Below the pieces are notes generated by a model, which saw nothing but the letters and a program-made list of their open reading frames with translations, did not search any database and was not told the DNA's origin. A program made the translations under genes and the position numbers. From Propionibacteriaceae bacterium (GTDB lineage Bacteria; Actinomycetota; Actinomycetes; Propionibacteriales; Propionibacteriaceae), in assembly GCA_031266665.1 (NCBI GenBank), contig JAISAO010000021.1, positions 1 through 64,000 of the forward strand: 64,000 bases of DNA, given 5' to 3'. Of the stretch, positions 1 to 64,000 are shown piece by piece. Within the stretch, counting starts at the first letter, position 1, and every line of letters begins with the position of its first letter.

Positions 1-810
1 CGGTCGGGTCGGGCGTCCCGGCCGCGGGCCCGGGCCAAACGCCAATGATCGTTTATCATTGGCCCTATCGCCGGGCCGTCGCCAGACGCCAACTACACCC
101 TGGATTCTGAAGAGCCGATAATGGCCGCAGTCGTCGTCTATGAATTCGCTCAGACTGCCGACCACGAAGAAGGACCGAGGACTGAACAAATAGGTCACGT
201 CGCTGTAGTCGACCTTACCGCCTGGGAGCCGCATAGGAAACGCGTCACCCATCTGGCGCATCTGCTGCACCGCCATCTGGACGGTGCCCTGAGCCTGAGC
301 CACACCGCCAGCCACCTCGTTGGAAACAGCCCAGCATCCCGATCTGTAACCGTCTTTTCCCCGAACAAGACGGGTTCGGTGATGTTTGATCTCGGCGAAT
401 ACCATGGACTTCACGACGCCCGAGGTGCGCATGAGGGCATCAGTGATCTTACCCGGCCCCGCTACCGACGGCCCGGTCACAGCGCCTTGGAGTCTATCTT
501 TGTCCCAGGACGTGAATAGCTGACCCGACAGTCCCACGCCCAGAAGCCACGAGTTGTTATTAAATAAGTGTTGCCACACTTTCTCGGGACCGCCATATTT
601 TTCAACCTGGTCGTCGAAGAATTTATCGTCTTCCATTAGTTGGCGGAAGTACGCGACCACTTTGCGACGCTTGGTAATAGCGTAGACGTCATCGGCCTCA
701 GCGTCCGCCTCAATGATCTGTCGAAAAGTGTCTTTGTTCTCACCGTACACCTCGGCCAGCACATTCGGGTCGGCCAAGGCTTGAGCCAGATCATCGGCCT
801 GCACTCTCCG
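1..810 (-). pseudogene. Shedu-like (DUF4263) nuclease fragment, 5' end cut off by an IS
   Basis: Read downward from 810, the minus strand is open for 270 codons, with no start codon (lost at the IS junction) and no stop before the window edge. About 590-535 it reads EKVWQHLFNNNSWLLGVGL, like the entry to the DUF4263 nuclease fold (usually ...NPWIFGYGL). It continues with KITDALM (about 450) and FAEIKHH (about 390), which fit the D...ExK nuclease residues, then WAVSNEVAGGVAQAQ and PRSFFVVGSLSEF. This matches the C-terminal domain of Shedu (SduA) anti-phage proteins. The usual C-terminal tail after HYRLFR is not recognisable, so a second break near position 105 is possible. Family assignment is by eye; the gene is inactive as it stands because it has no 5' end. 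Confidence 0.6.
41..63. repeat. Perfect hairpin, 9-bp stem
   Basis: GCCAATGAT (41-49) and ATCATTGGC (55-63) form a perfect 9-bp stem with a 5-nt loop. It lies where the Shedu-like reading frame stops resembling its family. It could be a terminator-like structure without a T-run or the edge of a small repeat element. Confidence 0.5.
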
Positions 811-2078
811 TGGAGTGATATCGAAAAAGTGGACACTCGGAGAATCTAAGGAATTCAGAGAGGACACCACTAATCATGGGATCGACACGCCGGGCCTTCA
901 CCTACGAGTACAAGAGGAACGCGGTATCGTTGGTGCTCGAAGACGGCCGGACCGTCGCCGACGTCGCCCGCGGCATCGGCATGAAACCACAAACGTTGGG
1001 ACGCTGGGGCGCGAAAAATCAGGGAAGAGGACGGCGGCCGGCCAGAGCCGCCAGACCTCAAGCAATCAGAGCGGGAAGAGCTAGAACGCCTGCGGGAGGA
1101 GAACGCCCGCCTCAGGACGCGGCTCGAGTTCGCAAAAAAGTGTCGGCCTGGTTCGCGAGAGGCCAGCGGCGGTAGTTCGCCGCCATCGCGGACTGGGCCG
1201 ACAACAAAGAATACCCCGTGGGCTTCATGTGCGACGAGCCGGGCGTGTCCCGCTCCGGCCACCACGAATGGCGCGGTCGGAAACCATCCCGACGCGCCCG
1301 CGACGACCAGACGCCGACCCGCCCCATGGTCGAGATCTCCGAGAAGCGCAACCGGCCCGGCGTCCGCCGCATGCGGGCCGAGCCGCGCGCCCTGGGCTGG
1401 CGGATCGGCCCGACGCGGACCTGACGGCTGATGCGCGCCGCCGGCCTCACCGGCCGGCGCCCGCGCCCGCACGAGAAAACCACGGTTCAAGGCGAGAGGC
1501 CCGTCGGCGCGCCCGACCCGGTCGGCCGTGAATTCTCGGCCGGCCGGACCAGAAACAGCGCGGCGACAGCGCCCACATCGAAACCTGGGACGGCCGGGAC
1601 CACATGGCGACGGTGATCGGCCTGCGCTCCCGGAAACTGGTCGGATGGGCCGTCGCCGACCGGATGGACACGTCTTTGGCGATCACGGCGCTGGACCGGG
1701 CGCCCAAAAGCCGCCGGCCCCCGGCCAACGTCATTTTTCATTCAGGCCGGGGCGGCCAACACACGTCGAGAGCCTTCGCCGCCCACTGCCGGGAGTATAA
1801 AGTCCCGCGCTCCCTCGGCCGCGCCGGGTCGTGTTTCGACAACGCCGTCTCCGAGTCTTTCAACGCGACCCTCGAGAAGGAACTCGTCCACACCCGCCCG
1901 TGGCCGTCTGTGAAGACGGTCGGGAGGGAAGTGTTCAACTGGGTCGAGACGCACTGCAACAGGACACGCCGGCACTCGTGCCTCGGATGCTTGACAATCG
2001 AGGAATTCGAGCTAGGATATGAACATCTGGACCAACTGGCAGCGTAAAAACACTGTCCACTAAACCGATATCACTCCA
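811..2078 (+). mobile_element. Decayed IS3-family insertion sequence
   Basis: The ends are inverted repeats: TGGAGTGATATCG at 811-823 and CGATATCACTCCA at 2066-2078. A second matched block, GTGGACA against TGTCCAC, lies 5 nt inside each end. The element is 1268 bp and carries an IS3-type orfA/orfB region on the plus strand. No target duplication is visible at the borders. The left flank is a Shedu-like gene and the right flank a helicase gene, so the element sits at a deletion or recombination joint rather than inside one intact gene. Confidence 0.75.
876..2047 (+). pseudogene. IS3-family transposase (orfA/orfB), frameshifted and inactive
   Basis: orfA begins at 876 with an HTH segment (RAFTYEYKRNAVSLVLEDGR, then VADVARGIGMKPQTLGRW). 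It then shifts frame: the expected leucine-zipper end (REELERLREENARLRTR) lies in another frame near 1075-1130. The N-terminal part of orfB is visible from about 1218 (CDEPGVSRSGHHEW) and the rve integrase core from about 1604 (VIGLRSRKLVGWAVADRM). The core motif reads IFHSGRGGQHTS where IS3 transposases have HSDRG, so a catalytic Asp is Gly; the Glu region (FDNAVSESFNATLEKEL) is kept. Several frameshifts plus this substitution make the transposase non-functional. Confidence 0.8.
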
Positions 2079-2930
2079 GTCCCTGCTCAGGGCATCGCCG
2101 GAGTCGAGTTGGCTGGAGTCGATCAGGATCGTCGGCGGGCGTGACAACGGGGCGCCGTCCCAGACGTTGGACAACAGAGCGAGCTGGCCAGGCCGGTGGC
2201 GGACGGCGCCGCCGCCGAGTTCGATCTTCGCTCCCGCGACCCACTCATAGACCAGCTTCGACACGACTGTGTTGGGGGCGACGATGATCATCACGGGCGG
2301 GGTCTCGCCCACCGCTCTGAGGTTGTCGTCCCAGTATTGGTAAGACTTCTCATAGCTGCGATACAAACTTTCCAACGCGCCCTGGAGCTCGGCGGGCGGG
2401 GTCCAGACGGCTTCGATCTCGGCGTTGCGACGACGCGGCAGCTCCTGGCCGACGAACTCCCACAGCCGCAGATAAGTCACCAGCTCAGTGTCGGCGGCAT
2501 CGTCGTCCACCGGCGTGCGAGGCACTTTGACGATGCCGGATTCGATGGCGTCCATGAGCGAGCAGTCGCTGACCGTCCAGGGGAAGATATAGCCCGCGTG
2601 GTAGCCGGAGCCGGAGATGAAGAACGGCGTGGCCGACATGTCGTAGACCTGCTTGATCCCGACGCGCTCGGCCACCCACGTCAGACCGGTGAACCAGACG
2701 CCGGCCTCTTTGTTGGCGTCCTCGTCCTCCCGGCTGCGCCTACCGGTGGTGTCCGGGTTGTAGCGGTAGCAATGGTGTGCCTCGTCGTTGAGAACGACGA
2801 TCTCAGACTCGCGGCTGGCGTCCTTGCCCAGTGAGAAGGCGCGCAGCACGCGAACCACCACTGCGTCAGGCGTCTCTTTGAACGGATCCTCACGTTTGAG
2901 GACTGCTGACCGGCGGTGTCGTCGTCGCAA
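2079..2930 (-). pseudogene. Type III restriction-like DEAD/DEAH helicase fragment
   Basis: The frame carries VVLNDEAHHCYR (helicase motif II), VYDMSATPFFISGSG (motif III) and SLMDAIESGIVKVPRTPV, which closely resemble the large DEAD/DEAH subunits of type III restriction enzymes (BPTD_3080-like). Both ends are missing: there is no Walker A domain upstream of about 2930, and the frame runs into the IS right end at 2078 just after DSSQLDSGDALSRD, where the second RecA domain should begin. About 280 residues remain of a family normally over 800. It is a remnant of a restriction or defence gene; the upstream sequence 2931-3049 shows no continuation. Confidence 0.75.
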
Positions 2931-3049
2931 GTCTGCCGCTTTACCCCCGCCGGAATCAACTACACTTTGGGTGGTGAGTCCAAACGCCGAACCAGAGGCC
3001 CATCACACCGCCGCCCGCCCGGCCACCCGCCGGGGCCTGAGGCGGACCC

Positions 3050-3487
3050 TCAGCCTAACGTGTCGCCGAGCCGGTCCAAAAGGCTAGCGGCTGCGGCCAG
3101 CCGGCCCAGCTCCTGGCCGTCCAGGCCCTCCAGCGCCCGGGCCAGCCATTGGTCGCGCCGCCGCATATCGGCGGCCAGGGACGCCCGGCCCGCCCCGGTC
3201 AGTCGTAGCCGGCGGCGACGGCCGTCGGCCGCGTCCGGCGTCCGGGCGATCAGGCCGTCGGCCTCCAACTCCGCCAGCGGCCTGGACAACGATTGCGGCC
3301 GCTGCCGCTCGGCGGCGCCGATCTCGGACGGCGTGCCCTCCCCTTGGCGGTGGAGATAGCTCAAGATCGCGACCTTGTTGTTACTCAGCGCCGACTGCTC
3401 CCGCTCCACCCGCAGGCGGCGGGCCAGTCGCAGCACGGCCGCCCGCAGCGCCGGAGCGATTTCCTCGGGGGTTGACACGGCCTGCAC
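3050..3487 (-). CDS. MarR-family transcriptional regulator
   Basis: Winged-helix regulator of about 145 aa with the MarR order: helical N-terminus, SALSNNKVAILSYL, recognition segment PSEIGAAERQRPQSLSRPLA, wing DAADGRRRRLRLT, and a C-terminal dimer helix. The start chosen is GTG 3487, because a -10 box TAACGT (3495-3500) lies 7 nt upstream (leaderless type). A TTG at 3517 would extend the frame but overlaps a palindrome that is better read as an operator. It is divergent from the FUSC membrane protein gene (gap about 60 bp), so it probably represses that gene and itself in response to a small ligand. Confidence 0.85.
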   Translation of the reverse strand: MQAVSTPEEIAPALRAAVLRLARRLRVEREQSALSNNKVAILSYLHRQGEGTPSEIGAAERQRPQSLSRPLAELEADGLIARTPDAADGRRRRLRLTGAGRASLAADMRRRDQWLARALEGLDGQELGRLAAAASLLDRLGDTLG

Positions 3488-3515
3488 AACCGCTACGTTA
3501 TCACTTACTAGATTC

Positions 3516-3533
3516 AATACGTGATCGCGTATT
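3516..3533. promoter_or_regulatory. Palindromic operator between marR and FUSC gene
   Basis: AATACG (3516-3521) and CGTATT (3528-3533) form a perfect inverted repeat around a 6-bp centre, in the divergent intergenic region. Size and place fit a MarR-dimer operator controlling both genes. Inferred from symmetry and position. Confidence 0.5.
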
Positions 3534-3547
3534 AGTTAGGAGTGGCC

Positions 3548-5218
3548 GTGCCCCGTTGGACTCCGACCCGACTGGCCGCCGGGCTCGGCCGCGGCGCCCG
3601 GGCCATGGCGGCGACCATGGTCGTGGTGCTGCCGACCTTCTGGTCGATGCTCCAACTCGGCGCCTGGTGGCGGGTGCCGCTCAACGCCGTGGTGTTCGCG
3701 GTCATGCTGGCCCTGTCCCTCCCCCGGGCGCTGGCCAGGACCGATTGGAGACAAGTGCCATTGGCGGTCGGGCTGCTCGGGCCGGCCGTCGCGGCCGCCG
3801 CCGGCTGTGCCGCGTTGTTGGGTCGAGACGACGGCTGGCGGGCGGCCGGGGCGACGCTGTTCGCGCTCGGCGTCGCCTGGCCGGTCTGGGCCCGCCGCTT
3901 CGGCCCCGCCTGGCGGGCCGGCGGCGGCGTGGCCGCCCTCCCCTTCCTGGCCGCCTTGGTCCAGCCCGAGCCGGTCGGGCCGGCCGGAGCCTTCCTGGGC
4001 TGGGCGCTGCTGGGGGCCGCTGTGGCGCTGGCCTGGGCGCTGCTGGCCCGGGGCCTCTCCCCGGCCGATCAGGCGGCGGAGGCCGACCTCGCGGCGAGCG
4101 GGGAACGAACGTCACCGGACCGCAGCCGAGCCAAGGGCCGGCGCCAGCCAGATGAAGCCCCCGGCCCCACCACCACCGACCAGACGACGGACGAGGAATA
4201 TCCGCCACCGACTCACGGCCGCGCCAAGGGTCAACACCAGCCAGGCGAAGCCTCTGGCCTCGCCCCGACCGACTCCACGGCAAACAGTGAACAGACACCT
4301 CGCCGGACGGCCGGGCCACGGGCCAGCAGCAGCCAGGCTCTCCAGATCGGCGTTGCCACGGTCGTCGCCTTCGCCGTCGCCCAGGCGCTCGACCCCGACC
4401 ATCTGGTGTGGCCGGTGATGACGGTGCTGATCACCCACAGCGGCAACCGGGGGCGCGGCGACGTGCTGGTCAAGGGGGCCGGGCGGATCGTCGGCGCGCT
4501 GGCCGGGACCGGGATCGCCGCCCTAGTCGGCGGCTGGTTCGCCGTCGGCGACGCCACCGCCGTGGTGGCGCTGTTCGCGGTCCTGGCCCTGGCCGCCGCC
4601 GCCCGCCCCCTGGGCCACGTCTACTGGGCCGCCGGCGTCACCGCCGGGCTGGCCCTCCTCTACGGCTACTGCGGACAGTCCGGCCTCGACCTGCTGGGCC
4701 ACCGCCTGCTCGGCATCCTGGCCGGCGGCGCCGTCGCCCTGGCCGCCGCCTGGTTCCTGCGGCCCGTCCGCACCACCGACGTGGCCCGCCTGCGCCTGGC
4801 CCGGCTGCTGGCGGCGGCGGCCAAGGCCTGCGCCGCGGCGGCCCGGGGCGAGCCGGCCATTGAGCCCAGCTCCACGGCTGGTCGGCCGGGCGAGCGTTGG
4901 GGTTGGGCCGAGCCGGCCCGGCGGTTGGGCGCGGCCGACCGCCAACTGGGCGACCTCGAGGCCACGGCCCGCGCCGCCCGCCGCTGCGGCCTCGGCCCCG
5001 CCCGCGACCTGGACCGGTTATTGGCCTCGGCCCACGGCCTGGCCCGCGCCGTCCTAACCCGCGTCACCGGCCCGGCGGCCCCAGACCGGGCGCCCCTCGG
5101 CCGGCTGGCCCACGACTTGGCCGACCGGGCGCGCGCGCTGGCCGACCGGCGGCAGCCGCTCGACGGCCGACTGGCCCACGACCTGGCCGACCTGGCCCGA
5201 GAGATAACCGCCCAGTGA
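3548..5218 (+). CDS. FUSC-family inner-membrane protein (putative aromatic compound exporter)
   Basis: Integral membrane protein of about 556 aa with two blocks of hydrophobic helices (about residues 15-175 and 275-410) and a soluble Ala/Arg-rich C-terminal region, as in FUSC/YccS-type proteins. The second block contains WPVMTVLITHSGNRGRGDVL and the R-x-x-G-T pattern typical of the FUSC core (GRIVGALAGTGIAALVGGWF). Between the blocks lies a hydrophilic linker of about 95 residues containing a degenerate repeat (RAKGRRQPDEA, then RAKGQHQPGEA). The start GTG 3548 has AGGAG 5 nt upstream; an earlier GTG at 3542 overlaps that site. Divergent MarR suggests ligand-induced efflux. The substrate is unknown. 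Confidence 0.75.
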   Translation: MPRWTPTRLAAGLGRGARAMAATMVVVLPTFWSMLQLGAWWRVPLNAVVFAVMLALSLPRALARTDWRQVPLAVGLLGPAVAAAAGCAALLGRDDGWRAAGATLFALGVAWPVWARRFGPAWRAGGGVAALPFLAALVQPEPVGPAGAFLGWALLGAAVALAWALLARGLSPADQAAEADLAASGERTSPDRSRAKGRRQPDEAPGPTTTDQTTDEEYPPPTHGRAKGQHQPGEASGLAPTDSTANSEQTPRRTAGPRASSSQALQIGVATVVAFAVAQALDPDHLVWPVMTVLITHSGNRGRGDVLVKGAGRIVGALAGTGIAALVGGWFAVGDATAVVALFAVLALAAAARPLGHVYWAAGVTAGLALLYGYCGQSGLDLLGHRLLGILAGGAVALAAAWFLRPVRTTDVARLRLARLLAAAAKACAAAARGEPAIEPSSTAGRPGERWGWAEPARRLGAADRQLGDLEATARAARRCGLGPARDLDRLLASAHGLARAVLTRVTGPAAPDRAPLGRLAHDLADRARALADRRQPLDGRLAHDLADLAREITAQ

Positions 5219-5266
5219 TATCGGCTCGGCGCCAGACCGCATGCCCGTTATTTAAAAACTCATTTG

Positions 5267-5282
5267 TCGCGCTTGAGCGCGA
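5267..5282. terminator. Possible bidirectional stem between convergent genes
   Basis: TCGCGC (5267-5272) and GCGCGA (5277-5282) form a perfect 6-bp stem with a TTGA loop, in the 263-bp gap between the convergent FUSC and nusB genes. No T-run follows, so terminator function is only suggested by place. The rest of this gap holds no gene. Confidence 0.3.
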
Positions 5283-5371
5283 GGCGGACAAGACTGGCGC
5301 TTCGGTCCACGGCTTGATCAAGGCCCGGGGCGAGGAGAAGGCTCTCCGTCTGGCCGCCGCGCCGGACACCC

Positions 5372-5465
5372 GGCCGAACTCTCCCCCGCCAAGACCACAG
5401 ATTCGTGAAAACGGGACGCTTAAGCTCCGACTTTGGCCGAACCCTTCCTCGCCAAGGCCACAGAT
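5372..5465. repeat. Imperfect 31-bp direct repeat
   Basis: Two copies (5372-5402 and 5435-5465) share 27 of 31 bases, both starting GGCCGAAC and ending CCACAGAT. They lie just downstream of nusB in the non-coding gap. Role unknown. Confidence 0.6.
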
Positions 5466-5481
5466 CAGCGAGGCGCCCGGC

Positions 5482-6171
5482 TCAGGCCGGCTCGGTGCCG
5501 CCCGGCCCGGTCGTCGGCTCGGCGTCCCCCGGCGTGGTCGTCGGCTCGGCCGTTAGCAGGATGGCCCCCAGCAGGCCGGACAGGAATTGGGGCGACTCGT
5601 CGGTCGACAGCTCCCGCGCCAGGGCGGCGGCCTCGCTGATGACGACCCCCGGGGGAACGCTCAGCCAAGTGGCCTCGGCCACCGCCAAGCGGGCCAGGGA
5701 ACGGTCTACGGCCGGCATCCGGGCGATGCTCCAACCGGGTTTGAGACAACGGGCGATGGTCTGGTCCAGCTCCGGCTGATGGTCGGCCACGGCTTCGACC
5801 AACTGGCGGCTGTAGGCGGGCAGGGCGGCGTCGGTCGTGACCATGTTCTGGGCGGCCAGGGCCATGGGGTCGACCTGGCGCAGGTCGGCGGCGAAGAGCA
5901 GGTCGAGGGCATACTTGCGGGCCTTGCGCCGGCCGGAGCGATGGGGCCGGTCGGCCGTCGGCCCGGACCCGGGGGGGGCGCCCGCCGGCACGGGCCTAGG
6001 TCTCGATCCGCTGGCCGGCGAATCGGCCGACCCTCCGGACGCAGGAGACGCGCTCTTCCGAGCGGGCGTCGGCCGCGATGCGTCGGCCGCTAGTTCAGCC
6101 GTCCCCTCGGACGCGGGAGACGCGCTCTCACGAACTGATGTCAGCTGCGCGCCGGCCGGCGGCTCAGACAC
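5482..6171 (-). CDS. nusB: Transcription antitermination factor NusB
   Basis: NusB binds boxA RNA with S10 (NusE) during rRNA transcription. The conserved all-helical core runs from about residue 80 ([18 protein letters not shown]) to about 205 ([20 protein letters not shown], then LSGLLGAIL). It is preceded by an unusual 78-residue Ser/Ala/Pro-rich region of degenerate repeats ([18 protein letters not shown]) and followed by a Pro/Thr/Gly tail. The family is usually about 140 aa; this one is 229. The ATG at 6171 overlaps the efp stop by 8 bp, so the two are translationally coupled. A later internal start near residue 80 would give a normal NusB and cannot be excluded. Confidence 0.9.
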
Positions 6172-6721
6172 GGGAGATGTATTCGCCCGAACGGGTGTCG
6201 ACTTTGATCCGCTCGCCGGTGGTGATGAACAGCGGCACCTGGATCGTCACCCCGGTCTCCAGCGTGGCCGGCTTGGTGCCGGCGGACGAGCGATCGCCCT
6301 GCAGGCCGGGCTCGGTGTAGGTCACCTCCAACTCGACGGCGGCCGGCAGCTCCAGGAAGAGCGGCTGGCCGTCGTGCAGGGCAACGCTGGCGGTCTGGTT
6401 CTCCAGCAGGAAATTCTTGGCCTCGCCCACCGTCTGTTCGGCGATGGTCAGCTGGGAGAAGTCGGCCGTGTCCATGAAGACGTAGCCGTCGCCGTCGTGG
6501 TAGAGGTATTGCATCTCGCGCCGGTCGACGGCGGCGGTGTCGACCTTGGTGTCGGAGTTGAAGGTCCGGTCGACCACCTTGCCCGTCAGGACGTGCTTCA
6601 ACTTGGTCCGCACCACGGTGTTGCCCTTGCCCGGTTTGTGGTGCTGGAACCAGACCACGCTCCACAGTTGGCCGTCCAAATCGAGCACCATGCCATTTTT
6701 CAAGTCGTTGGTCGAAACCAC
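6164..6721 (-). CDS. efp: Elongation factor P
   Basis: 185-aa, three-domain translation factor that relieves ribosome stalling at polyproline. Domain I carries the P-site loop [14 protein letters not shown] around residues 31-44, with the Lys that is modified in some bacteria. Domain II includes [20 protein letters not shown], and the C-terminal OB domain ends [20 protein letters not shown]. The GTG start (6721) has AAGGAG 7 nt upstream. The many Pro-rich proteins in this window (NusB tail, channel tail, AroK tail) are plausible clients. It lies first of the efp-nusB pair, in the usual actinobacterial place downstream of the aro genes. Confidence 0.97.
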
Positions 6722-6809
6722 GCCACATCTCCTTGCCGCTCGCGGGAGGCCTCAAATCGGCCGGGGCCAGTTTACCCGCCCGCGCCAGCTTGACCGCTCC
6801 CCCGCCGGC

Positions 6810-7478
6810 TCAGTCCGACCCCGCCCCGCTGTCCTCGGTCCGCCGCCGAGCCTCGGCCACGGCGGCCTCGCGCCGCAGGGCGTGGGGCAGGGCGACCTCC
6901 AAGACCCGCTGGGACAGGGCCGGGCAGGTCTCGGCCAGGCCGGCGGCGATGCGTTCGACATCGCCGCTGGACTGGTTCTGGCTGAGCTTCGACTTGGCTT
7001 GGACGGCGGTGATCTCAAGTGTCAGGGCGACCGTCGCCCGGGCCATCCGCTCCAGCCAGGCCCGGTCCAGCTGGTCCGGGGACGGCCCGCCGTGATGGGC
7101 GGCCAGGCGCTCCCAGGAGTCGAGCACGGCCGCCTGGGAGTCGTCGGCCCGCAGCCGGCCCCAGACGTGGATGGCCTCGTAGTCCAGTCCGGGGCAGCGG
7201 GCGTCCGGGGCGTGGTCCTGTTCCCACTCGGCCGCCACCGGGGCGTGGTCCCCGTCGATGATGACCAAGGCCTCGCCGGCGTCGTGGCGCCACTGCGGGT
7301 TGGCCCGCCCCAGATGGGTCAGCAGCCGCTCCGGCTGGTCGGCCCAGGCCCAGGGCAAGAAGCTGGCGCAAGGCCGGCCGCTGGCCGGGTCGACCGTCAC
7401 CAGGTTGCCCTGACGGACCTGCCGCAGGCGCCGCCGGACATCCTGGGGCGGCATCGCGAACCGTTCCGGCACATACAT
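6810..7478 (-). CDS. PaiB-like FMN-binding protein
   Basis: 222 aa with PaiB/FMN-binding split-barrel features: MYVPERFAMP at the N-terminus, LLTHLGRANPQWRH about residues 53-66, EAIHVWGRLRA, and the C-terminal family signature KLSQNQSSGDVERIAAGL. PaiB proteins were first described as negative regulators of sporulation genes in Bacillus; in actinobacteria the role is unclear and may be flavin-dependent chemistry. The ATG at 7478 has GGAGGGAG upstream. The gene interrupts the usual aroB-efp neighbourhood, and a MITE-like element sits 17 bp before its start codon, so its promoter lies in or beyond that element. Confidence 0.88.
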   Translation of the reverse strand: MYVPERFAMPPQDVRRRLRQVRQGNLVTVDPASGRPCASFLPWAWADQPERLLTHLGRANPQWRHDAGEALVIIDGDHAPVAAEWEQDHAPDARCPGLDYEAIHVWGRLRADDSQAAVLDSWERLAAHHGGPSPDQLDRAWLERMARATVALTLEITAVQAKSKLSQNQSSGDVERIAAGLAETCPALSQRVLEVALPHALRREAAVAEARRRTEDSGAGSD

Positions 7479-7494
7479 TCAAGGCTCCCTCCGC

Positions 7495-7582
7495 CTAGTG
7501 GTCTGTCGCACCTAAAATGTCGGACTCGCGGTGTCGGACGCCGCCGCTCATCACCCAACTTTTAGCTGCGACAGACCACTAG
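7495..7582. repeat. MITE-like element, family 1, copy 1 (88 bp)
   Basis: A near-perfect palindrome: CTAGTGGTCTGTCGCA at the left end is repeated in reverse at the right end, and the match continues into CTAAAA (about 22 bp of terminal repeat). CTAG at both borders could be a 4-bp target duplication. A second, longer copy lies at 12246-12406. It is non-coding and sits directly before the paiB-like gene. Confidence 0.8.
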
Positions 7583-7652
7583 CCCCAGCCAACCACTAGC
7601 GGCGGCGGGAGGAAAATCGCCCCCTCCCGGCGCCGCCGATTGGCTGAGACTG

Positions 7653-7850
7653 AACTCACGGCGACCGCGCGGTCAGGCCAGGGCGGCGTGGGCGGCTGCC
7701 AGCACCGCTTCAGGCGGATCGGACACCACGGCCTGAGCCCACCCACTGTGACCGACTCACGGCGACCCGCGCGGGTCCCGCCCGCTCTCAGGCCAGGGCG
7801 GCATAAGCCTCGGCCAGCACCGCCTCGGGCGGGTCGGCCACCACGACGGG
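7653..7850. repeat. Degenerate tandem duplication of the aroB 3' end
   Basis: The segment 7653-7731 repeats 7753-7850, which covers the end of aroB. Read on the minus strand, 7731-7673 gives VVSDPPEAVLAAAHAALA and a stop, against VVADPPEAVLAEAYAALA for the true end. The shared flank ACTCACGGCGACC is also duplicated. The copies have diverged by several substitutions and an insertion, so the event is not recent. Confidence 0.75.
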
Positions 7851-8948
7851 GCGCCCCAGGCCGTGCAGCAGAACCAGGCGCAAGTGGGCGCCCCGGGCTT
7901 TCTTGTCCCGGCCCATGAGGGCGCGCAGCCGCTCCCAGGGGGCGTCGCGGTAAGCCACCGGCAGGCCGACGGCGGACAACAGGCGACGGTGCCGGGCGAC
8001 CTCGGCGGCCGACAACAGCCCCAGCCGGTGGGCGACCTCGGCCGCCCACACCAGGCCCAGGCTGACGGCCTCGCCGTGGCGGATGGCGTAACCGGCCTGG
8101 CGCTCGATGGCGTGGGCCAGGGTGTGGCCGTAGTTCAGGGCCTCGCGCCCCACCCGCTCCCTGGGATCGACGGCCTCGAAGGGATCCTGGGCCACCACCG
8201 CCGCCTTGACCCGGACCGCCCGGGCCAGCACCTGGGCGAACTCGGGAGCGGCGCTGTCTTGGACACGCTCGGGGGAACGCTCGACCAGGGCGGCGATCTC
8301 CTGATCGGCCAGCAGGCCGCATTTGATGATCTCGGCCAGCCCCGAGACGACCTCCCGGGCCGGCAGGCCGGCCAGCAGCTCGAAGTCGCCCAGCACCGCC
8401 CGGGGCTGGTGGAAGGCGCCGGCCAGGTTCTTGCCCTCGGGCAGGTCGAGGCCGGTCTTGCCGCCGACGGCGGCGTCGGCCAGGGCCAGCACGGTCGTCG
8501 GCAGGGCCACATAGGCCACCCCGCGCAGGTAGGTGGCGGCGACGAAACCGGCCAGATCGGTGGTCGCCCCGCCGCCCAGGCCGACCACCAGGTCGTCGCG
8601 GGTCAGCCCCGCCCGGGCCAGGGCGGACCAGCAGTCGGCCAGCACGGCCGGCGTCTTGGCGGCCTCCCCGGCGGGCACCGCCAGGCGGACGACCCCCTCC
8701 CTCCCGGACAAGAGGGCTTGGGCTTGGGCGGCCAGGACCGGGGGGTGGAGGATGGCCGCCCGGGCGCCGGCTGTCAAGGCCTCCAACCGGTGGCGCGTCC
8801 CGGGTCCGAGGTGGACCGGATAGGGCGGCGGTCCGGCCACCACGATGGTGGTCTCCGCCGTCCCGGGGTCGGCGACGGATAGCGGTGTTGTTCGCGCCGC
8901 CGAGGGCGCCGGAGACGGCGGGGCGGCGGGGCGCTCAATCATCGTCAT
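7788..8948 (-). CDS. aroB: 3-dehydroquinate synthase
   Basis: Second step of the shikimate pathway: NAD- and metal-dependent cyclisation of DAHP to 3-dehydroquinate. The NAD-binding GLGGGATTDLAGFVAATYLRG, the substrate segment PTTVLALADAAVGGKTGLDL, GLAEIIKCGLL and the metal ligands in EALNYGHTLAHAIE and RHGEAVSLGL are all present. The chosen start ATG 8948 has AAGGA 5 nt upstream; an in-frame codon at 8981 is less likely. The first 35 residues are a Pro/Ala-rich extension. It lies downstream of aroC and aroK on the same strand and was probably co-transcribed with them. Confidence 0.96.
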   Translation of the reverse strand: MTMIERPAAPPSPAPSAARTTPLSVADPGTAETTIVVAGPPPYPVHLGPGTRHRLEALTAGARAAILHPPVLAAQAQALLSGREGVVRLAVPAGEAAKTPAVLADCWSALARAGLTRDDLVVGLGGGATTDLAGFVAATYLRGVAYVALPTTVLALADAAVGGKTGLDLPEGKNLAGAFHQPRAVLGDFELLAGLPAREVVSGLAEIIKCGLLADQEIAALVERSPERVQDSAAPEFAQVLARAVRVKAAVVAQDPFEAVDPRERVGREALNYGHTLAHAIERQAGYAIRHGEAVSLGLVWAAEVAHRLGLLSAAEVARHRRLLSAVGLPVAYRDAPWERLRALMGRDKKARGAHLRLVLLHGLGRPVVVADPPEAVLAEAYAALA

Positions 8949-9121
8949 CGTCGTCCTTTCCCGCAGCCGGTCGGCAGTCATCGCCGCGCCTTCTCGGCTC
9001 AGCCATAGTCACCACCGTATCCCCTCGGCTCAGCCGCGTTTCCCCGTCACCGCCGTCTCGGCCTCGCGGGCCACCGCCACGCCCTCCGATCCGCCCCAGA
9101 CGCGACCAGGCGGCGAGGCGT

Positions 9122-9814
9122 TCACCCGGCCGCCGCCCCGTCGGCCGACGCCGTATCGTTCGAACAGTGGTCGGACACCCCGGAATCGGCCCCAGCCTGG
9201 CCCAGGCCGGCACCGACCTCCCCGGAGCCGGTCTCGGATTGGTCCGGACCGGCGTCGGCCTCCCCGAGATCAGACCCGGATTGATCAAATCCGGATTGAT
9301 CAGATCCGGATTGGCCCAGGTGTCCGGTTAGACGCAGGATGGCGTCGGCCGCCTGATCGGGGTCCAGTCGGTCCACCGCCAGCCGGACGGTGGCGACGGC
9401 GGCGTAGAGCGGCCGGCGCTCGGCCTCCAAGGCCGCCAACCGGGTGCGCACATCGCCCAGCAGTAGGGGCCGCAACTTGGCCAGGCCGGCCCGGCGGGTG
9501 GCGGTGGCCAGGCTGACGTCCAGCCAGACGACCTGGTGGCCCGACAGCCGCCGCCGGTTGGCCGGGTCTAAGACGGCTCCCCCGCCCAGCGACACCACCG
9601 CCTCGGGTCCGGCCAACAACTCTTGCACGGCCAGCGCCTCCCAGCGGCGGAACTCGGCTTCGCCCGCCAGGGCGAAGATGTCGGCCACCGGCCGCCCGCA
9701 GCGCTCCTCGACCCAGGCGTCGGAGTCGAAGCCGGGCCAGCCCAGCCGGCGGGCCAAAATGGCGCCGACGGTGGATTTGCCCGCCGCCGGCAGGCCCACC
9801 AGCACCAGGCTCAC
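9122..9814 (-). CDS. aroK: Shikimate kinase with repetitive C-terminal tail
   Basis: Phosphorylates shikimate at O3. P-loop GLPAAGKSTVG at residues 7-17, shikimate-binding FDSDAWVEE and FRRWE, Walker B-like VVSLGGGAVL, and the lid KLRPLL are visible. The kinase fold ends near residue 168. The remaining 60 residues are a Gly/Ser/Asp-rich tail that includes three 15-bp DNA repeats (9271-9315). Most AroK proteins are about 170 aa, so the tail is an addition of unknown role. Start GTG 9814. It sits between aroC and aroB. Confidence 0.94.
   Translation of the reverse strand: MSLVLVGLPAAGKSTVGAILARRLGWPGFDSDAWVEERCGRPVADIFALAGEAEFRRWEALAVQELLAGPEAVVSLGGGAVLDPANRRRLSGHQVVWLDVSLATATRRAGLAKLRPLLLGDVRTRLAALEAERRPLYAAVATVRLAVDRLDPDQAADAILRLTGHLGQSGSDQSGFDQSGSDLGEADAGPDQSETGSGEVGAGLGQAGADSGVSDHCSNDTASADGAAAG
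9271..9315. repeat. Three 15-bp tandem repeats inside aroK
   Basis: CAGACCCGGATTGAT, CAAATCCGGATTGAT and CAGATCCGGATTGGC follow each other exactly at 9271, 9286 and 9301. They encode part of the Ser/Asp/Gly tail of AroK in frame (15 bp = 5 codons). Confidence 0.8.
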
Positions 9815-9925
9815 GGTCTGGCCCCCGACCCCGGTGCCGCCGGCTCGGCGCCCGGCGCCCGGCCCGATCCGGCGCCACCCCGTGCAAAGCCCAACTCGGC
9901 GCCGCCTCGCGCCCGATCCGTGGTA

Positions 9926-10000
9926 GTCAGACCCTTGAAGGTCGGACCCGTGGTGGCCAGACCCCTGAAGGCCAGACCCCTGGAGATCAGACCCGTGGGG
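9926..10000. repeat. Five 15-bp tandem repeats between aroC and aroK
   Basis: Units start at 9926, 9941, 9956, 9971 and 9986; the most regular read GCCAGACCCCTGAAG and GCCAGACCCCTGGAG. They fill most of the 199-bp gap downstream of aroC and upstream of aroK. No stem or promoter stands out. Role unknown. Confidence 0.8.
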
Positions 10001-10013
10001 TCGACCGGCCGGC

Positions 10014-11237
10014 TCACGGCCGCCACTCCCACTCCGCCGGCAACAGCCCGCGCTCCGCCAAGCGGCGGCGGTAGCGCTCGGCCGAGGCCCTGACCTCGGC
10101 CACGGTGTCGCCGCCGAACTTGTCCAGCGCCACCTCCGCCAGCACCAGCGCCACCACCGCCTCGCCCACCACGCCGGCCGCCGGCACGGCGCAGACGTCG
10201 GAGCGCTGGGGGTGGGCGACGGCCGCCAAGCCGGTGGCGACGTCGACCGTGCGCAGGGCGTGGGGCACCGTCGGGATCGGTTTCATGGCGGCGGCCAGGC
10301 GGATGACCTGGCCGGTCGACATGCCGCCCTCGACGCCGCCGGCCCGTCGCGACAACCGCCTGGGGCCGCCCGCCTCCGGGGTCAGCTCGTCGTGGGCCTG
10401 GGAGCCGAGGCTGGCGGCCAGGGCGAAACCGGCGCCGACCTCGACCCCCTTGATCGCCTGGACGCCCATCAGCGCTCCGGCCAGGCGGGCGTCCAGCCGC
10501 CGGTCGGCCTGGACGTGCGACCCCAGTCCCGGCGGACAGCCGAAGACCAGGATCTCGAACACCCCGCCCAGGGTGTCGCCGTCCCGGGCGGCGGCGTCGA
10601 TCTGGCGGCGCATGGCGGCGGCGGCGGCCGGGTCGGCGCAGCGGCAGGGATCGGCCTCGATGGCCGCCCGCTCGGCCCAGCCCGGCTCCGGCCCCCGGCT
10701 GGCCACCGGGCCGACGGCGATCACATGGGACAAGATTTTGATCCCCAGGGCCTGGTCCAGGAAGGCTTTGGCCACGGCCCCCAGCCCCACCCGGGCGGCC
10801 GTCTCCCGGGCCGAGGCCCGCTCCAGGATGGGCCGGGCCTCGTCCCAGTCGTATTTCTGCATCCCGGCCAGGTCGGCGTGGCCCGGTCTAGGCCGGGTCA
10901 GGGGCTGGTCCCGGGCCGACAGGTCGGCCGGCTCGGCCCCCGGCGGACCGGGCTGGGGCGGGTCGGCCGCCATCGCCCGGCTCCAGCGCGGCCACTCCGA
11001 GTTGGCGATCTCCAAGACCACGGGCGACCCCAGGGTCTGGCCGTGGCGCACCCCGCCCAGGATCGTCACCCGGTCGCGCTCCAGCCCCATCCGGGCGCCC
11101 CGGCCGTGGCCCAGCCGGCGCCGCGCCAACTCCGCCGCCACCGCCTCGGTGGTCAGCCCGATGTGGGCCGGCAGACCGTCGATGGTGGCCACCAGGGCTG
11201 GGCCGTGGGACTCGCCGGCCGTCAGGTAGCGCAACAT
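10014..11237 (-). CDS. aroC: Chorismate synthase
   Basis: Final step of the shikimate pathway, the FMN-dependent conversion of EPSP to chorismate. Starting at ATG 11237 the protein opens [21 protein letters not shown], and carries the FMN/EPSP segments [12 protein letters not shown] and [15 protein letters not shown] (about residue 125), [18 protein letters not shown], and late [22 protein letters not shown]. The length of about 407 aa is normal. An upstream extension to 11348 is open but reads through a repeat element (VIPDLIRDP) and is not coding. First of the aroC-aroK-aroB run; no strong ribosome site is visible. Confidence 0.96.
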
Positions 11238-11289
11238 GGGTCGTAGTCTCTCACGCCCGTCGCCGGCCGGGGCGACGACACCGAGCCCC

Positions 11290-11345
11290 GGGGGCTTAAC
11301 GGTCTGACCCGGATCTCGGATCAGGTCCGGTATGACGATCGAAAC
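11290..11345. repeat. Degenerate MITE-like element, family 3, copy A
   Basis: On the minus strand this reads GTCATACCGGACCTGATCC and onward, matching the palindromic core of the elements at 31734-31833 and 58247-58349. Only the core and one degenerate end (TTAAGCC) remain. It lies just upstream of aroC. Confidence 0.5.
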
Positions 11346-11430
11346 CACGGTTTGGCGGACGCGGCGCCAGGTGCGAGGCCGGATCGGGCCGCCACGACAA
11401 ACTTACGGCTTCGTAAAGTAAGCTGGGGCG

Positions 11431-12135
11431 ATGCCGACCGTTTTAGCCCCGGCCGCGCCCCAGCCGACGCCGCCCCCAACCTCGACCACGCCGCCGCCCG
11501 ACCGGGGCAAGCCCCGCCTGCGCGGCTGGCTGCACGCCGGCGCCGCCCCCCTGCTGCTGGCCGCCTCCATCGTCATCCTGGCGCTGGCCGACGGCGGAGC
11601 GGCCAAGGCCGCCATGGCCGTCTACCTGGCCACCAGCCTGCTGTTGTTCGGCCATTCCGCCACCTACCACCTGGGCCGCTGGTCGCCCAGGACGGCCGCC
11701 GTGCTGCGCCGCATCGACCACTCCAATATCTACCTGTTCATCGCCGGCACCTACACGCCGCTGGCCGTGGTCTGCCTGAGCGGCCGCTCCCGTGTCGTCC
11801 TGCTGGCCCTGGTCTGGGGCTGCGCCTTGGCCGGCTGCCTCTTCAGGGTGCTCTGGATGAACGCCCCCCGCTGGCTCTACGTCTGCCTCTACATCGCCCT
11901 GGGCTGGGGGGCGCTGGGCTGGATGCCCCGCTTCTGGCAGGTCAGCGGCCCGGCCGTGGTCTGGCTGCTGCTGGCCGGCGGCCTGGCCTACTCCCTCGGC
12001 GCCGTGGTCTACGCCCGCCGGCGGCCCGACCCGTCCCCCGGCTGGTTCGGCTTCCACGAGATCTTCCACGCCTGCACCGTCTTGGCCGCCGCCTGCCATT
12101 TCACCGCCATCGCCCTAGCCGTCTGCCGGGCTTAG
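11431..12135 (+). CDS. Hemolysin III / TrhA-type (PAQR-like) membrane protein
   Basis: 234-aa seven-TM protein. The family signature is clear: HSATYHLGRW (about 72-81), RRIDHSNIYLFIAGTYTP (about 91-108), and FGFHEIFHACTVLAAACHF near the C-terminus, which supply the conserved metal-binding His residues. PAQR-like TrhA proteins affect membrane lipid homeostasis; cytolytic activity is not implied. A -10 box TAAGCT (11419-11424) lies 6 nt before the ATG, so the mRNA is probably leaderless. TTACG and CGTAA form a small inverted repeat at 11403-11416, just before the -10 box. Monocistronic. Confidence 0.9.
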   Translation: MPTVLAPAAPQPTPPPTSTTPPPDRGKPRLRGWLHAGAAPLLLAASIVILALADGGAAKAAMAVYLATSLLLFGHSATYHLGRWSPRTAAVLRRIDHSNIYLFIAGTYTPLAVVCLSGRSRVVLLALVWGCALAGCLFRVLWMNAPRWLYVCLYIALGWGALGWMPRFWQVSGPAVVWLLLAGGLAYSLGAVVYARRRPDPSPGWFGFHEIFHACTVLAAACHFTAIALAVCRA

Positions 12136-12245
12136 ACCCGGGGCTTAGATCCACCGCTTCTCAACCGCCGAACGACCCCGCCCGGTGGCGCGGGCAGCGT
12201 GGTCGACACTTCCCCGTCCGCCTTCACGCCGACACCACCGCTCAT

Positions 12246-12406
12246 CTAATGGTCTGTCGCATCTAAAAGTTGGGTGATGAGCGGTGTCGGACGGTGTCGA
12301 TGGCAAAGGAAGGAGGCAGGCTGGACGCCCGCCGACTGACGACAACGCCGCCAGCGGCGTCGCCCGGCGCCGCGAATCCGACATTTTAGGTGCGACAGAC
12401 CACTAG
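12246..12406. repeat. MITE-like element, family 1, copy 2 (161 bp)
   Basis: The terminal arms match the 7495-7582 element (TGGTCTGTCGCA plus CTAAAA) and the next 15 bp match its other arm (GTTGGGTGATGAG), so the copy is in opposite orientation. It holds about 75 bp more internal sequence. The left border is CTAA, the right CTAG. It lies between the TrhA gene and the end of mca in a 307-bp gap with no other feature. Confidence 0.8.
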
Positions 12407-12442
12407 GGCCGTTCGCCCCGCCGATCAGCGGCGGATCGGAGC

Positions 12443-13366
12443 TCAGATGACCCAGTCCTCGGCCGTGCCCGGGGCGGGGAAAGCCAGGCCGGCGCAGAGG
12501 TCGTCCTCCGGGATGGTGGTCGCGACCGTCGAGCGGACCAGCTCGTAGTCCTCCGTCGGCCAGCCCCTCCGTTGGATCTCCAAAGGCACGTCGAACCAGT
12601 GCCCGTCCGGGTCGACCTGGGTGGCGTGGGCTCGCAGCGCCTGGTCGCGCAGCTCGAAGTACTCGGCGCAGGGCACGAAGGTGGTCAAGCGGTCGACCGT
12701 GTCGTCGTCCGCCCAGGCCCGCAGGCGCTCGCCGTAGGGCGAGCCCAGGCCGGCCTCGTGCATCATGGCGTCGAGCTTGGCGAAGCGCGCCCGGTGGAAT
12801 CCCATGTGGTAGTAGACCTTGGCCACCGTCCAGGGCGCCCTTTGGTCGGGCTCGTGCTCGGGGTCTGCCGCCGGGGCCAGGGCGGCCATGGTGACGCGGT
12901 GGCACATGATGTGGTCCGGGTGGGGGTAGCCGCCCCGCTCGTCGTAGGTCACGACCACATGGGGGCGGAAGGAGCGCAGGACGCGGGCCAGCTTGGCGGC
13001 GGCCTCCGCCACCGGCGTGGCCGCCAGGGTGCCGGGCGGGGTGGCCGGCCAGGGCTCGCCCTGGAAGAAGCCGGAGTCCTCGTAGCCCAGCCAGAGCTGG
13101 TCCACCCCCAAGATGTCGCGCGCCCGCGCCATCTCCTCTTGGCGCAGCTGGGGCAGACGGGCCCAGTTCTCCGGAGTGTCCAGCTTGGGGTTGAGGATCT
13201 CGCCCCGCTCCCCGCCGGTCATCGTCACCACCAGGACGGCGCAGCCCTCGGCGACGTACTTGGCCATGGTGGCGGCGCCCTTGCTGGACTCGTCGTCGGG
13301 GTGGGCGTGGGTGAACAGCAGACGCAGACGCTCGCCTCGGGCGTCGACACGTTGGGGTCGAATCAC
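12443..13366 (-). CDS. mca: Mycothiol conjugate amidase
   Basis: LmbE/PIG-L-family zinc amidase that cleaves mycothiol S-conjugates so that mercapturic acids are exported. Zn motif AHPDDESSKGAATMAKYV near the start; the second metal His lies in ERGGYPHPDHIMCHRV; TMTGGERGEILNP and HMGFHRARFAKLD are typical of Mca/MshB. Length about 307 aa from GTG 13366 (a longer frame to 13504 lacks similarity and has no ribosome site). TAGGGT lies 8 nt upstream. The gene implies that the organism makes mycothiol, a marker of Actinomycetota. Mca rather than MshB is preferred from KVYYHMGFHRARF and length, though the two are close paralogues. Confidence 0.9.
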   Translation of the reverse strand: MIRPQRVDARGERLRLLFTHAHPDDESSKGAATMAKYVAEGCAVLVVTMTGGERGEILNPKLDTPENWARLPQLRQEEMARARDILGVDQLWLGYEDSGFFQGEPWPATPPGTLAATPVAEAAAKLARVLRSFRPHVVVTYDERGGYPHPDHIMCHRVTMAALAPAADPEHEPDQRAPWTVAKVYYHMGFHRARFAKLDAMMHEAGLGSPYGERLRAWADDDTVDRLTTFVPCAEYFELRDQALRAHATQVDPDGHWFDVPLEIQRRGWPTEDYELVRSTVATTIPEDDLCAGLAFPAPGTAEDWVI

Positions 13367-13475
13367 GGGTAGACACCCTAGCGGGCCAGCCCGACAATAC
13401 GGGGACACCCTGCCACAACGGCCAGTCGTGGCTTTGTCCCCGCCCGGCGATAAGCCCGCCGGACGGGTCGGATCA

Positions 13476-13540
13476 CGGTCAGCCCACGGTCGGCATGACC
13501 ACAATCAGCGTGACCACGGTCGGTGTGACCACGGTCAGCG
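13476..13540. repeat. Four 15-bp tandem repeats
   Basis: Units at 13476, 13491, 13506 and 13521, the last two reading CAGCGTGACCACGGT and CGGTGTGACCACGGT. The array ends inside the stop codon region of the downstream minus-strand gene (13535-14410). Confidence 0.75.
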
Positions 13541-14410
13541 TTGCGCCTCGGCCGTCTCCTCGGCCCCGCCCAACCGGACGCTGGCCTGGCCCATCACCAC
13601 GCCGATGTCGAGGTGGGCGCGACCGTCGCCCACCACGAACTCGGAGTCGGCCGGCTGGGCGGCCGTGTCCCAGCTGATGTGACCCACCCGGCTGTCGGCG
13701 TGGATGGTGACGTCGGAGTCTAAGTCGACTCGGACCGTCAGTTGACCGGACTCGACCCGCAGTCTGGAGCGCCCGACGACGAAGCGTCCGCTGATCGTCG
13801 CCTGGCCGCCTTGGACCACCAGGTCTGACACCTGGGCGACCCGGTTCAAGGTCGCCACCCCGGCGGTCAGTCGCACCTGCCCCAGCCGAGGCACATTCTC
13901 GGTCGTCAGCGACCCGCCCGTGACCTCGATGTCGAGGTCCAGCTCCGGGTTGACCCGGATCGACAGCTCCTGGCCGATGCCCAGGGCTTTGATGTCGTCC
14001 AGGTGGCGGACCGAGCGGATGAAGCCCCAAGTCTGTCGCAGGCCGCTGAGTTGTTCGGCCTCGCCCGAGATCTCCAGCACTCCGGGGCGCCGCCGGGTCT
14101 GATGGATGTCCTCGGCCATGGCGGTCTTGACCCCGGGATCGCCGATGATGCGAACCCGTCGCCCGCTGGCCTTGACCGCGATCCGTTCCACTGGTCGAGC
14201 CTTCCCCGGCCGCGCCCGGGTCTCGGACGGCGGGTCGGAGACCGACGGGTCGGCCCCACCCGGATTCCAGGACGGCCACTCCCCCGAGGCCTCGTCGGCG
14301 GCCAGCCGCTCCGGTGCCGGGGCCGAGACCTCTCCGATCAGACGCTCGGCCGTCTCCGGGTCGATCCGCCCGGCCGCCAGATCGGCCAAGATGGCGCTGA
14401 TGTCGCTCAT
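13535..14410 (-). CDS. DUF4097-like beta-repeat protein of unknown function
   Basis: 291 aa. The first 25 residues (ISAILADLAAGRIDPETAERL) resemble the short SHOCT-like N-terminus seen before DUF4097 domains. After an acidic linker, residues about 90-280 form repeated beta strands with alternating V/L and G/D (LSIRVNPELDLDIEVTGG, VRLTAGVATLNRVAQV, LVVQGGQATISG, LRVESGQLTVRV), as in putative bacterial adhesin beta-helices. No signal peptide or TM segment is seen, so a cytoplasmic or peripheral place is likelier. GGAGGGG stands 7 nt before the ATG. Exact function is not known. Confidence 0.6.
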   Translation of the reverse strand: MSDISAILADLAAGRIDPETAERLIGEVSAPAPERLAADEASGEWPSWNPGGADPSVSDPPSETRARPGKARPVERIAVKASGRRVRIIGDPGVKTAMAEDIHQTRRRPGVLEISGEAEQLSGLRQTWGFIRSVRHLDDIKALGIGQELSIRVNPELDLDIEVTGGSLTTENVPRLGQVRLTAGVATLNRVAQVSDLVVQGGQATISGRFVVGRSRLRVESGQLTVRVDLDSDVTIHADSRVGHISWDTAAQPADSEFVVGDGRAHLDIGVVMGQASVRLGGAEETAEAQR

Positions 14411-14652
14411 CGCTGCACCCCTCCGTCAAAACTATTTGCCGCTCCACTGTAGCGCCCGAACGGGTGTCGTCGCCGTGCCACCCGGCGGCGGTCGCCCGCC
14501 CGCCCTGAGCACGGCTTCGGGGTATCGATCCGGGCCACCCGAGCGGGTTTGTGATCGGTCGGCGGGCCACCCGGCGGCGCTCCCGCGCCACCCGTCCGAG
14601 CGGTTGGGCGGGGCCGTTCCGGGGGTTGGCGGCGCGTGTACTGTGGGGCCGT

Positions 14653-15873
14653 GTGATGGTCGGGCCGGGCGGGCAAACAGCTGAGCGGTCTGAGCGGATG
14701 CCCCGGCCGGTCTGGGTGATGGCGGTGGTGGGTTTCCTGGTGGCGCTCGGCTTCGGCGTGATGTCGCCCGTCCTGCCGCTCTACGTCCGTCTCTTCGGCG
14801 TCTCCAGCTTCCTGGTCGGATTGGTGGTCAGTCTCTTCGCCCTCGTCCGACTGGTCACCAACCCGCTGGCCGGCCGCCTGCTACGCCGCCTCGGCCCCCG
14901 CCGGATCGTCATCTTGGGGGCGGTCCTGATCGCCGTCACCACCTTCATGATGGGGGTGTCCGACAGCTACTGGACGATCCTGTTGTGGCGCGGCCTGTCC
15001 GGCGTCGGGTCGGCCTGCCACGGCGTCGGCTCGCTGGCCCTGATCTTCTCCGTCACCCCGCCCCAACTGCGCGGCCGGGCCAACGCCTTGAGCGGCGGCG
15101 GTTTCGTCGTCGGCGGCATGGCCGGCCCGGCGGTGGGCGGCCTGGTGGCCCAATGGTCGATCCACGCCCCCTTCTTCTTCTACGCCACCACCTTGGCCAT
15201 CGGCGCCGCCGTCGTCTGGGTGATGGTCCCCCGCCTGCCGCCGGCCGCCGCCCCGGCCGCCGGGACCAGGCCGCTGGCGCTCTGGCGCGATCGCCGCTTC
15301 CGAGCCGTTCTGGCGGTCAACTTCGCCCAGTCCTGGCAGTCCTACGGCGTCCGCAACCTGCTCATCCCCCTGTTCGTGGTCGAGACCCTGGGCCGGGACC
15401 TCCGGGCCGTCGGCTGGGCCTTCACAGCGGCGGCCCTGGCCCAGTTCGCCTGTCTGACGCCGACCGGCTGGGCGACCGACCGGCTGGGCCGCAAGCCCAC
15501 CTTGCTGTTCGGCCTGGGCCTGACGGCTGTCGTCGGGGCCGGTCTGGCTTGGAGCCGGTCCTATGTCGTCTTGGTGGTCCTACTCTGCCTCTACAGCGTC
15601 GGGGCGGCCGCCACCAGCTCCAGCTCCCAAGCCATGCTGGCCGACGCCGTGCCGGCCACGGATGGCTCCGCCCTGGCTTCGTACCAGATGGCCGGCGATG
15701 TCGGCCTGATCCTGGGGCCGATGGTGGCCGGGGCTCTGATCGACGTCTGGCCGATGACGCTGGCCTGGTCGGTCGGCTCGGTCTTCCTGCTGCTGGCCGC
15801 CCTGCTGGTCGCCGTTGTGGCGCCGTCCCCGCCGGCCGCCCCGGGCGACCGCGCCCCGGTCCCGTCCGCTTAA
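14653..15873 (+). CDS. MFS transporter
   Basis: About 407 aa with 12 predicted TM helices. The MFS loop 2-3 signature reads NPLAGRLLRRLGPRRIV, repeated after helix 8 as GWATDRLGRKPTLLFG. Helix 5 contains NALSGGGFVVGGMAGPAVGG, an antiporter-like motif C, favouring drug/proton antiport. The substrate is unknown. A -10 box TACTGT (14639-14644) stands 8 nt before GTG 14653, which is followed at once by ATG 14656; either could be the start, and MPRPVWVM at 14698 is also possible. Convergent with the next gene: the two stop codons share the palindrome TTAA. Confidence 0.85.
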   Translation: MMVGPGGQTAERSERMPRPVWVMAVVGFLVALGFGVMSPVLPLYVRLFGVSSFLVGLVVSLFALVRLVTNPLAGRLLRRLGPRRIVILGAVLIAVTTFMMGVSDSYWTILLWRGLSGVGSACHGVGSLALIFSVTPPQLRGRANALSGGGFVVGGMAGPAVGGLVAQWSIHAPFFFYATTLAIGAAVVWVMVPRLPPAAAPAAGTRPLALWRDRRFRAVLAVNFAQSWQSYGVRNLLIPLFVVETLGRDLRAVGWAFTAAALAQFACLTPTGWATDRLGRKPTLLFGLGLTAVVGAGLAWSRSYVVLVVLLCLYSVGAAATSSSSQAMLADAVPATDGSALASYQMAGDVGLILGPMVAGALIDVWPMTLAWSVGSVFLLLAALLVAVVAPSPPAAPGDRAPVPSA

Positions 15874-16433
15874 ACGGGCTCGACCGCCCCGACGGCCTCC
15901 GGCGCCCGGGCGCGGGCCGCCCGCAGGCGGCTCAGGACCATCCCCAGGCCGATGCCGCCCACCAGGACCGCCGCCACGGCGATGGCCAGCCAGGGCGACC
16001 GCCGGGCCAACTCGATCAGCCCCCGGAAGGCCGCCAGGCCGACGGCGGCGTAGATCCAGCCCCAGGCGATCCAGCCGGGCATGGCCGCCAAGCTGTAGCG
16101 CCGCCAGCGCCAGCCGATCAAGCCGGCCGTCAGTTGGACGGCCGACTGGAAGCCGACGGTCAGGAAGGACAGGGGGACGATGGGCCAGCCCCAACGATCC
16201 AACCAGCGGGTCGCCCGGGCGGACGACTCCACCGCCAGTCGCCGGGCCCAGGGCGCGCGCAGCACCCCGGCCCGGATACCCCGGCCCAGCCAGTAGGTGG
16301 CCTGGGAGCGGCTGGCGGCCACGATGGTCAAGCAGAGGGCCGCCACCGCCAACGGCAGGTCCAAGACCCAGTCGGCCACCGCCGTCATCCAGCCCGCCAC
16401 GGTCGCCACCAGGGTGGCCAGTAAGTCGCTCAC
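15870..16433 (-). CDS. DedA/VTT-like small membrane protein
   Basis: 187 aa with hydrophobic segments at about 10-40, 85-110, 115-140 and 145-165. The middle region RFLDRWGWPIVPLSF-like (here LDRWGWPIVPLSFLTVGFQS) and AGLIGWRWRRYSLAAMPGWI resemble the DedA/SNARE-associated (VTT) core, a family linked to membrane potential and lipid scrambling. The GTG start has TAAGCT (16440-16445 in plus coordinates) exactly 6 nt upstream, so it is probably leaderless. It shares its stop region with the convergent MFS gene. Confidence 0.7.
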   Translation of the reverse strand: MSDLLATLVATVAGWMTAVADWVLDLPLAVAALCLTIVAASRSQATYWLGRGIRAGVLRAPWARRLAVESSARATRWLDRWGWPIVPLSFLTVGFQSAVQLTAGLIGWRWRRYSLAAMPGWIAWGWIYAAVGLAAFRGLIELARRSPWLAIAVAAVLVGGIGLGMVLSRLRAARARAPEAVGAVEPV

Positions 16434-16526
16434 GCCGCGAGCTTAGATGATTGATTCCAGACCCTGGGACCGTTTCAGGCTCGGCCGAGACGCCGGGGGC
16501 GGGGCTGGCTGTCGTAGGCTGGTCCG

Positions 16527-17192
16527 ATGGCCTCTTTGGACGAGTTGATAGCCCCCGACTGGGCGGCGGCCCTGGCCCCGGTCGAGGACGACATCCACCG
16601 CATGGGCGATTTTCTGCGAGCCGAACTGGCGGCCGGGCGGCGCTATCTCCCGGCCGGGCCGCGCGTCCTGCGGGCTTTCACCCGGCCGTTGGCCCAGGTC
16701 AAGGTGCTGGTGGTCGGCCAAGACCCCTACCCCACCCTGGGCCACCCCGTCGGCCTGTCCTTCGCCGTCGCCCCCGAGGTCTCCCCCCTGCCCGGCTCGC
16801 TGCGCAACATGTTCCAGGAGTTGGCCCAAGATTTAGCGGTCGCCCCGCCGCCCAACGGCGACCTGAGCCCCTGGTTCGACCAAGGCGTCTTGTTGTTGAA
16901 CCGGGTCTTGACGGTCCAGCCCGGCAAACCCGGCTCGCACCGGGGCAAGGGCTGGGAGAAGGTCACCCAACGGGCGGTCGAGGCCCTGGTGGAACGCGGC
17001 GGGCCGCTGGTGGCCATCCTCTGGGGGCGCGACGCCCAGAACTTGGCCCCGCTGCTGGGGTCGACGCCGATCATCGCCAGCCCCCACCCCAGCCCGTTGT
17101 CGGCCCGCTCCGGCTTCTTCGGCTCTCGGCCCTACTCCCGGGCCAACGCCTTGTTGTCCCAGCAGGGGGCCGCCCCCATCCGCTGGGCCTGA
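16527..17192 (+). CDS. ung: Uracil-DNA glycosylase
   Basis: Family-1 UDG that removes uracil from DNA. Water-activating loop [18 protein letters not shown] (catalytic Asp and Tyr), uracil-binding LLLNRVLTV, and leucine-loop region [19 protein letters not shown] with the catalytic His are all intact. 221 aa is normal. The ATG has TAGGCT (16515-16520) exactly 6 nt upstream and no ribosome site, so a leaderless mRNA is likely. Confidence 0.97.
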
Positions 17193-17297
17193 GCGGCCAC
17201 CCGCGACCGACGACCACCCATGGGACGGGGGACGCGCCCCCGCCAGCCGTCCGCTCGGCGGCGGTCAGGCGCTCGTCTCACATCGGCCCGGATTGGC

Positions 17298-17460
17298 CTA
17301 GATGGTTAATTCCAAGGGCTGGGCGATGGATTCGCGCTCAGACGACGGGCCGGCCAGGAAGAGGAGAGAGGCGATGTGTCGCATCGCCGACCGACGAGGA
17401 CGCCGCCGGCGCGTCGTCTGAGCGTGAGGACGAGCCCATGGCTTGGAATTAACCATCTAG
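17298..17460. repeat. MITE-like element, family 2, copy 1 (163 bp)
   Basis: Terminal inverted repeats CTAGATGGTTAATTCCAAG; inside them lie further complementary blocks (CAGACGAC and GTCGTCTG) and a central GGCGATG...CATCGCC stem, so the whole element folds as a branched cruciform. Ends are CTAG on both sides. Homologous copies lie at 37992-38154 and 38680-38842, in the reverse arrangement of arms. It sits 9 bp downstream of the SRPBCC gene's stop codon. Confidence 0.85.
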
Positions 17461-17468
17461 AGCTGGGT

Positions 17469-17867
17469 TTAGGGCGTCAACGCCTCCAAGACTCCCTTCC
17501 AGCGGGCGGACAGTTGGGCGGCGTCGACGGTGACGCCGGTGTGGTCGTGGACGATCTCCACCCGGGTGTGGTCGGGGCCGATCGGCTCGAGGCGCAATTC
17601 GACCCAGGTCCGGGGGGCCTCGTCAGTCTCGTGCCAGGAGAACCTGACTTTCTCCAAGGGGTGGTAGGAGCGGACGACCCCGTAGCAGCCGTCGGCCGAC
17701 TGCCAGCGATCTCCCTTGTCGCCCAGGGCGGCCCCGGGCCCGAGCAGGGCCTCCTGGGCCGTCGTCGTCAGAAGCCTGGCCCAGACCAGCTTCGCCGGTT
17801 CGGGCACCACCGCTGCGACCGCGGTGGTGTCCGCCGTGTGATTTTCGATCAGTAACTCCGTTGTCAT
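17469..17867 (-). CDS. SRPBCC (AHSA1-like) domain protein
   Basis: 132 aa. Bet v1-like fold segments: VVPEPAKLVWARLLT, YHPLEKVRFSWHETDEAPRTWVELRLEPIG, HTRVEIVHDHTGV and a C-terminal helix ending WKGVLEALTP, as in AHSA1/SRPBCC polyketide cyclase-like proteins. These bind hydrophobic ligands or act as cochaperones; the exact role cannot be told. The ATG at 17867 is preceded by GATGAGG. Upstream in-frame extension to 18038 lacks family similarity. Confidence 0.8.
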   Translation of the reverse strand: MTTELLIENHTADTTAVAAVVPEPAKLVWARLLTTTAQEALLGPGAALGDKGDRWQSADGCYGVVRSYHPLEKVRFSWHETDEAPRTWVELRLEPIGPDHTRVEIVHDHTGVTVDAAQLSARWKGVLEALTP

Positions 17868-18074
17868 TTGAACCTCATCCCCCCAGGCCCAGGCCCGGGA
17901 CTCGGAACAGTGGGCGCCGGGGTCCCTGCCCCGGGCTTGCCCAAACCCTAGCTCGGCCGGGCCGGTCGGGGAAGGGGCGCCCCGGCCAACCATCGCCCGA
18001 CTCCCGGGGGCGCCCCCGAGCCAGGGCGACGACCCCATTCCCGCCGGCAGAACACCGCCCCGACCACGACAGCG

Positions 18075-18194
18075 ACCCCATCTCGAGCGAGGTTACGGTC
18101 CGAGCGAGATCACAACGACCCGAGCGAGATCACAACCCCATCTCGAGCGAGGTTACGACCCGAGCGGGGTCACGAGCCCATCCCCGAACGGGGG
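18075..18194. repeat. 20-bp degenerate tandem repeat, about 6 units
   Basis: Units of 20 bp with core CCGAGCGAG(A/G)TCAC follow each other from 18075; a 23-bp block starting ACCCCATCTCGAGCGAGG recurs exactly 60 bp apart (18075 and 18135). The array ends about 87 bp before the lipoprotein start and could hold regulator sites. The 413-bp gap 17868-18280 holds nothing else recognisable. Confidence 0.7.
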
Positions 18195-18280
18195 GACACC
18201 GCCCCGACCATGACCGAGGCCAGGGCCGACCACGACGCCGCTCACGACCTGGGTCGGACTGTCCCCACTACCCTGAAAGG

Positions 18281-19207
18281 GTGCGCTGGGCGAAGCCGGG
18301 GGCGACCCGGCGTCTGACAGCGGTCGTGGGTCTGGTCCTATCACTGGCCCTGGCCGCTTGCGACCCCGACCCGGCGCCGCCGCCGTCCAGTCCCTCCGCC
18401 CAATCCGACCTGACCCGGCCGGGCGCTGCCGCCGCCGTGGTCGAAGACCTGATCGCCGCCGCCGGCAGCGCCCACGCCGTGCGGGTCGAGCTGACCGCCG
18501 ACTCGGCCACGCTGACAGTCGTGATCGGCCAGACCACCGCCACCTGGGCCTACCGCGACGGCCAGATCGCGGCCGCCGAGCCCGACACCGGCTACATCGG
18601 CCAGGCCATCTTCGACCCGCGTGATTTCGCCCTCCAGGACCTGGGCGGGCTATTCGCCCAGGCCGCCCGCCAAGCCGGCTCGGACAAGGACCAGAAGCTC
18701 CATCTGATCGAGCACGCCAACGGCCGGGTGTTCATGTCGGTCACCACCATCCCCGAGTCCAGCGCGGTCTTCTTCCGCCCCGACGGCTCAATCCTGGCCC
18801 CCCTCGACTTCACCACCGCGGCGGGCCTGGCCGCTGGTCTGAGCGAGGCCACGGCCCAGCGCCCCAGCGTCCTCGTCGTCGGCCTCGACCCGGACAGCGG
18901 CGGTCTCTACGCCATCGCCCAAGACTTGGCCGGCCAAGGCGTCAGGACCGTGCGCCTGCCCGCCGTGCCGGCCCACGACCTGGCTGAGACGGCGCCTCAG
19001 GGCCTGGCCCCGTTCGACCCGGGTCTGATCGACCCCCAGATCCTGGCCGACCTCATCGCCCGCCTCCCCGCCCTGGTGGGCACACCGGTCGGACCGGTCG
19101 GCCTGACCGTCGAGCGCCGCGCCGGCTCCTGGCGGCCGGCCATCTACCTCAGCGCCAACCACCAAGTGATCAAAGCCACCTTGGACGGCGCCGTCGTCCC
19201 CGCTTGA
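18281..19207 (+). CDS. Putative lipoprotein of unknown function
   Basis: 308 aa. Starts GTG with a charged n-region (RWAKPGATRRL), a hydrophobic stretch VVGLVLSLALAAC and a lipobox LALAAC, so it is exported and lipid-anchored at about Cys26. A Pro/Ser spacer follows. The mature part alternates beta strands and amphipathic helices (RVELTADSATLTVVIGQTTA, WAYRDGQIAAAEPDTG) but matches no family I can name; it faintly recalls LppX/LprAFG-type lipid-binding lipoproteins. -10 box TACCCT (18269-18274) is 6 nt before GTG, indicating a leaderless mRNA. Confidence 0.7.
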   Translation: MRWAKPGATRRLTAVVGLVLSLALAACDPDPAPPPSSPSAQSDLTRPGAAAAVVEDLIAAAGSAHAVRVELTADSATLTVVIGQTTATWAYRDGQIAAAEPDTGYIGQAIFDPRDFALQDLGGLFAQAARQAGSDKDQKLHLIEHANGRVFMSVTTIPESSAVFFRPDGSILAPLDFTTAAGLAAGLSEATAQRPSVLVVGLDPDSGGLYAIAQDLAGQGVRTVRLPAVPAHDLAETAPQGLAPFDPGLIDPQILADLIARLPALVGTPVGPVGLTVERRAGSWRPAIYLSANHQVIKATLDGAVVPA

Positions 19208-19301
19208 GCCGCTGAGCCCAGAGCCACCGATGATCGGTCTGGCGGGCGCCGCCACCCGGCCGTGGGCAAGCCTCCTGGTTTTCAGCCCCGGCGGGGGCCG
19301 G

Positions 19302-19318
19302 CGAGGTACACTGGGGGG
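19302..19318 (+). promoter_or_regulatory. Likely promoter of the Bax inhibitor-1 gene
   Basis: TACACT about 19307-19312 fits an actinobacterial -10 box, giving a 5' leader of about 50 nt. The gene itself has AGGAG before its ATG, so this is one of the leadered transcripts in the window. Position inferred from the motif only. Confidence 0.3.
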
Positions 19319-19369
19319 ACTTGTTTCCGGGCGGCGGCTCGGAGCTGAGACAACTCTAGGAGTCAACAC

Positions 19370-20230
19370 ATGGCCAACCCCGTGCTCTCGCGGCCGGACG
19401 CCTTCGTTCAACGCGCCCCAGCCGGCTCGCCCACTTTCACCCCCGCCCCCTGGCAGAGCCCGGGCGGCCAGCCGGCCGCCTACCAACAGCCCTACGCCTA
19501 CGGTCAACCGGCCCCCGGCCAGTCGCCCCAGGCCCCGGCCCCGACCCCGACCGGCCGGATGACGATCGACGACGTCTTGACCAAGACCGCCCTGATACTG
19601 GGGGCGGTCGTGGTGATGGCGGTGCTGTCGTGGCGGCTGCTGGGCGACCGCCTCGACCTGTTGGCCCCGGTGGCCATCGTCTGCGGCTTGGCGGCCTTCA
19701 TCATCCCCATGGTCGGCGCCTTCCGCCGCAGCGTGGGCCCGGTCTTCGCCTTCGTCTACGCCATCGCGGAGGGGATTTTCCTGGGCGCCATCTCGGGCCT
19801 GTTCGAGCTTTACTACCCAGGCATCATCTTCCAAGCCGTCATCGCCACCTTCGTCGCCGCCGGGGCCACCCTGGCCGCCTTCCACTTCGGCCAGGTGCGT
19901 CTGACGGGCAAGGTGCGCAAGGTCTTGTTCATCTCCTTGCTGGCCTTCGCCGGCGTCGCCCTGGTCAACCTCATCCTCTATTTCTGCGGTATCAACCTCG
20001 GCCTGATCGCCGGGATCACGGGCGACGTCAGCGCGCTGGCCTGGCTCTTCGCCGGTGTCGGCGTCGTCTTGGCCGTCGTCAGCCTGGTGGACGACTTCCA
20101 GTTCATCGAGACCGCCGTCCAGCAGGGCGCCCCGGCCAAGACCAGCTGGGTGGCGGCCTACGGCCTCAGCGTCACGATGGTGTTCTTGTACATCAACATC
20201 CTGCGCCTGTTGTCTTACATCCGCCGCTGA
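19370..20230 (+). CDS. Bax inhibitor-1 / YccA-family membrane protein
   Basis: 286 aa. A cytoplasmic Pro/Gln/Tyr-rich N-terminal 60 residues (YQQPYAYGQPAPGQSPQ) precedes seven TM segments. Family marks are GAFRRSVGPVFAFVYAIAEG (about 121-140, the Ala-Glu-Gly segment), LGAISGLFE, and the C-terminal DDFQFIETAVQQGAPAK with its acidic pair, seen in pH-sensitive Ca2+-leak channels of the TMBIM family. AGGAG precedes the ATG by 8 nt. Function in bacteria is not settled; ion leak or protease modulation has been proposed for relatives. Confidence 0.9.
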   Translation: MANPVLSRPDAFVQRAPAGSPTFTPAPWQSPGGQPAAYQQPYAYGQPAPGQSPQAPAPTPTGRMTIDDVLTKTALILGAVVVMAVLSWRLLGDRLDLLAPVAIVCGLAAFIIPMVGAFRRSVGPVFAFVYAIAEGIFLGAISGLFELYYPGIIFQAVIATFVAAGATLAAFHFGQVRLTGKVRKVLFISLLAFAGVALVNLILYFCGINLGLIAGITGDVSALAWLFAGVGVVLAVVSLVDDFQFIETAVQQGAPAKTSWVAAYGLSVTMVFLYINILRLLSYIRR

Positions 20231-20340
20231 CCGATTGGAATCGTTGACCGATTAGACCAGCCGCCACGGGCGGCCGACCGCCACAGGCGTCGGCCGCCCG
20301 TGTCTTTGGGCCGCCCGTGTCTTTGGGCCGCCCGGGAAGG

Positions 20341-20829
20341 TCAGACCGACGGGTCGGGGCGGCGCAGCGCCACCAGGGACAGCCGGGTGTGTTGGCGCAG
20401 TTCGCCCCGCTGGTTGCGGGTGTCGTACTCGACGGTGATGACACCGCGGTCCGGCTTGCCGCGGGACAGCCGCTTCGACGTCACCACCAGTTCGAGGAAT
20501 AGTTCGTCCCCCGGCCGGGTCGGCGTCGGCCAGTCGAGCCGGGCCCCGGCGCCGATCAGGCCGTCGCCGATAGGCAGGCCGACCTGGAGCAGCAGGCGCA
20601 TGGTGATGGCGGCCGTGTGCCAGCCCGAGGCGACCAGACCGGCCAAAAGGCTGTCCTTGGCCGCCACCGGGTCGATGTGGCGGGGCTGGGGGTCGAAGCG
20701 GCGGGCGAAGTCGATGATGTCGGCCTCGGACACCGAGATGCCAGCGGTCGAGACGAAGCGGTCGCCCACCTCCAGGTCTTCGTACCAGACCGTTTGAGGG
20801 GCCGGTCCCAGGGTCTGCTCCAGGCTCAC
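20341..20829 (-). CDS. MaoC-like hotdog-fold dehydratase
   Basis: 162 aa from GTG 20829. Opens TVWYEDLEVGDRFVSTAGI (the usual MaoC entry, WYEDLxVG), then SEADIIDFARRFDPQPRHIDP, the catalytic Asp/His segment, and GLVASGWHTAAITMRLL; it ends in a hotdog-fold strand set. MaoC proteins hydrate enoyl-CoA or related thioesters; the substrate here is unknown. TAGAAT lies 8 nt before the start. It is divergent from dnaG with a gap of only 55 bp, so the two promoters overlap closely. Confidence 0.85.
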   Translation of the reverse strand: MSLEQTLGPAPQTVWYEDLEVGDRFVSTAGISVSEADIIDFARRFDPQPRHIDPVAAKDSLLAGLVASGWHTAAITMRLLLQVGLPIGDGLIGAGARLDWPTPTRPGDELFLELVVTSKRLSRGKPDRGVITVEYDTRNQRGELRQHTRLSLVALRRPDPSV

Positions 20830-20884
20830 GCCAAACAATTCTAGAGTTCTGCGGCCGATTTCCCACAGCCCGTAGACTCTCGGC

Positions 20885-23005
20885 GTGGCCGGACGCATCC
20901 TCCCAGAGGACATCGAAGAGGTGCGGCGGCGCGCCCGCATCGACGACGTGGTGTCGGCCACGGTGACGCTGCGCCGCTCCGGAGCCGGCTCCCTCCAGGG
21001 TCTGTGCCCCTTCCACGAGGAGAAGACCCCCAGCTTCCAGGTGACGCCGGCCCGCGGCCTGTTCTACTGCTTCGGCTGCGGCCAGGGCGGCGACGTCATC
21101 ACCTTCGTCCGCCAGCTCAACAATCTCTCCTTCAGCGAGGCGGTCGAGCTGCTGGCCGCCAAATACGGCGTCCAACTGCGCTACGAGGAGGCGGACCGGC
21201 CCCAGGCCCCGCCGGGCGCCCGGGTCCGACTGCTGGCTGCCAACGCCGCCGCCGCCGCCTTCTTCAGCCAGGCCCTGAACAGCGCCGAGGCCGCCCCGGG
21301 ACGTGATTTCTTGGTCCGACGCGGTTTCGACCGCCAGGCGGCGGAGCGCTTCGGCGTCGGCTTCGCCCCCCGCGACGGCCGCGCCCTGACCCGCCACCTG
21401 AAAAGCCTGGGCCACAGCGAGGACGAGTTGCTGGCGGCCGGGCTGACCCGGCGGGGCGGCTGGGACTACTTCCAGTCCCGGCTGATCTGGCCCATCCGCG
21501 ACGCCGGCCAGGCCGTGCTGGGCTTCGGCGCCCGCCGCCTGTTCGAGGACGACCGCCTGCCGGCCAAGTACATCAACACCCCCGAGACGCTGGCCTACCA
21601 CAAGTCCCAGGTCCTCTACGGCCTCGACCTGGCCCGCCGCCACATCGGCCAGCAGTACCGGGCCGTCATCGTGGAGGGCTACACCGATGTCATGGCCTGC
21701 CACCTGGCCGGCGTCGAGGTGGCCGTGGCCAGTTGCGGCACCGCCTTCGGCGACGACCACGCCCGCCTGATCCAACGGCTGATGGGCGGCGACGCCTTCC
21801 ACGGCGAGGTCGTCTTCACCTTCGACGGCGACGCTGCCGGCCAGAAGGCCGCCCTCAAAGTCTTCTCCGGCGACGCCCGTTTCGCCGCCCAGACCTACGT
21901 GGCGGTGGAGCCGGGCGGCCTCGACCCCTGCGACCTGCGCCTGGCCCAGGGCGACGCCGCCCTGCGCGAGCTGATCGCCCGGCGCGAGCCGCTGTACCGC
22001 TTCGTGATGCGTAATGTGATCGGCCAGTTCGACCTCGACCGGGTCGACGGCCGGGTGGCGGCGGCGCGCCAGGCCGCCGGTCTGATCACCTCGATCCGGG
22101 ACCACTCGCTGATCGACGGCTACATCCGCGAGTTGGCGGCCATGGTCGGCATGGAGGTCGAGGAGGTGCGCCGGGTGGTCGGCCAGGCCGTCCGCCGGCC
22201 GCCCCGGAACCAGACCGGGAGCCGAGGGTCCCAGACCGGCCGCCCGACATCGGACCGGCCCGGCTACGGCAACACGTCAGACCGGCCCGGCTACGACCGC
22301 AACCCGTCGGACCGGCCCGGCTACGGCAACACGTCGGACCGGCCCGGGCTTGACCGCACCACGTCAGACCGGCCCGGGGCCGATCGGCCGGCCGATCCAA
22401 TGATCCCGGGAATGGCCGATCCCGGCCCCTCGGACGGTCCCGACCCAGACAACGCCGGCGGGAGAATCGGCTCGGTCCCCCTTCCCAGGCCCGACGACCG
22501 TGACCTCGGGGTCGAGCACGACATCCTCAAACTGATGTTGCAACACCCGGAGGCTTTCACCATCCAGCCGCCCTGGAACGGGGTGACGGCGGAGGACTTC
22601 CTCCACCCGGCCCACGCCGCCGTCTTCGCCGCCATCGTCGCCCAGCCCGACAACATGACCCCGGGTTGGGCCCAAAGCGTGCTCAAATCCCTGCCCGCCG
22701 ACGGCCTGCGCGAGTGGTCGGTCCAATTGGCGGTCGAACCGATACCTATGGCGGTCGAGCCGCTGTCCCCGGACTCCGCCGGGCCGCCAGTCGCCGAGAT
22801 CGCCGCCCAGGCCAACGAGACCGCCACCCGGCTGCAACTGCTGACGCTCCAACGCCGCCTGGCCGCCCTGCGCTCGACCCTGCAACGGGTCAACCCGCTG
22901 TCCGACCAGTCCCGCTATGACGCGCTGTTCTCATCCCTGCTCCCCCTGCAAGCGGCCGAGCGAAGCCTCAACGAGTCGCTTCAGCGGATCCAGGGCAACC
23001 TCTGA
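20885..23005 (+). CDS. dnaG: DNA primase
   Basis: Makes RNA primers for replication. Zn-binding domain with GLCPFHEEKTPSF and YCFGCGQGGDVITF (CHC2 type, residues about 38-66); Toprim core with VIVEGYTDVMACHLAG (acidic Glu) and VVFTFDGDAAGQKA (DxD); DnaB-binding helical C-terminal domain from about residue 540. Between Toprim and C-terminal domain is a linker of about 60 residues made of T-S-D-R-P-G-Y repeats (22244-22385), unusual for DnaG. TAGACT (20873-20878) lies exactly 6 nt before GTG, so the transcript is probably leaderless. 706 aa is slightly long because of the linker. Confidence 0.97.
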   Translation: MAGRILPEDIEEVRRRARIDDVVSATVTLRRSGAGSLQGLCPFHEEKTPSFQVTPARGLFYCFGCGQGGDVITFVRQLNNLSFSEAVELLAAKYGVQLRYEEADRPQAPPGARVRLLAANAAAAAFFSQALNSAEAAPGRDFLVRRGFDRQAAERFGVGFAPRDGRALTRHLKSLGHSEDELLAAGLTRRGGWDYFQSRLIWPIRDAGQAVLGFGARRLFEDDRLPAKYINTPETLAYHKSQVLYGLDLARRHIGQQYRAVIVEGYTDVMACHLAGVEVAVASCGTAFGDDHARLIQRLMGGDAFHGEVVFTFDGDAAGQKAALKVFSGDARFAAQTYVAVEPGGLDPCDLRLAQGDAALRELIARREPLYRFVMRNVIGQFDLDRVDGRVAAARQAAGLITSIRDHSLIDGYIRELAAMVGMEVEEVRRVVGQAVRRPPRNQTGSRGSQTGRPTSDRPGYGNTSDRPGYDRNPSDRPGYGNTSDRPGLDRTTSDRPGADRPADPMIPGMADPGPSDGPDPDNAGGRIGSVPLPRPDDRDLGVEHDILKLMLQHPEAFTIQPPWNGVTAEDFLHPAHAAVFAAIVAQPDNMTPGWAQSVLKSLPADGLREWSVQLAVEPIPMAVEPLSPDSAGPPVAEIAAQANETATRLQLLTLQRRLAALRSTLQRVNPLSDQSRYDALFSSLLPLQAAERSLNESLQRIQGNL
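22240..22385 (+). repeat. Coding tandem repeats in the dnaG linker
   Basis: Five degenerate units of 27 or 30 bp, each containing TCGGACCGGCCCGG or close variants, encode TSDRPGYGN/TSDRPGYDRN-type peptides. They lie in a disordered linker, so copy number changes would alter linker length without touching the fold. Confidence 0.75.
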
Positions 23006-23104
23006 GGCAATGCCGCAGGCGTCGGGCGGACGCTCCGCCTGGAGTCTCGCGACCGCCGTGGACGTGCGCCAGCCCGACCGGTCCGCTAGAGTGGTCGGGC
23101 TTCA

Positions 23105-23176
23105 GGGCGTATGGCGCAGTGGTAGCGCGCTTCGTTCACACCGAAGAGGTCACTGGTTCGAACCCAGTTACGCCCA
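23105..23176 (+). tRNA. tRNA-Val (anticodon CAC)
   Basis: 72 nt. Acceptor arms GGGCGTA and TACGCCC pair perfectly; D-arm GGCGCAGTGGTAGCGC; anticodon stem CTTCG/CGAAG with loop TTCACAC gives anticodon CAC; T-arm ACTGG TTCGAAC CCAGT. Discriminator A; CCA is not encoded. It lies 99 bp after dnaG. No duplicated 3' end of this tRNA was noticed downstream, so there is no sign of an integrated element using it as an attachment site. Confidence 0.97.
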
Positions 23177-23427
23177 CAACCCTCCGAACCCGCTCCGACT
23201 AGGGCGGGAACCGCCTTCAGACGGGATTCAACGACCCGCCGCTTGCCGCTCAACACCGGCCTCTGGTGTTTCCGATGACGCACGGGGAGCGCACGACGCG
23301 CTAGACCCATCCCCATGGGACGGCGCTCGTTCGGGATGAGGCGCTTTGCGCCTTGCGTCCGTTCGATGAGTTCCATCCCTTCCAAGCAGACATCCGGCGA
23401 GGCATCACGATCCGCCTCCGCCGGCGG
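23177..23427. other. Intergenic gap, no gene seen
   Basis: Between tRNA-Val and the SDR gene. Contains short inverted blocks (for example GGCGCTTTGCGCC, 23340-23352) but no convincing gene; the minus-strand frame crossing the tRNA is a tRNA shadow. Confidence 0.5.
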
Positions 23428-24150
23428 CTACAGGCGGATTTTCCCCATGACCCGGAGCAATTTGCTCATTCCGGGAAGGATTTCGTGGCGATCCCGCGTC
23501 ATGCCCGTGATCAGAGCCGAGACGACCTGTGATATCGGCATCTTCGGGATGCGATCGACTTCCCGATTGTCTGCCTCAGAGCCACTGAACATGGGTTTCG
23601 TGGTGCGAGGCGGGGCCAGTTCGAAGACCTTCACCGACGTGTCCGCCAACTGCTTACGGAGGGTCTGTGTGTATGAGTGCAGCCCGAGCTTTGAGGCGCT
23701 GTATATCGGTGCCTTGTCAAAGGCGAAGTAGGCGATGCCGGAGGTGACGTTCACAATCGCCGATTCGGGCTGCCGGATGAGGTGCGGCAAGAACACCTGC
23801 GTCATCAGAATCGGCCCGGTCAGATTGACGGCGACCTCATCCGCTACGCCTTCGGCGGACGCGCTCTTAAAATAGATGTTCTGCATCAGTCCCGCGTTAT
23901 TGATCAGGACGTCCAGGGTCGGGAAATCCGCCACGACGTGCCGGTGGAACGACTCAATGGATGCGAGATCGGTGACTTCCACCGAATAGGCCTGCAGGTA
24001 CGGGTGCGATTCGCGTGTCCGGCGTAGCCGTTCCTGGTTCCGGCCGGTGACGATGACCGTGTTTCCCCGTGCGGATAGCTGCTCGGCCAGCTCCAGCCCG
24101 ATCCCGGATGTGCCGCCGGTGATGAGGATCGTGTCCTGTCGCAGTCGCAT
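23428..24150 (-). CDS. Short-chain dehydrogenase (DltE-like SDR)
   Basis: 240 aa classical SDR. Cofactor motif TGGTSGIGLELAEQL at about residues 9-23, NNAGL near 83, catalytic Ser in NVTSGIAYFAFDKAPIYSASKLG, with the YxxxK pair (Tyr and Lys). LAPPRTTKPMF is typical of the DltE/YdfG-like group. Substrate unknown; NAD(P)-dependent. The ATG 24150 has AGAAGGG upstream. It is divergent from an HTH regulator, a common pairing in which the regulator controls the SDR. Codon use is less GC-extreme than in the aro block, suggesting acquired DNA. Confidence 0.9.
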   Translation of the reverse strand: MRLRQDTILITGGTSGIGLELAEQLSARGNTVIVTGRNQERLRRTRESHPYLQAYSVEVTDLASIESFHRHVVADFPTLDVLINNAGLMQNIYFKSASAEGVADEVAVNLTGPILMTQVFLPHLIRQPESAIVNVTSGIAYFAFDKAPIYSASKLGLHSYTQTLRKQLADTSVKVFELAPPRTTKPMFSGSEADNREVDRIPKMPISQVVSALITGMTRDRHEILPGMSKLLRVMGKIRL

Positions 24151-24332
24151 GGTCGGCCCTTCTGAATAGTTCCAGGTTGGCGTTGGCCCGACTGCTCTCT
24201 TTGAGTCGTGCTGACGGGCGTCGGCCTCATACGTTCCAATCTGCCGCCCACCCCGCGGACCAGCCAGTGCCCCCGCGTTCCTGGGGGTGGCGGGACCAGT
24301 CACCGGAGGAATGCGCTGGCTAAAATGGGGCC

Positions 24333-25208
24333 GTGGACGAGAGACCGAACTTATTGGGCGAGTATCTCCGCGCTCGGCGGGAGCTGGTCACCCCGGAGCA
24401 GGTCGGCCTCCCGGTCATCGGGGTGCGGCGTGTGCCCGGGCTGCGCCGTGAAGAGGTCTCGATGCTCGCCGGCATCAGTGCCGACTACTACCTGCGGCTC
24501 GAGCAGGGGCGCGACCGAAAACCGTCCCCGCAGGTGCTTGAGTCCATTGCCGGAGCGCTGCAACTCGATCCAGAAGGCACGTCCTATCTCCTGTCTCTCG
24601 TCTCGGACCAACCACGCCGTCGCCGCCGTCAACGGCCGGCAGCGGAGACCGTGCCGCCCCGGCTCGCCGGGCTGCTCGCCGGTCTGCCGTTTCCCGCGTT
24701 CGTCGAGGGCCGGTTCTTCGACGTCCTCGCCGCGAATGCGCTCGCGACCGCGCTCTCCCCGCGCCTGGTGGCCGGCGCCAATCGGCTTCGCGACGTATTC
24801 CTCGATCCTGCGGAACAGGCGCTGTTCCCCGACTGGGAACTTGCCACGCTCGGCCTGACCGCCGGATTCCGTGAGTCCATCGGCGCCGACATCGATGATC
24901 CCCGCGCAATCGAACTCGTCGGAGAGTTGTCGATGGCCAGCCCGCGCTTTCAACAGATCTGGGCTCGTCACGACATACTTCCACGGCAAGGAGCGCTTAT
25001 GCGCTTCGACCACCCTCAGGTCGGCGAGTTGATCCTCCATCGAGAGAAGCTGGCCATCACCGGGACTAAGGGGCTGATGCTCGTCATCTACCATCCCGAT
25101 CCGTTCGGCGAGCAAGCCGAGAAACTCGCTCTCCTCGCCTCGGCCACCCTGCCGACCGAGCCGCCGATCACACGGCCGGCGAGGTCGGCCGGCTCAATCG
25201 GAATCTGA
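24333..25208 (+). CDS. Helix-turn-helix regulator with MmyB-like ligand domain
   Basis: 291 aa. N-terminal XRE-type HTH: LGEYLRARRELVTPEQVGLP, RRVPGLRREEVSMLAGISAD, YYLRLEQGRD; then a MmyB-like domain with a long helical region (LFPDWELATLGLTAGFRES, FQQIWARHDI) and C-terminal beta part (RFDHPQVGELILHREKLAI). These domains bind fatty-acid-like ligands in relatives. TAAAAT (24321-24326) lies 6 nt before GTG, a good leaderless promoter. Divergent from the SDR gene and probably its repressor. Confidence 0.92.
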   Translation: MDERPNLLGEYLRARRELVTPEQVGLPVIGVRRVPGLRREEVSMLAGISADYYLRLEQGRDRKPSPQVLESIAGALQLDPEGTSYLLSLVSDQPRRRRRQRPAAETVPPRLAGLLAGLPFPAFVEGRFFDVLAANALATALSPRLVAGANRLRDVFLDPAEQALFPDWELATLGLTAGFRESIGADIDDPRAIELVGELSMASPRFQQIWARHDILPRQGALMRFDHPQVGELILHREKLAITGTKGLMLVIYHPDPFGEQAEKLALLASATLPTEPPITRPARSAGSIGI

Positions 25209-25219
25209 AACCGATGTGG

Positions 25220-25546
25220 CTAGGCCCACTCCACCGCGTCAGCCATGACAACAGAAGCTGTTCGTACCGGTGCGTCGTGGCGGCGCCAGATGAGGTTCAC
25301 CATAGCCACCACGTCGGCTGGTTCGGGGACGCCATCCGGGACGATCTCCCATTCGTGACTGCCGAGGGGCAGGCCGTCGCTGGAGTGCTGCAGCCACACC
25401 ACGGGCACACCCCGGTGGCGAGCCCGTTCGACCAGGTCGACGATCTTGGCGACGACAACATCCCACTGCCACACGTCGGCGGCGACGCCGTTCTGGCAGT
25501 CGATGACCAGCAGCGCCGTCTTGGGCCGGTCAGTCGGCCTGGTCAT
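25220..25546 (-). pseudogene. Isochorismatase-like hydrolase with internal in-frame deletion
   Basis: Reads as 108 aa. Residues 1-75 match the family start (KTALLVIDCQNGV with the catalytic Asp, GVPVVWLQHSSDGLPLGSHEWEIVP); residues 84-108 match the family C-terminus (VNLIWRRHDAPVRTASVV). The middle 70 or so residues, which carry the catalytic Lys and the TGxxTxxC Cys loop, are missing, and the frame is kept across the joint near residue 80. Normal length is about 180 aa. The product cannot hydrolyse by the known mechanism. The ATG has AGGAG upstream; it lies 80 bp behind the MFS gene on the same strand. Confidence 0.75.
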
Positions 25547-25626
25547 ACCTACTCCTGTTAGGGCCGGCCGCTCGGGGCGAGCAGGCCATTGGTGGGCCTC
25601 CTGCCGAACAGGCTCGGGCGGCGGGT

Positions 25627-26943
25627 TCACGGTCGGGCCGGCTCCCGGTGGCGGTGGTAGACGATGGTACTCAGCAGTCCGACGATCAGCAGCGCCGTGG
25701 TGAGCAGGAAGGGCCAGGAGCGGTTGACGCTGGACAGGGCGCCGCCGATCCAGCCGAAGGGGGCGGTGGCGAGCATCACCACGGTGCGCTGGACGGCCAT
25801 CACGCGGGAGCGTTCGTTGTTGTCGGCGTGGATGGCCACCAGGGACTCGGCCAGCATGGACAAGACGGCCAGGCCGAACCCGTCCAAGACCAAGCAGACA
25901 CCCAGCCCCGCCAAAGTGGCGGCGGTCGGCCCGGCCACGGGCGCGGGGATGACCGCCACCAACGCCTGGCCGGCCGCGTAGACCGCGAAACCGGCCAGCA
26001 GCGGCGTCTTGAAGCCGGTGGTCTTGGTCAGGCGCGGGATGAGCGTGAAATAGAAGGCGATGGCCAGCAGCGAGCGGACCATCGGGAACAGCGGCAACCA
26101 GGCGTCCGGGACCAGGAGCTTCTGGGAGACGATGATCTGCCAGAAGGTGCCGGCGACCGTGCCGGCGGCGCCAACCAGGAAGGTCACCAGGATGGCGAAC
26201 TTGGTGCCCCGGGAGCGGCGCATCAAGGCTAGGACCTGCCGGTAGCCGGCCAACTCGCCCCACCAGGACCGCCCGCGCGTCTGCCGTTTACGGATCAGGC
26301 CCATCTCGGTCTCGCGGGTGATGACGTACAGCAGGACGACCTTGGCGGACATGACGACGAAGGCGTTGAGGTAGAGGATGCGCACCGCCGGGACCAGCGA
26401 GAATTGGGCCACCATGACGGCCGCTATCGGGGCCAGCAAAGCCGACAGGTTGCCGGCCACCAGCACCAGGGAGTACATGGCGGGGATGCGCTCGGCCGCG
26501 ACGCCTTCGACCAGCAGACAGTCCCAGGCGTTCTGGGTGACCTGCCAGGTGCCGTTGACCAGGGAGGCCCCGGCGAAGACCCAGAAGGCCCACTGGGGCG
26601 CCACCAACGAGGCGGCCGCCCAGATCAGACACGGTATGCACCAGGCGGCGGTGTCGAAGATGGCCAGGGTCACCCGGCGGCCCAATTTGTCAGTGATGAT
26701 CCCGCTCAACAGCCCCCAGACGGTCTGGGAGACCAGGCCGATCGAGGCCAGCAGGCCGATCCGGGCGTCTTGTAGACCGAGGGCGAGCATGTAGACCGAG
26801 GCGTAGGGCAGGCACAGGTTCATCGACAGGCCCCACATCGGCTCGGTCAAGACACAGGCACGCTGGTTGCCGCGCAGGTCCTTGAGCGCCCGGATGAGAG
26901 AGTTGTCCACAGTTGTTGAGCGCCTTTCCGCCGTCCGCCCCAT
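25627..26943 (-). CDS. MFS transporter
   Basis: 438 aa, about 12 TM segments. MFS motif A-like GLLSGIITDKLGRRVTLAIF follows helix 2. Helices include SMNLCLPYASVYMLALGL and LLAIAFYFTLIPRLTKTTG; a cytoplasmic loop at about 210-230 is basic (RKRQTRGRSWW). It matches the TCR/tet-like or nucleoside-permease-like MFS group loosely; substrate unknown. The start is uncertain: ATG 26943 or GTG 26910, the latter with GAAAGG 12 nt upstream. The divergent TetR gene, with two operator-like palindromes in between, probably represses it. Confidence 0.85.
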   Translation of the reverse strand: MGRTAERRSTTVDNSLIRALKDLRGNQRACVLTEPMWGLSMNLCLPYASVYMLALGLQDARIGLLASIGLVSQTVWGLLSGIITDKLGRRVTLAIFDTAAWCIPCLIWAAASLVAPQWAFWVFAGASLVNGTWQVTQNAWDCLLVEGVAAERIPAMYSLVLVAGNLSALLAPIAAVMVAQFSLVPAVRILYLNAFVVMSAKVVLLYVITRETEMGLIRKRQTRGRSWWGELAGYRQVLALMRRSRGTKFAILVTFLVGAAGTVAGTFWQIIVSQKLLVPDAWLPLFPMVRSLLAIAFYFTLIPRLTKTTGFKTPLLAGFAVYAAGQALVAVIPAPVAGPTAATLAGLGVCLVLDGFGLAVLSMLAESLVAIHADNNERSRVMAVQRTVVMLATAPFGWIGGALSSVNRSWPFLLTTALLIVGLLSTIVYHRHREPARP

Positions 26944-27027
26944 CCTACGAAGACCCCCGGCCCGGGCGGGACCGGTGGCGTGATCTTCACGGAAGTTGTC
27001 GCGTCCGCCTCCGACAACGAGGTGAAC

Positions 27028-27074
27028 TACCGACCAGTGGTATGTTACGGTGGGTGACGTACCGATGGTCGGTA
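27028..27074. promoter_or_regulatory. Two TetR operator-like palindromes
   Basis: TACCGACCAGTGGTA (27028-27042) and TACCGATGGTCGGTA (27060-27074) are 15-bp near-palindromes of the pattern TACCGAnnnnnGGTA; the second is perfect apart from its centre. Centres are 32 bp apart (three helical turns). They sit between the divergent MFS and tetR genes, so they probably bind the TetR dimer. Confidence 0.6.
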
Positions 27075-27100
27075 TCTATTCGGGGAAGGCAGCCTGCGCC

Positions 27101-27847
27101 ATGACCAGAACGAACAACTCGCGACGGACCATCAACGCCATCGTGGATGTCGCGGCCAGGCTGTTCGCCCTCAAGGGCTACGAGCAGACGACGATCCAAG
27201 ACATCGTGGACGGGCTGGGCATGTCCAAAGGGGCGATCTTCCACCACTTCGCCTCCAAGGAGGAGATCGTGGAGGCGGTCATAGCCAGACACTCCGTCAA
27301 GCTCATCTCGGCCGCCCAGGCCGCCGCCGACGACACCAGCGTCCCGGCGGACGAGCGTCTGATCCGAACCGCGCAGGCCTTGCACGTCAGCGACGACGAC
27401 GGGCTGCGGATGGTCGAGCACTTGCACCAGCCGCAGAACGCGCTGATGCATCTGAAACTGGAGCTCCTGCTGCGAGACGAGGCGGCCCCCATCTTGGCGC
27501 GGGTGGTGCGGGACGGGGTGGAGCAGGGAGTCTTCGACACGCCATACCCCCAGGAGGCGACCGAGATGATCCTGGCTTATTCCAACAGCGCCTTCGCCGC
27601 CGAACGCCTGGCCGCTTTCACCGGGGACGAGTTGGCGCACAAGGCCCAGAGCTTCATCTGGGCGATGGAGCGCCTGCTCGGCGCGAAAAGCGGGAGCCTG
27701 GCCGGCATCATCCGCATGTTCGACGGATTGGATCAGGGGAAAACGGCAGCTGAAGACGAATTTCAGTCCCCCGAGGCTCATGACGGCGGCGATGGCCGGG
27801 GCCGCGATAGCCGCCGTGACACTTATAGATTCTCTCGGGCCGAGTGA
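27101..27847 (+). CDS. TetR-family transcriptional regulator
   Basis: 248 aa from ATG 27101. HTH: INAIVDVAARLFALKGYEQT, then TIQDIVDGLGMSKGAIFHHF, ASKEEIVEAVI, a standard TetR N-terminus. The C-terminal ligand domain is helical (EHLHQPQNALMHLKLELLLR, ILARVVRDGVEQGVF). The last 30 residues (GRGRDSRRDTYRF) are basic and low-complexity. An upstream in-frame ATG (27050 region) falls on the operator sequences and is rejected. Target: the divergent MFS gene and itself. Confidence 0.93.
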   Translation: MTRTNNSRRTINAIVDVAARLFALKGYEQTTIQDIVDGLGMSKGAIFHHFASKEEIVEAVIARHSVKLISAAQAAADDTSVPADERLIRTAQALHVSDDDGLRMVEHLHQPQNALMHLKLELLLRDEAAPILARVVRDGVEQGVFDTPYPQEATEMILAYSNSAFAAERLAAFTGDELAHKAQSFIWAMERLLGAKSGSLAGIIRMFDGLDQGKTAAEDEFQSPEAHDGGDGRGRDSRRDTYRFSRAE

Positions 27848-27879
27848 ACGCGATAGGGGTCTGACGATTGGGAACAGTC

Positions 27880-28554
27880 ATGACAATACTCATCCTTGAG
27901 GACGACGCCGCCCTTTCCAAAGGTATCGAGTTGGCGCTCAAATCAGCCGACCGGAGGTTCGTGCGCTGCCCCACCGTCGCCGCCGCGCGGGCAGAGTTGT
28001 CAAAGCGCGACCCCGACCTGTTTCTGGTGGACATCAATCTGCCGGACGGTTCGGGGCTCGACTTCTGCGCCCGTCTGCGCGCCGCCGGCCGCACCGCCCC
28101 CATTCTCATGCTGACCGCCAACGACACCGAGCTTGACCAGGTCACCGGCCTGGAGAGCGGCGCGGACGATTACGTCACCAAGCCGTTCTCTTTGGCCGTC
28201 CTGCGGGCCAGGGTGGACGCCTTGCTCCGGCGCGGCCACTATGCTCCCGTCGCCCGGGTCGATGGTTTCTTATTCGACTTCGAGGCGCAGCTATTCGAGA
28301 AGGACGGCCGGCTGATCGAATTGCCGAAGACGGAGGCGCGGCTACTGCGGGCGTTGTTCGCCCGCCCCGGGCGAACCCTGACCCGCCAGCAGTTGTCGCG
28401 CCAAGTCTGGGCGGAGGGCGCGGAGTATGTGGACCCGAACGCGCTGTCCGTCGCGGTGCGGCGGCTGCGCGGCCTGCTGGAGGACGATCCGTCGCGGCCC
28501 AGACACATTAGAACCGTCCACGGCGTCGGATATAAGTGGGTCTCGAACCTATGA
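27880..28554 (+). CDS. OmpR-family response regulator
   Basis: 224 aa. Receiver domain: acidic pair LILEDDAALSKG, phospho-Asp in LFLVDINLPDGSG (about residue 50), LTAND and the Lys in VTKPFSLAVLRARV. C-terminal winged helix: LPKTEARLLRALFARPGRTL, TRQQLSRQVW, AVRRLRGLLEDDP, HGVGYKWV. ATG 27880 with GGGA nearby. Its stop overlaps the kinase start as ATGA. It heads a four-gene operon with kinase and ABC transporter, like BceRS-BceAB/VanR-type peptide antibiotic-sensing modules. Confidence 0.95.
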   Translation: MTILILEDDAALSKGIELALKSADRRFVRCPTVAAARAELSKRDPDLFLVDINLPDGSGLDFCARLRAAGRTAPILMLTANDTELDQVTGLESGADDYVTKPFSLAVLRARVDALLRRGHYAPVARVDGFLFDFEAQLFEKDGRLIELPKTEARLLRALFARPGRTLTRQQLSRQVWAEGAEYVDPNALSVAVRRLRGLLEDDPSRPRHIRTVHGVGYKWVSNL

Positions 28555-29474
28555 GGACCGGCGGCAAACTGGCGCAACGGCTGGACGCGATGCTGGACGA
28601 CGCGCTCGCCGGCAGGTTCAGGGTCGAGGATTACGATGAGAGCCTCTTGTCCAAGATCGAGTCGAAAATGGCCAAGCTGCTCGACGCCGCCGATCTGCGC
28701 CAAACACGGATCGAGGACGAGCAACGGCGCGTCCACTCGCTGATCAGCGACATCTCCCACCAGACCAGAACGCCGCTGGCGAACGTCTCGCTGTACGCCC
28801 AGCTTCTCCTAGAACAGGATCTGGACGAGCCCCAGGCCGGGTTGGCGGCACAAATCCTGGCCAACGCGGACAAGCTCGGTTTCCTCGTCCAATCGCTGGT
28901 GAACACCTCCCGGTTGGAGAGCGGCCTGATACGGATGGCGCCGCGACCAGCCGACGCGCGGGAACTGGTCCGGGCCGCGGTCGCCGGCTGCCTGGCGGAC
29001 GCCGCCTCGAAGGACATCCGGCTGGCCATCGCCTTGGGCGACGGCCCGCTGCTGGCCAGCTTCGACCCCCGCTGGTGCGGCGAGGCCCTGGTCAACATCA
29101 TCGACAACGCCATCAAGTACACGCCCCAGGGCGGCCAGGTCACAGTCGGAGCCGAATCCTACGAGATGTTCGTCAGAATCGACGTCTCGGACACCGGACG
29201 GGGCATCCGCGAAGCCGATCTGCCGAAGGTGTTCGGGCGCTTCTGGCGGGCGGAGGAGTCCGCCGACGACCCCGGCTCGGGCGTGGGACTGTACCTGGCC
29301 CGCCAGATCATCATCGGCTGCGGCGGGTACATCAAAGCGCAGTCAGAACCAGGTCTAGGAAGCGTCTTCTCGGTGTTCCTGTCAAAAATGAAAGACGATC
29401 GAAAGATCCCGGCAAGAACAGTGGTCCAAGCTGGACGGGCAAACACCAGCCAACGGCCGGAAGGACCACTGTGA
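28551..29474 (+). CDS. Sensor histidine kinase without membrane segments
   Basis: 307 aa. HisKA H-box LISDISHQTRTPLANV at about residues 62-77; N-box NIIDNAIKYTP; G1 DTGRGIREADLPKVFGRFWR and G2 GSGVGLYLARQII. The first 55 residues are a coiled-coil-like helix (LSKIESKMAKLLDAADLRQ) and no TM or sensor domain is present. It therefore probably reads a signal through a partner, plausibly the permease, as BceS-type intramembrane-sensing systems do, although those kinases keep two TM helices. Start ATG overlaps the regulator stop (ATGA); the stop overlaps the next start (GTGA). Confidence 0.93.
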   Translation: MRTGGKLAQRLDAMLDDALAGRFRVEDYDESLLSKIESKMAKLLDAADLRQTRIEDEQRRVHSLISDISHQTRTPLANVSLYAQLLLEQDLDEPQAGLAAQILANADKLGFLVQSLVNTSRLESGLIRMAPRPADARELVRAAVAGCLADAASKDIRLAIALGDGPLLASFDPRWCGEALVNIIDNAIKYTPQGGQVTVGAESYEMFVRIDVSDTGRGIREADLPKVFGRFWRAEESADDPGSGVGLYLARQIIIGCGGYIKAQSEPGLGSVFSVFLSKMKDDRKIPARTVVQAGRANTSQRPEGPL

Positions 29475-30145
29475 GCATATTGAGAACGACGGACCTGAAA
29501 AAGCACTACGGCTCCCCGGGCTCCGACGCCGTGTCGGTCCGGGCGCTCGACGGCGTCGACCTGGCCGTCGAGCGGGGCGAATTCGTGTCGGTGGTGGGCA
29601 GCTCGGGCAGCGGCAAGTCAACGCTGTTGCACCTGCTGGGCGGCCTCGACCGTCCGACGGCGGGACAAGTCGAGATCGGCGGCCAGCCGATCTTCGCCAT
29701 GCGGGACGACGAGCTGACCATTTTCCGCCGCCGCCACATCGGGTTTGTCTTCCAAAGTTACAACCTGGTCCCAGTTCTGACCGTCGAGGAGAACATTCTG
29801 CTGCCGCTGGAACTCGACCGGGCCAGGCCGGACGGCCCGTTCGTGGACCAAGTGATCGCCATGCTGGGGCTGTCTAACAGAAGGCGCTCCCTGCCCGACC
29901 AACTGTCGGGCGGCCAACAGCAGCGCGTCGCCATCGCCCGCGCCCTGGCGGCGAAGCCGGCCATCATCTTGGCCGACGAGCCGACCGGGAACCTGGACAG
30001 CCGGGGCGGCATGGACGTGATGGGGCTGCTGAAGATCAGCGGCGAGCGGTTCGGCCAGACCATCGTCTTGATCACCCACAACCCGGAGATCGCGCAGCTG
30101 GCCGATCGCACCATCCGGATCGAGGACGGGAGGATCGTCTTGTGA
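29471..30145 (+). CDS. ABC transporter ATP-binding protein (MacB/LolD-like)
   Basis: 224 aa. Walker A VVGSSGSGKSTLLHLLGG, Q-loop FVFQSYNLVP, signature LSGGQQQRVAIARAL, Walker B IILADEPTGNLDS, H-loop LITHNPE. The FQSYNL and DEPTGNLDS forms are typical of the MacB/LolD/BceA group that partners with FtsX-type permeases. GGAAGGA precedes the GTG start, which overlaps the kinase stop; the stop overlaps the permease start (GTGA). Energises the neighbouring permease. Confidence 0.96.
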   Translation: MSILRTTDLKKHYGSPGSDAVSVRALDGVDLAVERGEFVSVVGSSGSGKSTLLHLLGGLDRPTAGQVEIGGQPIFAMRDDELTIFRRRHIGFVFQSYNLVPVLTVEENILLPLELDRARPDGPFVDQVIAMLGLSNRRRSLPDQLSGGQQQRVAIARALAAKPAIILADEPTGNLDSRGGMDVMGLLKISGERFGQTIVLITHNPEIAQLADRTIRIEDGRIVL

Positions 30146-31710
30146 GCGCGAGCCACAACAGCGCGATCCGCCGTGTCACGCGACGGTCGCTCAAACAGAA
30201 CCCGAGCCACACCGTCTTCACGGTGCTGGCGATCACGTTGTCCGCGGCCATGATCTCAGCGGTCTGCGGGTTCGCCGCCAGCGGGCGGCAGATGCTGTTC
30301 GATTTCTTGGGCGAGGATGTCTTGGAGGCACGGCAATACAGCGCCATGGTGTACACGGCGGCGGCTGTCTTCGGTCTGATCCTGGTGGCGACGTCCGTCA
30401 TCATCGCCTCAAACGCTTTCCGGGCCAGCGCGGGCGAGCGGACGAAACAGTTCGGCCTGCTGGGGAGCATCGGCGCGACCAAAGGACAAATCACGGCGGC
30501 GGTGGTTTACGAGGGCGTGTTCCTCAGTGCGGTGGGAATACCCCTGGGGCTGCTGCTCGGCAACGCCATACACCTGTTGGCCGCAGATATAGTTGAAACA
30601 CTGTTCGTCCAGGTCAACGCCGCCAGAATGGCCCACGGCGCCAACGGCGACAGCGAACTTCATTTCGCCTATGTGTTCTCATGGCCAGCCACGGCGCTGG
30701 CCGTCGCCGTCAGCCTCGTCACCGTTCTGGTCTCGGCTTGGCTGCCGGCGCGCCGGGCCGCCTCGCTGTCGCCGGTCGAGGCCATGCGCCAAAGCGGAGG
30801 GGACGCGCCAGCGGCGAAATCCGTCAAAGTGTCTCCCCTGACGCGGGCGCTGTTCGGCTGTGAGGGCGCGCTGGCCGTGAAGTACGCCAAACGCGGCCGC
30901 CGCAGCTACCGCGCGACGGTGGCCGCGCTGTCCATCTCCGTGGTCCTATTCATAACGGGCTCGTTCTTCGCCAGCGGGATGGAACGGTCGATGACTTCCG
31001 CGATGCCCTACGCCGGCGTCACCGCCGGAGTGGAGTACATCTCCGCCACGGATCACCGTTTGCCGCTGGCAGCGGTGGAACGGGTGACCGTGCGGCTGGC
31101 CGAGTTCCCCGACACTATTGTGCATCTGGAGGAAGCCACCGAGGATGGCACGGCCTTGACCGTCTGGCTGGCCGAGACTGACGATGTGGAGGGGTTCAGG
31201 TCCTATGCCATGTCCGTGCTCGAAGAAATCGTCGGGGCGCCGCAAAGCGACCAGTACCGGCTGAACACCTACGACACCTCCAAAATCACCGCCGGACAAA
31301 GGGCGGTGATGCTGGCCGTCAGATTGTTCACCTATGGCTTCGTGGCCCTGCTGACGTTGATCGCCGTCACCAACGTGATCAGCACGGTGGTGACGAATAT
31401 GCGCCTGCGTAACCGTGAGTTCGCCCTGCTTAGAGCCATCGGGATGTCGCGGAAGAACTTCTCCAAGATGCTGCGCCACGAGAGCCTGCTGTCCTCGGCG
31501 CGGGCGTTGCTGTACGGGATTCCCCTCGGCTCGGCGTTCGCCTACATCCTTTACACCGGCTTCATGCGGTCTACGGAGTTCGGCTTCGTCTACCCCTGGC
31601 TGGCCGTGGCGATCAGTCTGGCCGGTGTGATCGTGATCGTGTTCGCCGCCACCAAGATCGCCCAGAGCCGGATCAACCGGCTGAGCGTCATCGAGGCCCT
31701 GCACGAGTGA
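30142..31710 (+). CDS. FtsX-like ABC transporter permease
   Basis: 522 aa. TM1 near residues 25-45 (AITLSAAMISAVCGFAASG), TM2-4 around 70-215, a second set at about 255-280 (AALSISVVLFITGSFFASG) and three at the C-terminus (395-420, 450-475, 490-510). Two FtsX domains are present: FRASAGERTKQFGLLGSIGA and MRLRNREFALLRAIGMSRKNF, each with the family coupling-helix pattern. An extracytoplasmic segment of about 110 residues (290-395) may bind ligand. With the ATPase it forms a peptide-antibiotic detox or sensing transporter by analogy with BceAB/Vex systems; substrate not known. Confidence 0.92.
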   Translation: MSASHNSAIRRVTRRSLKQNPSHTVFTVLAITLSAAMISAVCGFAASGRQMLFDFLGEDVLEARQYSAMVYTAAAVFGLILVATSVIIASNAFRASAGERTKQFGLLGSIGATKGQITAAVVYEGVFLSAVGIPLGLLLGNAIHLLAADIVETLFVQVNAARMAHGANGDSELHFAYVFSWPATALAVAVSLVTVLVSAWLPARRAASLSPVEAMRQSGGDAPAAKSVKVSPLTRALFGCEGALAVKYAKRGRRSYRATVAALSISVVLFITGSFFASGMERSMTSAMPYAGVTAGVEYISATDHRLPLAAVERVTVRLAEFPDTIVHLEEATEDGTALTVWLAETDDVEGFRSYAMSVLEEIVGAPQSDQYRLNTYDTSKITAGQRAVMLAVRLFTYGFVALLTLIAVTNVISTVVTNMRLRNREFALLRAIGMSRKNFSKMLRHESLLSSARALLYGIPLGSAFAYILYTGFMRSTEFGFVYPWLAVAISLAGVIVIVFAATKIAQSRINRLSVIEALHE

Positions 31711-31733
31711 ACGCCGGACGAAGAATCCGACTG

Positions 31734-31833
31734 GGAGGCTTATTCATGGTGAGACCGCGGGTCAAACCCGCCATGACGCCGCCGGTCGTCATCTTGGACT
31801 TGACCCGAGATCTGGTCCGGCCCGCGCCTAAGC
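31734..31833. repeat. MITE-like element, family 3, copy B
   Basis: Left end GAGGCTTATTCATGG matches the left terminal repeat of the 58247 element, and the core GTCGTCATCTTGGACTTGAC agrees with that copy at 27 of 31 positions over the full core; the right end is degenerate (CCTAAGCC). It lies right after the permease stop and fills most of the gap before the GlxA gene. Confidence 0.65.
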
Positions 31834-31915
31834 CGCTGGCCATGGGCGAGGGCGGAATCGCGGCGGCCAACCGGGGAGGCCCGCCGTCCGGCCGGCGGCC
31901 GGGGAGGCCGTGGTC

Positions 31916-32950
31916 ATGATAGTGGGACTGCTGCTGGCCGACGCCATGCGTTCTTTCGACGTCGGCGCGGCGCTCGAGGTGTTCGCCTACGACCGGACCG
32001 TCTCCGGGGTGCCCCGAGACGATGTGCGCCTGGCCTCCCCGGCGGGACAGGTCACCTTGGACCACGGGCTCAGGCTGGCCACCGGGCCGCTGTCGGGGTT
32101 GGCCGGCTGCGAGTTGATCGTCGTCCCCGGCTTCGCCAACCTGGACGCCTACCCGTCCACGGTCACGCCGGCCAGCCCCTACGCCGGCCAACGGCGCCCC
32201 GGCTGGGCCGACCTGGCCGTCCCGCCCGGACTGGCCGCCGCCCTGGTCGAGGCCCACGCCGCCGGGGCCGAGATCGCCTCGGTCTGCACCGGCGCCTTCG
32301 TCCTGGCCCAAGCCGGCTTGTTGGACGGCGCGGAGGCCACGACCCACTGGGGCGCCTGCCAGACCCTGGCCGAGCAACACCCACGGGTGCGCGTCCGGCC
32401 CGATGTGCTCTACACCCACGACGCCGCCCGTCGGGTCTGGACCTCGGCCGGGGTGACCGCCGGCATCGACTTGTGCATCGCCATCAAAGCCCACCACCAC
32501 GGGGCCGTCGCCGCCGCCACCGTCGCCCGCTCCATGGTGCTGCCGGCCGTCCGCCACGGCGGCCAGGCCCAATACATCCCGCCCCGCCTGGCCGAGCGCG
32601 AGACCGTCGGCGCCGACCTGGCCGCCCTCTGCGCCGCCGTCCGGCGCGACCTGGGCCGCGCCTGGACCCTGGCCGACATGGCTGCGGCCGGCCACCTGTC
32701 CAGCCGCAGTCTGCAACGCCGCTTCGCCGCCCAAATCGGCCTGAGCCCGTCCGCCTGGCTCATCCGCGAACGGGTCCGGGCCGCCCAAGAACTCCTGGAG
32801 TCCTCCGTCTTGGACGTCGGCCAAGTGGCCAGCCGGGTCGGCTTCGGCTCCGCCGACCTGCTGCGCAAACACTTCCGCCCCCTGGTCGGAACCACCCCCA
32901 CCCGTTACCGAACCGCCTTCCCGCCGCCTCGACCGGCGGGGCGGCCGTGA
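31916..32950 (+). CDS. GlxA-family AraC-type transcriptional regulator
   Basis: 344 aa. N-terminal DJ-1/PfpI-like amidotransferase-fold domain (VGLLLADAMRSFDVGAALEV, VVPGFANLD, and the nucleophile-elbow region SVCTGAFVLAQAGLLDG) used here for sensing, then ATTHWGACQ and SAGVTAGIDLCI. C-terminal AraC HTH pair: WTLADMAAAGHLSSRSLQRR and DVGQVASRVGFGSADLLRKHF, ending PTRYRTAF. ATG 31916 has GGGGAGG 8 nt upstream; an earlier GTG at 31910 is too close to it. The target genes are not evident. Confidence 0.93.
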   Translation: MIVGLLLADAMRSFDVGAALEVFAYDRTVSGVPRDDVRLASPAGQVTLDHGLRLATGPLSGLAGCELIVVPGFANLDAYPSTVTPASPYAGQRRPGWADLAVPPGLAAALVEAHAAGAEIASVCTGAFVLAQAGLLDGAEATTHWGACQTLAEQHPRVRVRPDVLYTHDAARRVWTSAGVTAGIDLCIAIKAHHHGAVAAATVARSMVLPAVRHGGQAQYIPPRLAERETVGADLAALCAAVRRDLGRAWTLADMAAAGHLSSRSLQRRFAAQIGLSPSAWLIRERVRAAQELLESSVLDVGQVASRVGFGSADLLRKHFRPLVGTTPTRYRTAFPPPRPAGRP

Positions 32951-32957
32951 ATCAGCC

Positions 32958-33311
32958 TCATTGGCCGGGAACGACGCAGAACTGGTTCCCGTCCGGATCG
33001 GCCAGCACCGTCCAGGCGAAACCGTTCACCTCGTGTTGGGCGACGAAGGCGGCCCCGGCGGCGACGAACCGTCGCGCTTCGGCCTCCACGTCGGCCGCCG
33101 AGCAATCCAGATGGACGCGATTCTTGCCGGGCGTCGGCTGGTCCACCTGCTGAAAACACAAAGTGAAACCGTTGTCCCGCTCGCCAATGCCGACCATCAC
33201 ATACTGGCCCAGATCGGCGTAGACGACGCCGCCCGTCCGTTCGGCCCACCAGGCGGCCAGCCGCCGCGGATCAGTCGTGTCGATCGCGACCTGTTTGATG
33301 GCGATGCTCAT
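32958..33311 (-). CDS. VOC (glyoxalase-like) domain protein
   Basis: 117 aa. VOC beta-alpha-beta modules: IKQVAIDTTDPRRLAAWWAE, VMVGIGERDNGFTLCFQQV, KNRVHLDCSAADVEAEARRF, and the end FAWTVLADPDGNQFCVV, the usual glyoxalase/bleomycin-resistance closing strand. Typical of small actinobacterial VOC proteins of unknown substrate. Its ATG overlaps the stop of the GyrI-like gene (ATGA), so they are co-translated. Confidence 0.88.
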   Translation of the reverse strand: MSIAIKQVAIDTTDPRRLAAWWAERTGGVVYADLGQYVMVGIGERDNGFTLCFQQVDQPTPGKNRVHLDCSAADVEAEARRFVAAGAAFVAQHEVNGFAWTVLADPDGNQFCVVPGQ

Positions 33312-33937
33312 ATTGATTCCCCTCGTATCGGGTGGCGCAGTATCGTGCGCATTTTCTCCGGCGCGACCTTGCGCGGGTCGGACAGGTAGATCTCGTGGTG
33401 CCGCCGGCCGCCGCCTAAGTCGATGGCATAACCATGTTCGACGGCGAAGGCGTCGATGGCGGCCACCGTGGCCGGCTCGTCATCGTAGGGGCCGAGGTGC
33501 GTCGCCTGCGCGCACAGGCCCTCGGCGAAATGGACGAGCCGCGCTCTCGCCAGGTCGAGTTTCGGCTTCTTCCTGGCGACGACATCACAGGTCGAGGCGA
33601 AAACGTCCTGGGTCACGAAGTCGGGTTGACGAATGAGCGCCGTCCACACGAACGCGCTCTTGTCCGCTATCGGGGAGCCGCCTCCCCGGAAGTCCTCATC
33701 GGTGACGCTCCAAAATCCCTCCAGCGGAGCGACAACGTACTCCAGCACCGACTTGTTGCCCATTTTGACGGCATAAGACAACCCGTAAATAACTTGTACG
33801 GCGGAGCTGTAGTCTTCGCCCGTGTTCGGATCACCAACGCCGTCCACGGCGATGAATGTCATCTCTGGCACGTCGACGACCCGAGGCGACGAGTTGGACC
33901 CATACAGGTCTCCACGCTCCTTCTTGAAGTCAAACAT
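33308..33937 (-). CDS. GyrI-like small-molecule-binding protein
   Basis: 209 aa. Matches the GyrI-like (SHS2-type) group of about 200 aa: opens MFDFKKERGDLYGSNSSPRV, then DVPEMTFIAVDGVGDPN, YSSAVQVIYGLSYAVKM, PLEGFWSV, then ATHLGPYDDEPATVAAIDAF and HHEIYLSDPRKVAPEKMRTI. Such proteins bind hydrophobic ligands or act on them, and GyrI relatives protect gyrase. TACGAT (33944-33949 in plus coordinates) is exactly 6 nt before the ATG, so a leaderless start is likely. Confidence 0.9.
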   Translation of the reverse strand: MFDFKKERGDLYGSNSSPRVVDVPEMTFIAVDGVGDPNTGEDYSSAVQVIYGLSYAVKMGNKSVLEYVVAPLEGFWSVTDEDFRGGGSPIADKSAFVWTALIRQPDFVTQDVFASTCDVVARKKPKLDLARARLVHFAEGLCAQATHLGPYDDEPATVAAIDAFAVEHGYAIDLGGGRRHHEIYLSDPRKVAPEKMRTILRHPIRGESI

Positions 33938-34226
33938 CGGTTGATCGTAGCGCTCCAGACCATAGGAGACCGGCGGCATCGCCAGGAATGAGCGTGTCGG
34001 CGTGTTCTTCGTCAAAGCTGTCGCTCCCAGACGGCACCATGCGCACCGACGACACGGCGGTCTACCAGACCAGCACAACACAACCAGGCTGCTGCCTCTG
34101 GACGAGCCCGGACAATGCCTTTGGGCCATGGATTTTCGCCCCAGACGATCAGGTCGAACAGATAGCAGGTGTTCGCACGCTTGGCGGCCGTGGGCGTCCA
34201 GAGGTTTGGGGCCTACGCTGGACGGC

Positions 34227-34823
34227 ATGACGTCGACCGGGGAGCCGCTGCTGCCGCGCGTGGTCTGGCTGGTCCTGTTCGATGGCTTCGAGGAACTTGA
34301 CTTGTTCGGCCCGGTCGAGGTTTTCGGGCTGTCGCCTAAGCGGTTCCGCCTGCGATTCATCGCCCAGAGCGCCGGCATTGTCACCGCCGCGCACGGCGCC
34401 AAGGTGCTAGCGGACTGCGGGCGCGACGACGCGCCTCCCCCGGACATAGTGCTGGTGCCCGGCGGAGCGGGCAGCCGCGTCCTGGCCCACGACGAATCCT
34501 TCCTCAACTGGTTGGGAGGGTGGGCCTCGGAGGCGCCGGTGGTCGCCTCGGTCTGCACCGGGTCGGCGCTGCTGGCGGCCGCGGGCTTGCTCGACGGGTA
34601 TCGGGCCACCTCGAACAGTCGCGCCTTCGGCTGGGCCACCGGTTTCGGCCCGAAGACACAATGGGCGCCCGGCGCGCGCTGGGTGGCCGACGGCAACAGG
34701 TGGACCTCGGCCGGCGTCTCGGCCGGAATCGACATGACCTTAGCGCTGGCCGCCGCCCTCTGCGGGCCAGCGACCGCCGAGGAGATCGCGTCGCGCATGG
34801 AGTACGACTGGGCCGCCCGCTAA
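34227..34823 (+). CDS. DJ-1/PfpI-family protein
   Basis: 198 aa. VWLVLFDGFEELDLFGPVEV at the N-terminus, VLVPGGAGSRVL, nucleophile elbow VASVCTGSALLAAAGLLDG (Cys about residue 109), ATSNSRAFGWA and TSAGVSAGIDMTLALA. This is the stand-alone form of the domain found in GlxA, often annotated as isonitrile hydratase-like. TACGCT stands 7 nt before the ATG. The 289-bp gap 33938-34226 upstream shows no gene. Confidence 0.9.
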   Translation: MTSTGEPLLPRVVWLVLFDGFEELDLFGPVEVFGLSPKRFRLRFIAQSAGIVTAAHGAKVLADCGRDDAPPPDIVLVPGGAGSRVLAHDESFLNWLGGWASEAPVVASVCTGSALLAAAGLLDGYRATSNSRAFGWATGFGPKTQWAPGARWVADGNRWTSAGVSAGIDMTLALAAALCGPATAEEIASRMEYDWAAR

Positions 34824-34900
34824 AGACGACCCACCATCACTCGGCGGCTTGAACCTGGAGGCTGGGTAGACGGAATAGTCCACGTCCCGGGCCGGGCCGA

Positions 34901-34954
34901 TTGTGAGACTCATCTCACAATTTCATGCAAGGATCTCACCGTCCTTGCTACAAT
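34901..34954 (+). promoter_or_regulatory. Promoter with two inverted repeats before the AlbA_2 gene
   Basis: TTGTGAGA (34901-34908) and TCTCACAA (34913-34920) form a perfect inverted repeat around CTCA. GCAAGGA (34927-34933) and TCCTTGC (34942-34948) form a second one. The second ends right at the -10 box TACAAT (34949-34954), 6 nt before the ATG. This looks like a leaderless promoter under operator control, probably by the gene product itself or a repressor encoded elsewhere. Confidence 0.65.
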
Positions 34955-34960
34955 CCGCCT

Positions 34961-36421
34961 ATGGATCTGAGCATTGTCATCGCCGGACTGCGGGCGACTG
35001 GCAGCGATGACGCGCACTTCGAGGCTAAGAGCGCGGCCGGGGAGTTCCCGGAGTCGGTCGCGGCCACGCTCAGCGCGTTTGCCAACACGCCGGGTGGCGG
35101 GGTGCTGATCCTTGGCCTTGATGAGAGTCGCGCTTTCGCGGCCACTGGTGTCTATGACGCGGTGGCCTGCCAGAAGGCGGTGGCGGCTGTGGCCCGCAAC
35201 GGGTTGGAGCCGTCTGTGGCCGTCACGGCGGAGACGGTCGATTTCGAGGGGGCGACGCTGGTCGTGGTCGCTGTTCCGGAGGTGGGGCGGCAGGTCAAGC
35301 CGGTGCGGGTGCGCCGGTCCGGCAAGGCGTATCTGCGCCAGTATGACGGCGACTATCCGCTGTCATACCAGGAGGAGCAGGCCTTGATCGCCGACCGGGG
35401 CCATCCGGTGTTCGACCATGCGCCCGTTGACAACGCCACCACGGCTGACCTGGATCAGACGGCGGTGAGCCGCTACTTGGAGGACCGCCGGGCGCTGTCG
35501 CCCGCCCTCGCCCCGGTGTCGGATGAGGTCGTGCTACTGCGCACGGGCGTGGTCGACCGACTAGGGCAGCCGACGTTGGCGGGGCTGTTGGCGCTCGGCG
35601 TCTATCCGCAGCAGTTCTTCCCCAACCTGGCGATCCAGGCGAGCCTGGTGGACGAACGGCTGGGTCGCGCCTCCCGGGCTCTCGACAGCGCCTATCTGAC
35701 CGGTCCGGTGCCGGTGATGTTGGAATCGGCGATTCAGTGGGTGCGACGAGTGACGTTGCAAGGCATCGTGTCCGACCCGCTGACTGGGGCGGTCGAAGAC
35801 CGACCGGACTATCCCTTCGAGGCGGTGCGAGAGTTGGTGGCCAACGCGCTGATCCACCGCGACTTGGGCCCGCACGCCCTGGACGCGCCGATCACGCTCC
35901 GCATCGACTCTCGGCAGTTGTTGGTCGCCAATCCGGGCGGCCTGTTGGGGCTGTCCGTGGACGCGCTGGGCAAGACGCCCTCGCATCTGCGCAACGGCTG
36001 GCTGAGCGAGATCCTGCGTTCGGCCCGCCTGTCGGACGGGCGGCGCGTGGTCGAACGGCTGGGCAGCGGCATCCCGACGGTGTTGGCAGCGGTGGCCAAA
36101 GCTGGCTTGCCTCCGCCGGTGTTCCATGACTACGGCGTGCGTTTCACAGTGCGAGTGCTGGCGCGACGAGGCGGCCAAACCACCGCCACGCCGAGCCAGT
36201 CGCCCGGGTCGGCGTCTGGCCAAAGGGGCGAGCCGCATCCGACCCGGGCAATAGTGGTCTCGGCCTTGCGAGAGGGCGGCCCGGCCACCGTCCGGAGCCT
36301 GGCAGAGACGACGGGGTTGACCTTGTTCCAAGTCAGACACTCACTGCAGCGGCTCCGGGCGGACGGTCTGGTGGCGGAAACTGCCTTGGACGGCAAGACC
36401 CGCGAATACAGGATCGCTTAG
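34961..36421 (+). CDS. AlbA_2 / HATPase_c_4 ATP-binding regulator
   Basis: 486 aa. N-terminal AlbA_2 (Schlafen-like) domain: FEAKSAAGEFPESVAATLSA, FANTPGGGVLILGLDE, PVRVRRSGKAYLRQYDGDYP. The middle has the HATPase_c_4 core: YPFEAVRELVANALIHRDL (N-box Glu/Asn) and NPGGLLGLSV, RVVERLGSGIPTVL. C-terminal winged helix about 430-486 (TVRSLAETTGLTLFQVRHSL). The architecture belongs to COG2865 putative transcriptional regulators, sometimes linked to defence and stress. Leaderless promoter with two inverted repeats upstream. Exact role not known. Confidence 0.88.
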   Translation: MDLSIVIAGLRATGSDDAHFEAKSAAGEFPESVAATLSAFANTPGGGVLILGLDESRAFAATGVYDAVACQKAVAAVARNGLEPSVAVTAETVDFEGATLVVVAVPEVGRQVKPVRVRRSGKAYLRQYDGDYPLSYQEEQALIADRGHPVFDHAPVDNATTADLDQTAVSRYLEDRRALSPALAPVSDEVVLLRTGVVDRLGQPTLAGLLALGVYPQQFFPNLAIQASLVDERLGRASRALDSAYLTGPVPVMLESAIQWVRRVTLQGIVSDPLTGAVEDRPDYPFEAVRELVANALIHRDLGPHALDAPITLRIDSRQLLVANPGGLLGLSVDALGKTPSHLRNGWLSEILRSARLSDGRRVVERLGSGIPTVLAAVAKAGLPPPVFHDYGVRFTVRVLARRGGQTTATPSQSPGSASGQRGEPHPTRAIVVSALREGGPATVRSLAETTGLTLFQVRHSLQRLRADGLVAETALDGKTREYRIA

Positions 36422-36475
36422 GCGGCGCGCGGATCAGCCTGAAAAAGTGGTCGTCGTCTGGGGGCGAGCGCCACG

Positions 36476-37933
36476 CTAGGCGATGCCGGCCGGACCGAGG
36501 AAGCGGGACGGCCTCCCCGGCCCGCCCCTCCGGCAGGGCGACCAGGAGACGCGTAGGTGTTGTCGCGCCCGGGTCAGGCCGACGTAGAGCAGGCGGCGCT
36601 CCTCGGCCAGCGCTTCGGGAGTGGTCGCCCGGGGGTGGGGCAGGCGGCCCTCGCCCGCCCCCACCAGGGCGACGGCCTCCCACTCGCAGCCCTTGGCGGC
36701 GTGCAGGCTACAACAGGTGATGGCCGGTGGACCGGCTGTGGGACCAGCCTCGGACTCCAGCGCGCCGCCGGGTTGGATCAGACGGTGCGGCAGGCTGAGC
36801 CGGCGCAGCGCCTGGACCAGGCCCGCCGCCTGGGCGTGGCCGCGATAGAGCAGCGCCATCTCGGACAGAGGCAGCCCGGCGGCACCCAGTTGGGCCAGCC
36901 AGGCCGCCGCCGCCGCCGCCTCTTGCTCTTCCGAGGCCGCTGAATCCCAGACCACCGCCGGCCCGTCGGGCCGCTGGGAGCGCAGCTCGACGGCCCCGTG
37001 GCCGGCCATGACGGCGTTGGCCAAGGCCACGATCTGGGGCGTGCTGCGGTAGTCGCGGCTCAGGCCGAGTTGGGCGGCCCCGCGCCCCAGGCGACGGGCG
37101 AAGGCCTCCAGGTACTCGCTCCTGGCCCCGGCGTAGCCGTGGATGGCCTGGGCCGGGTCGCCCACCACACAGATGTCGCGGCCGCGCCCGCGCCACAGTT
37201 CGACCAGCCGCCATTGGATCGGACTGACGTCTTGGAACTCGTCCACCAGCAGGTGGTGATAGCGCCGGGCCATTTGCCGGGCGGCCTCCTCCGACTCGTT
37301 CAGCACCGCCGCCGCGCAGAGCAAGATGTCGTCCAGGTCGATCAGGCCCAGGGTCTGCTTGAGCCGTTCGTACTCGACGATGACCTCGGCCACCCGGTTG
37401 GGCTCCAGGCCGGGCAGCCGGCGGCCGGCCGCCCGGGCGGCGGCCTGGTAGCGCTCCGGGGTGACGTTGCTCTGCTTGGTCCAGGCGATCTCCTGGGCCA
37501 GGTCGCGCTCCAGCCCTCGGCCCTCCAGGGCGAAGCCGGGCATCACCTGGCGCACCAGTTGGGCCGACGAGTCCAACACCTGGGGCAGTTTGACGCCGAA
37601 GGCTAACGGCCAGAAGAACTGGGCCTGGGCCAGGGCGGCCGAGTGGAAGGTGCGGGCCCGCACCCCGGCCACCCCCATCCCGGCCAGCCGGGAGCGCAAC
37701 TCGGCCGCCGCCCGGGTGGTGAAGGTGACCGCCAAGGTGGCCTCCGGGTCGAGCGCCCCGGTGGCCGCGCCGTGGGCGATGCGGGCCGTCAGCGCCCGAG
37801 TCTTACCCGTCCCCGGGCCGGCCACCACGGCCAGGGGCGACCCCTGGGACTGGGCCACGGCCAACTGCTCGTGATCCAAGCCCGCCACTTCGGCCCGGCT
37901 CCCGTCTGCTGCCACAAGGCCCCACTCTGCCAC
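36476..37933 (-). CDS. UvrD/PcrA-like SF1 helicase, short form
   Basis: 485 aa. Motif I AGPGTGKTRALTARI, motif Ia VTFTTRAAAELRSRL, motif II LLVDEFQDVSPIQW, motif III VVGDPAQAIHGYAGA, motif IV LSRDYRSTPQIV, motif V SLHAAKGCEWEAV, motif VI RRLLYVGLTRARQHL are all intact. It lacks the long 1B/2B insertions and the C-terminal HRDC of larger UvrD2 proteins, so it is a compact helicase of uncertain repair role. Monocistronic; family-2 MITE lies 58 bp upstream of its start. Confidence 0.9.
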   Translation of the reverse strand: MAEWGLVAADGSRAEVAGLDHEQLAVAQSQGSPLAVVAGPGTGKTRALTARIAHGAATGALDPEATLAVTFTTRAAAELRSRLAGMGVAGVRARTFHSAALAQAQFFWPLAFGVKLPQVLDSSAQLVRQVMPGFALEGRGLERDLAQEIAWTKQSNVTPERYQAAARAAGRRLPGLEPNRVAEVIVEYERLKQTLGLIDLDDILLCAAAVLNESEEAARQMARRYHHLLVDEFQDVSPIQWRLVELWRGRGRDICVVGDPAQAIHGYAGARSEYLEAFARRLGRGAAQLGLSRDYRSTPQIVALANAVMAGHGAVELRSQRPDGPAVVWDSAASEEQEAAAAAAWLAQLGAAGLPLSEMALLYRGHAQAAGLVQALRRLSLPHRLIQPGGALESEAGPTAGPPAITCCSLHAAKGCEWEAVALVGAGEGRLPHPRATTPEALAEERRLLYVGLTRARQHLRVSWSPCRRGGPGRPSRFLGPAGIA

Positions 37934-37991
37934 CTCCCGACGACTCCCGGCGGCGACAGCGACCGGGGCCGCCTCGGCCGCCGGGCCCGTC

Positions 37992-38154
37992 CTAGATGGT
38001 TAATTCCAAGCCATGGGCTCGTCCTCACGCCCAGACGACGCGCCGGCGGCGTCATCGTCGGTGGGCGATGCGACACATCGCCTCCCGGCGCTTACCGGGC
38101 GGCCCGCCGTCTGAGCGCGAATCCATCGCCCAGCCCTTGGAATCAACCATCTAG
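37992..38154. repeat. MITE-like element, family 2, copy 2 (163 bp)
   Basis: CTAGATGGTTAATTCCAAG at the left and its complement (one mismatch) at the right, with CTAG at both borders; internal blocks GGGCTCGTCCTC and CATCGCC match copy 1 in the reverse arrangement. It lies between the UvrD-like gene start and the four-TM gene. Confidence 0.85.
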
Positions 38155-38294
38155 CCGAGGAGTCTCGGACGCTCCCCGGGCCGTCGCCCAGCCCGCTGGC
38201 CGACTCCCCGGAGAATAGCCGCCAAATCCGCCAAGGCTCCCGAGGCCGGGGCGCGGCGTGGACCGGGGTCGGCCCCGGGGATATGTTTGGCCCT

Positions 38295-38678
38295 ATGAGT
38301 CTTGAGAAGGTCTTCTTCGGCTTCTTTGTGGTGCTGGCCGCCGCCCTCAACTTCGGTTTCTTCGTGGGCGATGTCGGCGACCCCGCCATGCACAACTCGA
38401 TCGAGCTGTACTCCGCCTTGGTGGTGAGCGTCCTGGCCACCGTCATCAAGCTGGGCGACCGCACCCAGATCGGCGCCATCCACCTGGCCACCAGCCTGGT
38501 GGCCGACTTCCAGCTGATCGCCTCGGCCCTGATCTACGCCATCAACACGGCCGGCGGCCAGGTCTTGGACATGCATCTGACGGCCATGATCGTGTCCTTC
38601 TCCGGCGGGGCGCTGTTCGCCAACCTGGTCTCGGTCATTTTGTTGGTCATCGAGACCGCCACCTTCCGCCGGCAGTGA
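38295..38678 (+). CDS. Four-TM membrane protein (DUF6394-like)
   Basis: 127 aa with four predicted TM helices: VFFGFFVVLAAALNFGFFVG, SIELYSALVVSVLATVIKLG, LVADFQLIASALIYAI, and VSFSGGALFANLVSVILLVI. The short loops HNSIELYSAL and KLGDRTQIGAIHLA resemble DUF6394 proteins, which I recall as neighbours of TrkA-type channel genes; confidence in that family name is moderate. TATGTT (38282-38287) is 7 nt before ATG 38295. Flanked on both sides by family-2 MITEs; the second begins about 2 bp after its stop codon. Probably works with the channel protein encoded next. Confidence 0.65.
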   Translation: MSLEKVFFGFFVVLAAALNFGFFVGDVGDPAMHNSIELYSALVVSVLATVIKLGDRTQIGAIHLATSLVADFQLIASALIYAINTAGGQVLDMHLTAMIVSFSGGALFANLVSVILLVIETATFRRQ

Positions 38679-38679
38679 C

Positions 38680-38842
38680 TCAGATGGTTAATCCCAAGCC
38701 ATGGGCTCGTCCTCGCGCCCAGACGACACGCCGGACGGCGTCATCGTCGGTCGGCGATGCTGACATCGCCTCCCTCATTTTCCTGGCCGGCCCGCCGTCT
38801 GAGCGCGCATCCATCGCCCAGCCCTTGGCATCAACCATCTAG
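38680..38842. repeat. MITE-like element, family 2, copy 3 (about 163 bp)
   Basis: Same arms as copy 2 with more changes (GATGGTTAATCCCAAG left; CATCAACCATCTAG right). It begins right after the stop codon of the four-TM gene and ends 8 bp before the TTG start proposed for the channel gene, so it separates what was probably a two-gene operon. Confidence 0.8.
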
Positions 38843-38850
38843 GCCCGGCC

Positions 38851-40821
38851 TTGTCCCACCCCCTGAACCACCCCTTGAACCGGCCCCGCCCCCGGCCGGG
38901 GGTGTCGGCCGCCAGCCGGCGGCGGCGCCGGCGCCAGGCGGCCCGGCCCGCCGTCCGCTCGGACCAGTTGCGGCTGGGACGGGTCGACGTGCCCAGGGGC
39001 ATCCCCAACCGGGCGGCCGTCTTCATCTTCATGCGCAAGATGCGCGGGCCGTTGATCCTCGTCGTCGCCACCATGTGCTTCGGCTCGATCGGGCTGTGCC
39101 TGGTGCCGCCGCCGGACGGGGCGCCGCAGCTGACCGCCTTCCAGGCCTTCTACTTCATGACCTTCACCGCCACCACCATCGGCCTGGGCGAGATCCCCTA
39201 CTCCTATTCCACGGCCCAGCGCGTCTGGGTGGTCTTCTCGATCTACCTCAGCGTCGTCACCTGGGCCTACGCCATCACCCGTTTCATGACCTTGGGCCAG
39301 GACTCGGCCTTCACCTCGTCGCGCCGCGCCGCCGCCTTCAGCCGGGCCGTCTCCCACCTGCGCGAGCCCTTCGTGCTGGTCCTGGGCTATGGCTACACCG
39401 GGCGCTCCGTGGTCAAGGCGCTCGACTCCCGGGGCCGGCGGATGGTGGTGCTCGACCAGGACTCCAACCCGATCGAGCGGGTCTCGACCGACTTGTTGGG
39501 GGCCGACACCCCGGCCTACGCGGCCGACGCCAAAGACCCGTCCATCCTGGGCGTGGCCGGACTGGACCACCCCTTGTGCGAGGCCGTCCTGGCCCTGACC
39601 GGCGACGACGAGGCCAACCTCCAGATCGTCATGGCCTGCCGCCTGCTGCGCCCCGAGCTCCCGGTCCTGGCCCGGGTGGCCAACCGCCGCCCGGGGTCGT
39701 CGATGGCGGATTTCAACCCCACCGCCGTGATCAACCCGTTCGACGACTTCGGCCGCTATCTCTTGTTGTCGCTGCACCAGCCCCACAGCTACCGCCTGAT
39801 CACCTGGCTGATGTCGGCCACCGGCACGGAGTTGCCGCCTCTGCCGCCACCCTTCGCCCTGAAGCGCTGGCTGGTCCTCTCCGACGGCCCCTTCGGAGAC
39901 GAGATCACCGACGACTTGACCGCCGCCGGCCACGAGGTCACCCGCTTCAGCCCCCAGAAGGGGGCCACGGCCGACCTGTCGCTATTCAACGCCCTGGTCT
40001 GCGGGGCCGCCTCCGACACCGTCAATCTGGCCCTGGCGGCACATGCCCGCCGCACCCGGCCCGAGGTCTATCTGGTCGTTCGGACGCAGTCGCACCAGCG
40101 CCTACCCCTGCTGGAAGCCTTCCAGCCCGACTCGGTCTTCTTCCCCTCCGACCTGGTAACCCGTCAGATCCTGGTCCACCTGGTCAACCCCCACTACTGG
40201 CAGTTCATCGACAACGTCATGACCCAGGACGACGCCTGGGCGCGCGACCTGACCCAGCGGCTGGCCGCCCGGCTGACCACCAAGTCGCCCCAGGTCCAGC
40301 TATTGAGCCTCAACCGGCACGAGACCCCGGCGGTGGCCCGCTGGCTGGAGTCCGACAGCCTGACCCTGGGCGACCTCTTCCGCTCGCCCCAAGACCGCGG
40401 CCAGCGGGTGGCCGCCGTCGCCCTGCTGCTGGTGCGGGGCGACGAACAATTCATCATGCCGGACGAATCGCTCCCACTGTGCCTGGACGACAAGATCGTG
40501 ATCGCCGGACGACAACACGCCTTCCGCCTTCAGACCGAGGTCATCTACAGCGACACCACCTTGGGCCAAGTCGTCACCGGACGCCAGATCCCGACCTCCT
40601 GGGTCGGCCAGTGGGTGGCCCGCCAGTCACAGCGTAGAGACCAGTCACAGCGGAGGGGTGAGCCGGAACCGCCCCAGTCCCCGGGACTGCCGAAAGCGCC
40701 CCAGACCCAGAAACCGCCCCCGGGTCCGGGACCGCAGAAAGCGCCTCAGACCCAGAAACCGCCCCCACCCCCAGGACCGCCGAACCCGCCCCAGACTCAG
40801 AAACCGCCCCAGTCCTCGTGA
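38851..40821 (+). CDS. Potassium channel / TrkA-N domain protein with Pro-rich tail
   Basis: Up to 656 aa. A basic N-terminus, TM1 (PLILVVATMCFGSIGLCLV), a pore loop TFTATTIGLGEIPYS and TM2 (VVFSIYLSVVTWAYAI) form a 2-TM K+ channel. The filter TIGLGE differs from the canonical TVGYGD. An RCK/TrkA-N Rossmann domain follows at about 170 (VLVLGYGYTGRSVVKAL), with a second half at about 330-480 and a TrkA-C-like region near 530-590. The last 50 residues are PQTQKPP-type repeats. The start is uncertain: TTG 38851 lies just after a MITE, GTG 38902 is an alternative. A nucleotide-gated K+ transport role is inferred. Confidence 0.82.
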   Translation: MSHPLNHPLNRPRPRPGVSAASRRRRRRQAARPAVRSDQLRLGRVDVPRGIPNRAAVFIFMRKMRGPLILVVATMCFGSIGLCLVPPPDGAPQLTAFQAFYFMTFTATTIGLGEIPYSYSTAQRVWVVFSIYLSVVTWAYAITRFMTLGQDSAFTSSRRAAAFSRAVSHLREPFVLVLGYGYTGRSVVKALDSRGRRMVVLDQDSNPIERVSTDLLGADTPAYAADAKDPSILGVAGLDHPLCEAVLALTGDDEANLQIVMACRLLRPELPVLARVANRRPGSSMADFNPTAVINPFDDFGRYLLLSLHQPHSYRLITWLMSATGTELPPLPPPFALKRWLVLSDGPFGDEITDDLTAAGHEVTRFSPQKGATADLSLFNALVCGAASDTVNLALAAHARRTRPEVYLVVRTQSHQRLPLLEAFQPDSVFFPSDLVTRQILVHLVNPHYWQFIDNVMTQDDAWARDLTQRLAARLTTKSPQVQLLSLNRHETPAVARWLESDSLTLGDLFRSPQDRGQRVAAVALLLVRGDEQFIMPDESLPLCLDDKIVIAGRQHAFRLQTEVIYSDTTLGQVVTGRQIPTSWVGQWVARQSQRRDQSQRRGEPEPPQSPGLPKAPQTQKPPPGPGPQKAPQTQKPPPPPGPPNPPQTQKPPQSS

Positions 40822-40947
40822 TCGCCTCAGCCCTGATCCACCGATGGTCAGCGGGGCGCGCGGCCTTAGACAGGTGGGCGGTGTCGGCGGCGCGAAGACG
40901 GACTGGACGTCCGTTGAGCGTCGGCACCGCCGTCAGCGCGCCCGGAT

Positions 40948-40973
40948 GGGGTCGCTCGGTAGTCGAAAATCGG
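40948..40973. repeat. 26-bp dispersed repeat, copy 1
   Basis: Starts GGGGTCGCTCGGTAGTCGA; identical at 23 of 26 positions to 61533-61558. Both copies lie 10-15 bp beyond the stop codon of a minus-strand gene (trpS here, sufT there), so a 3'-end or terminator role is possible. Confidence 0.6.
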
Positions 40974-40984
40974 TCGATCAGGAA

Positions 40985-42124
40985 TCAGTAGACCATGCGC
41001 ATGGCCTGGCGGACCTCGGCCAGGGTCTGGTCGGCGATGGCGTTGGCCTTGGCGTTACCCTCGGCCAAAATAGCCCGTAGGTGGCCCGGGTCGGCCACCA
41101 ACTCGGCCCGGCGCTGGCGGTGGGGGCGCAGCCGCTCGTTCAAGGCCTCGATCACCAGCCTCTTCAAGGCCCCGGCCCCGGCGGAGCCGATCTCCTCCGC
41201 CACCGCCTCGGGCTGTCGGTCGGTGGCCAGGGCGGCCAGGTTGACCAGGTTGGAGACGGCCGGCCGGTTGACCGGATCGTAGGCGATGTGGCGGTCGGAG
41301 TCGGTCACGGCCTTACGGATCAGCCGGGCGGTGGTGTCGGCGTCCATGGCCAACTCGATGACGTTGCCCTTGGACTTGCTCATCTTGGTCCCGTCCAGGC
41401 CCAGGATGGTGACCGCCCGCTCGGCCAGCAGGGCGTCGGCCTGGGGGAAGACCGGCCGGGAGGGGTCGCTGCGGCCGTAGCGCTCGTCGAAGCGGCGGGC
41501 GATCACCCGGGTCAGCTCGATGTGTGGCAACTGATCCTTGCCCACGGGCACGACGTTGGCCTTGCAGAACAAGATGTCGGCCGCCTGGTGGACCGGGTAG
41601 GTCAGCAGCAGGCCCGACATCGGCCGGTCGCCCGTGGCCTCCAACTCGGCCTTGACCGTTGGATTGCGCCGCAGTTCGGCGTCGGTCACCAAGGAGAGGA
41701 AGGGCAGCAACAGTTGGTTCAGGGCCGGGATGGCCGAGTGGGTGAAGATGGTCGAGCGCTCCGGATCGATGCCGGCGGCCAGATAGTCGGCCACCATGTC
41801 CATCACCCGCTGGGCGATCGGCCCGACGCCGTCCCGGTCGGTGATGACCTGGTAGTCGGCGATCAGGATGATGGTGGGCACGCCGGCCTCTTGCAGTCGG
41901 ATGCGGTTGACGATGGAGCCGAAGTAATGCCCGACGTGCAACAGCCCGGTCGGCCGGTCCCCGGTCAGCAGCCGGAACTGGGACGGGTCTTGGACGATCT
42001 GGCGCTCGATCTGGCGGCTGCGCTGTTGCGCCCGGGCCAAGGAGGCCTCGCCGTCGGCCAGGGCCACGGCCTCGGCGGCGGCGTCCGTGGCCTCAGCCAC
42101 GGCGGCGGTCTCGGTCTGACTCAT
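40985..42124 (-). CDS. trpS: Tryptophanyl-tRNA synthetase
   Basis: Class Ic synthetase charging tRNA-Trp. HIGH-type motif PTGLLHVGHYFG (about 58-69), Trp-pocket regions MSGLLLTYPVHQAADILFCK and VPVGKDQLPHIELTR, and the KMSKSKGN loop at about 255. A 40-residue N-terminal Ala/Glu extension precedes the core; the family is usually about 335 aa, here 379. GGGGGAGA stands 4 nt before the ATG. The PHP gene's stop overlaps the trpS start by 32 bp, so the two are co-transcribed. Confidence 0.97.
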   Translation of the reverse strand: MSQTETAAVAEATDAAAEAVALADGEASLARAQQRSRQIERQIVQDPSQFRLLTGDRPTGLLHVGHYFGSIVNRIRLQEAGVPTIILIADYQVITDRDGVGPIAQRVMDMVADYLAAGIDPERSTIFTHSAIPALNQLLLPFLSLVTDAELRRNPTVKAELEATGDRPMSGLLLTYPVHQAADILFCKANVVPVGKDQLPHIELTRVIARRFDERYGRSDPSRPVFPQADALLAERAVTILGLDGTKMSKSKGNVIELAMDADTTARLIRKAVTDSDRHIAYDPVNRPAVSNLVNLAALATDRQPEAVAEEIGSAGAGALKRLVIEALNERLRPHRQRRAELVADPGHLRAILAEGNAKANAIADQTLAEVRQAMRMVY

Positions 42125-43073
42125 CTGTCTCCCCCTGTGTCATAAGTCTGGTGTCATCGTCTGGGCCGGTCCCGCGCGGTCGGCCAGGCCCACCGTACAC
42201 GCCTGCCGCTCGCCCCACCGTCCGTCTGTGGCTCCCGGCCCGGCACCGCAGCTCGGCGTAGACCTCGGGGGCTGTGGTGTGCGCCCCCAGAGGAAAATTC
42301 CTCTTGCCGGTGCCGTGGTAGTCGCTCGACCCGGTGACCAATAGTCCCAGCCGCTCGGCCAGCCGGCGCAGGGCGGCGCGCTGGGCCACGTCATGGTTGA
42401 GATGGTCGGCCTCCAGCCCGGCCAGGCCGTGGTCGCGGGCCAACTGTTCGATCCGATTCGGCGTCAGCCAGCGGGCCGCCCCCCGCCCCCAGGGGTGGGC
42501 CAGGACGGCCGCCCCGCCGGCCGCCCGGATGGCGGCCACGGCCTGCTCGGTCGAGGGGGTGAGACGGTGGACCACCAACGGCCCGTCGTCGCGCAGCCAG
42601 CGGTCGAAGGCCTCCTCGCGGTGGGCGACATAGCCCCGGGCGATCATGGCGTCGGCCAGATGGGGCCGCCCCACCACTCCCGTGCCGGCCAACGCCATCA
42701 CCTCCTCGACCGTCAGCTCCAGCCCCAACCGGTTCAACCCGGCCACCATCTTGGGGATTCGTTGCCGCCGGCCCTGGCGCACCCGCTCCAACAACCCGCC
42801 CAACTCCCGGTCCGAGGGGTCGACGCCGTAACCCAAGACGTGGACCGCCCGCTGCTCCCCGGCGAACAACTCGTGGGCCGACAGCTCCAGCCCGGGCCAG
42901 ACCTCGACCCCCAGCCGCTCCCCCGCCCGCTGGGCCTCGTCCCAACCGTCCCAGGTGTCGTGGTCGGTCAAGGCCACCACCTCGAGCCCGGCCCGCCCGG
43001 CCGCCGCGACCAGTTCGGCCGGCGCGTCGGTGCCGTCGGAGACCGCCGAGTGGGTGTGCAAATCGATCCTCAC
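42093..43073 (-). CDS. PHP-domain phosphoesterase
   Basis: 326 aa from GTG 43073. PHP metal motifs in order: DLHTHSAVSDG, ALTDHDTWDGW, PGLELSAHE, VLAHPWGRG, and GSSDYHGTGK. The set matches the trpH/YciV-like family (RNase AM or nucleoside 3',5'-bisphosphate phosphatase in relatives). The location just before trpS mirrors the E. coli trpH naming tradition. TAGCCT lies 7 nt before GTG, so the operon promoter is probably leaderless. The last 40 residues are low-complexity. Confidence 0.9.
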   Translation of the reverse strand: MRIDLHTHSAVSDGTDAPAELVAAAGRAGLEVVALTDHDTWDGWDEAQRAGERLGVEVWPGLELSAHELFAGEQRAVHVLGYGVDPSDRELGGLLERVRQGRRQRIPKMVAGLNRLGLELTVEEVMALAGTGVVGRPHLADAMIARGYVAHREEAFDRWLRDDGPLVVHRLTPSTEQAVAAIRAAGGAAVLAHPWGRGAARWLTPNRIEQLARDHGLAGLEADHLNHDVAQRAALRRLAERLGLLVTGSSDYHGTGKRNFPLGAHTTAPEVYAELRCRAGSHRRTVGRAAGVYGGPGRPRGTGPDDDTRLMTQGETDESDRDRRRG

Positions 43074-43327
43074 GCCCCACAGGCTAGACCGCGCCGCCGA
43101 CACCGCCTGACCGGTGCCCGGGGCTTCAGCAAGTCTTTGGCTTTCCGCTGTCCGAGCGGTGGCTCCAGCGACGAGGTCTGAGGGGAGGCTCAGCCCCCGC
43201 CCTCGGGCTTCGCCAAAGACCTGTTCGACCGCGCCAGGAAACGTCGCAAGGCGCCCTGAGCCCAAGCGTCGAGCCGAAGGCTTAAAGCCGTGGTCGGGAT
43301 GGAATCGCGCTCCCGGACTCGCAGCGG

Positions 43328-45976
43328 TCAGGCCAGGGCCTGTCGGACCGCCGCCAGGGCCGCCGCCGCGCCCGCCGGGTCGACGCCACCGCCTTGGGCC
43401 AGGTCGTCGCGCCCGCCGCCACGCCCACCCAGCCGGGCCGCTCCCAGGGCGACCAACTGGCCGGCCTTGGCCCCCAGCTGGCGGGCCGCCGCCGTCGTGG
43501 CCACCACCAGGGACGGCTTGGGGCCGTCGGAGATCAGGACCACCACGCCGGGGCGCGGCTCCAGACGCTCGCGGACGGCCTGGGCCAGTTGCCGTAGCTG
43601 GTCGCCGCCGGCCTGGGACGGCTGGGCGACCGCCAGGAAGTAGTCGCCGACCGGCTCGGCCGCCGCCGCCAGGGCCGGGGCCCGGTCCAACGACTGGGCC
43701 GTCTTGACGGCGGCCAATTCCTTCTCCAGCGTCTTCAACTGGAGCAACAATTTCTCCACCCGGTCGGACAGCTGGTCGGGCGGGGCCTTCAACAGGTCGG
43801 CCAGATTCGTCACCAGGGCGCGCTCGGCCGCCAACTGGTCGAAGGCCTCGGCCGAGACCAGGGCCTCCACCCGGCGGACGCCGGAGCCGACCGAGGATTC
43901 GCCCAGCAGCGACAACAGGCCGATCTCGGCGCTGCGGGCGACGTGGGTGCCGCCGCACAGCTCTCGCGACCAGGGGCCGTTTAATTCGACCATGCGCACG
44001 ATGTGGCCGTATTTCTGGCCGAACATGGCCTGGGCGCCCATGGCCCTGGCCTGTTCCAACGGCAACTCTTGGACCGTCACCTCATAGTTGTCGCGGATGG
44101 CCTGGTTGGCCACGGCCTCCAATTCTTGGCGCAGACCCTGGCTCAGCCCCTGGGGGGAGTTGAAGTCGAAACGCAGGTAGCCGGGTTTGTTGTACGAGCC
44201 TTGTTGGGCGGTGGCCGGGCCGAGCAACTGGCGCAGGGCGGCGTTGACGATGTGGGTGGCGGTGTGGGCCTGGCAGGCGCCGGCCCGAACAGCGGCGTCG
44301 ACCGCCGCCGTGACCGGCTGTCCCACCCCCAACTGGCCCTCCAACAGCTTGGCCCGGTGGACGATCAGGCCCTGGACCGGGCGTTGCACGTCCACCACCT
44401 CCAAGTCCAGGCCGTCGCCGGTGATCCGACCCCGGTCGGCCTCCTGGCCGCCGGCCTCGGCGTAGAAGGGCGTCTCATCCAAGACCAGCTCGACTGTTTG
44501 GCCCTGGTCCGCCCGATCGACCAACTGGCCGTCGGCCACGATGCCGCGGACCGTGGTGGCGGTTGTCAAACGGTCGTAGCCCAGGAAGGGGATCTCGCCC
44601 GCCGCCCGCAACTGGCGGTAGGCCGGGTTGGCGGCCGCGGCCCCCTTCTTGGCCTTGGCGTCGGCCTTGGCCCGGTCGCGCTGCTGGGTCATCAAGCGGC
44701 GGAACTCGGCCTGGTCGACCTTCAGGCCGACCTCGGCGGCCATCTCCAGGGTCAAATCGATGGGGAAGCCGAAGGTGTCGTGCAACTCGAAGGCCTGGGC
44801 CCCGGAGATGGCCGGGCGGGCGGCGGCGCGGGCCTGGTCGGCGGCCAGGTCGAAGATGCGGGCGCCGGAGGCCAGGGTGCGACGGAAGGACTCCTCCTCG
44901 CCGTAGGCCAGCTGGCTGACCCGCTGCCACTGCTCCCCCACCTCCGGGTAAGACAAGACCATTTGCTCCCGGCTGACCGGCAGCAGCTCCGGCAGCACCG
45001 GGTCTTGCACCCCCAGCAGCCACATCGAGCGGACCGAACGGCGCAGCAGCCGGCGCAGGACGTAGCCCCGGGACTCGTTGCCCGGGGTGACGCCGTCGGT
45101 CATCAGCATCAGGGCGGAGCGGACGTGGTCCGCCACCACCCGCAGCCGGACGTCGTCCGGGGAGGCCGAGTGGCCGTAGGGCTTGCCGGCCAGCTCGGCC
45201 GCCTTGGCCAGCACCGGGAAGACCTCGTCGATCTCGTACATGTTGTCCACGCCTTGGAGCAGGTAGGCCACCCGTTCCAGGCCCATGCCGGTGTCGATGT
45301 TCTGCCTCGGCAGCGGCCGGGCGACGTCGAAATCCTCCTTAGACCGGACGGCGGCCAGCTCCTCCTGCATGAAGACCAGGTTCCAAATTTCCAGGAAACG
45401 GTCCTCGTCGGCCTCCGGGCCGCCGTCGGGGCCGAACTGGGACCCCCGGTCGATGTAGATCTCCGAGCACGGCCCGCCCGGGCCGGGCACCCCCATATGC
45501 CAGTAGTTGTCTTTCAAACCACGGCGCTGGATGCGGTTCTCGGACAAGCCGACTTGCCGCCACAGCCGGACGGCCTCGTCGTCGTCTTGATAAACCGTCA
45601 CCCAGACGCGGCCGCCGTCGAAGCCCAGGCCGCCGTCGGCCAGCGGGCTGGTGATCAACTCCCAGGCGTAGGCGATGGCCCCCTGCTTGAAGTAATCGCC
45701 GAAGGAGAAATTGCCGTTCATCTGGAAGAAGGTGCCGTGGCGGGTGGTCTGGCCGACCTCCTCGATGTCGAGGGTGCGGACGCACTTCTGGACGCTGACG
45801 GCGCGGGGATAGGGGGCGTCCTCGGCCCCTGTGAAATAAGGCTTGAACTGGACCATGCCGGCATTGACGAACAGTAGCGTCGGGTCGTTGTAGACCAGCG
45901 AGGCCGAGGGCACCATGGTGTGCCCGCGGGCGGTGAAGAAGTCCAGGAAACGGCGTCGGATCTCAGCGGTTCTCAT
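43328..45976 (-). CDS. alaS: Alanyl-tRNA synthetase
   Basis: 882 aa, full length. Class II core begins MRTAEIRRRFLDFFTARGH with motif 1-2 residues (FVNAGMVQFKPYFTG, RHGTFFQMNGNFSFGDYFK) and motif 3 (NIDTGMGLERVAYLLQG); the tRNA-binding and editing domains carry HTATHIVNAALRQLLG and CGGTHVARSAEIGLL (Zn ligands); the oligomerisation domain is C-terminal. GAGG precedes the ATG. The downstream gap 43074-43327 holds no gene. No riboswitch was recognised upstream. Confidence 0.98.
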   Translation of the reverse strand: MRTAEIRRRFLDFFTARGHTMVPSASLVYNDPTLLFVNAGMVQFKPYFTGAEDAPYPRAVSVQKCVRTLDIEEVGQTTRHGTFFQMNGNFSFGDYFKQGAIAYAWELITSPLADGGLGFDGGRVWVTVYQDDDEAVRLWRQVGLSENRIQRRGLKDNYWHMGVPGPGGPCSEIYIDRGSQFGPDGGPEADEDRFLEIWNLVFMQEELAAVRSKEDFDVARPLPRQNIDTGMGLERVAYLLQGVDNMYEIDEVFPVLAKAAELAGKPYGHSASPDDVRLRVVADHVRSALMLMTDGVTPGNESRGYVLRRLLRRSVRSMWLLGVQDPVLPELLPVSREQMVLSYPEVGEQWQRVSQLAYGEEESFRRTLASGARIFDLAADQARAAARPAISGAQAFELHDTFGFPIDLTLEMAAEVGLKVDQAEFRRLMTQQRDRAKADAKAKKGAAAANPAYRQLRAAGEIPFLGYDRLTTATTVRGIVADGQLVDRADQGQTVELVLDETPFYAEAGGQEADRGRITGDGLDLEVVDVQRPVQGLIVHRAKLLEGQLGVGQPVTAAVDAAVRAGACQAHTATHIVNAALRQLLGPATAQQGSYNKPGYLRFDFNSPQGLSQGLRQELEAVANQAIRDNYEVTVQELPLEQARAMGAQAMFGQKYGHIVRMVELNGPWSRELCGGTHVARSAEIGLLSLLGESSVGSGVRRVEALVSAEAFDQLAAERALVTNLADLLKAPPDQLSDRVEKLLLQLKTLEKELAAVKTAQSLDRAPALAAAAEPVGDYFLAVAQPSQAGGDQLRQLAQAVRERLEPRPGVVVLISDGPKPSLVVATTAAARQLGAKAGQLVALGAARLGGRGGGRDDLAQGGGVDPAGAAAALAAVRQALA

Positions 45977-46143
45977 GGTTGTCGGCCCTCACTCGTCTCT
46001 CCCGTCCGCTCCCGGACGGCCTTCGGGGAGGTTCCCCCGACTGCTCTCGGCTCGGCGGCTCAGCCGCCGTCGGACAGGCGCCGATGATACCGCCACTGAT
46101 CCCATGGACACGGTTCGGGCGAGCGGATCGACTGGTCGAAGCT

Positions 46144-46235
46144 GTGCGAAGTTAAGCGTAGATCATGTGCGAAACGCAGCGTAGAACCCGTGCGAAAGGC
46201 AGCGTAAAAGGTGTGCGAAAGGCAGTCTAGGACAG
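46144..46235 (+). repeat. Four perfect-phase 23-bp tandem repeats upstream of an ATPase gene
   Basis: Units begin GTGCGAA at 46144, 46167, 46190 and 46213, each exactly 23 bp, with consensus GTGCGAAAGGCAGCGTAGAA plus three variable bases. The array ends 9 bp before the -10 box TAGACT (46245-46250), itself 6 nt before the ATG of the DUF4143 gene. There are no spacers, so this is not CRISPR; it resembles an iterated regulator-binding site overlapping the -35 region. Confidence 0.85.
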
Positions 46236-46256
46236 CTCGTCGGGTAGACTGCGGGC

Positions 46257-47531
46257 ATGGCGACAGCTGATTACTCCCGCCGTCTCCTAGACGACGTCTT
46301 GGACGACCTCCTGCCCGAGTTGCCGGCCGTGTCCATCCAGGGTGCCAAGGGGGTCGGGAAAACGGCCACTGCGGCCCAGCGCGCCACCCGGAGCATCCGC
46401 CTGGACGTGGGCGAGGAGCGCGCCGCCTTCGCCGCCTCGCCCTTCGACCTAACGCCGGCGGGCACGCTGCTGCTGGACGAGTGGCAGCGCTACCCCGAGT
46501 CGTGGGACCGCGTGCGGCGGGCCGTCGACGACGGGGCGCCGCCCGGCTCGTTCATCCTGACAGGCTCCACCGCGCCCAAGGGCGGCGCCGTCCACTCCGG
46601 GGCCGGCCGCATCGTGCCGCTGCGCCTGCGCCCCCTGTCGCTGGCGGAGCGCGGCCTCGACCGCCCGACCGTCAACCTGGGGGCTCTGCTGCGAGGGGAG
46701 CAGGACGAGATCGGGGGGGAGACGCGGGTCGGGCTGTCCGATTACGTGGAGGAGATCTTCGCCTCCGGCTTCCCCGGCATCCGCCCGCTGTCCGCCCGCG
46801 CCCGGCGGGCGCGGCTCGACGGCTACATCGATCAGGCCGTCAGCCGCGAGTTCGCCGAACAGGGCCTCAACGTCCGCCGTCCCCAGACTCTGCTGGCCTG
46901 GCTGCGGGCCTACGCGGCGGCGACCGCCACCTCCACCTCGTACTCGAACATCTTGGACGCCTCGACGGCTGGGGTCTCCCAGAAGCCCGCCCAATCGACC
47001 ACCTTGGTCTACCGCGACGTGCTAGCCCGGGCCTTCCTGCTCGACCCCCTAGAGGCCTGGACGCCGACGCTACGGCCTCTCGACCGGCTGGCCACCACGC
47101 CCCGGCATTTCCTGGCCGATCCCGCCTTGTCCGCGCGCCTGCTAGGCCTTGATCAGGCGGCCGTCACGGCCGGGGCCGACCGGGCGGGCGGACCGTTGAA
47201 CTCAGGCACGATGCTGGGCGCCTTGTTCGAGGCACTGGTGGTGCAGTCCGTCAACGCCTACGCCGCCGGGTTGGGCGCCCAGACGGGCTACCTGCGGCAA
47301 CGCGACGGCCGGCACGAGGTCGACCTGATCGTCCAGAGGGGCACCCGCCTAGTCGGCCTAGAGGTCAAACTGTCCCGGACCGTGGGCGACTCCGACGTCC
47401 GCCATCTGCTGTGGCTCAAACAGCGGACGGGTGACCTGATGGCCGATATGGCGGTGGTGACGACCGGCGCCCACGCCTACCGGCGCCCGGACGGGGTGGC
47501 CGTGGTGCCCGCCGCCCTGCTCGGGCCGTGA
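46257..47531 (+). CDS. DUF4143 AAA ATPase
   Basis: 424 aa. P-loop IQGAKGVGKTATAAQ (about 27-41), Walker B TLLLDEWQRYPESWDRVR, sensor SFILTGSTAP, then the C-terminal DUF4143 nuclease-like domain: LVGLEVKLSRT with the E-x-K pair and DVRHLLWLKQ. The family is common in accessory DNA; members resemble restriction-like nucleases joined to AAA domains, and their function is not settled. Probable leaderless start behind a 4 x 23-bp array that is likely its control region. The arrangement of Arg finger and C-terminal D-E-K residues looks intact. Confidence 0.92.
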   Translation: MATADYSRRLLDDVLDDLLPELPAVSIQGAKGVGKTATAAQRATRSIRLDVGEERAAFAASPFDLTPAGTLLLDEWQRYPESWDRVRRAVDDGAPPGSFILTGSTAPKGGAVHSGAGRIVPLRLRPLSLAERGLDRPTVNLGALLRGEQDEIGGETRVGLSDYVEEIFASGFPGIRPLSARARRARLDGYIDQAVSREFAEQGLNVRRPQTLLAWLRAYAAATATSTSYSNILDASTAGVSQKPAQSTTLVYRDVLARAFLLDPLEAWTPTLRPLDRLATTPRHFLADPALSARLLGLDQAAVTAGADRAGGPLNSGTMLGALFEALVVQSVNAYAAGLGAQTGYLRQRDGRHEVDLIVQRGTRLVGLEVKLSRTVGDSDVRHLLWLKQRTGDLMADMAVVTTGAHAYRRPDGVAVVPAALLGP

Positions 47532-47632
47532 CCGGGCCAGCGCCCCAGGCCGCCGCCGCCCCACGAGTCGCCCCCTGCCTTCGTCGGCCCGGCGGCTTGA
47601 CCGTCGTCGAGCGGGCGCCGATGATAACGCCC

Positions 47633-48760
47633 ATGAGTCCGACCAGCCTCGTCACCACCCGGGGGGAACACATCCTCCACAACCTGGCCCAGGTGCGCCG
47701 CCGGGTGGGCCGCCGACTGGTCCTGGCGGCGGTCAAGGCCAACGCCTACGGCCACGGCGCGACCGCCCTCGCTCGGCTGATCGAGGACCAGGGGGCGGCC
47801 GACTGGCTGGGCGTCTCCCAGGCGGCGGAGGGCCTGGAACTGCGCCAAGCCGGCGTCGCTATGCCCGTCTTGATCCTGTCCCCCGCCGATGAGGACGACC
47901 TGGAGGCGGCCATCGCCGCCGGCCTGACCTTGACAGTGACGGACGCGGCCACCATCGCCCAGGCCTCCCGGGCGGCCACAGCCCTCGGCACAACGGCGAC
48001 GGTTCACCTCAAAACCGACACCGGCATGGGCCGGATCGGCCTGCCGCCCGACCAGGCCCCCCAGTTGGCCGTCCTGGCGCGCAACGCCCCCGGGGTCGAG
48101 TTGACCGGTGTCTTCTCCCACCTGCCGTCGGCCGACGACCCGGCCCAAGATGATTTCACGGCCGCCCAGATCAAGCGTTTCGCCGTCGCCGCCCGGCAGG
48201 TCGAGCAAGTCGTCGGCCCGGTGGTCAAGCACCTGGCCAACTCGGCCGCCGTCTTGGCCCACCCGGATAGCTGGTTCGACCTGGTGCGCCCGGGGATCAT
48301 GCTCTACGGCGCCGATCCCAGCCCCGACCGCCCCTGCCCGGTCGACCTGCGTCCCGGCTTGGAGTGGACCAGCCGGGTGTCCTTCCTCAAACTGGTCCCG
48401 GCCGGCCAGACGGTCGGCTACGGCCGCACCTGGACCGCCCGGCGCGACAGTTGGATCGCCACCGTGCCGGTGGGCTACGGCGACGGCTACTCACGCTTGT
48501 TGTCGAACCGTGGCCGCGTGCTGATCCGAGGCCGCTCCTGTCCCATCGCCGGGAGGGTCTGCATGGACCAACTGATGGTCGACCTGGGGCCGGCCACCGA
48601 GGTGGCGGTGGGCGACCCGGTGGTCCTGATCGGTCCCGACGGCCCCGACGAGATCACAACCACCGAACTGGCCCAACTGATGAACACCATCCCCTACGAG
48701 GTCACCTGTCTGATCGCCCCCCGAGTGGGCCGCGCCCTCGTCGGCCTCGAAAGTGGCTGA
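47633..48760 (+). CDS. alr: Alanine racemase
   Basis: PLP-dependent interconversion of L- and D-Ala for peptidoglycan. PLP-Lys motif AAVKANAYGHGATALAR near the N-terminus (Lys about 36), FSHLPSADD, VKHLANSAAVLAH, VRPGIMLYG, and the second catalytic Tyr in VPVGYGDGYSRLL; CMDQLMVD is also present. 375 aa is typical. ATG 47633 is chosen from homology; no strong ribosome site is seen. It lies 99 bp behind the DUF4143 gene on the same strand but has no obvious link with it. Confidence 0.97.
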   Translation: MSPTSLVTTRGEHILHNLAQVRRRVGRRLVLAAVKANAYGHGATALARLIEDQGAADWLGVSQAAEGLELRQAGVAMPVLILSPADEDDLEAAIAAGLTLTVTDAATIAQASRAATALGTTATVHLKTDTGMGRIGLPPDQAPQLAVLARNAPGVELTGVFSHLPSADDPAQDDFTAAQIKRFAVAARQVEQVVGPVVKHLANSAAVLAHPDSWFDLVRPGIMLYGADPSPDRPCPVDLRPGLEWTSRVSFLKLVPAGQTVGYGRTWTARRDSWIATVPVGYGDGYSRLLSNRGRVLIRGRSCPIAGRVCMDQLMVDLGPATEVAVGDPVVLIGPDGPDEITTTELAQLMNTIPYEVTCLIAPRVGRALVGLESG

Positions 48761-48992
48761 CCGCCGTCCAAGCTCAAAGTAGGGAGCGGGTTCGCCACCA
48801 GGCCGGGGCGGGCGCACATACGCCACCTCCGCTGCACAAATGGCCAGTCCTGCCGCGATTCCGGCACGACCGCGCGGCTGATCGGCTGGCTTAGAGTGGG
48901 GATGACATCTCGTCGCCGTCCATCACTCCGCCGTCAAGTCGGCCGATAGTCGGCCGAGCCGGTCGTGTCGGTCATTCACAAGGAAGTTTGCC

Positions 48993-50057
48993 ATGCCGAT
49001 GAAAGGGTACATTCTACAAGCTGTCGGCGTTGCCGAATGGCGCGACGATCTGCCCATTCCGGAACCCGAACTGGGCGAGATTCTGATCAAGCCGGTGGTA
49101 GTGGCCCCCTGCACCTCCGACGTCCACATCATTGAGACCATGGCTTTCTCGACACTGCAGGGCCGGCCCTTGGGCCATGAGGTGGCCGGAGTGGTGGCCG
49201 CCGTCGGCCCCGGCGTGCGCCATTTCCAGGAGGGCGACCGTGTGGCCGTGCCCTCGGCCATCGTGAACTGGGCCAATCCGATGATCCAGGAGGGCTACGA
49301 CAAGTACGACCAGCTCAGCTCGTACTTCTTGACCGACCCTCGCCTGGGCGGCTGCTTCGCCGAATACTTCCTAATCAAAGACGGCGACATGAACGTGGCC
49401 CGGATCCCAGACGAAGTCACCTGGGAGCAGGCCGTGGTCTGCACCGACATGGGCACAACCGGCTTCGAGGCCGTCAACTGGCTGCATCTGAAGTACGGCC
49501 AGTCGGTCGTCGTCTACGGCATCGGCGCGGTCGGCCTGATGGCGATCTGCGCCGCCGTCCTCAAGGGGGTCGGGCGGATCTTCGGCGTCGGCTCGCGCCA
49601 GGTCTGCTTCGACGTGGCCCGGCAGTACGGCGCCACCGATCTGGTCAACTACCGGGATGGGGACGTCTCGGACCAGATCATGGCCCTCAACGGCGGCCCG
49701 GTCGACACCGCCGTGGTCTGCGGCGGGGCCGACATCTCGGCGCTGGCCGAGGCCGTCCAGATGGTGCGACAAGGTGGGTACATCACCAACGCCGCCGCCT
49801 TCATGCACGACACCGAGTTCGTCCTGCCCAACGCGGCCTGGATGTACGGCACCGGCGACAGGACCATCCGGGGCATCGGCACGCGCGGCGGCCGGGCCTT
49901 CCTGGAGCGACTGCTGACCTTGGCCAAGTACGGCCGCTTCCAGCCGGAACGCATCGTCACCCACACCTTCCACGGCATGGAGCATTTGCCTCAGGCCCTG
50001 GCCATGATGGGCGGCCAGGTGCGCGACGCCATCAAGCCAGTGGTTTTCTTCGACTAG
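48993..50057 (+). CDS. Zinc-dependent secondary alcohol dehydrogenase (TBADH-like)
   Basis: 354 aa. Strong resemblance to NADP-dependent isopropanol dehydrogenases of the TBADH/CbADH group: Zn ligands in VVVAPCTSDVHIIE (Cys about 39), RPLGHEVAGVV (His, Glu) and VCTDMGTTGFEAVNW (Asp); cofactor fold VVVYGIGAVGLMAICAAVL; VGSRQVCFDVARQYGATDLV carries the GSR that recognises NADPH phosphate in this group. It lacks the structural-zinc Cys loop, as these enzymes do. AGGAA precedes the ATG by 8 nt. Physiological substrate unknown. Confidence 0.92.
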   Translation: MPMKGYILQAVGVAEWRDDLPIPEPELGEILIKPVVVAPCTSDVHIIETMAFSTLQGRPLGHEVAGVVAAVGPGVRHFQEGDRVAVPSAIVNWANPMIQEGYDKYDQLSSYFLTDPRLGGCFAEYFLIKDGDMNVARIPDEVTWEQAVVCTDMGTTGFEAVNWLHLKYGQSVVVYGIGAVGLMAICAAVLKGVGRIFGVGSRQVCFDVARQYGATDLVNYRDGDVSDQIMALNGGPVDTAVVCGGADISALAEAVQMVRQGGYITNAAAFMHDTEFVLPNAAWMYGTGDRTIRGIGTRGGRAFLERLLTLAKYGRFQPERIVTHTFHGMEHLPQALAMMGGQVRDAIKPVVFFD

Positions 50058-50154
50058 CTTCCGTCTTGGCCTATCATTGTCGGATAGAGTTGAAGTTCGC
50101 CCAGGCCGCGTGCGACGTGGCCCGACCGCCGCGAGGCGCCGGAGGAATAAGACC

Positions 50155-50580
50155 ATGATGCGCGACCCAGAACAGACCATCGGGAACCTGATCGACAAGC
50201 AGGGCGTGGCGTTGGTCGCCTCCGTGGACTCTGACGGCTTCCCGAACCTGAAGGCTATGTTCCCTCCCCGGAAACGCGAGGGGATCAAGACGTTCTATTT
50301 CACCACGAACACGTCTTCCCTGCGGGTGGCCCAATATCGGGCAAACCCCAAAGCCAGCATTTACTTCTTCGACCGGCGGTTCTTCCGGGGAGTGATGCTG
50401 AAAGGCACGATGGCAGTGCTGACCGATGCTGACACCAAAGAGCTGATCTGGCGGGACGGCGACACCATGTATTACCCCGGCGGCGTGACCGATCCGGACT
50501 ACTGCGTCTTGCGTTTCACGGCGGCGACCGGGCGCTACTACGCCAACTTCAAATCCGAGGACCTGGCCCTCGAGACCTGA
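50155..50580 (+). CDS. Pyridoxamine 5'-phosphate oxidase-like (general stress) protein
   Basis: 141 aa split-barrel flavoprotein of the PNPOx-like class: QGVALVASVDSDGFPNLKAM, KTFYFTTNTSSLRVAQYRAN, PKASIYFFDRRFFRGVMLKG, and a C-terminal strand RFTAATGRYYANFKSEDL. Resembles general stress protein 26-like proteins that bind FMN or F420; activity is not known. GGAGGA stands 8 nt before ATGATG. It follows the alcohol dehydrogenase by 97 bp on the same strand. Confidence 0.88.
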   Translation: MMRDPEQTIGNLIDKQGVALVASVDSDGFPNLKAMFPPRKREGIKTFYFTTNTSSLRVAQYRANPKASIYFFDRRFFRGVMLKGTMAVLTDADTKELIWRDGDTMYYPGGVTDPDYCVLRFTAATGRYYANFKSEDLALET

Positions 50581-50653
50581 GAAATCACAAATAACCGCCT
50601 ACGGGACTTGACACAGCCCACTGATCGCCCTGGCCGAGCCGAGCCGTCGTCGG

Positions 50654-51412
50654 TTAGGCGACAATCTTCGCGCCTTTCGAGCGGTTACAGCGCCAGCACA
50701 GCGTCTGTAGGTTCTCGGGCGTGCTGAGACCGCCTTTGGACACCGGCACGATATGATCGACTTCGAGCAATAGATGGGGCTCGGCGGCGAGAGAGACGCC
50801 ACACCGCCGGCAGGCGTACCGGTCGCGCTCTTTGATCGCATTGCGCAACCAGGCTGTCATCAGCGCGCGCTGCCCGGCCGCCGACTTCGCCCAGCGGATC
50901 TTGTCGGCCAACGTTACGGAGAGCGCGTTAAGAGTGGGCGTGTCGAGGCGGATGACTGATTCTTGACTACTGTTGCCTCCCGCCGAGGTGTACTGAAACT
51001 TATACTTCGGGTACGGCACCGCAATAGGCACCCATGCCAACAGGAGCGCGCTATGCTGGTCGTCGGCATTGTTTACGATCTCGATTTCTCGACGTGTCAG
51101 CACCTGTTGATATGTCTCGAGAGGGAAGTGCTCGCACGCTTCGACATCAACACCAAGTTCATGCTCGGAAACACCAGCCATAACCCAGCCATGTGAGTGT
51201 GACCATGAGACTCGGCAACCATTCTTGGTGGGAATTGGACGGCCATGATTACCGCCACAGTGGTCACAAGCCTGATCCAACGAGCTGACTGGTACGTCAT
51301 CCGCGCCAGTCTCCCGGAGAGCCTCTGCAGTCAGTAGTCGAGCTGCCAGAAAGTCGTCCCGATCCTGAGGGCACACAAGCCGTTGGCACCGTTCATCCGC
51401 GACCGGAGACAA
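50654..51412 (-). CDS. Chimeric reading frame: PPTase piece joined to HNH endonuclease C-terminus
   Basis: 252 aa in one frame. Residues 1-127 belong to an Sfp-type phosphopantetheinyl transferase (CDHCGGNHGRPIP, SWSHSHGWVMAG, HELGVDVEACEHF, ending ALLLAWV). Residues from PIAVPYPKYKFQYTSAGG to the end are the C-terminal part of an HNH endonuclease, with CRRCGVSLAAEPHLLLEVDH, IVPVSKGG and LQTLCWRCNRSKG (HNH with paired Cys zinc ligands). The joint lies at 51029/51030, the edge of a 67-bp direct repeat. The original HNH gene continues at 52911-53600. Whether the chimera is translated is unknown; a TTG at 51412 would have to serve as start. Confidence 0.8.
   Translation of the reverse strand: MSPVADERCQRLVCPQDRDDFLAARLLTAEALRETGADDVPVSSLDQACDHCGGNHGRPIPTKNGCRVSWSHSHGWVMAGVSEHELGVDVEACEHFPLETYQQVLTRREIEIVNNADDQHSALLLAWVPIAVPYPKYKFQYTSAGGNSSQESVIRLDTPTLNALSVTLADKIRWAKSAAGQRALMTAWLRNAIKERDRYACRRCGVSLAAEPHLLLEVDHIVPVSKGGLSTPENLQTLCWRCNRSKGAKIVA
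50963..51029. repeat. 67-bp direct repeat, left copy
   Basis: Identical over 67 bp to 52911-52977, beginning TTGACTACTGTTGCC and ending CACCGCAATAGGC. It encodes PIAVPYPKYKFQYTSAGG of the HNH protein. The two copies bound a 1.88-kb insert. Confidence 0.95.
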
Positions 51413-51475
51413 CGGCTGCCACGCAAGGGACTAGAGAACATGGGCCGTCTCGGCGATGTACACGTGGCTCGTCAT
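51030..51475 (-). pseudogene. Sfp-type 4'-phosphopantetheinyl transferase, nonsense-mutated and truncated
   Basis: The true start is ATG 51475, with GGAGGTG 4 nt upstream, 32 bp behind the MFS stop. It reads MTSHVYIAETAHVL, then TAG at 51433-51431 (codon 15), then continues in frame SLAWQPLSPVADERC to AWV, where it is cut by the insert border. Sfp enzymes activate carrier proteins of NRPS/PKS and siderophore pathways. The Mg-binding GVDVE and SHSHG motifs are present, but the WxxKEA segment that completes the site is lost. With its exporter neighbour it looks like a leftover of a biosynthetic cluster. Confidence 0.8.
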
Positions 51476-51507
51476 CGAACACCTCCATTGCGCCAGCCCT
51501 TGACACG

Positions 51508-52794
51508 TCATTCGGTGGCATTGTCTGTTTCGAGTCGACGCTTCCCGTGGCTATCGGGGAGTCGTTGCCACGCGCTTGATCCGACAGCAAAAAGGATGAA
51601 ACCAATACACTGCGTGGCGACAATGCCATGAATCGTCGCTGACTCTCCGAAGAGGGTGAAAGCGAAACCACACGCTGCCAATCCGAAAGATCCACCGAGC
51701 TGGCTCATGGCGGACGTCAGGGAAAGAACCTGCGTTCGTGCCTCAATCGGAATGCGCAGCAGTCTAACGGCGGCAGCTGGTCCATTACTCATGCCATTGA
51801 ACAGCCCTGCGGTAAGCAAACAAACCGCCAGACTCACCGGTGTCAAACCGATCAACAGCAAGCAGAACGTCAGTCCCTGAACGACCTTCCCAAGTGTTGC
51901 CAGAGGAACCAGTGGGAATCGTTTGACCGCCCAGACAGCCGCGAAACTCCCAAGCAATGCGCCAATCCCAAAAGCCCCGAAGACCATTCCGACTATCGTG
52001 ACATCGCCATGATAGCGACTTACAACAAGTATTGGAACGGCCACGAATATGGCCTGCCAAGCCGCTTCAGTCAAGAACGTTCCAAGAGTCCAGAATGACA
52101 GGAGACGATCTCGAAGGAGAAGGCGCACTGTTCCGGAAAACCTCAAGGAACCATTGTCAGACGGTCTACAACCACCAGGCACAAACCACAGCACGATACT
52201 GGCCGAAGCAGCGTAGGCAGCGGCATTGATATAGAGCACACCCGGTGCTCCAAGCACTGCTACTAGGCCAGCAGCCATCGGAGAACCGAGCATTCCAGCA
52301 AGTCGAACTGCGCCCTGCAACAGGGAAGTGCTTTGACCAAGGCGAGCTTCATCTTGGCCTATCACGTCTCCGACGATGGCCTGTTGCGCTGCCAAGTAGG
52401 GGGCACCAAACATGCCTGCAACGAACACAATCAGCAGGAGTCCCTCAAGGTTGAGTACCCCGTTCAACTGCAGAGTAGGAATTGCTGCGGTCAGCCCACA
52501 CCTTGCTAGATCGGCCATAATCATCCAGCGACGGTTTCCAAATCGCGCGGCGAGCTGACCGCCAAGAGGAGCAAACAGCGCGAGGGGCAGCAACTGAGTC
52601 GCCATCACAAGACCAGCTGCCCTAGGAGACTGCGACGCCGCAAGGACGAGCCATGGAAGACCAATCAGGTTGCACTGAACACCCGTAGTACTAACGACTT
52701 CGGCGATAACAAGTGGGCGAAATCCAGTTGCTGGCCTTGCGTTCGCGTTCGAATCATCCCTGTTGTGGTCGCGCCTACCAGCAGATAGCACCAC
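51508..52794 (-). CDS. MFS exporter in the inserted segment
   Basis: 428 aa, about 12 TM helices. Opens FRPLVIAEVVSTTGVQCNLI, LPWLVLAASQSPRAAGLVMA; motif A-like LGGQLAARFGNRRWMIMADL; FGAPYLAAQQAIVGDVIG is typical of the enterobactin-exporter/MFS_3 group (EntS-like) that drops out natural products. GTG 52794 follows GGGAGG. Base composition is clearly lower in GC than flanking genes, pointing to transfer. The PPTase gene follows it 32 bp on, so both were one operon. Substrate not known; a peptide or polyketide is suggested by the partner. Confidence 0.88.
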   Translation of the reverse strand: MVLSAGRRDHNRDDSNANARPATGFRPLVIAEVVSTTGVQCNLIGLPWLVLAASQSPRAAGLVMATQLLPLALFAPLGGQLAARFGNRRWMIMADLARCGLTAAIPTLQLNGVLNLEGLLLIVFVAGMFGAPYLAAQQAIVGDVIGQDEARLGQSTSLLQGAVRLAGMLGSPMAAGLVAVLGAPGVLYINAAAYAASASIVLWFVPGGCRPSDNGSLRFSGTVRLLLRDRLLSFWTLGTFLTEAAWQAIFVAVPILVVSRYHGDVTIVGMVFGAFGIGALLGSFAAVWAVKRFPLVPLATLGKVVQGLTFCLLLIGLTPVSLAVCLLTAGLFNGMSNGPAAAVRLLRIPIEARTQVLSLTSAMSQLGGSFGLAACGFAFTLFGESATIHGIVATQCIGFILFAVGSSAWQRLPDSHGKRRLETDNATE

Positions 52795-52904
52795 TCACCT
52801 CCCTCCTGCATCACTCAACCGTCGACCCGAATTGGTGATCAACGCTGACTCAGGGTGACCTGTCTTCAGCGCAGTACCAGTTAGCACTACCACCGTGGTC
52901 TCGC

Positions 52905-53600
52905 CTATTTTTGACTACTGTTGCCTCCCGCCGAGGTGTACTGAAACTTATACTTCGGGTACGGCACCGCAATAGGCGACAGATGAGCGCCGAGCTGGCT
53001 CCAGAACTCATTGGCGTAGCGCTTAAGGATGAATACCGGAGGATCGATCTTAGCGGCGATGACCATCTCGCGCTCTCTGACATTGGCGACGGCGTCCTCT
53101 AACTGGGAGATGGATTCGGCCACCCGCTGAACGTCTGCGAGAGTCTCCCGGTCCGCCTTGATGCCGAAATACTTCATCAAGTACTTGATGGGCTCCATAC
53201 TAGCGTTGCGCACAATTTGTAGGGACGCATTGTGGACGTGCGAGGCGTACTCGGCCACATTGCGGTTACGCCGGTTGTTCCACCTCGAGGTGTTGTCAAA
53301 CGTCGCCAAGTGGGCGTACTGTCCGGTGGACGACGCCCCCACCTCGAACGAGCCCCGGGCTCTGATCTCAGCCACATAGCCCACAATGTCGTTGTGCTCG
53401 GCGACGACAGAGGCGACCTCGGCCCGCAACGCCTTGAACCGCTCTGAGCCGAAGTAACGATTCTTGCGGACTGCCCAGATGATCGAGCTGGCGACAATCA
53501 CCACCGCCAGCGCGACGACGGCGACAATGGGGTTGTTGGTGACCATACCCAAGGCGACAGGCACCGCGATGAGCAGTGGAATAAACAACCACAGTGGCAC
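52905..53600 (-). pseudogene. Membrane-anchored HNH endonuclease gene, 5' part
   Basis: 231 codons. N-terminal hydrophobic hairpin MPLWLFIPLLIAVPVALGM and IVAVVALAVVIVASSIIWAV (two TM segments), then a long helical domain (ERFKALRAEVASVVAEHNDI, LADVQRVAESISQLEDAVAN) and the shared end PIAVPYPKYKFQYTSAGG, stopping just past the 67-bp repeat with a stop codon from the insert. GGAAGGGGG precedes GTG 53600. The missing catalytic HNH half lies at 50654-51029. The intact protein would be a membrane-tethered nuclease of about 332 aa, a design seen in some phage-defence proteins. Confidence 0.85.
52911..52977. repeat. 67-bp direct repeat, right copy
   Basis: Perfect match to 50963-51029. The codon phase is the same in both copies relative to the HNH frame. 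Confidence 0.95.
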
Positions 53601-53839
53601 GTTGCCCCCTTCCGAGTGTCGAGCAAACTAGACAATTTTAACCATACGACGTCCAGCCCGTTTGACGGGTCCATCACTAACGTGTCGTTCGAGGCTTAAC
53701 CGCAGGCTAGTTACTCCGGGGTGGCTTACCCCAGATCTGGCCAACGCACTCACGTCTGGTCGGGCGCGACCACGCGGCGTCGGCTAGTTCAGCTCAACTT
53801 GTTCCGTTTCGAGTTGAAAGTGGTGGCGGCCCGGCGACC

Positions 53840-53959
53840 TCAGTGGTTCGACAGGAAATCATCGCTGTCGCTGGAGAACATCAGCAAGGAGCGAGCCACC
53901 GGCTTGGCCAGGACGTTCGCGTCCAAGAAGACGATCAGGCCGGGCGGGTCAGTCCTCAT
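53840..53959 (-). pseudogene. PIN-domain toxin, truncated to 39 codons
   Basis: Starts ATG 53959, overlapping the end of the antitoxin gene (the antitoxin stop lies at 53951-53949). Reads GLIVFLDANVLAKPVARSLL: the first strand and Asp of a PIN/VapC nuclease (VFLDANVL). It ends at a stop at codon 40 (FLSNH), so the remaining acidic residues are missing. No continuation was found to position 53700. It is a dead toxin beside an intact antitoxin. Confidence 0.65.
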
Positions 53960-54305
53960 CCCCGAACAATTCCGCCTCTATGTCCGGGGCCACCAGCTCG
54001 GCCACCGCGTCCATCTGCTCATCCCACAGGCGGCGGGCCTCCGGATACGGGATGCGGTTGCGGTTGCCGACCTTGATCACTTTGATCTCCCCGGCCGAGA
54101 TGCGCCTAGAAACCGTGGACCGCGACACCATCAGCCGCCGCGCCAACTCATCGGGGGTGAGCATCCTCGTCTCCGCGCTCACCACCACCGTCTGGCCGCT
54201 ACGGGCTGCCTGCTCCACGAAACGGATCAGCGCGTCCCGCCAAGACGAGTTCGCCAGCGACGCGCTAACGGCCTCCGGCTCCAGGGTCATCACTGGTGTG
54301 CTCAC
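53949..54305 (-). CDS. Excisionase-type HTH antitoxin
   Basis: 118 aa from GTG 54305 (or 120 from GTG 54311). The central HTH_17 motif reads MLTPDELARRLMVSRSTVSR, RISAGEIKVIKVGNRNRIPY, as in MerR-like excisionase DNA-binding proteins. The acidic C-terminus (ELFGDED) fits antitoxins that neutralise PIN toxins. TAGGGT lies 6 nt before GTG 54305, so it is probably leaderless. It overlaps the truncated PIN gene downstream, confirming a former toxin-antitoxin pair. Confidence 0.85.
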   Translation of the reverse strand: MSTPVMTLEPEAVSASLANSSWRDALIRFVEQAARSGQTVVVSAETRMLTPDELARRLMVSRSTVSRRISAGEIKVIKVGNRNRIPYPEARRLWDEQMDAVAELVAPDIEAELFGDED

Positions 54306-54490
54306 CCTCACACCCTACCACCAATTGCACAGACATCTAATCCCAGGTGTGCATCGGTGTTGTCCTAAGCGTCCGCGCACGACGTGGGACTCCCGGCCGG
54401 GGCGGGCGCGGGCCACAGGCTTAAGCCGCCTCGACGAGAACTGCGACCCCGACTAGTCATTCAGCAGGAGGCCGCCGCGTCTCCCTGGCC

Positions 54491-54517
54491 CAACTAGATA
54501 GATAATCTATCTAGTTG
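54491..54517. promoter_or_regulatory. 27-bp perfect palindrome upstream of padR
   Basis: CAACTAGATAGAT (54491-54503) and ATCTATCTAGTTG (54505-54517) pair perfectly around a single central A. It ends 4 bp before the -10 box TACGAT (54522-54527), so it covers the -35 region. Probably the PadR autoregulation operator. Confidence 0.75.
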
Positions 54518-54533
54518 GCTGTACGATCTAGCC

Positions 54534-55031
54534 ATGAAGGCGATGGACTGGCCCGGCGAGTGGTTGCGCGGCACCCTGGAACTGGCCGTGCTGGGGGTGA
54601 TCGCCCGCCAGACCACTTACGGCTACCAGATCGCCGCCCGCCTGGCCGAGGCCGGGCTGGGCGAGGTCAAAGGCGGCACCCTGTATCCCCTACTGTCCCG
54701 TCTGGAGCGCGACCAGTTGGTCACCTCCCGCTGGGGGGCCGGCGACGGCGGCCCCGGCCGCAAGTACTACCAATTGACCGCCGCCGGCAGCCGCCGCCTG
54801 GCCGAACTGGTCCCGGCCTGGCACGATTTCGCCGCCCGGGTGGCCGCCGCCGCCGACCCGCCGGCCGCAGTCCAGCCTCCCCACGATTCTCCAACCGCGC
54901 AGCCTCCCCACGAATCCACAACACCGGTCCAATCGATCCACGACTACCCGACGGCGCTCCCATCTCCCCACAGCCCGACAACACCAACTCCGACGCCCCA
55001 CACCCCGACCACCCAGGAGGCCACGTCATGA
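54534..55031 (+). CDS. PadR-family transcriptional regulator
   Basis: 165 aa. PadR winged helix: WLRGTLELAVLGVIARQTTY, GYQIAARLAEAGLGEVKGGT, LYPLLSRLERDQLVTS, KYYQLTAAGSRRL. The C-terminal 60 residues are Pro/His/Thr-rich and disordered (NTGP-like; SPTTPTPTPHTPTTQ). TACGAT is 6 nt before the ATG (leaderless). The stop overlaps the next start (ATGA). It probably represses itself and the membrane protein next to it through the 27-bp palindrome. Confidence 0.95.
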   Translation: MKAMDWPGEWLRGTLELAVLGVIARQTTYGYQIAARLAEAGLGEVKGGTLYPLLSRLERDQLVTSRWGAGDGGPGRKYYQLTAAGSRRLAELVPAWHDFAARVAAAADPPAAVQPPHDSPTAQPPHESTTPVQSIHDYPTALPSPHSPTTPTPTPHTPTTQEATS

Positions 55032-55780
55032 GCGATACCGACCGTTTCGACTTCTCCGCCACCATCGCCCCCCATGTCGACCGTGCCTGGGCCACCGACT
55101 TCGTCTGGGAGTTGCGCCTGGGCACCGTCTCGGGCGAGGACATCGGCGCCGCCCTGGCCGAGGTCGAGAGCCATGTGACGGACAGCGGCATGGCCGCCGC
55201 CGAGGCCTTCGGCGACCCGGCGGCCTACGCCCGCTCGCTGGGCCTGCCGCCCGACCCGGGGCAATCGACCAGGGCGTTGTGGCGCGACATGGCGCCGATG
55301 CTGGTCCAACTCGCCGGCCTGTGGGTCGCCACGACCGGCCTCGGCAGCCTGGTCCGGGGCGACGCCGCCTATCTCGGCCTGAGCCCACTCCTTATGATCG
55401 CGGCCGTGGTCGCAGTGGTGGCCGCCAACCATTGGGTCCTACGCCTGATACAGCGACACCCCATCGTCAGCGTGGCCTTGTTCGTGGTCACGCTGACCAT
55501 CGTCGTCGCCCCCGACCAGTTGTTCCCCAGCCTGCGCTGGCACGTCGACGCGACGGCCGCCACCGTCGTCGGCCTGGTCCTAGTGACCGTCGGCTCCGTC
55601 ATCATCCTGGCCACCGGGCCACGGCTGAAGTTCGCCGGCCTGATCACGCCGCCGTTGCCGTCCCCGGCCTCCCCCCGCCCCAAACTATGGGCCATCACCA
55701 TCGTCCGCGCCCTGGCGGTCCCGCTGGCAGCTGGCCTGATCACCGGCTTGACCTATCTGGTGTTCCACCTGAGAGTCTGA
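55028..55780 (+). CDS. PadR-linked membrane protein with HAAS-like N-terminus
   Basis: 250 aa. N-terminal 80 residues are soluble and helical (AWATDFVWELRLGTVSGEDI, EVESHVTDSGMAAAEAFGDP, AAYARSLGLPP), resembling the HAAS domain that lies beside PadR regulators. Then about five TM helices (MLVQLAGLWVATTGL, LLMIAAVVAVVAAN, VSVALFVVTLTIVVAP, TVVGLVLVTVGSVIILATG, VRALAVPLAAGLITGLTYLV). AGGAGG precedes the ATG, which overlaps the padR stop. Function unknown; co-regulated with padR. Confidence 0.85.
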   Translation: MSDTDRFDFSATIAPHVDRAWATDFVWELRLGTVSGEDIGAALAEVESHVTDSGMAAAEAFGDPAAYARSLGLPPDPGQSTRALWRDMAPMLVQLAGLWVATTGLGSLVRGDAAYLGLSPLLMIAAVVAVVAANHWVLRLIQRHPIVSVALFVVTLTIVVAPDQLFPSLRWHVDATAATVVGLVLVTVGSVIILATGPRLKFAGLITPPLPSPASPRPKLWAITIVRALAVPLAAGLITGLTYLVFHLRV

Positions 55781-55855
55781 CCCGCCCCGGTCTAAGGCGG
55801 GCCAGAGCGGACGACCGAACGAGATCACGTCCAAAGCTTCTAGTAGGCTGAAATT

Positions 55856-56485
55856 ATGCCTGGGTGGAGCCACAACGCTTACTACCATCAATTATTGTTG
55901 GATTTATTACCGGTTCGTTCCCAACGAATCCTGGACGTGGGCTGCGGAACAGGGGCGTTTGCCGCCAAACTAGCCGGAAGGGCCGAACGGGTCGATGCCG
56001 TCGATTGCTCGGAAGCGATGATCAACCAGGCGAGGAGCCGCACTCCCGTCAATGTGAACTGCGTTCTCGCTGATGTCCTTGAGGACCCGCTGCCCGGCAG
56101 GAACTATGACGTGATCGTGTCGCTCAGCGCCCTTCACCACCTGTCGCTGGAGCGTGCCCTCCCCATTCTGGCGACCGCGCTGCGCCCTGGGGGCCGCCTG
56201 GTTGCCATTGCCTTACCGCGACCTGACATCCCCCGCGAGCTTCCCGTGGAAGTGGCCGCGGCTGTCGGCTATCGACTCCTGGGCGCGGTGTTCTCAGCCC
56301 GCCGGGCCTTGGGCAGACCGGATGGCTTCGCCCAAGACTCCGCCGATTCGATGATGCCCGTGGTCATTGACCCCTCGCTGACCACTCGCCAGGTAGCCGC
56401 ACAGGCCGCACAACTCTTGCCGGGCGCGCGCGTGAGACGGTTACTTTTCTGGCGCTATCTACTGACATGGGAAAAGCCCTCTTAG
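55856..56485 (+). CDS. SAM-dependent methyltransferase
   Basis: 209 aa class I methyltransferase: motif I RILDVGCGTGAFAAKLAG, motif II DAVDCSEAMINQAR, motif IV YDVIVSLSALHHLSLERALP, and motif V LRPGGRLVAIALP. The C-terminal part (VAAAVGYRLLGAVFSARRAL) has hydrophobic stretches. Substrate unknown. TAGGCT (55844-55849) is exactly 6 nt before ATG and no ribosome site is visible, so it is leaderless. Convergent with the nucleotidyltransferase gene, stop codons overlapping by 4 bp. Confidence 0.93.
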   Translation: MPGWSHNAYYHQLLLDLLPVRSQRILDVGCGTGAFAAKLAGRAERVDAVDCSEAMINQARSRTPVNVNCVLADVLEDPLPGRNYDVIVSLSALHHLSLERALPILATALRPGGRLVAIALPRPDIPRELPVEVAAAVGYRLLGAVFSARRALGRPDGFAQDSADSMMPVVIDPSLTTRQVAAQAAQLLPGARVRRLLFWRYLLTWEKPS

Positions 56486-57099
56486 GTCCGGAGATGTTGG
56501 GTGGATGTACACCGCGCCCCGTCCTCCAGCACGAGCCGGACGCGCGGACGCTCGCGCACCGTGCGCAGGAACAGATCCTCGCCCGCCCGCCAGGCCTCGG
56601 GCGTCACCAACCGTAGGTTGACCTCGCGGCCCAAGACACGCTCGGCCTGCTGCGCCGCCTCGTGGATGGCGGCGCGCGACGGGCGGCCGACCACCAAAAC
56701 GTCGATGTCGCCCGGGGGGCCGCCAGGCTCACCGGCCCGCCGGGCCGCCCACGAGCCGTAGATATAAGCCTCCTCGACGCCGGGAACACCGGCCAACAGC
56801 CCTGGCAGGACCGCGGTCGGGCCGTAGCTCAAGCGCAACAACTCGACCAGCGGGCCGTAAGCGGGGTCCTTTTGGTTGGCGGACAGCCGCACGGCCTGAC
56901 CGACCCGCTCTTGGGCCAGCAGGCCGATTATGAGCAGGCGCTGGACCTCACGGTGGACGGAGGCGTAAGAGGCGCCCACGAGCCGGGCCAGTTCGGCTAT
57001 GGTGTGGCCGCGATCCGGGTTCAGCAACAGACGGGCCAAGATCTCCGCCTGAGCGTCGGAGCGGAAGAGCGGTGCCAGTCGCGGTGCAGATGTATTCAC
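56482..57099 (-). CDS. Winged-helix / MNT-type nucleotidyltransferase
   Basis: 205 aa from GTG 57099. N-terminal wHTH about 10-75 (LFRSDAQAEILARLLLNPDR, TIAELARLVGASYASVHREV), then a pol-beta-like nucleotidyltransferase: YIYGSWAARRAGE with GS, and GDIDVLVVG with D-x-D about 13 residues on. This is the architecture of small DNA-binding nucleotidyltransferases; MNT proteins AMPylate HEPN toxins in toxin-antitoxin pairs. No HEPN gene lies next to it; a Fic gene is divergent. TAGTAT is 7 nt before GTG, and GATA/TATC form a small inverted repeat at the promoter (about 57110-57121). Confidence 0.85.
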   Translation of the reverse strand: MNTSAPRLAPLFRSDAQAEILARLLLNPDRGHTIAELARLVGASYASVHREVQRLLIIGLLAQERVGQAVRLSANQKDPAYGPLVELLRLSYGPTAVLPGLLAGVPGVEEAYIYGSWAARRAGEPGGPPGDIDVLVVGRPSRAAIHEAAQQAERVLGREVNLRLVTPEAWRAGEDLFLRTVRERPRVRLVLEDGARCTSTQHLRT

Positions 57100-57354
57100 A
57101 TACGCGATACTACTATCACGAATCAGGATAAATCCACGCAGGCTCCCCGGCGGGGACCGGCGACCCCCGATCGGTCCCACTGGCCGCCGACCTGATAGTC
57201 GGCCTGACTTGCCTGGTGTCCCACCTGAGAACCTGGCCCGCCCCGGTCTGAGCCAGAGCGGACGACCCACCGGCGTCACGACGGACTTGCGGTTTCTAAG
57301 CTGCGCGCGTGTGTGAGTGAGTGAGTGAGTTATGCTGGCGGGGGAGGTGATCGG
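57100..57354. promoter_or_regulatory. Divergent control region of the nucleotidyltransferase and Fic genes
   Basis: Holds the nucleotidyltransferase -10 box with its GATA/TATC repeat at the left end, and at the right end a (GTGA)4 microsatellite (57313-57328) directly followed by TATGCT (57331-57336), a plausible -10 box for the Fic gene. GGGGAGG stands at 57341-57347. No gene is seen between. Confidence 0.5.
57313..57330 (+). repeat. GTGA tetranucleotide microsatellite in the fic promoter
   Basis: Four GTGA units followed by GT, ending at the TATGCT -10-like box. Slippage would change the -35/-10 spacing by 4 bp per unit. Confidence 0.7.
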
Positions 57355-58209
57355 ATGGAGGACAAGTTCCACCTGACCCGGGAGGAGAACGTCTTCCTGG
57401 CGCGGAAACGCTGGCCGGACAGCATCTACTCCGGCATGCGCATGGAGAATCGCAACGTCACCTTCCCGCAGACCCAGACCATCTTGGAGGGGGCCAATGT
57501 CGCCGGGGTGTCGCTGGACGATGTTCAGGCCATCCTCAACCTGCGCGATGCCTGGCGCTTCGTGCTGAACACCCTGGACGAGCCTCTGGATTTGGCCTAT
57601 CTCAGTTCGATCCAGGCCAAAGTGGCTTTTCGGGAAGCGCTGGCCTGGGGAACGCTGCGGACCGGGTCGATCGGTATTTCCGGCGTCGGCTACGTCCCCC
57701 CAGTCCCCGTGGCTGAGACGGTTGAGGCGGGCTTGGCGGACTTGATGGGCCGCGAGCGGTCGGCCACGGCCACAGCCCTGACGGTCTTCTGCCAGGTGGC
57801 GCGCGGCCAATTGTTCTGGGACGGCAACAAGCGCACGGCGATGCTGGCGGCCAATCGGATTCTCATCCGCGCGGGCGCCGGGATACTGCTGGTGCCCGAC
57901 CGGTCCATGGCGGCCTTCTCCAGCCAGCTCAGCGCCTTTTACGAATCCGGTGACCCGGATGAGTTGGAACGCTTCCTCTATTCCCAGGCCGTGTTCGGGA
58001 TGGAGCCGCTGCCACCCCCGGCGCCAACCTCGGCGGGCCTCCGCACCGGCGCCTGGCTCAAGCGGCGCCGACGGGAGCAGGGCTTGACCCAGCGGCAATT
58101 GGCCGAGGCTGTAGGCGTGACCACCAGCGCCGTGGCCAATATCGAGCAAGGCCAGCGCCGAGGCTCCACGGCGGTCTGGGACAGCATTGAGCGCCTGCTG
58201 TCAGGCTGA
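57355..58209 (+). CDS. Fic-domain protein with C-terminal XRE HTH
   Basis: 284 aa. Fic-like N-terminus (SGMRMENRNVTFPQTQTILE, LDDVQAILNLRDAWRFVLNT), then the Fic motif region ARGQLFWDGNKRTAMLAANR at about 148-167. DGNKRTA is conserved, but the catalytic His of HxFx(D/E)GNGR is Gln (GQLFWDGN). The C-terminal 60 residues are an XRE HTH (LTQRQLAEAVGVTTSAVANI). ATG 57355 follows GGGGAGG by 7 nt. Without the His, AMP transfer by the usual mechanism is doubtful. It may be a regulator, a divergent enzyme, or a dead toxin. Divergent from the nucleotidyltransferase. Confidence 0.88.
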   Translation: MEDKFHLTREENVFLARKRWPDSIYSGMRMENRNVTFPQTQTILEGANVAGVSLDDVQAILNLRDAWRFVLNTLDEPLDLAYLSSIQAKVAFREALAWGTLRTGSIGISGVGYVPPVPVAETVEAGLADLMGRERSATATALTVFCQVARGQLFWDGNKRTAMLAANRILIRAGAGILLVPDRSMAAFSSQLSAFYESGDPDELERFLYSQAVFGMEPLPPPAPTSAGLRTGAWLKRRRREQGLTQRQLAEAVGVTTSAVANIEQGQRRGSTAVWDSIERLLSG

Positions 58210-58224
58210 CCCAAGCGTGCCGAC

Positions 58225-58246
58225 AGGCAGCGCAAACACTGTCCGC
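58225..58246. repeat. Solo IS3-type end
   Basis: GGCAGCGCAAACACTGTCC here closely matches GGCAGCGTAAAAACACTGTCC-type sequence at the right end of the IS at 811-2078. Only this end is present, so it is a remnant from an old insertion or excision. Confidence 0.45.
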
Positions 58247-58349
58247 TGAGGCTTATTCACGACGCCATCGCAGGTCAGACTAGCCGGTCGCCACCAGTCG
58301 TCATCCCGGACTTGATCCGGGATCTGGGCCAGCCCGTGAATAAGTCTCA
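58247..58349. repeat. MITE-like element, family 3, copy C (103 bp, intact)
   Basis: TGAGGCTTATTCACG (58247-58261) and its complement CGTGAATAAGTCTCA (58335-58349) form a 15-bp terminal repeat with one mismatch. The core has ATCCCGGA and TCCGGGAT as a palindrome. Read as protein the core gives VIPDLIRDP, a repeat-borne peptide seen in many bacterial genomes. The gap 58210-58353 holds nothing else. Confidence 0.8.
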
Positions 58350-58353
58350 ACGT

Positions 58354-59457
58354 TCACGAGGGGAGAGTCGCCGTCACCCGCAACCCTCCTTGGTCGCGTG
58401 CTTCAAGGCGCAGCGTTCCGTTGTGCGCTTGTACGACGCTGTTGACGATGGCGAGGCCGAGGCCGACTCCCGAGCGCTCGCCTCGGGTGCGTTCAGCACC
58501 TCGCTGGAATGGTTCGATGAGCGTGGCGACCGATTCTGGAGTCAGCGTCGGGCCGGTGTTCTCGACGGTGAGGACCACCGATGCTGTCTTGGGTTGTGTG
58601 GTGATGCGGACGGTTCCTCCGTCTGACAGGTTATGGACGATGGCGTTCTGCGCCAAGTTGGTCACCATCTGGGCCAGAAGCGCGGACGAGCCGCGGGTGA
58701 TCGCTGTCTCGGTGTCAGCGATGAGTTCTACAGATGATTGTTCTGCCAGCGGGACGAGGAATTCGACGGCTTCGTCGACGAGTAAGGACAGGTCTACCGG
58801 CTCTGCGAAGAAGGCCCGTTGGTCGGCGCGGCTGAGAGTGAGAAGCGCCTCGGTCAAGGTAATAGCGCGCTCGTTGGCGTCGTACAACCGTTCCACGAAT
58901 TGGCTGGTGTCGGCGTCCGGGTCTTGGCGGGCCACGTCGAGTATCGACCGGGTAATAGCCAGTGGGGTGCGCAGTTCGTGTGAGGCGTTGGCGGCGAAAC
59001 GGCGCTGTTCTCCAACCTGCGCTTCGATCTTGGCGAGCATGACGTCGAAAGCGTCGGCCAGTTCACGGAACTCGTCTTGTGGCCCTTCCAATTCGATACG
59101 GTGTGACAGCGCGCCTTGAGCGGCGAGCCGGGTTCCCTCGGTGATCCGGGCGACCGGCGCAAGCATTCTGCCAGCGATAATCCAGCCCCCGACCAGGCCG
59201 AACCCCAACAGCAAGCCCATCGCAACGGCGGCTCTGGGGGCGAACGCCGCCCATAGATCGCCTCGGCCTGGGATGAACAGTTCGGGCCGGCCGCGTCCGC
59301 CGCCAGGGCTGTTAGCCGGGACCAAGACGGCGTGCTCGGGCACATAGCGCAAGAGGAACAGCCAGACCACGGCCAGCAGCAGGACGCCTGCTATCACGAG
59401 CAGCCCGGCATAGCTGAGCGTGAGCTTGAACCGGACGCTCTCTGGCCTTCTACTCAT
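58354..59457 (-). CDS. VanS-like sensor histidine kinase
   Basis: 367 aa from ATG 59457. Two TM helices: FKLTLSYAGLLVIAGVLLLA and AAVAMGLLLGFGLVGGWIIAG enclosing a short periplasmic loop (LLRYVPEHAVLVPANS). HAMP GRMLAPVARITEGTRLAA, HisKA H-box FAANASHELRTPLAITRS, then N/G boxes MVTNLAQNAIVHN and ERSGVGLGLAIVNSVVQ. The layout and ANASHELRTPL resemble actinobacterial VanS/CseC-type kinases. Start overlaps the regulator stop by 8 bp. With VanR-like, VanY-like and VanZ-like genes beside it, it probably senses cell-wall antibiotics. Confidence 0.9.
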   Translation of the reverse strand: MSRRPESVRFKLTLSYAGLLVIAGVLLLAVVWLFLLRYVPEHAVLVPANSPGGGRGRPELFIPGRGDLWAAFAPRAAVAMGLLLGFGLVGGWIIAGRMLAPVARITEGTRLAAQGALSHRIELEGPQDEFRELADAFDVMLAKIEAQVGEQRRFAANASHELRTPLAITRSILDVARQDPDADTSQFVERLYDANERAITLTEALLTLSRADQRAFFAEPVDLSLLVDEAVEFLVPLAEQSSVELIADTETAITRGSSALLAQMVTNLAQNAIVHNLSDGGTVRITTQPKTASVVLTVENTGPTLTPESVATLIEPFQRGAERTRGERSGVGLGLAIVNSVVQAHNGTLRLEARDQGGLRVTATLPS

Positions 59458-60130
59458 CGGAGCCTCCAGGATCGGTGTCGATCCGGTAGCCGACGCCTGG
59501 GACGGTGGCAATCAGCCACGGCTCGCCCAGGCGCTTGCGCAACGTGGAGATTGTGATGCGCACGGCGTTCGTGAACGGGTCGGCGTTCTCGTCCCACGCC
59601 CGCTCCAACAATTCTTCGGCGCTGACGACCCCGCCGCCAGCCTCGACCAGCACTTCCAGCACGGCGAACTGCTTGCGGGTCAGGGCGACGTACTTCCCCT
59701 CGCGGTAGACCTCCCGGCGGAACGGGTCAAGCCGCAGTCCGGCAATCTCCATCGTCGGCGGCCTTATACGGGAGTGTCTGCGGTCCAGCGCCCGTAGCCG
59801 GAGCACCAACTCTCGCATGGCGAACGGCTTGGTCAGGTAATCGTCCGCGCCCAACTCGAACCCGGACGCCTTGTCGTCCAACCGGTCGGCGGCCGTCAGC
59901 ATCAGAATCGGCAGACCTGACCCGGACGCGACGATCTGTTTGGCGATCTCGTCACCATTCGGTCCAGGGATATCCCGATCAAGGACGGCGATGTCGTAGC
60001 CGTTGACATCGAGTAGTTCTAGGGCGGTGTGACCATCAAGGGCGATGTCGGCGGCTATCGCCTCCAGGCGCAGGAAGTCGCGGACAGCCTCGGCCAGGTA
60101 TGGCTCGTCCTCCACGATCAGCACGCGCAT
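59450..60130 (-). CDS. VanR-like OmpR-family response regulator
   Basis: 226 aa from ATG 60130. Receiver: VLIVEDEPYLAEAVRDFL, phospho-Asp in YDIAVLDRDIPGPNGDE, LMLTAADRLDDK, and Lys in YLTKPFAMRELVLRL. Winged helix: YVALTRKQFAVLEVLVEAGG, LLERAWDENADPF, VRITISTLRKRLG, VPGVGYRID. It lies divergent from the vanY-like gene, with 87 bp between, and is likely to activate it. The VanR name rests on context and resemblance to two-component regulators of Streptomyces van clusters. Confidence 0.9.
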   Translation of the reverse strand: MRVLIVEDEPYLAEAVRDFLRLEAIAADIALDGHTALELLDVNGYDIAVLDRDIPGPNGDEIAKQIVASGSGLPILMLTAADRLDDKASGFELGADDYLTKPFAMRELVLRLRALDRRHSRIRPPTMEIAGLRLDPFRREVYREGKYVALTRKQFAVLEVLVEAGGGVVSAEELLERAWDENADPFTNAVRITISTLRKRLGEPWLIATVPGVGYRIDTDPGGSDE

Positions 60131-60217
60131 GGCGTCAATTCTGCCAGCCAGGAGGTATCGGCGGCGTATTGAAAACCGCATACGCCCCGGCAACAGCGAC
60201 TGCCCTTGACTGGAACC

Positions 60218-60949
60218 ATGAAGCGAAACAACAAGCCCGGCACAGCGCTCGCGATCACCCTGTGTGCCGCCGCGGTAGCGGCCACCACACTCTGGCTCGG
60301 GGCGTGCGGCAGCCTCCCCGAAGCCCTGCCAGGCCCGTCGCCCGAGCCCAGCACATCGCAACCAGACCCGGTGGGGCAAGACGATTCAGAACCAGCGGAA
60401 CAGCCGAGCGACGCCACAACCGACAGCCAGCCTGGACGTGGAGACGACAGCCGGTCTAGGGAGGCGCCCGGTTCTCCAAATCAGGCGCCAGCGGGGACCG
60501 GCGAAACGGACGGCGCGCTGCCCGACGGGACAACCGTGTTCGACAGCCAACACCCCGGCGTCACGAACCTCAACCCCGACTTCCTCCAAGCGCTGCGCGA
60601 CGCCGCCGCAGCGGCGGAGAAAAACGGAGTGGTGTTCTACGTCGCCAGCGGATGGCGTTCTCCGGCCTACCAGGAGCAGTTGCTCCAGGACGCGATCACC
60701 GAGTATGGCTCCAGAGCCGAGGCCTCCAAATGGGTCGCTCCACCCAACAAATCACTGCACGTGTCCGGCGACGCTGTGGATATCGACGGTTCCACAGCCC
60801 AGACGTGGCTGGCCGAGCACGGCGCTAGCCACGGCCTCTGCCCGGTCTACGAGAACGAACCATGGCACTACGAGTTTCGGCCCGAGGCCAAAGACCAGGA
60901 CTGTCCAGCCATGTACGCCGACGCCGCCCACGACCCGAGGCTGAAATGA
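60218..60949 (+). CDS. VanY-like D-alanyl-D-alanine carboxypeptidase lipoprotein
   Basis: 243 aa. Lipobox at the N-terminus (LWLGACGS, Cys about 30), a long Ser/Pro/Asp-rich spacer to about residue 105, then an M15B domain: YVASGWRSPAYQEQLL, SLHVSGDAVDID with the Zn His and Asp, and CPVYENEPWHYEF with the second His pair (EPWHYE). Such enzymes trim the terminal D-Ala of peptidoglycan precursors, lowering vancomycin targets. ATG overlaps no gene upstream; GGAACC precedes it. Stop overlaps the vanZ-like start (ATGA). Confidence 0.9.
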   Translation: MKRNNKPGTALAITLCAAAVAATTLWLGACGSLPEALPGPSPEPSTSQPDPVGQDDSEPAEQPSDATTDSQPGRGDDSRSREAPGSPNQAPAGTGETDGALPDGTTVFDSQHPGVTNLNPDFLQALRDAAAAAEKNGVVFYVASGWRSPAYQEQLLQDAITEYGSRAEASKWVAPPNKSLHVSGDAVDIDGSTAQTWLAEHGASHGLCPVYENEPWHYEFRPEAKDQDCPAMYADAAHDPRLK

Positions 60950-61476
60950 CCCGAGCGACGAGACAGACCCGCCTGACAGCGGCGCTGCTCGCCGTCTACC
61001 TGCTGCTCATCGCGGGGATCATTTTGTTCAAACTGCCGTTCCGCTCCTCCGCTATCGGAAGCACGCGCGCGCTCAACCTGATCCCTCTCGTCGGATCGTA
61101 CGACGGCCACGGCCGCCTGCTCTGGCGCGAAATCACCGCCAACACGCTCATCTTCATACCGTTCGGCGTCTATCTCGGGATGCTGCACCGCTGGACATTC
61201 GTAAAACGGGTGCTCTCCATCGCCGGATTATCGCTCGGATTCGAGCTTGCGCAATACATCCTCGGCGTCGGCGTCACCGACATCACGGACCTCATCGACA
61301 ACACCATCGGCGGCATAGTCGGCCTCGGCATTATCAAGCTCCTCGCCAAGCTGCTCGGCGCCCGAACATATGGAATAGTCAACACCATCGCGTCAGCCGC
61401 CACCATCGTCGCGCTACTGCGTTTCAGCTACTTCTACTACCTGAGCTATTTCGTCATGGGACTTCCGCCGCGATGA
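60946..61476 (+). CDS. VanZ-family membrane protein
   Basis: 176 aa, about four or five TM helices. VanZ signature: LNLIPLVGSYDGHGRLLWRE, ITANTLIFIPFGVYLGML, and LGFELAQYILGVGVTDITDLIDNT-type region (here split around GFELAQY and DITDLIDN), which includes the conserved FE-x-x-Q and D-x-x-D-x-x-x-N. VanZ contributes to teicoplanin resistance in known operons by an unclear mechanism. Translationally coupled to the vanY-like gene. No vanH, vanA/B or vanX genes are in the window. Confidence 0.92.
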   Translation: MTRATRQTRLTAALLAVYLLLIAGIILFKLPFRSSAIGSTRALNLIPLVGSYDGHGRLLWREITANTLIFIPFGVYLGMLHRWTFVKRVLSIAGLSLGFELAQYILGVGVTDITDLIDNTIGGIVGLGIIKLLAKLLGARTYGIVNTIASAATIVALLRFSYFYYLSYFVMGLPPR

Positions 61477-61532
61477 CACCAGCCACAGCGCCGCGCCACC
61501 GCCACGACCCATAACCGTCAGCCTGTCCGAAA

Positions 61533-61558
61533 GGGGTCGCTCGGCAGTCGAGAAGCGG
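61533..61558. repeat. 26-bp dispersed repeat, copy 2
   Basis: Starts GGGGTCGCTCGGCAGTCGA, 23 of 26 identical to 40948-40973; 12 bp beyond the sufT stop. Confidence 0.6.
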
Positions 61559-61570
61559 CGGAACCTGGGA

Positions 61571-61993
61571 TCAGAGGTTGTAGCCCAGGGCGCGCAATTG
61601 CTCGCGGCCGTCCTCGGTGATGTTGTCCATCGTCCAAGGCGGCAGCCAGACCCAGTTGATGGTCACGCCGGAGGCCAACGACGACAAGACGTAGCGGGCG
61701 TCGTCCTCGATCTGGCCGGTCAGCGGGCACATCGGCGTGGTCAGGGTCATGTCGATGGTGACGTGGCCGTCGTCGTCCCGGACCAGGCCGTAGACCAGGC
61801 CCAGATCGACCACACTGACGCCCAACTCCGGGTCGACCACGTCGCGCAGCGCCTCCATCAGATCCTCGACCGTCGCCGCCGGGGGCGGGACGAAGGCCCC
61901 GACCGGTTCCGAGCCGGACGCCGGGAGGCCGGAGGCCGAGTCAGGGCCGGGCGGCGGGAGATCGGGGGCGGGGGGGTCGTTCGGCTGGGTCAT
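61571..61993 (-). CDS. sufT: SufT-like metal-sulfur cluster assembly factor
   Basis: 140 aa, MIP18/DUF59 family. After a Pro-rich N-terminus of about 38 residues: LMEALRDVVDPELGVSVVDL (the DPE motif), GLVYGLV, DMTLTTPMCPLTGQI with the conserved Cys, and NWVWLPPWTMDNITED. Helps deliver Fe-S clusters to targets. It overlaps sufU as ATGA and ends the suf operon (sufC-sufS-sufU-sufT), as in many actinobacteria. The symbol follows that operon usage. Confidence 0.9.
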   Translation of the reverse strand: MTQPNDPPAPDLPPPGPDSASGLPASGSEPVGAFVPPPAATVEDLMEALRDVVDPELGVSVVDLGLVYGLVRDDDGHVTIDMTLTTPMCPLTGQIEDDARYVLSSLASGVTINWVWLPPWTMDNITEDGREQLRALGYNL

Positions 61994-62541
61994 CGCGGGG
62001 CCGTCCTTTCCACTGGCGGTCGTCGCTCCGGCCGTTCCGGAATCGGAGCGACCGTCGTGTCGAAGTCGGGGTCGGAGACCACAAAGGGGTCGGCCGCGTC
62101 CAACGGCCGGCCACAACGAGCGACGGCGTCGCGCAGGGCGGCCCAGCCCAACCAGGCGCATTTCACCCGGCCGGGGAACTGGGCCACGCCCAGGAAGGCG
62201 ATGGCGTCGCCGTAGACGGCCTCGTCCAACTCGACCCGCCCTTGGCCCTCCAGCATCTGCTGGAAGCCGTCGGACAGGGCCAACGCCCGGCCGACCGGCT
62301 GGCCGATGACCAGGTCGGCCATGACTGAGGTCGAGGCCTGGGAGATGGAGCAGCCGACGGCCTCATAGGAGACGTCGCGCACCTGATCGCCGGCCACAGA
62401 CAGGCGCAGCCGGATCTCGTCGCCGCAACTCGGGTTGACCTGGCAGGCCTCGGCGTCGTAGGGCTGGCGCAGACCGGAATGCAACTTGGCCTTGTAGTGG
62501 TCCAAGATGATCTCCTGGTAGAGGCCGCGCAGGTCGGTCAC
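61990..62541 (-). CDS. sufU: SufU Fe-S assembly / Zn-dependent sulfurtransferase
   Basis: 183 aa. The three Cys motifs are intact: VNPSCGDEI (Cys about 39), EAVGCSISQASTS (Cys about 64) and GRVKCAWLGW (Cys about 127), plus the conserved Asp in CGDEI. The C-terminal 35 residues are Pro/Glu/Arg-rich. SufU accepts sulfur from SufS. GTG start overlaps the sufS stop (GTGA) and the stop overlaps sufT (ATGA). Confidence 0.95.
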   Translation of the reverse strand: MTDLRGLYQEIILDHYKAKLHSGLRQPYDAEACQVNPSCGDEIRLRLSVAGDQVRDVSYEAVGCSISQASTSVMADLVIGQPVGRALALSDGFQQMLEGQGRVELDEAVYGDAIAFLGVAQFPGRVKCAWLGWAALRDAVARCGRPLDAADPFVVSDPDFDTTVAPIPERPERRPPVERTAPR

Positions 62542-63803
62542 GGCCGCACCCGGAAGAATCGCAGGGCCTCTTCCAAGGCCTCGACCAGGCGGTCGATCTC
62601 GTCTGGGGTGGTGTAGAGGTAGGGCGACAGCCTAACCGAGGCCTGCAGGCCGAGACGTTGGTGCAGGGGGCGGGCACAGTGGTGGCCGCCCCGCACCGCC
62701 ACCCCCCGCGAGTCGAGCACCTGCATGACATCGTGGGGGTGGATGTCCGCCAGGGCGAAGGCGATGGCCGAGCCCCGCTCGACCGCCGTCGTCGGCCCCA
62801 GCAGCCGGACCTCGGGCAGCTCCCCCAGACGCCCCAGGGCGTAAGCCGTCAACTCGGCCTCGTGCGCCTGGACGGCCGCCAGTCCGACGGCCTTGAGATA
62901 GTCGACGGCCGCCCCCAGCCCGACGGCCTGGGCGATGGGCGGGGTGCCAGCCTCGAAGCGATGGGGCGGACGGGCGAAAGTCGAGCCGGTCATCCGCACC
63001 GTCTCGATCATCTCGCCCCCGCCCAGGAAGGGCGGCAGAGCCTCCAGCAGATCGTAACGGCCCCACAACAGGCCGACGCCGGTCGGGCCGAGCATCTTAT
63101 GGCCGGTGAAGGCCAGCAGATCGACCCCCAGCGCGGCCACGTCGGTCGGCCGATGAGGCACGCCCTGGGCGCCGTCCAACACCACCGTGGCCCCGACCGC
63201 GCGGGCCAACGCCACCACCTGGGCCAGCGGCGTGACCGCCCCGGTGACATTCGACACCCAGGTGACGGCCACGATCTTGGTGCGCTGGTTGATCAGTTGG
63301 TCGGCCGCCGCCCGCTCCAGGTCCAGCCGGCCCTCGTCCGTGACGTCGAACCAGCGCAAGCTGGCCCCGGAGCGCTGGCAGGCCAACTGCCAGGGCACCA
63401 GGTTGGAGTGGTGCTCGGCCACCGATATGACCACCTCGTCGCCCGGCCGCAGACCGGCCCCCAGGCTGTGGGCCGCCAGGTTGAGGGCCTCGGAGGCGTT
63501 CTTGACGAACACCACCTCCTCCGGCCGGGCGCCGATGAAGGCGGCCAGCTTGGCCCGGGCGCCCTCGTAGGCGGCCGTCGCCTCGGCCCCCAGGGTGTGC
63601 ATCGCCCGGGCCACGTTGGCGTTGTGGCAGCGGTAGTGCTCGGCCATGGCGTCGATCACGGCCTGGGGCTTCTGGGAGGTGTTGGCCGAGTCGAGATAGA
63701 CCAAGGGGCGACCGTCGATCCGGCGGGACAAGATGGGGAAGTCCTGGCGCAGCCGGCCGACGTCCAGGGGGGCGTCCCCCACCGGGACCGGCGTCTGGCT
63801 CAC
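62538..63803 (-). CDS. sufS: Cysteine desulfurase SufS
   Basis: 421 aa type II NifS-like enzyme. YLDSANTSQKPQAVIDAM at the start, VVISVAEHHSNLVPW (PLP-stacking His), VVLDGAQGVPHRPTDV, PLP Lys in LLAFTGHKMLGPTGVGLLWG, and the active Cys in RGGHHCARPLHQRLG. Releases sulfur from cysteine as persulfide for cluster assembly. GTG start overlaps the sufC stop; the stop overlaps sufU. Length normal. Confidence 0.96.
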   Translation of the reverse strand: MSQTPVPVGDAPLDVGRLRQDFPILSRRIDGRPLVYLDSANTSQKPQAVIDAMAEHYRCHNANVARAMHTLGAEATAAYEGARAKLAAFIGARPEEVVFVKNASEALNLAAHSLGAGLRPGDEVVISVAEHHSNLVPWQLACQRSGASLRWFDVTDEGRLDLERAAADQLINQRTKIVAVTWVSNVTGAVTPLAQVVALARAVGATVVLDGAQGVPHRPTDVAALGVDLLAFTGHKMLGPTGVGLLWGRYDLLEALPPFLGGGEMIETVRMTGSTFARPPHRFEAGTPPIAQAVGLGAAVDYLKAVGLAAVQAHEAELTAYALGRLGELPEVRLLGPTTAVERGSAIAFALADIHPHDVMQVLDSRGVAVRGGHHCARPLHQRLGLQASVRLSPYLYTTPDEIDRLVEALEEALRFFRVRP

Positions 63804-64000
63804 GAGGCCGCCGACAGGTAGCGGTCGTAGCCGTGCTCCTCCAGGGCGTCGGCCAACTCCCGGCCGCCCTCCTGGGCCACCTTGCCGTCCACGAAGACGT
63901 GGACGAAGTCCGGCTCGATGTAGCGCAGGATGCGGCTGTAGTGGGTGATCAGCAAGACTCCCCGGTCGCCCTGGGCGGCGTAGCGGTTGACCCCTTCGGA
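63800..64000 (-). CDS. sufC: SufC ATPase, C-terminal part (runs off window)
   Basis: The last 66 residues are visible: SEGVNRYAAQGDRGVLLITH then YSRILRYIEPDFVHVFVDGK and VAQEGGRELADALEEHGYDR. The H-loop (ITHY) and the ending typical of SufC are present; Walker A, signature and Walker B lie beyond position 64000. ABC-type ATPase of the SufBCD scaffold. Its stop overlaps the sufS start (GTGA). Confidence 0.93.
   Translation of the reverse strand, partial: SEGVNRYAAQGDRGVLLITHYSRILRYIEPDFVHVFVDGKVAQEGGRELADALEEHGYDRYLSAAS

Follow-up and report, generated by a model that had tools for sequence, protein, structure and literature searches.

A gene for a membrane-HNH protein in a Propionibacteriaceae bacterium is split by what looks like a stray operon fragment, lying between two identical 67-bp direct repeats. 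We lean towards a single, recent, non-homologous insertion, in which foreign DNA would have entered at a staggered break that was filled in and joined by a Ku-independent route; we infer each of these steps, and the enzyme that did the joining, rather than observe them. Read in this way, the locus would be a clean and young case of foreign DNA taken into a chromosome without an element, detectable homology or detected Ku, with both borders preserved. In what follows, the window is the whole stretch of DNA that was analyzed, 64,000 nucleotides of contig JAISAO010000021.1.

The 67-bp direct repeat and the interrupted gene

The two repeat copies (Table 1) are identical over exactly 67 bp, with a mismatch at the first base past each end, and in the reading frame of the minus-strand HNH gene both translate as ...PIAVPYPKYKFQYTSAGGNSSQ.... 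The original prediction, which had placed two identical copies in the same codon phase of one HNH gene, thus holds to the base. The perfect repeat is not due to chance. We surveyed a sample of genome stretches, about 452 kb in all, and the 67-bp pair is the sole isolated perfect repeat of that length separating unrelated DNA, longer ones sitting within tandem gene or domain duplications.

Deleting the insert and one 67-bp copy in silico yields an open frame for a 332-aa membrane-HNH protein, as had been predicted. This rejoined protein is 72% identical to an uninterrupted 365-aa protein of the Arthrobacter plasmid pZXY21, with which it is collinear and gap-free at the joint, and 62% identical to a Rhodococcus plasmid protein. 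A search for the uninterrupted gene in relatives, the check proposed at the outset, found a single uninterrupted HNH match in 60 of 68 loci from sequenced genomes, in addition to the plasmid, and bears out the claim that a single HNH gene received foreign DNA. The search shows the empty site across species (in other species and on a plasmid), not within one species. Because the protein is uninterrupted in these relatives, we take the 67 bp to be a duplicated target sequence; the protein segment that they encode is conserved in the HNH family, and they would therefore be the target's own sequence and not a donor att site.

Eight loci have no single full-length match, and in the six that we checked (L162 and L163 were left out) there were no long direct repeats, on which ground recurrent insertion at the HNH site in relatives was rejected. 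In Tsukamurella sp. TY48 (L147, 3478-5618) the HNH gene is split by an apparently ordinary IS3-type element, with no direct repeat of at least 20 bp.

Table 1. Coordinates of the repeat copies, the parts of the HNH gene and the genes of the insert, as positions in the window
Feature	Position	Strand	Basis
67-bp target duplication, 5' copy in gene direction	52911..52977	-	sequence comparison
67-bp target duplication, 3' copy in gene direction	50963..51029	-	sequence comparison
9-bp inverted match around one repeat copy: TCGCCTATT (52901-52909) / AATAGGCGA (52971-52979)	52901..52979	.	sequence comparison
HNH gene, 5' part: 231-aa ORF with two N-terminal hydrophobic helices and the middle region, ending 2 codons into the insert	52905..53600	-	ORF; helices from a relative's predicted structure
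HNH gene, 3' part: encodes the HNH domain and now forms the tail of chimeric ORF 51412-50654 (252 aa)	50654..51029	-	ORF, family match
Insert: 37-codon open frame with its stop, probably the cut-off 3' end of a donor-operon gene lying upstream	52795..52908	-	ORF reading; no match in family and PDB searches
Insert: complete MFS exporter, 428 aa, EntS-like / 2A0121 type	51508..52794	-	ORF and family matches
Insert: Sfp/EntD-type phosphopantetheinyl transferase (PPTase), first 127 codons only, fused in frame to the HNH tail	51030..51412	-	ORF, Pfam, structure match

Both HNH halves keep their reading frames and, where both rates were estimable, amino-acid-changing divergence from relatives lies well below silent divergence. 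Taken with the identity of the two copies, these patterns point to an insertion that is probably recent. The HNH domain, cut off from its membrane part, is now preceded by the PPTase fragment, so that the nuclease gene has most likely been inactivated; what remains is a membrane piece from the N-terminus and a PPTase'-HNH chimera. The gene for the exporter is complete and may still be expressed.

Content and origin of the insert

The insert occupies 51030-52910, 1,881 bp between the 67-bp copies. It had been described as an MFS exporter and a PPTase gene with no transposase: the exporter is whole and neither the ORFs nor the family matches between the repeats include a transposase or an integrase, but the PPTase is present only as an N-terminal fragment. 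This fragment matches Pfam 4PPT_N, while ACPS aligned only at profile positions 2-51 of 111, and its best structure match, a weak one, is Sfp. The gene is cut about two-thirds through, inside the ACPS domain, at the insert junction, from which the frame continues into the HNH tail; the resulting ORF is therefore a chimera. At the opposite end, the 37-codon frame reaches its stop shortly before the MFS start. The insert appears to cut through a gene at either border, plainly so on the PPTase side and, on the other, by way of an unassigned reading frame. The insert tips carry no terminal inverted repeats, and a transposon with terminal repeats was rejected since the tips share none. The insert looks like an arbitrary operon fragment captured once and recently, with no defined ends, and like neither a mobile element nor a cassette.

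The insert is indeed lower in GC than the window (56.3% versus 68.6%), as originally predicted, but the HNH gene is itself GC-poor at 60.2%, so that the insert contrasts less with its immediate surroundings than had been implied. We did not find the donor operon in a contig scan of genomes, by DNA comparison with 294 genomes from the order, or among plasmids or viral contigs, and the whole region has no second copy in its own genome; microhomology at the joints is unreadable for want of the donor. The nearest MFS relative found is 36% identical and adjoins an NRPS-like giant ORF, which fits a natural-product origin of the insert. Of the proposal that a natural-product remnant is carried here as cargo, the foreign DNA of natural-product type is retained, while the truncated ends and fragmentary nature of the insert weaken the cargo idea.

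Routes of insertion

The genome is a fragmented draft of 106 contigs, the insert has a different composition, its donor was not found and the contig evidence comes without reads, all of which would suit an assembly or library chimera, with the insert joined to the genome in the computer or in the tube. We compared the ends of about 40 contigs and found recurrent exact 119-bp overlaps, which mark the final word size as 119, in agreement with the name of the same-genus contig that carries the HNH gene (Propionibacteriaceae bacterium Md513_bin121 k119_2407768). Since 67 bp is shorter than this word, words of 119 bases span each copy and reach the sequence on either side of it, which argues against an overlap artefact. 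A De Bruijn word-overlap artefact was rejected on the 119-bp, not 67-bp, overlap of contig ends, a result that is no substitute for evidence from reads. A random chimera would also not be expected to have a single 67-bp target segment at both borders. The insertion is most likely real, and we regard a chimera as improbable.

Long target duplications have been on record for more than 20 years, and what surprises here is how the insert arose, not that such an object exists. Nobusato, Uchiyama, Ohashi and Kobayashi reported insertion with long target duplication from Helicobacter pylori in 2000. In later accounts of these cases (PMC1643837, PMC3874152, PMC3031569), strains of one species are compared, the direct repeats are long and variable (of the order of 100 bp) and single in the uninserted relative, the inserts are mostly restriction-modification (RM) genes, and no known mobile element is linked to them. 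Judged by its sequence, the present case has the essential form of such an insertion: foreign genes lie between long direct repeats (67 bp, identical), the repeat is a single-copy target sequence in uninserted relatives (here of other species), and the insert is unlinked to a known mobile element. It differs in its host, an actinomycete, and in its insert, a non-RM operon fragment (MFS and truncated PPTase); RM genes are the usual cargo, not an obligatory one, and the insert holds none.

Elements of the IS1634 family likewise make long variable target duplications, of 8-514 bp, for which no mechanistic model had been put forward (PMC2266710). The 67-bp repeat falls within this range, and the original statement that transposon duplications are typically 2-14 bp long overlooks that long ones do occur in bacteria. 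An IS1634-family element of 1,949 bp with 15-bp ends CCCGAGTTTSAGGTT lies on contig C61 of this genome (L194, 3370-5597), its inverted repeats being at 3563-3577 and 5497-5511. Directly after its right end the sequence from 3370 recurs without mismatch for 86 bp, until the contig stops, and from this copy and the geometry we infer a 193-bp duplication. Another IS1634-family element, in a same-genus genome (L241), lies between direct repeats at 1238-1464 and 3090-3316 of about 227 bp, whose 9 mismatches mark it as older, suggesting that duplications of about 200 bp are usual for the family in the genus. A genus in which long duplications occur both with an element (193 and about 227 bp) and without one (67 bp) could be used for testing a shared mechanism. 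The window also holds dispersed MITE-like repeats of about 160 bp (37980-38154 and 38668-38842, with a related stretch at 17286-17324) that have inverted ends CTAGATGGTTAATTCCAAG ... CTTGGAATCAACCATCTAG, and several other contigs have similar stretches at their ends.

Under the reading we favour, the chromosome would have been cut by breaks on the two strands 67 bp apart, incoming linear foreign DNA would have been joined to both chromosome ends, and fill-in of the single-stranded ends would have given rise to the 67-bp repeat. For the joining we propose an alternative end-joining route because Ku was not found in the genome (no PF02735 match, in a genome 94% complete from which the gene could be missing), and classical Ku-dependent (Ku/LigD) end joining is disfavoured on the same ground. 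A one-off capture is supported by the 67 bp being target sequence in relatives, by the genes apparently cut at the insert borders and by the lack of inverted repeats, of a transposase, of an integrase and of another copy. The failure to find Ku counts against the favoured reading, as does the 9-bp inverted match that brackets one repeat copy. Such a match arises in about 1% of random cases; it is possibly a trace of the joining event, or chance, and hints weakly at template switching instead. Replication template switching can yield an insert flanked by a target duplication, as seen here, and is usually marked by microhomology. A nascent strand would have jumped from the HNH gene to foreign DNA, copied 1.9 kb and re-entered the target 67 bp upstream of its exit, a single step that would yield an identical product and require neither a break nor Ku. 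The other border comparisons, however, gave no microhomology longer than 4-6 bp, the foreign DNA would have to be held at the fork, and the donor is missing. We rank template switching next after a staggered break, as an unlikely alternative. A literature search on short-patch double illegitimate recombination returned no match among the papers covered.

The IS1634-type elements of the genus, with their duplications of 193 bp and, with mismatches, about 227 bp, raise the prospect that a long-stagger transposase of this family, resident in the genome, inserted DNA lacking proper ends. The known span of the family's repeats accommodates the one seen here; the insert itself, unlike an IS1634/IS1549-family element, has neither a transposase nor inverted repeats. 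The only match to the NF033559 transposase in the genome is on C61, with none in the insert, and the tips of the insert resemble neither one another nor those of the IS, scoring no better than shuffles. The 15-bp IS end occurs in the genome only on C61, plus one match with 1 mismatch on C1, the window has no 15-bp end with fewer than 3 mismatches, and the insert ends cut genes. An IS1634 remnant was rejected, the insert tips being unlike IS ends, and the action of the resident transposase strikes us as a poor prospect. Fainter still is the wider idea that, across the genus, a long-stagger cutting activity, perhaps the IS1634-type transposase behind the duplications of about 200 bp, also inserts end-less DNA; if true, it would provide a transposase-assisted route for the capture of stray gene fragments. 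We give the least credence to a small integrative cassette with its own 67-bp attachment site and an integrase supplied from elsewhere. A direct repeat of tens of bp around an insert does resemble attL/attR, but the insert encodes no integrase, its ends cut genes, integration splits the target gene rather than restoring it, the region is present only once in the genome, and viral contigs lack the first 26 bp of the repeat. Integration by recombination in a 67-bp identity, as first suggested, is likewise at odds with the absence of another copy in the genome and with the 67 bp being a conserved stretch of the HNH family. Replication-error capture, the other route first suggested, keeps some probability.

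Distribution and possible role of the HNH family

The HNH family is patchy in distribution and found mostly in Actinomycetota. The predicted structure of a relative has helices H3-21 and H24-50 at its N-terminus, fitting for two membrane anchors. A fold search with the HNH protein retrieved only HNH domains, weakly, with none at E below 0.001, and the PADLOC models gave HNH-domain matches only, no known defence family matching over the whole protein. In IMG/VR, relatives of the membrane-HNH protein are present in 42 viral or proviral contigs (L198-L239), some of them matching the HNH end only. The membrane-HNH gene might be a prophage accessory gene that acts in superinfection exclusion or defence. 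A defence role, raised in the original prediction, is possible for the target, with only circumstantial support, from the proviral relatives and some defence-family neighbours.

At 22 HNH loci (within L096-L138) we found no constant partner among the neighbouring ORFs. The 83 neighbour ORFs at these loci include single matches to a UG17-type reverse transcriptase, AbiD, PDC-S01 and an AbiV-like HEPN protein, and two match kinases or mad6.
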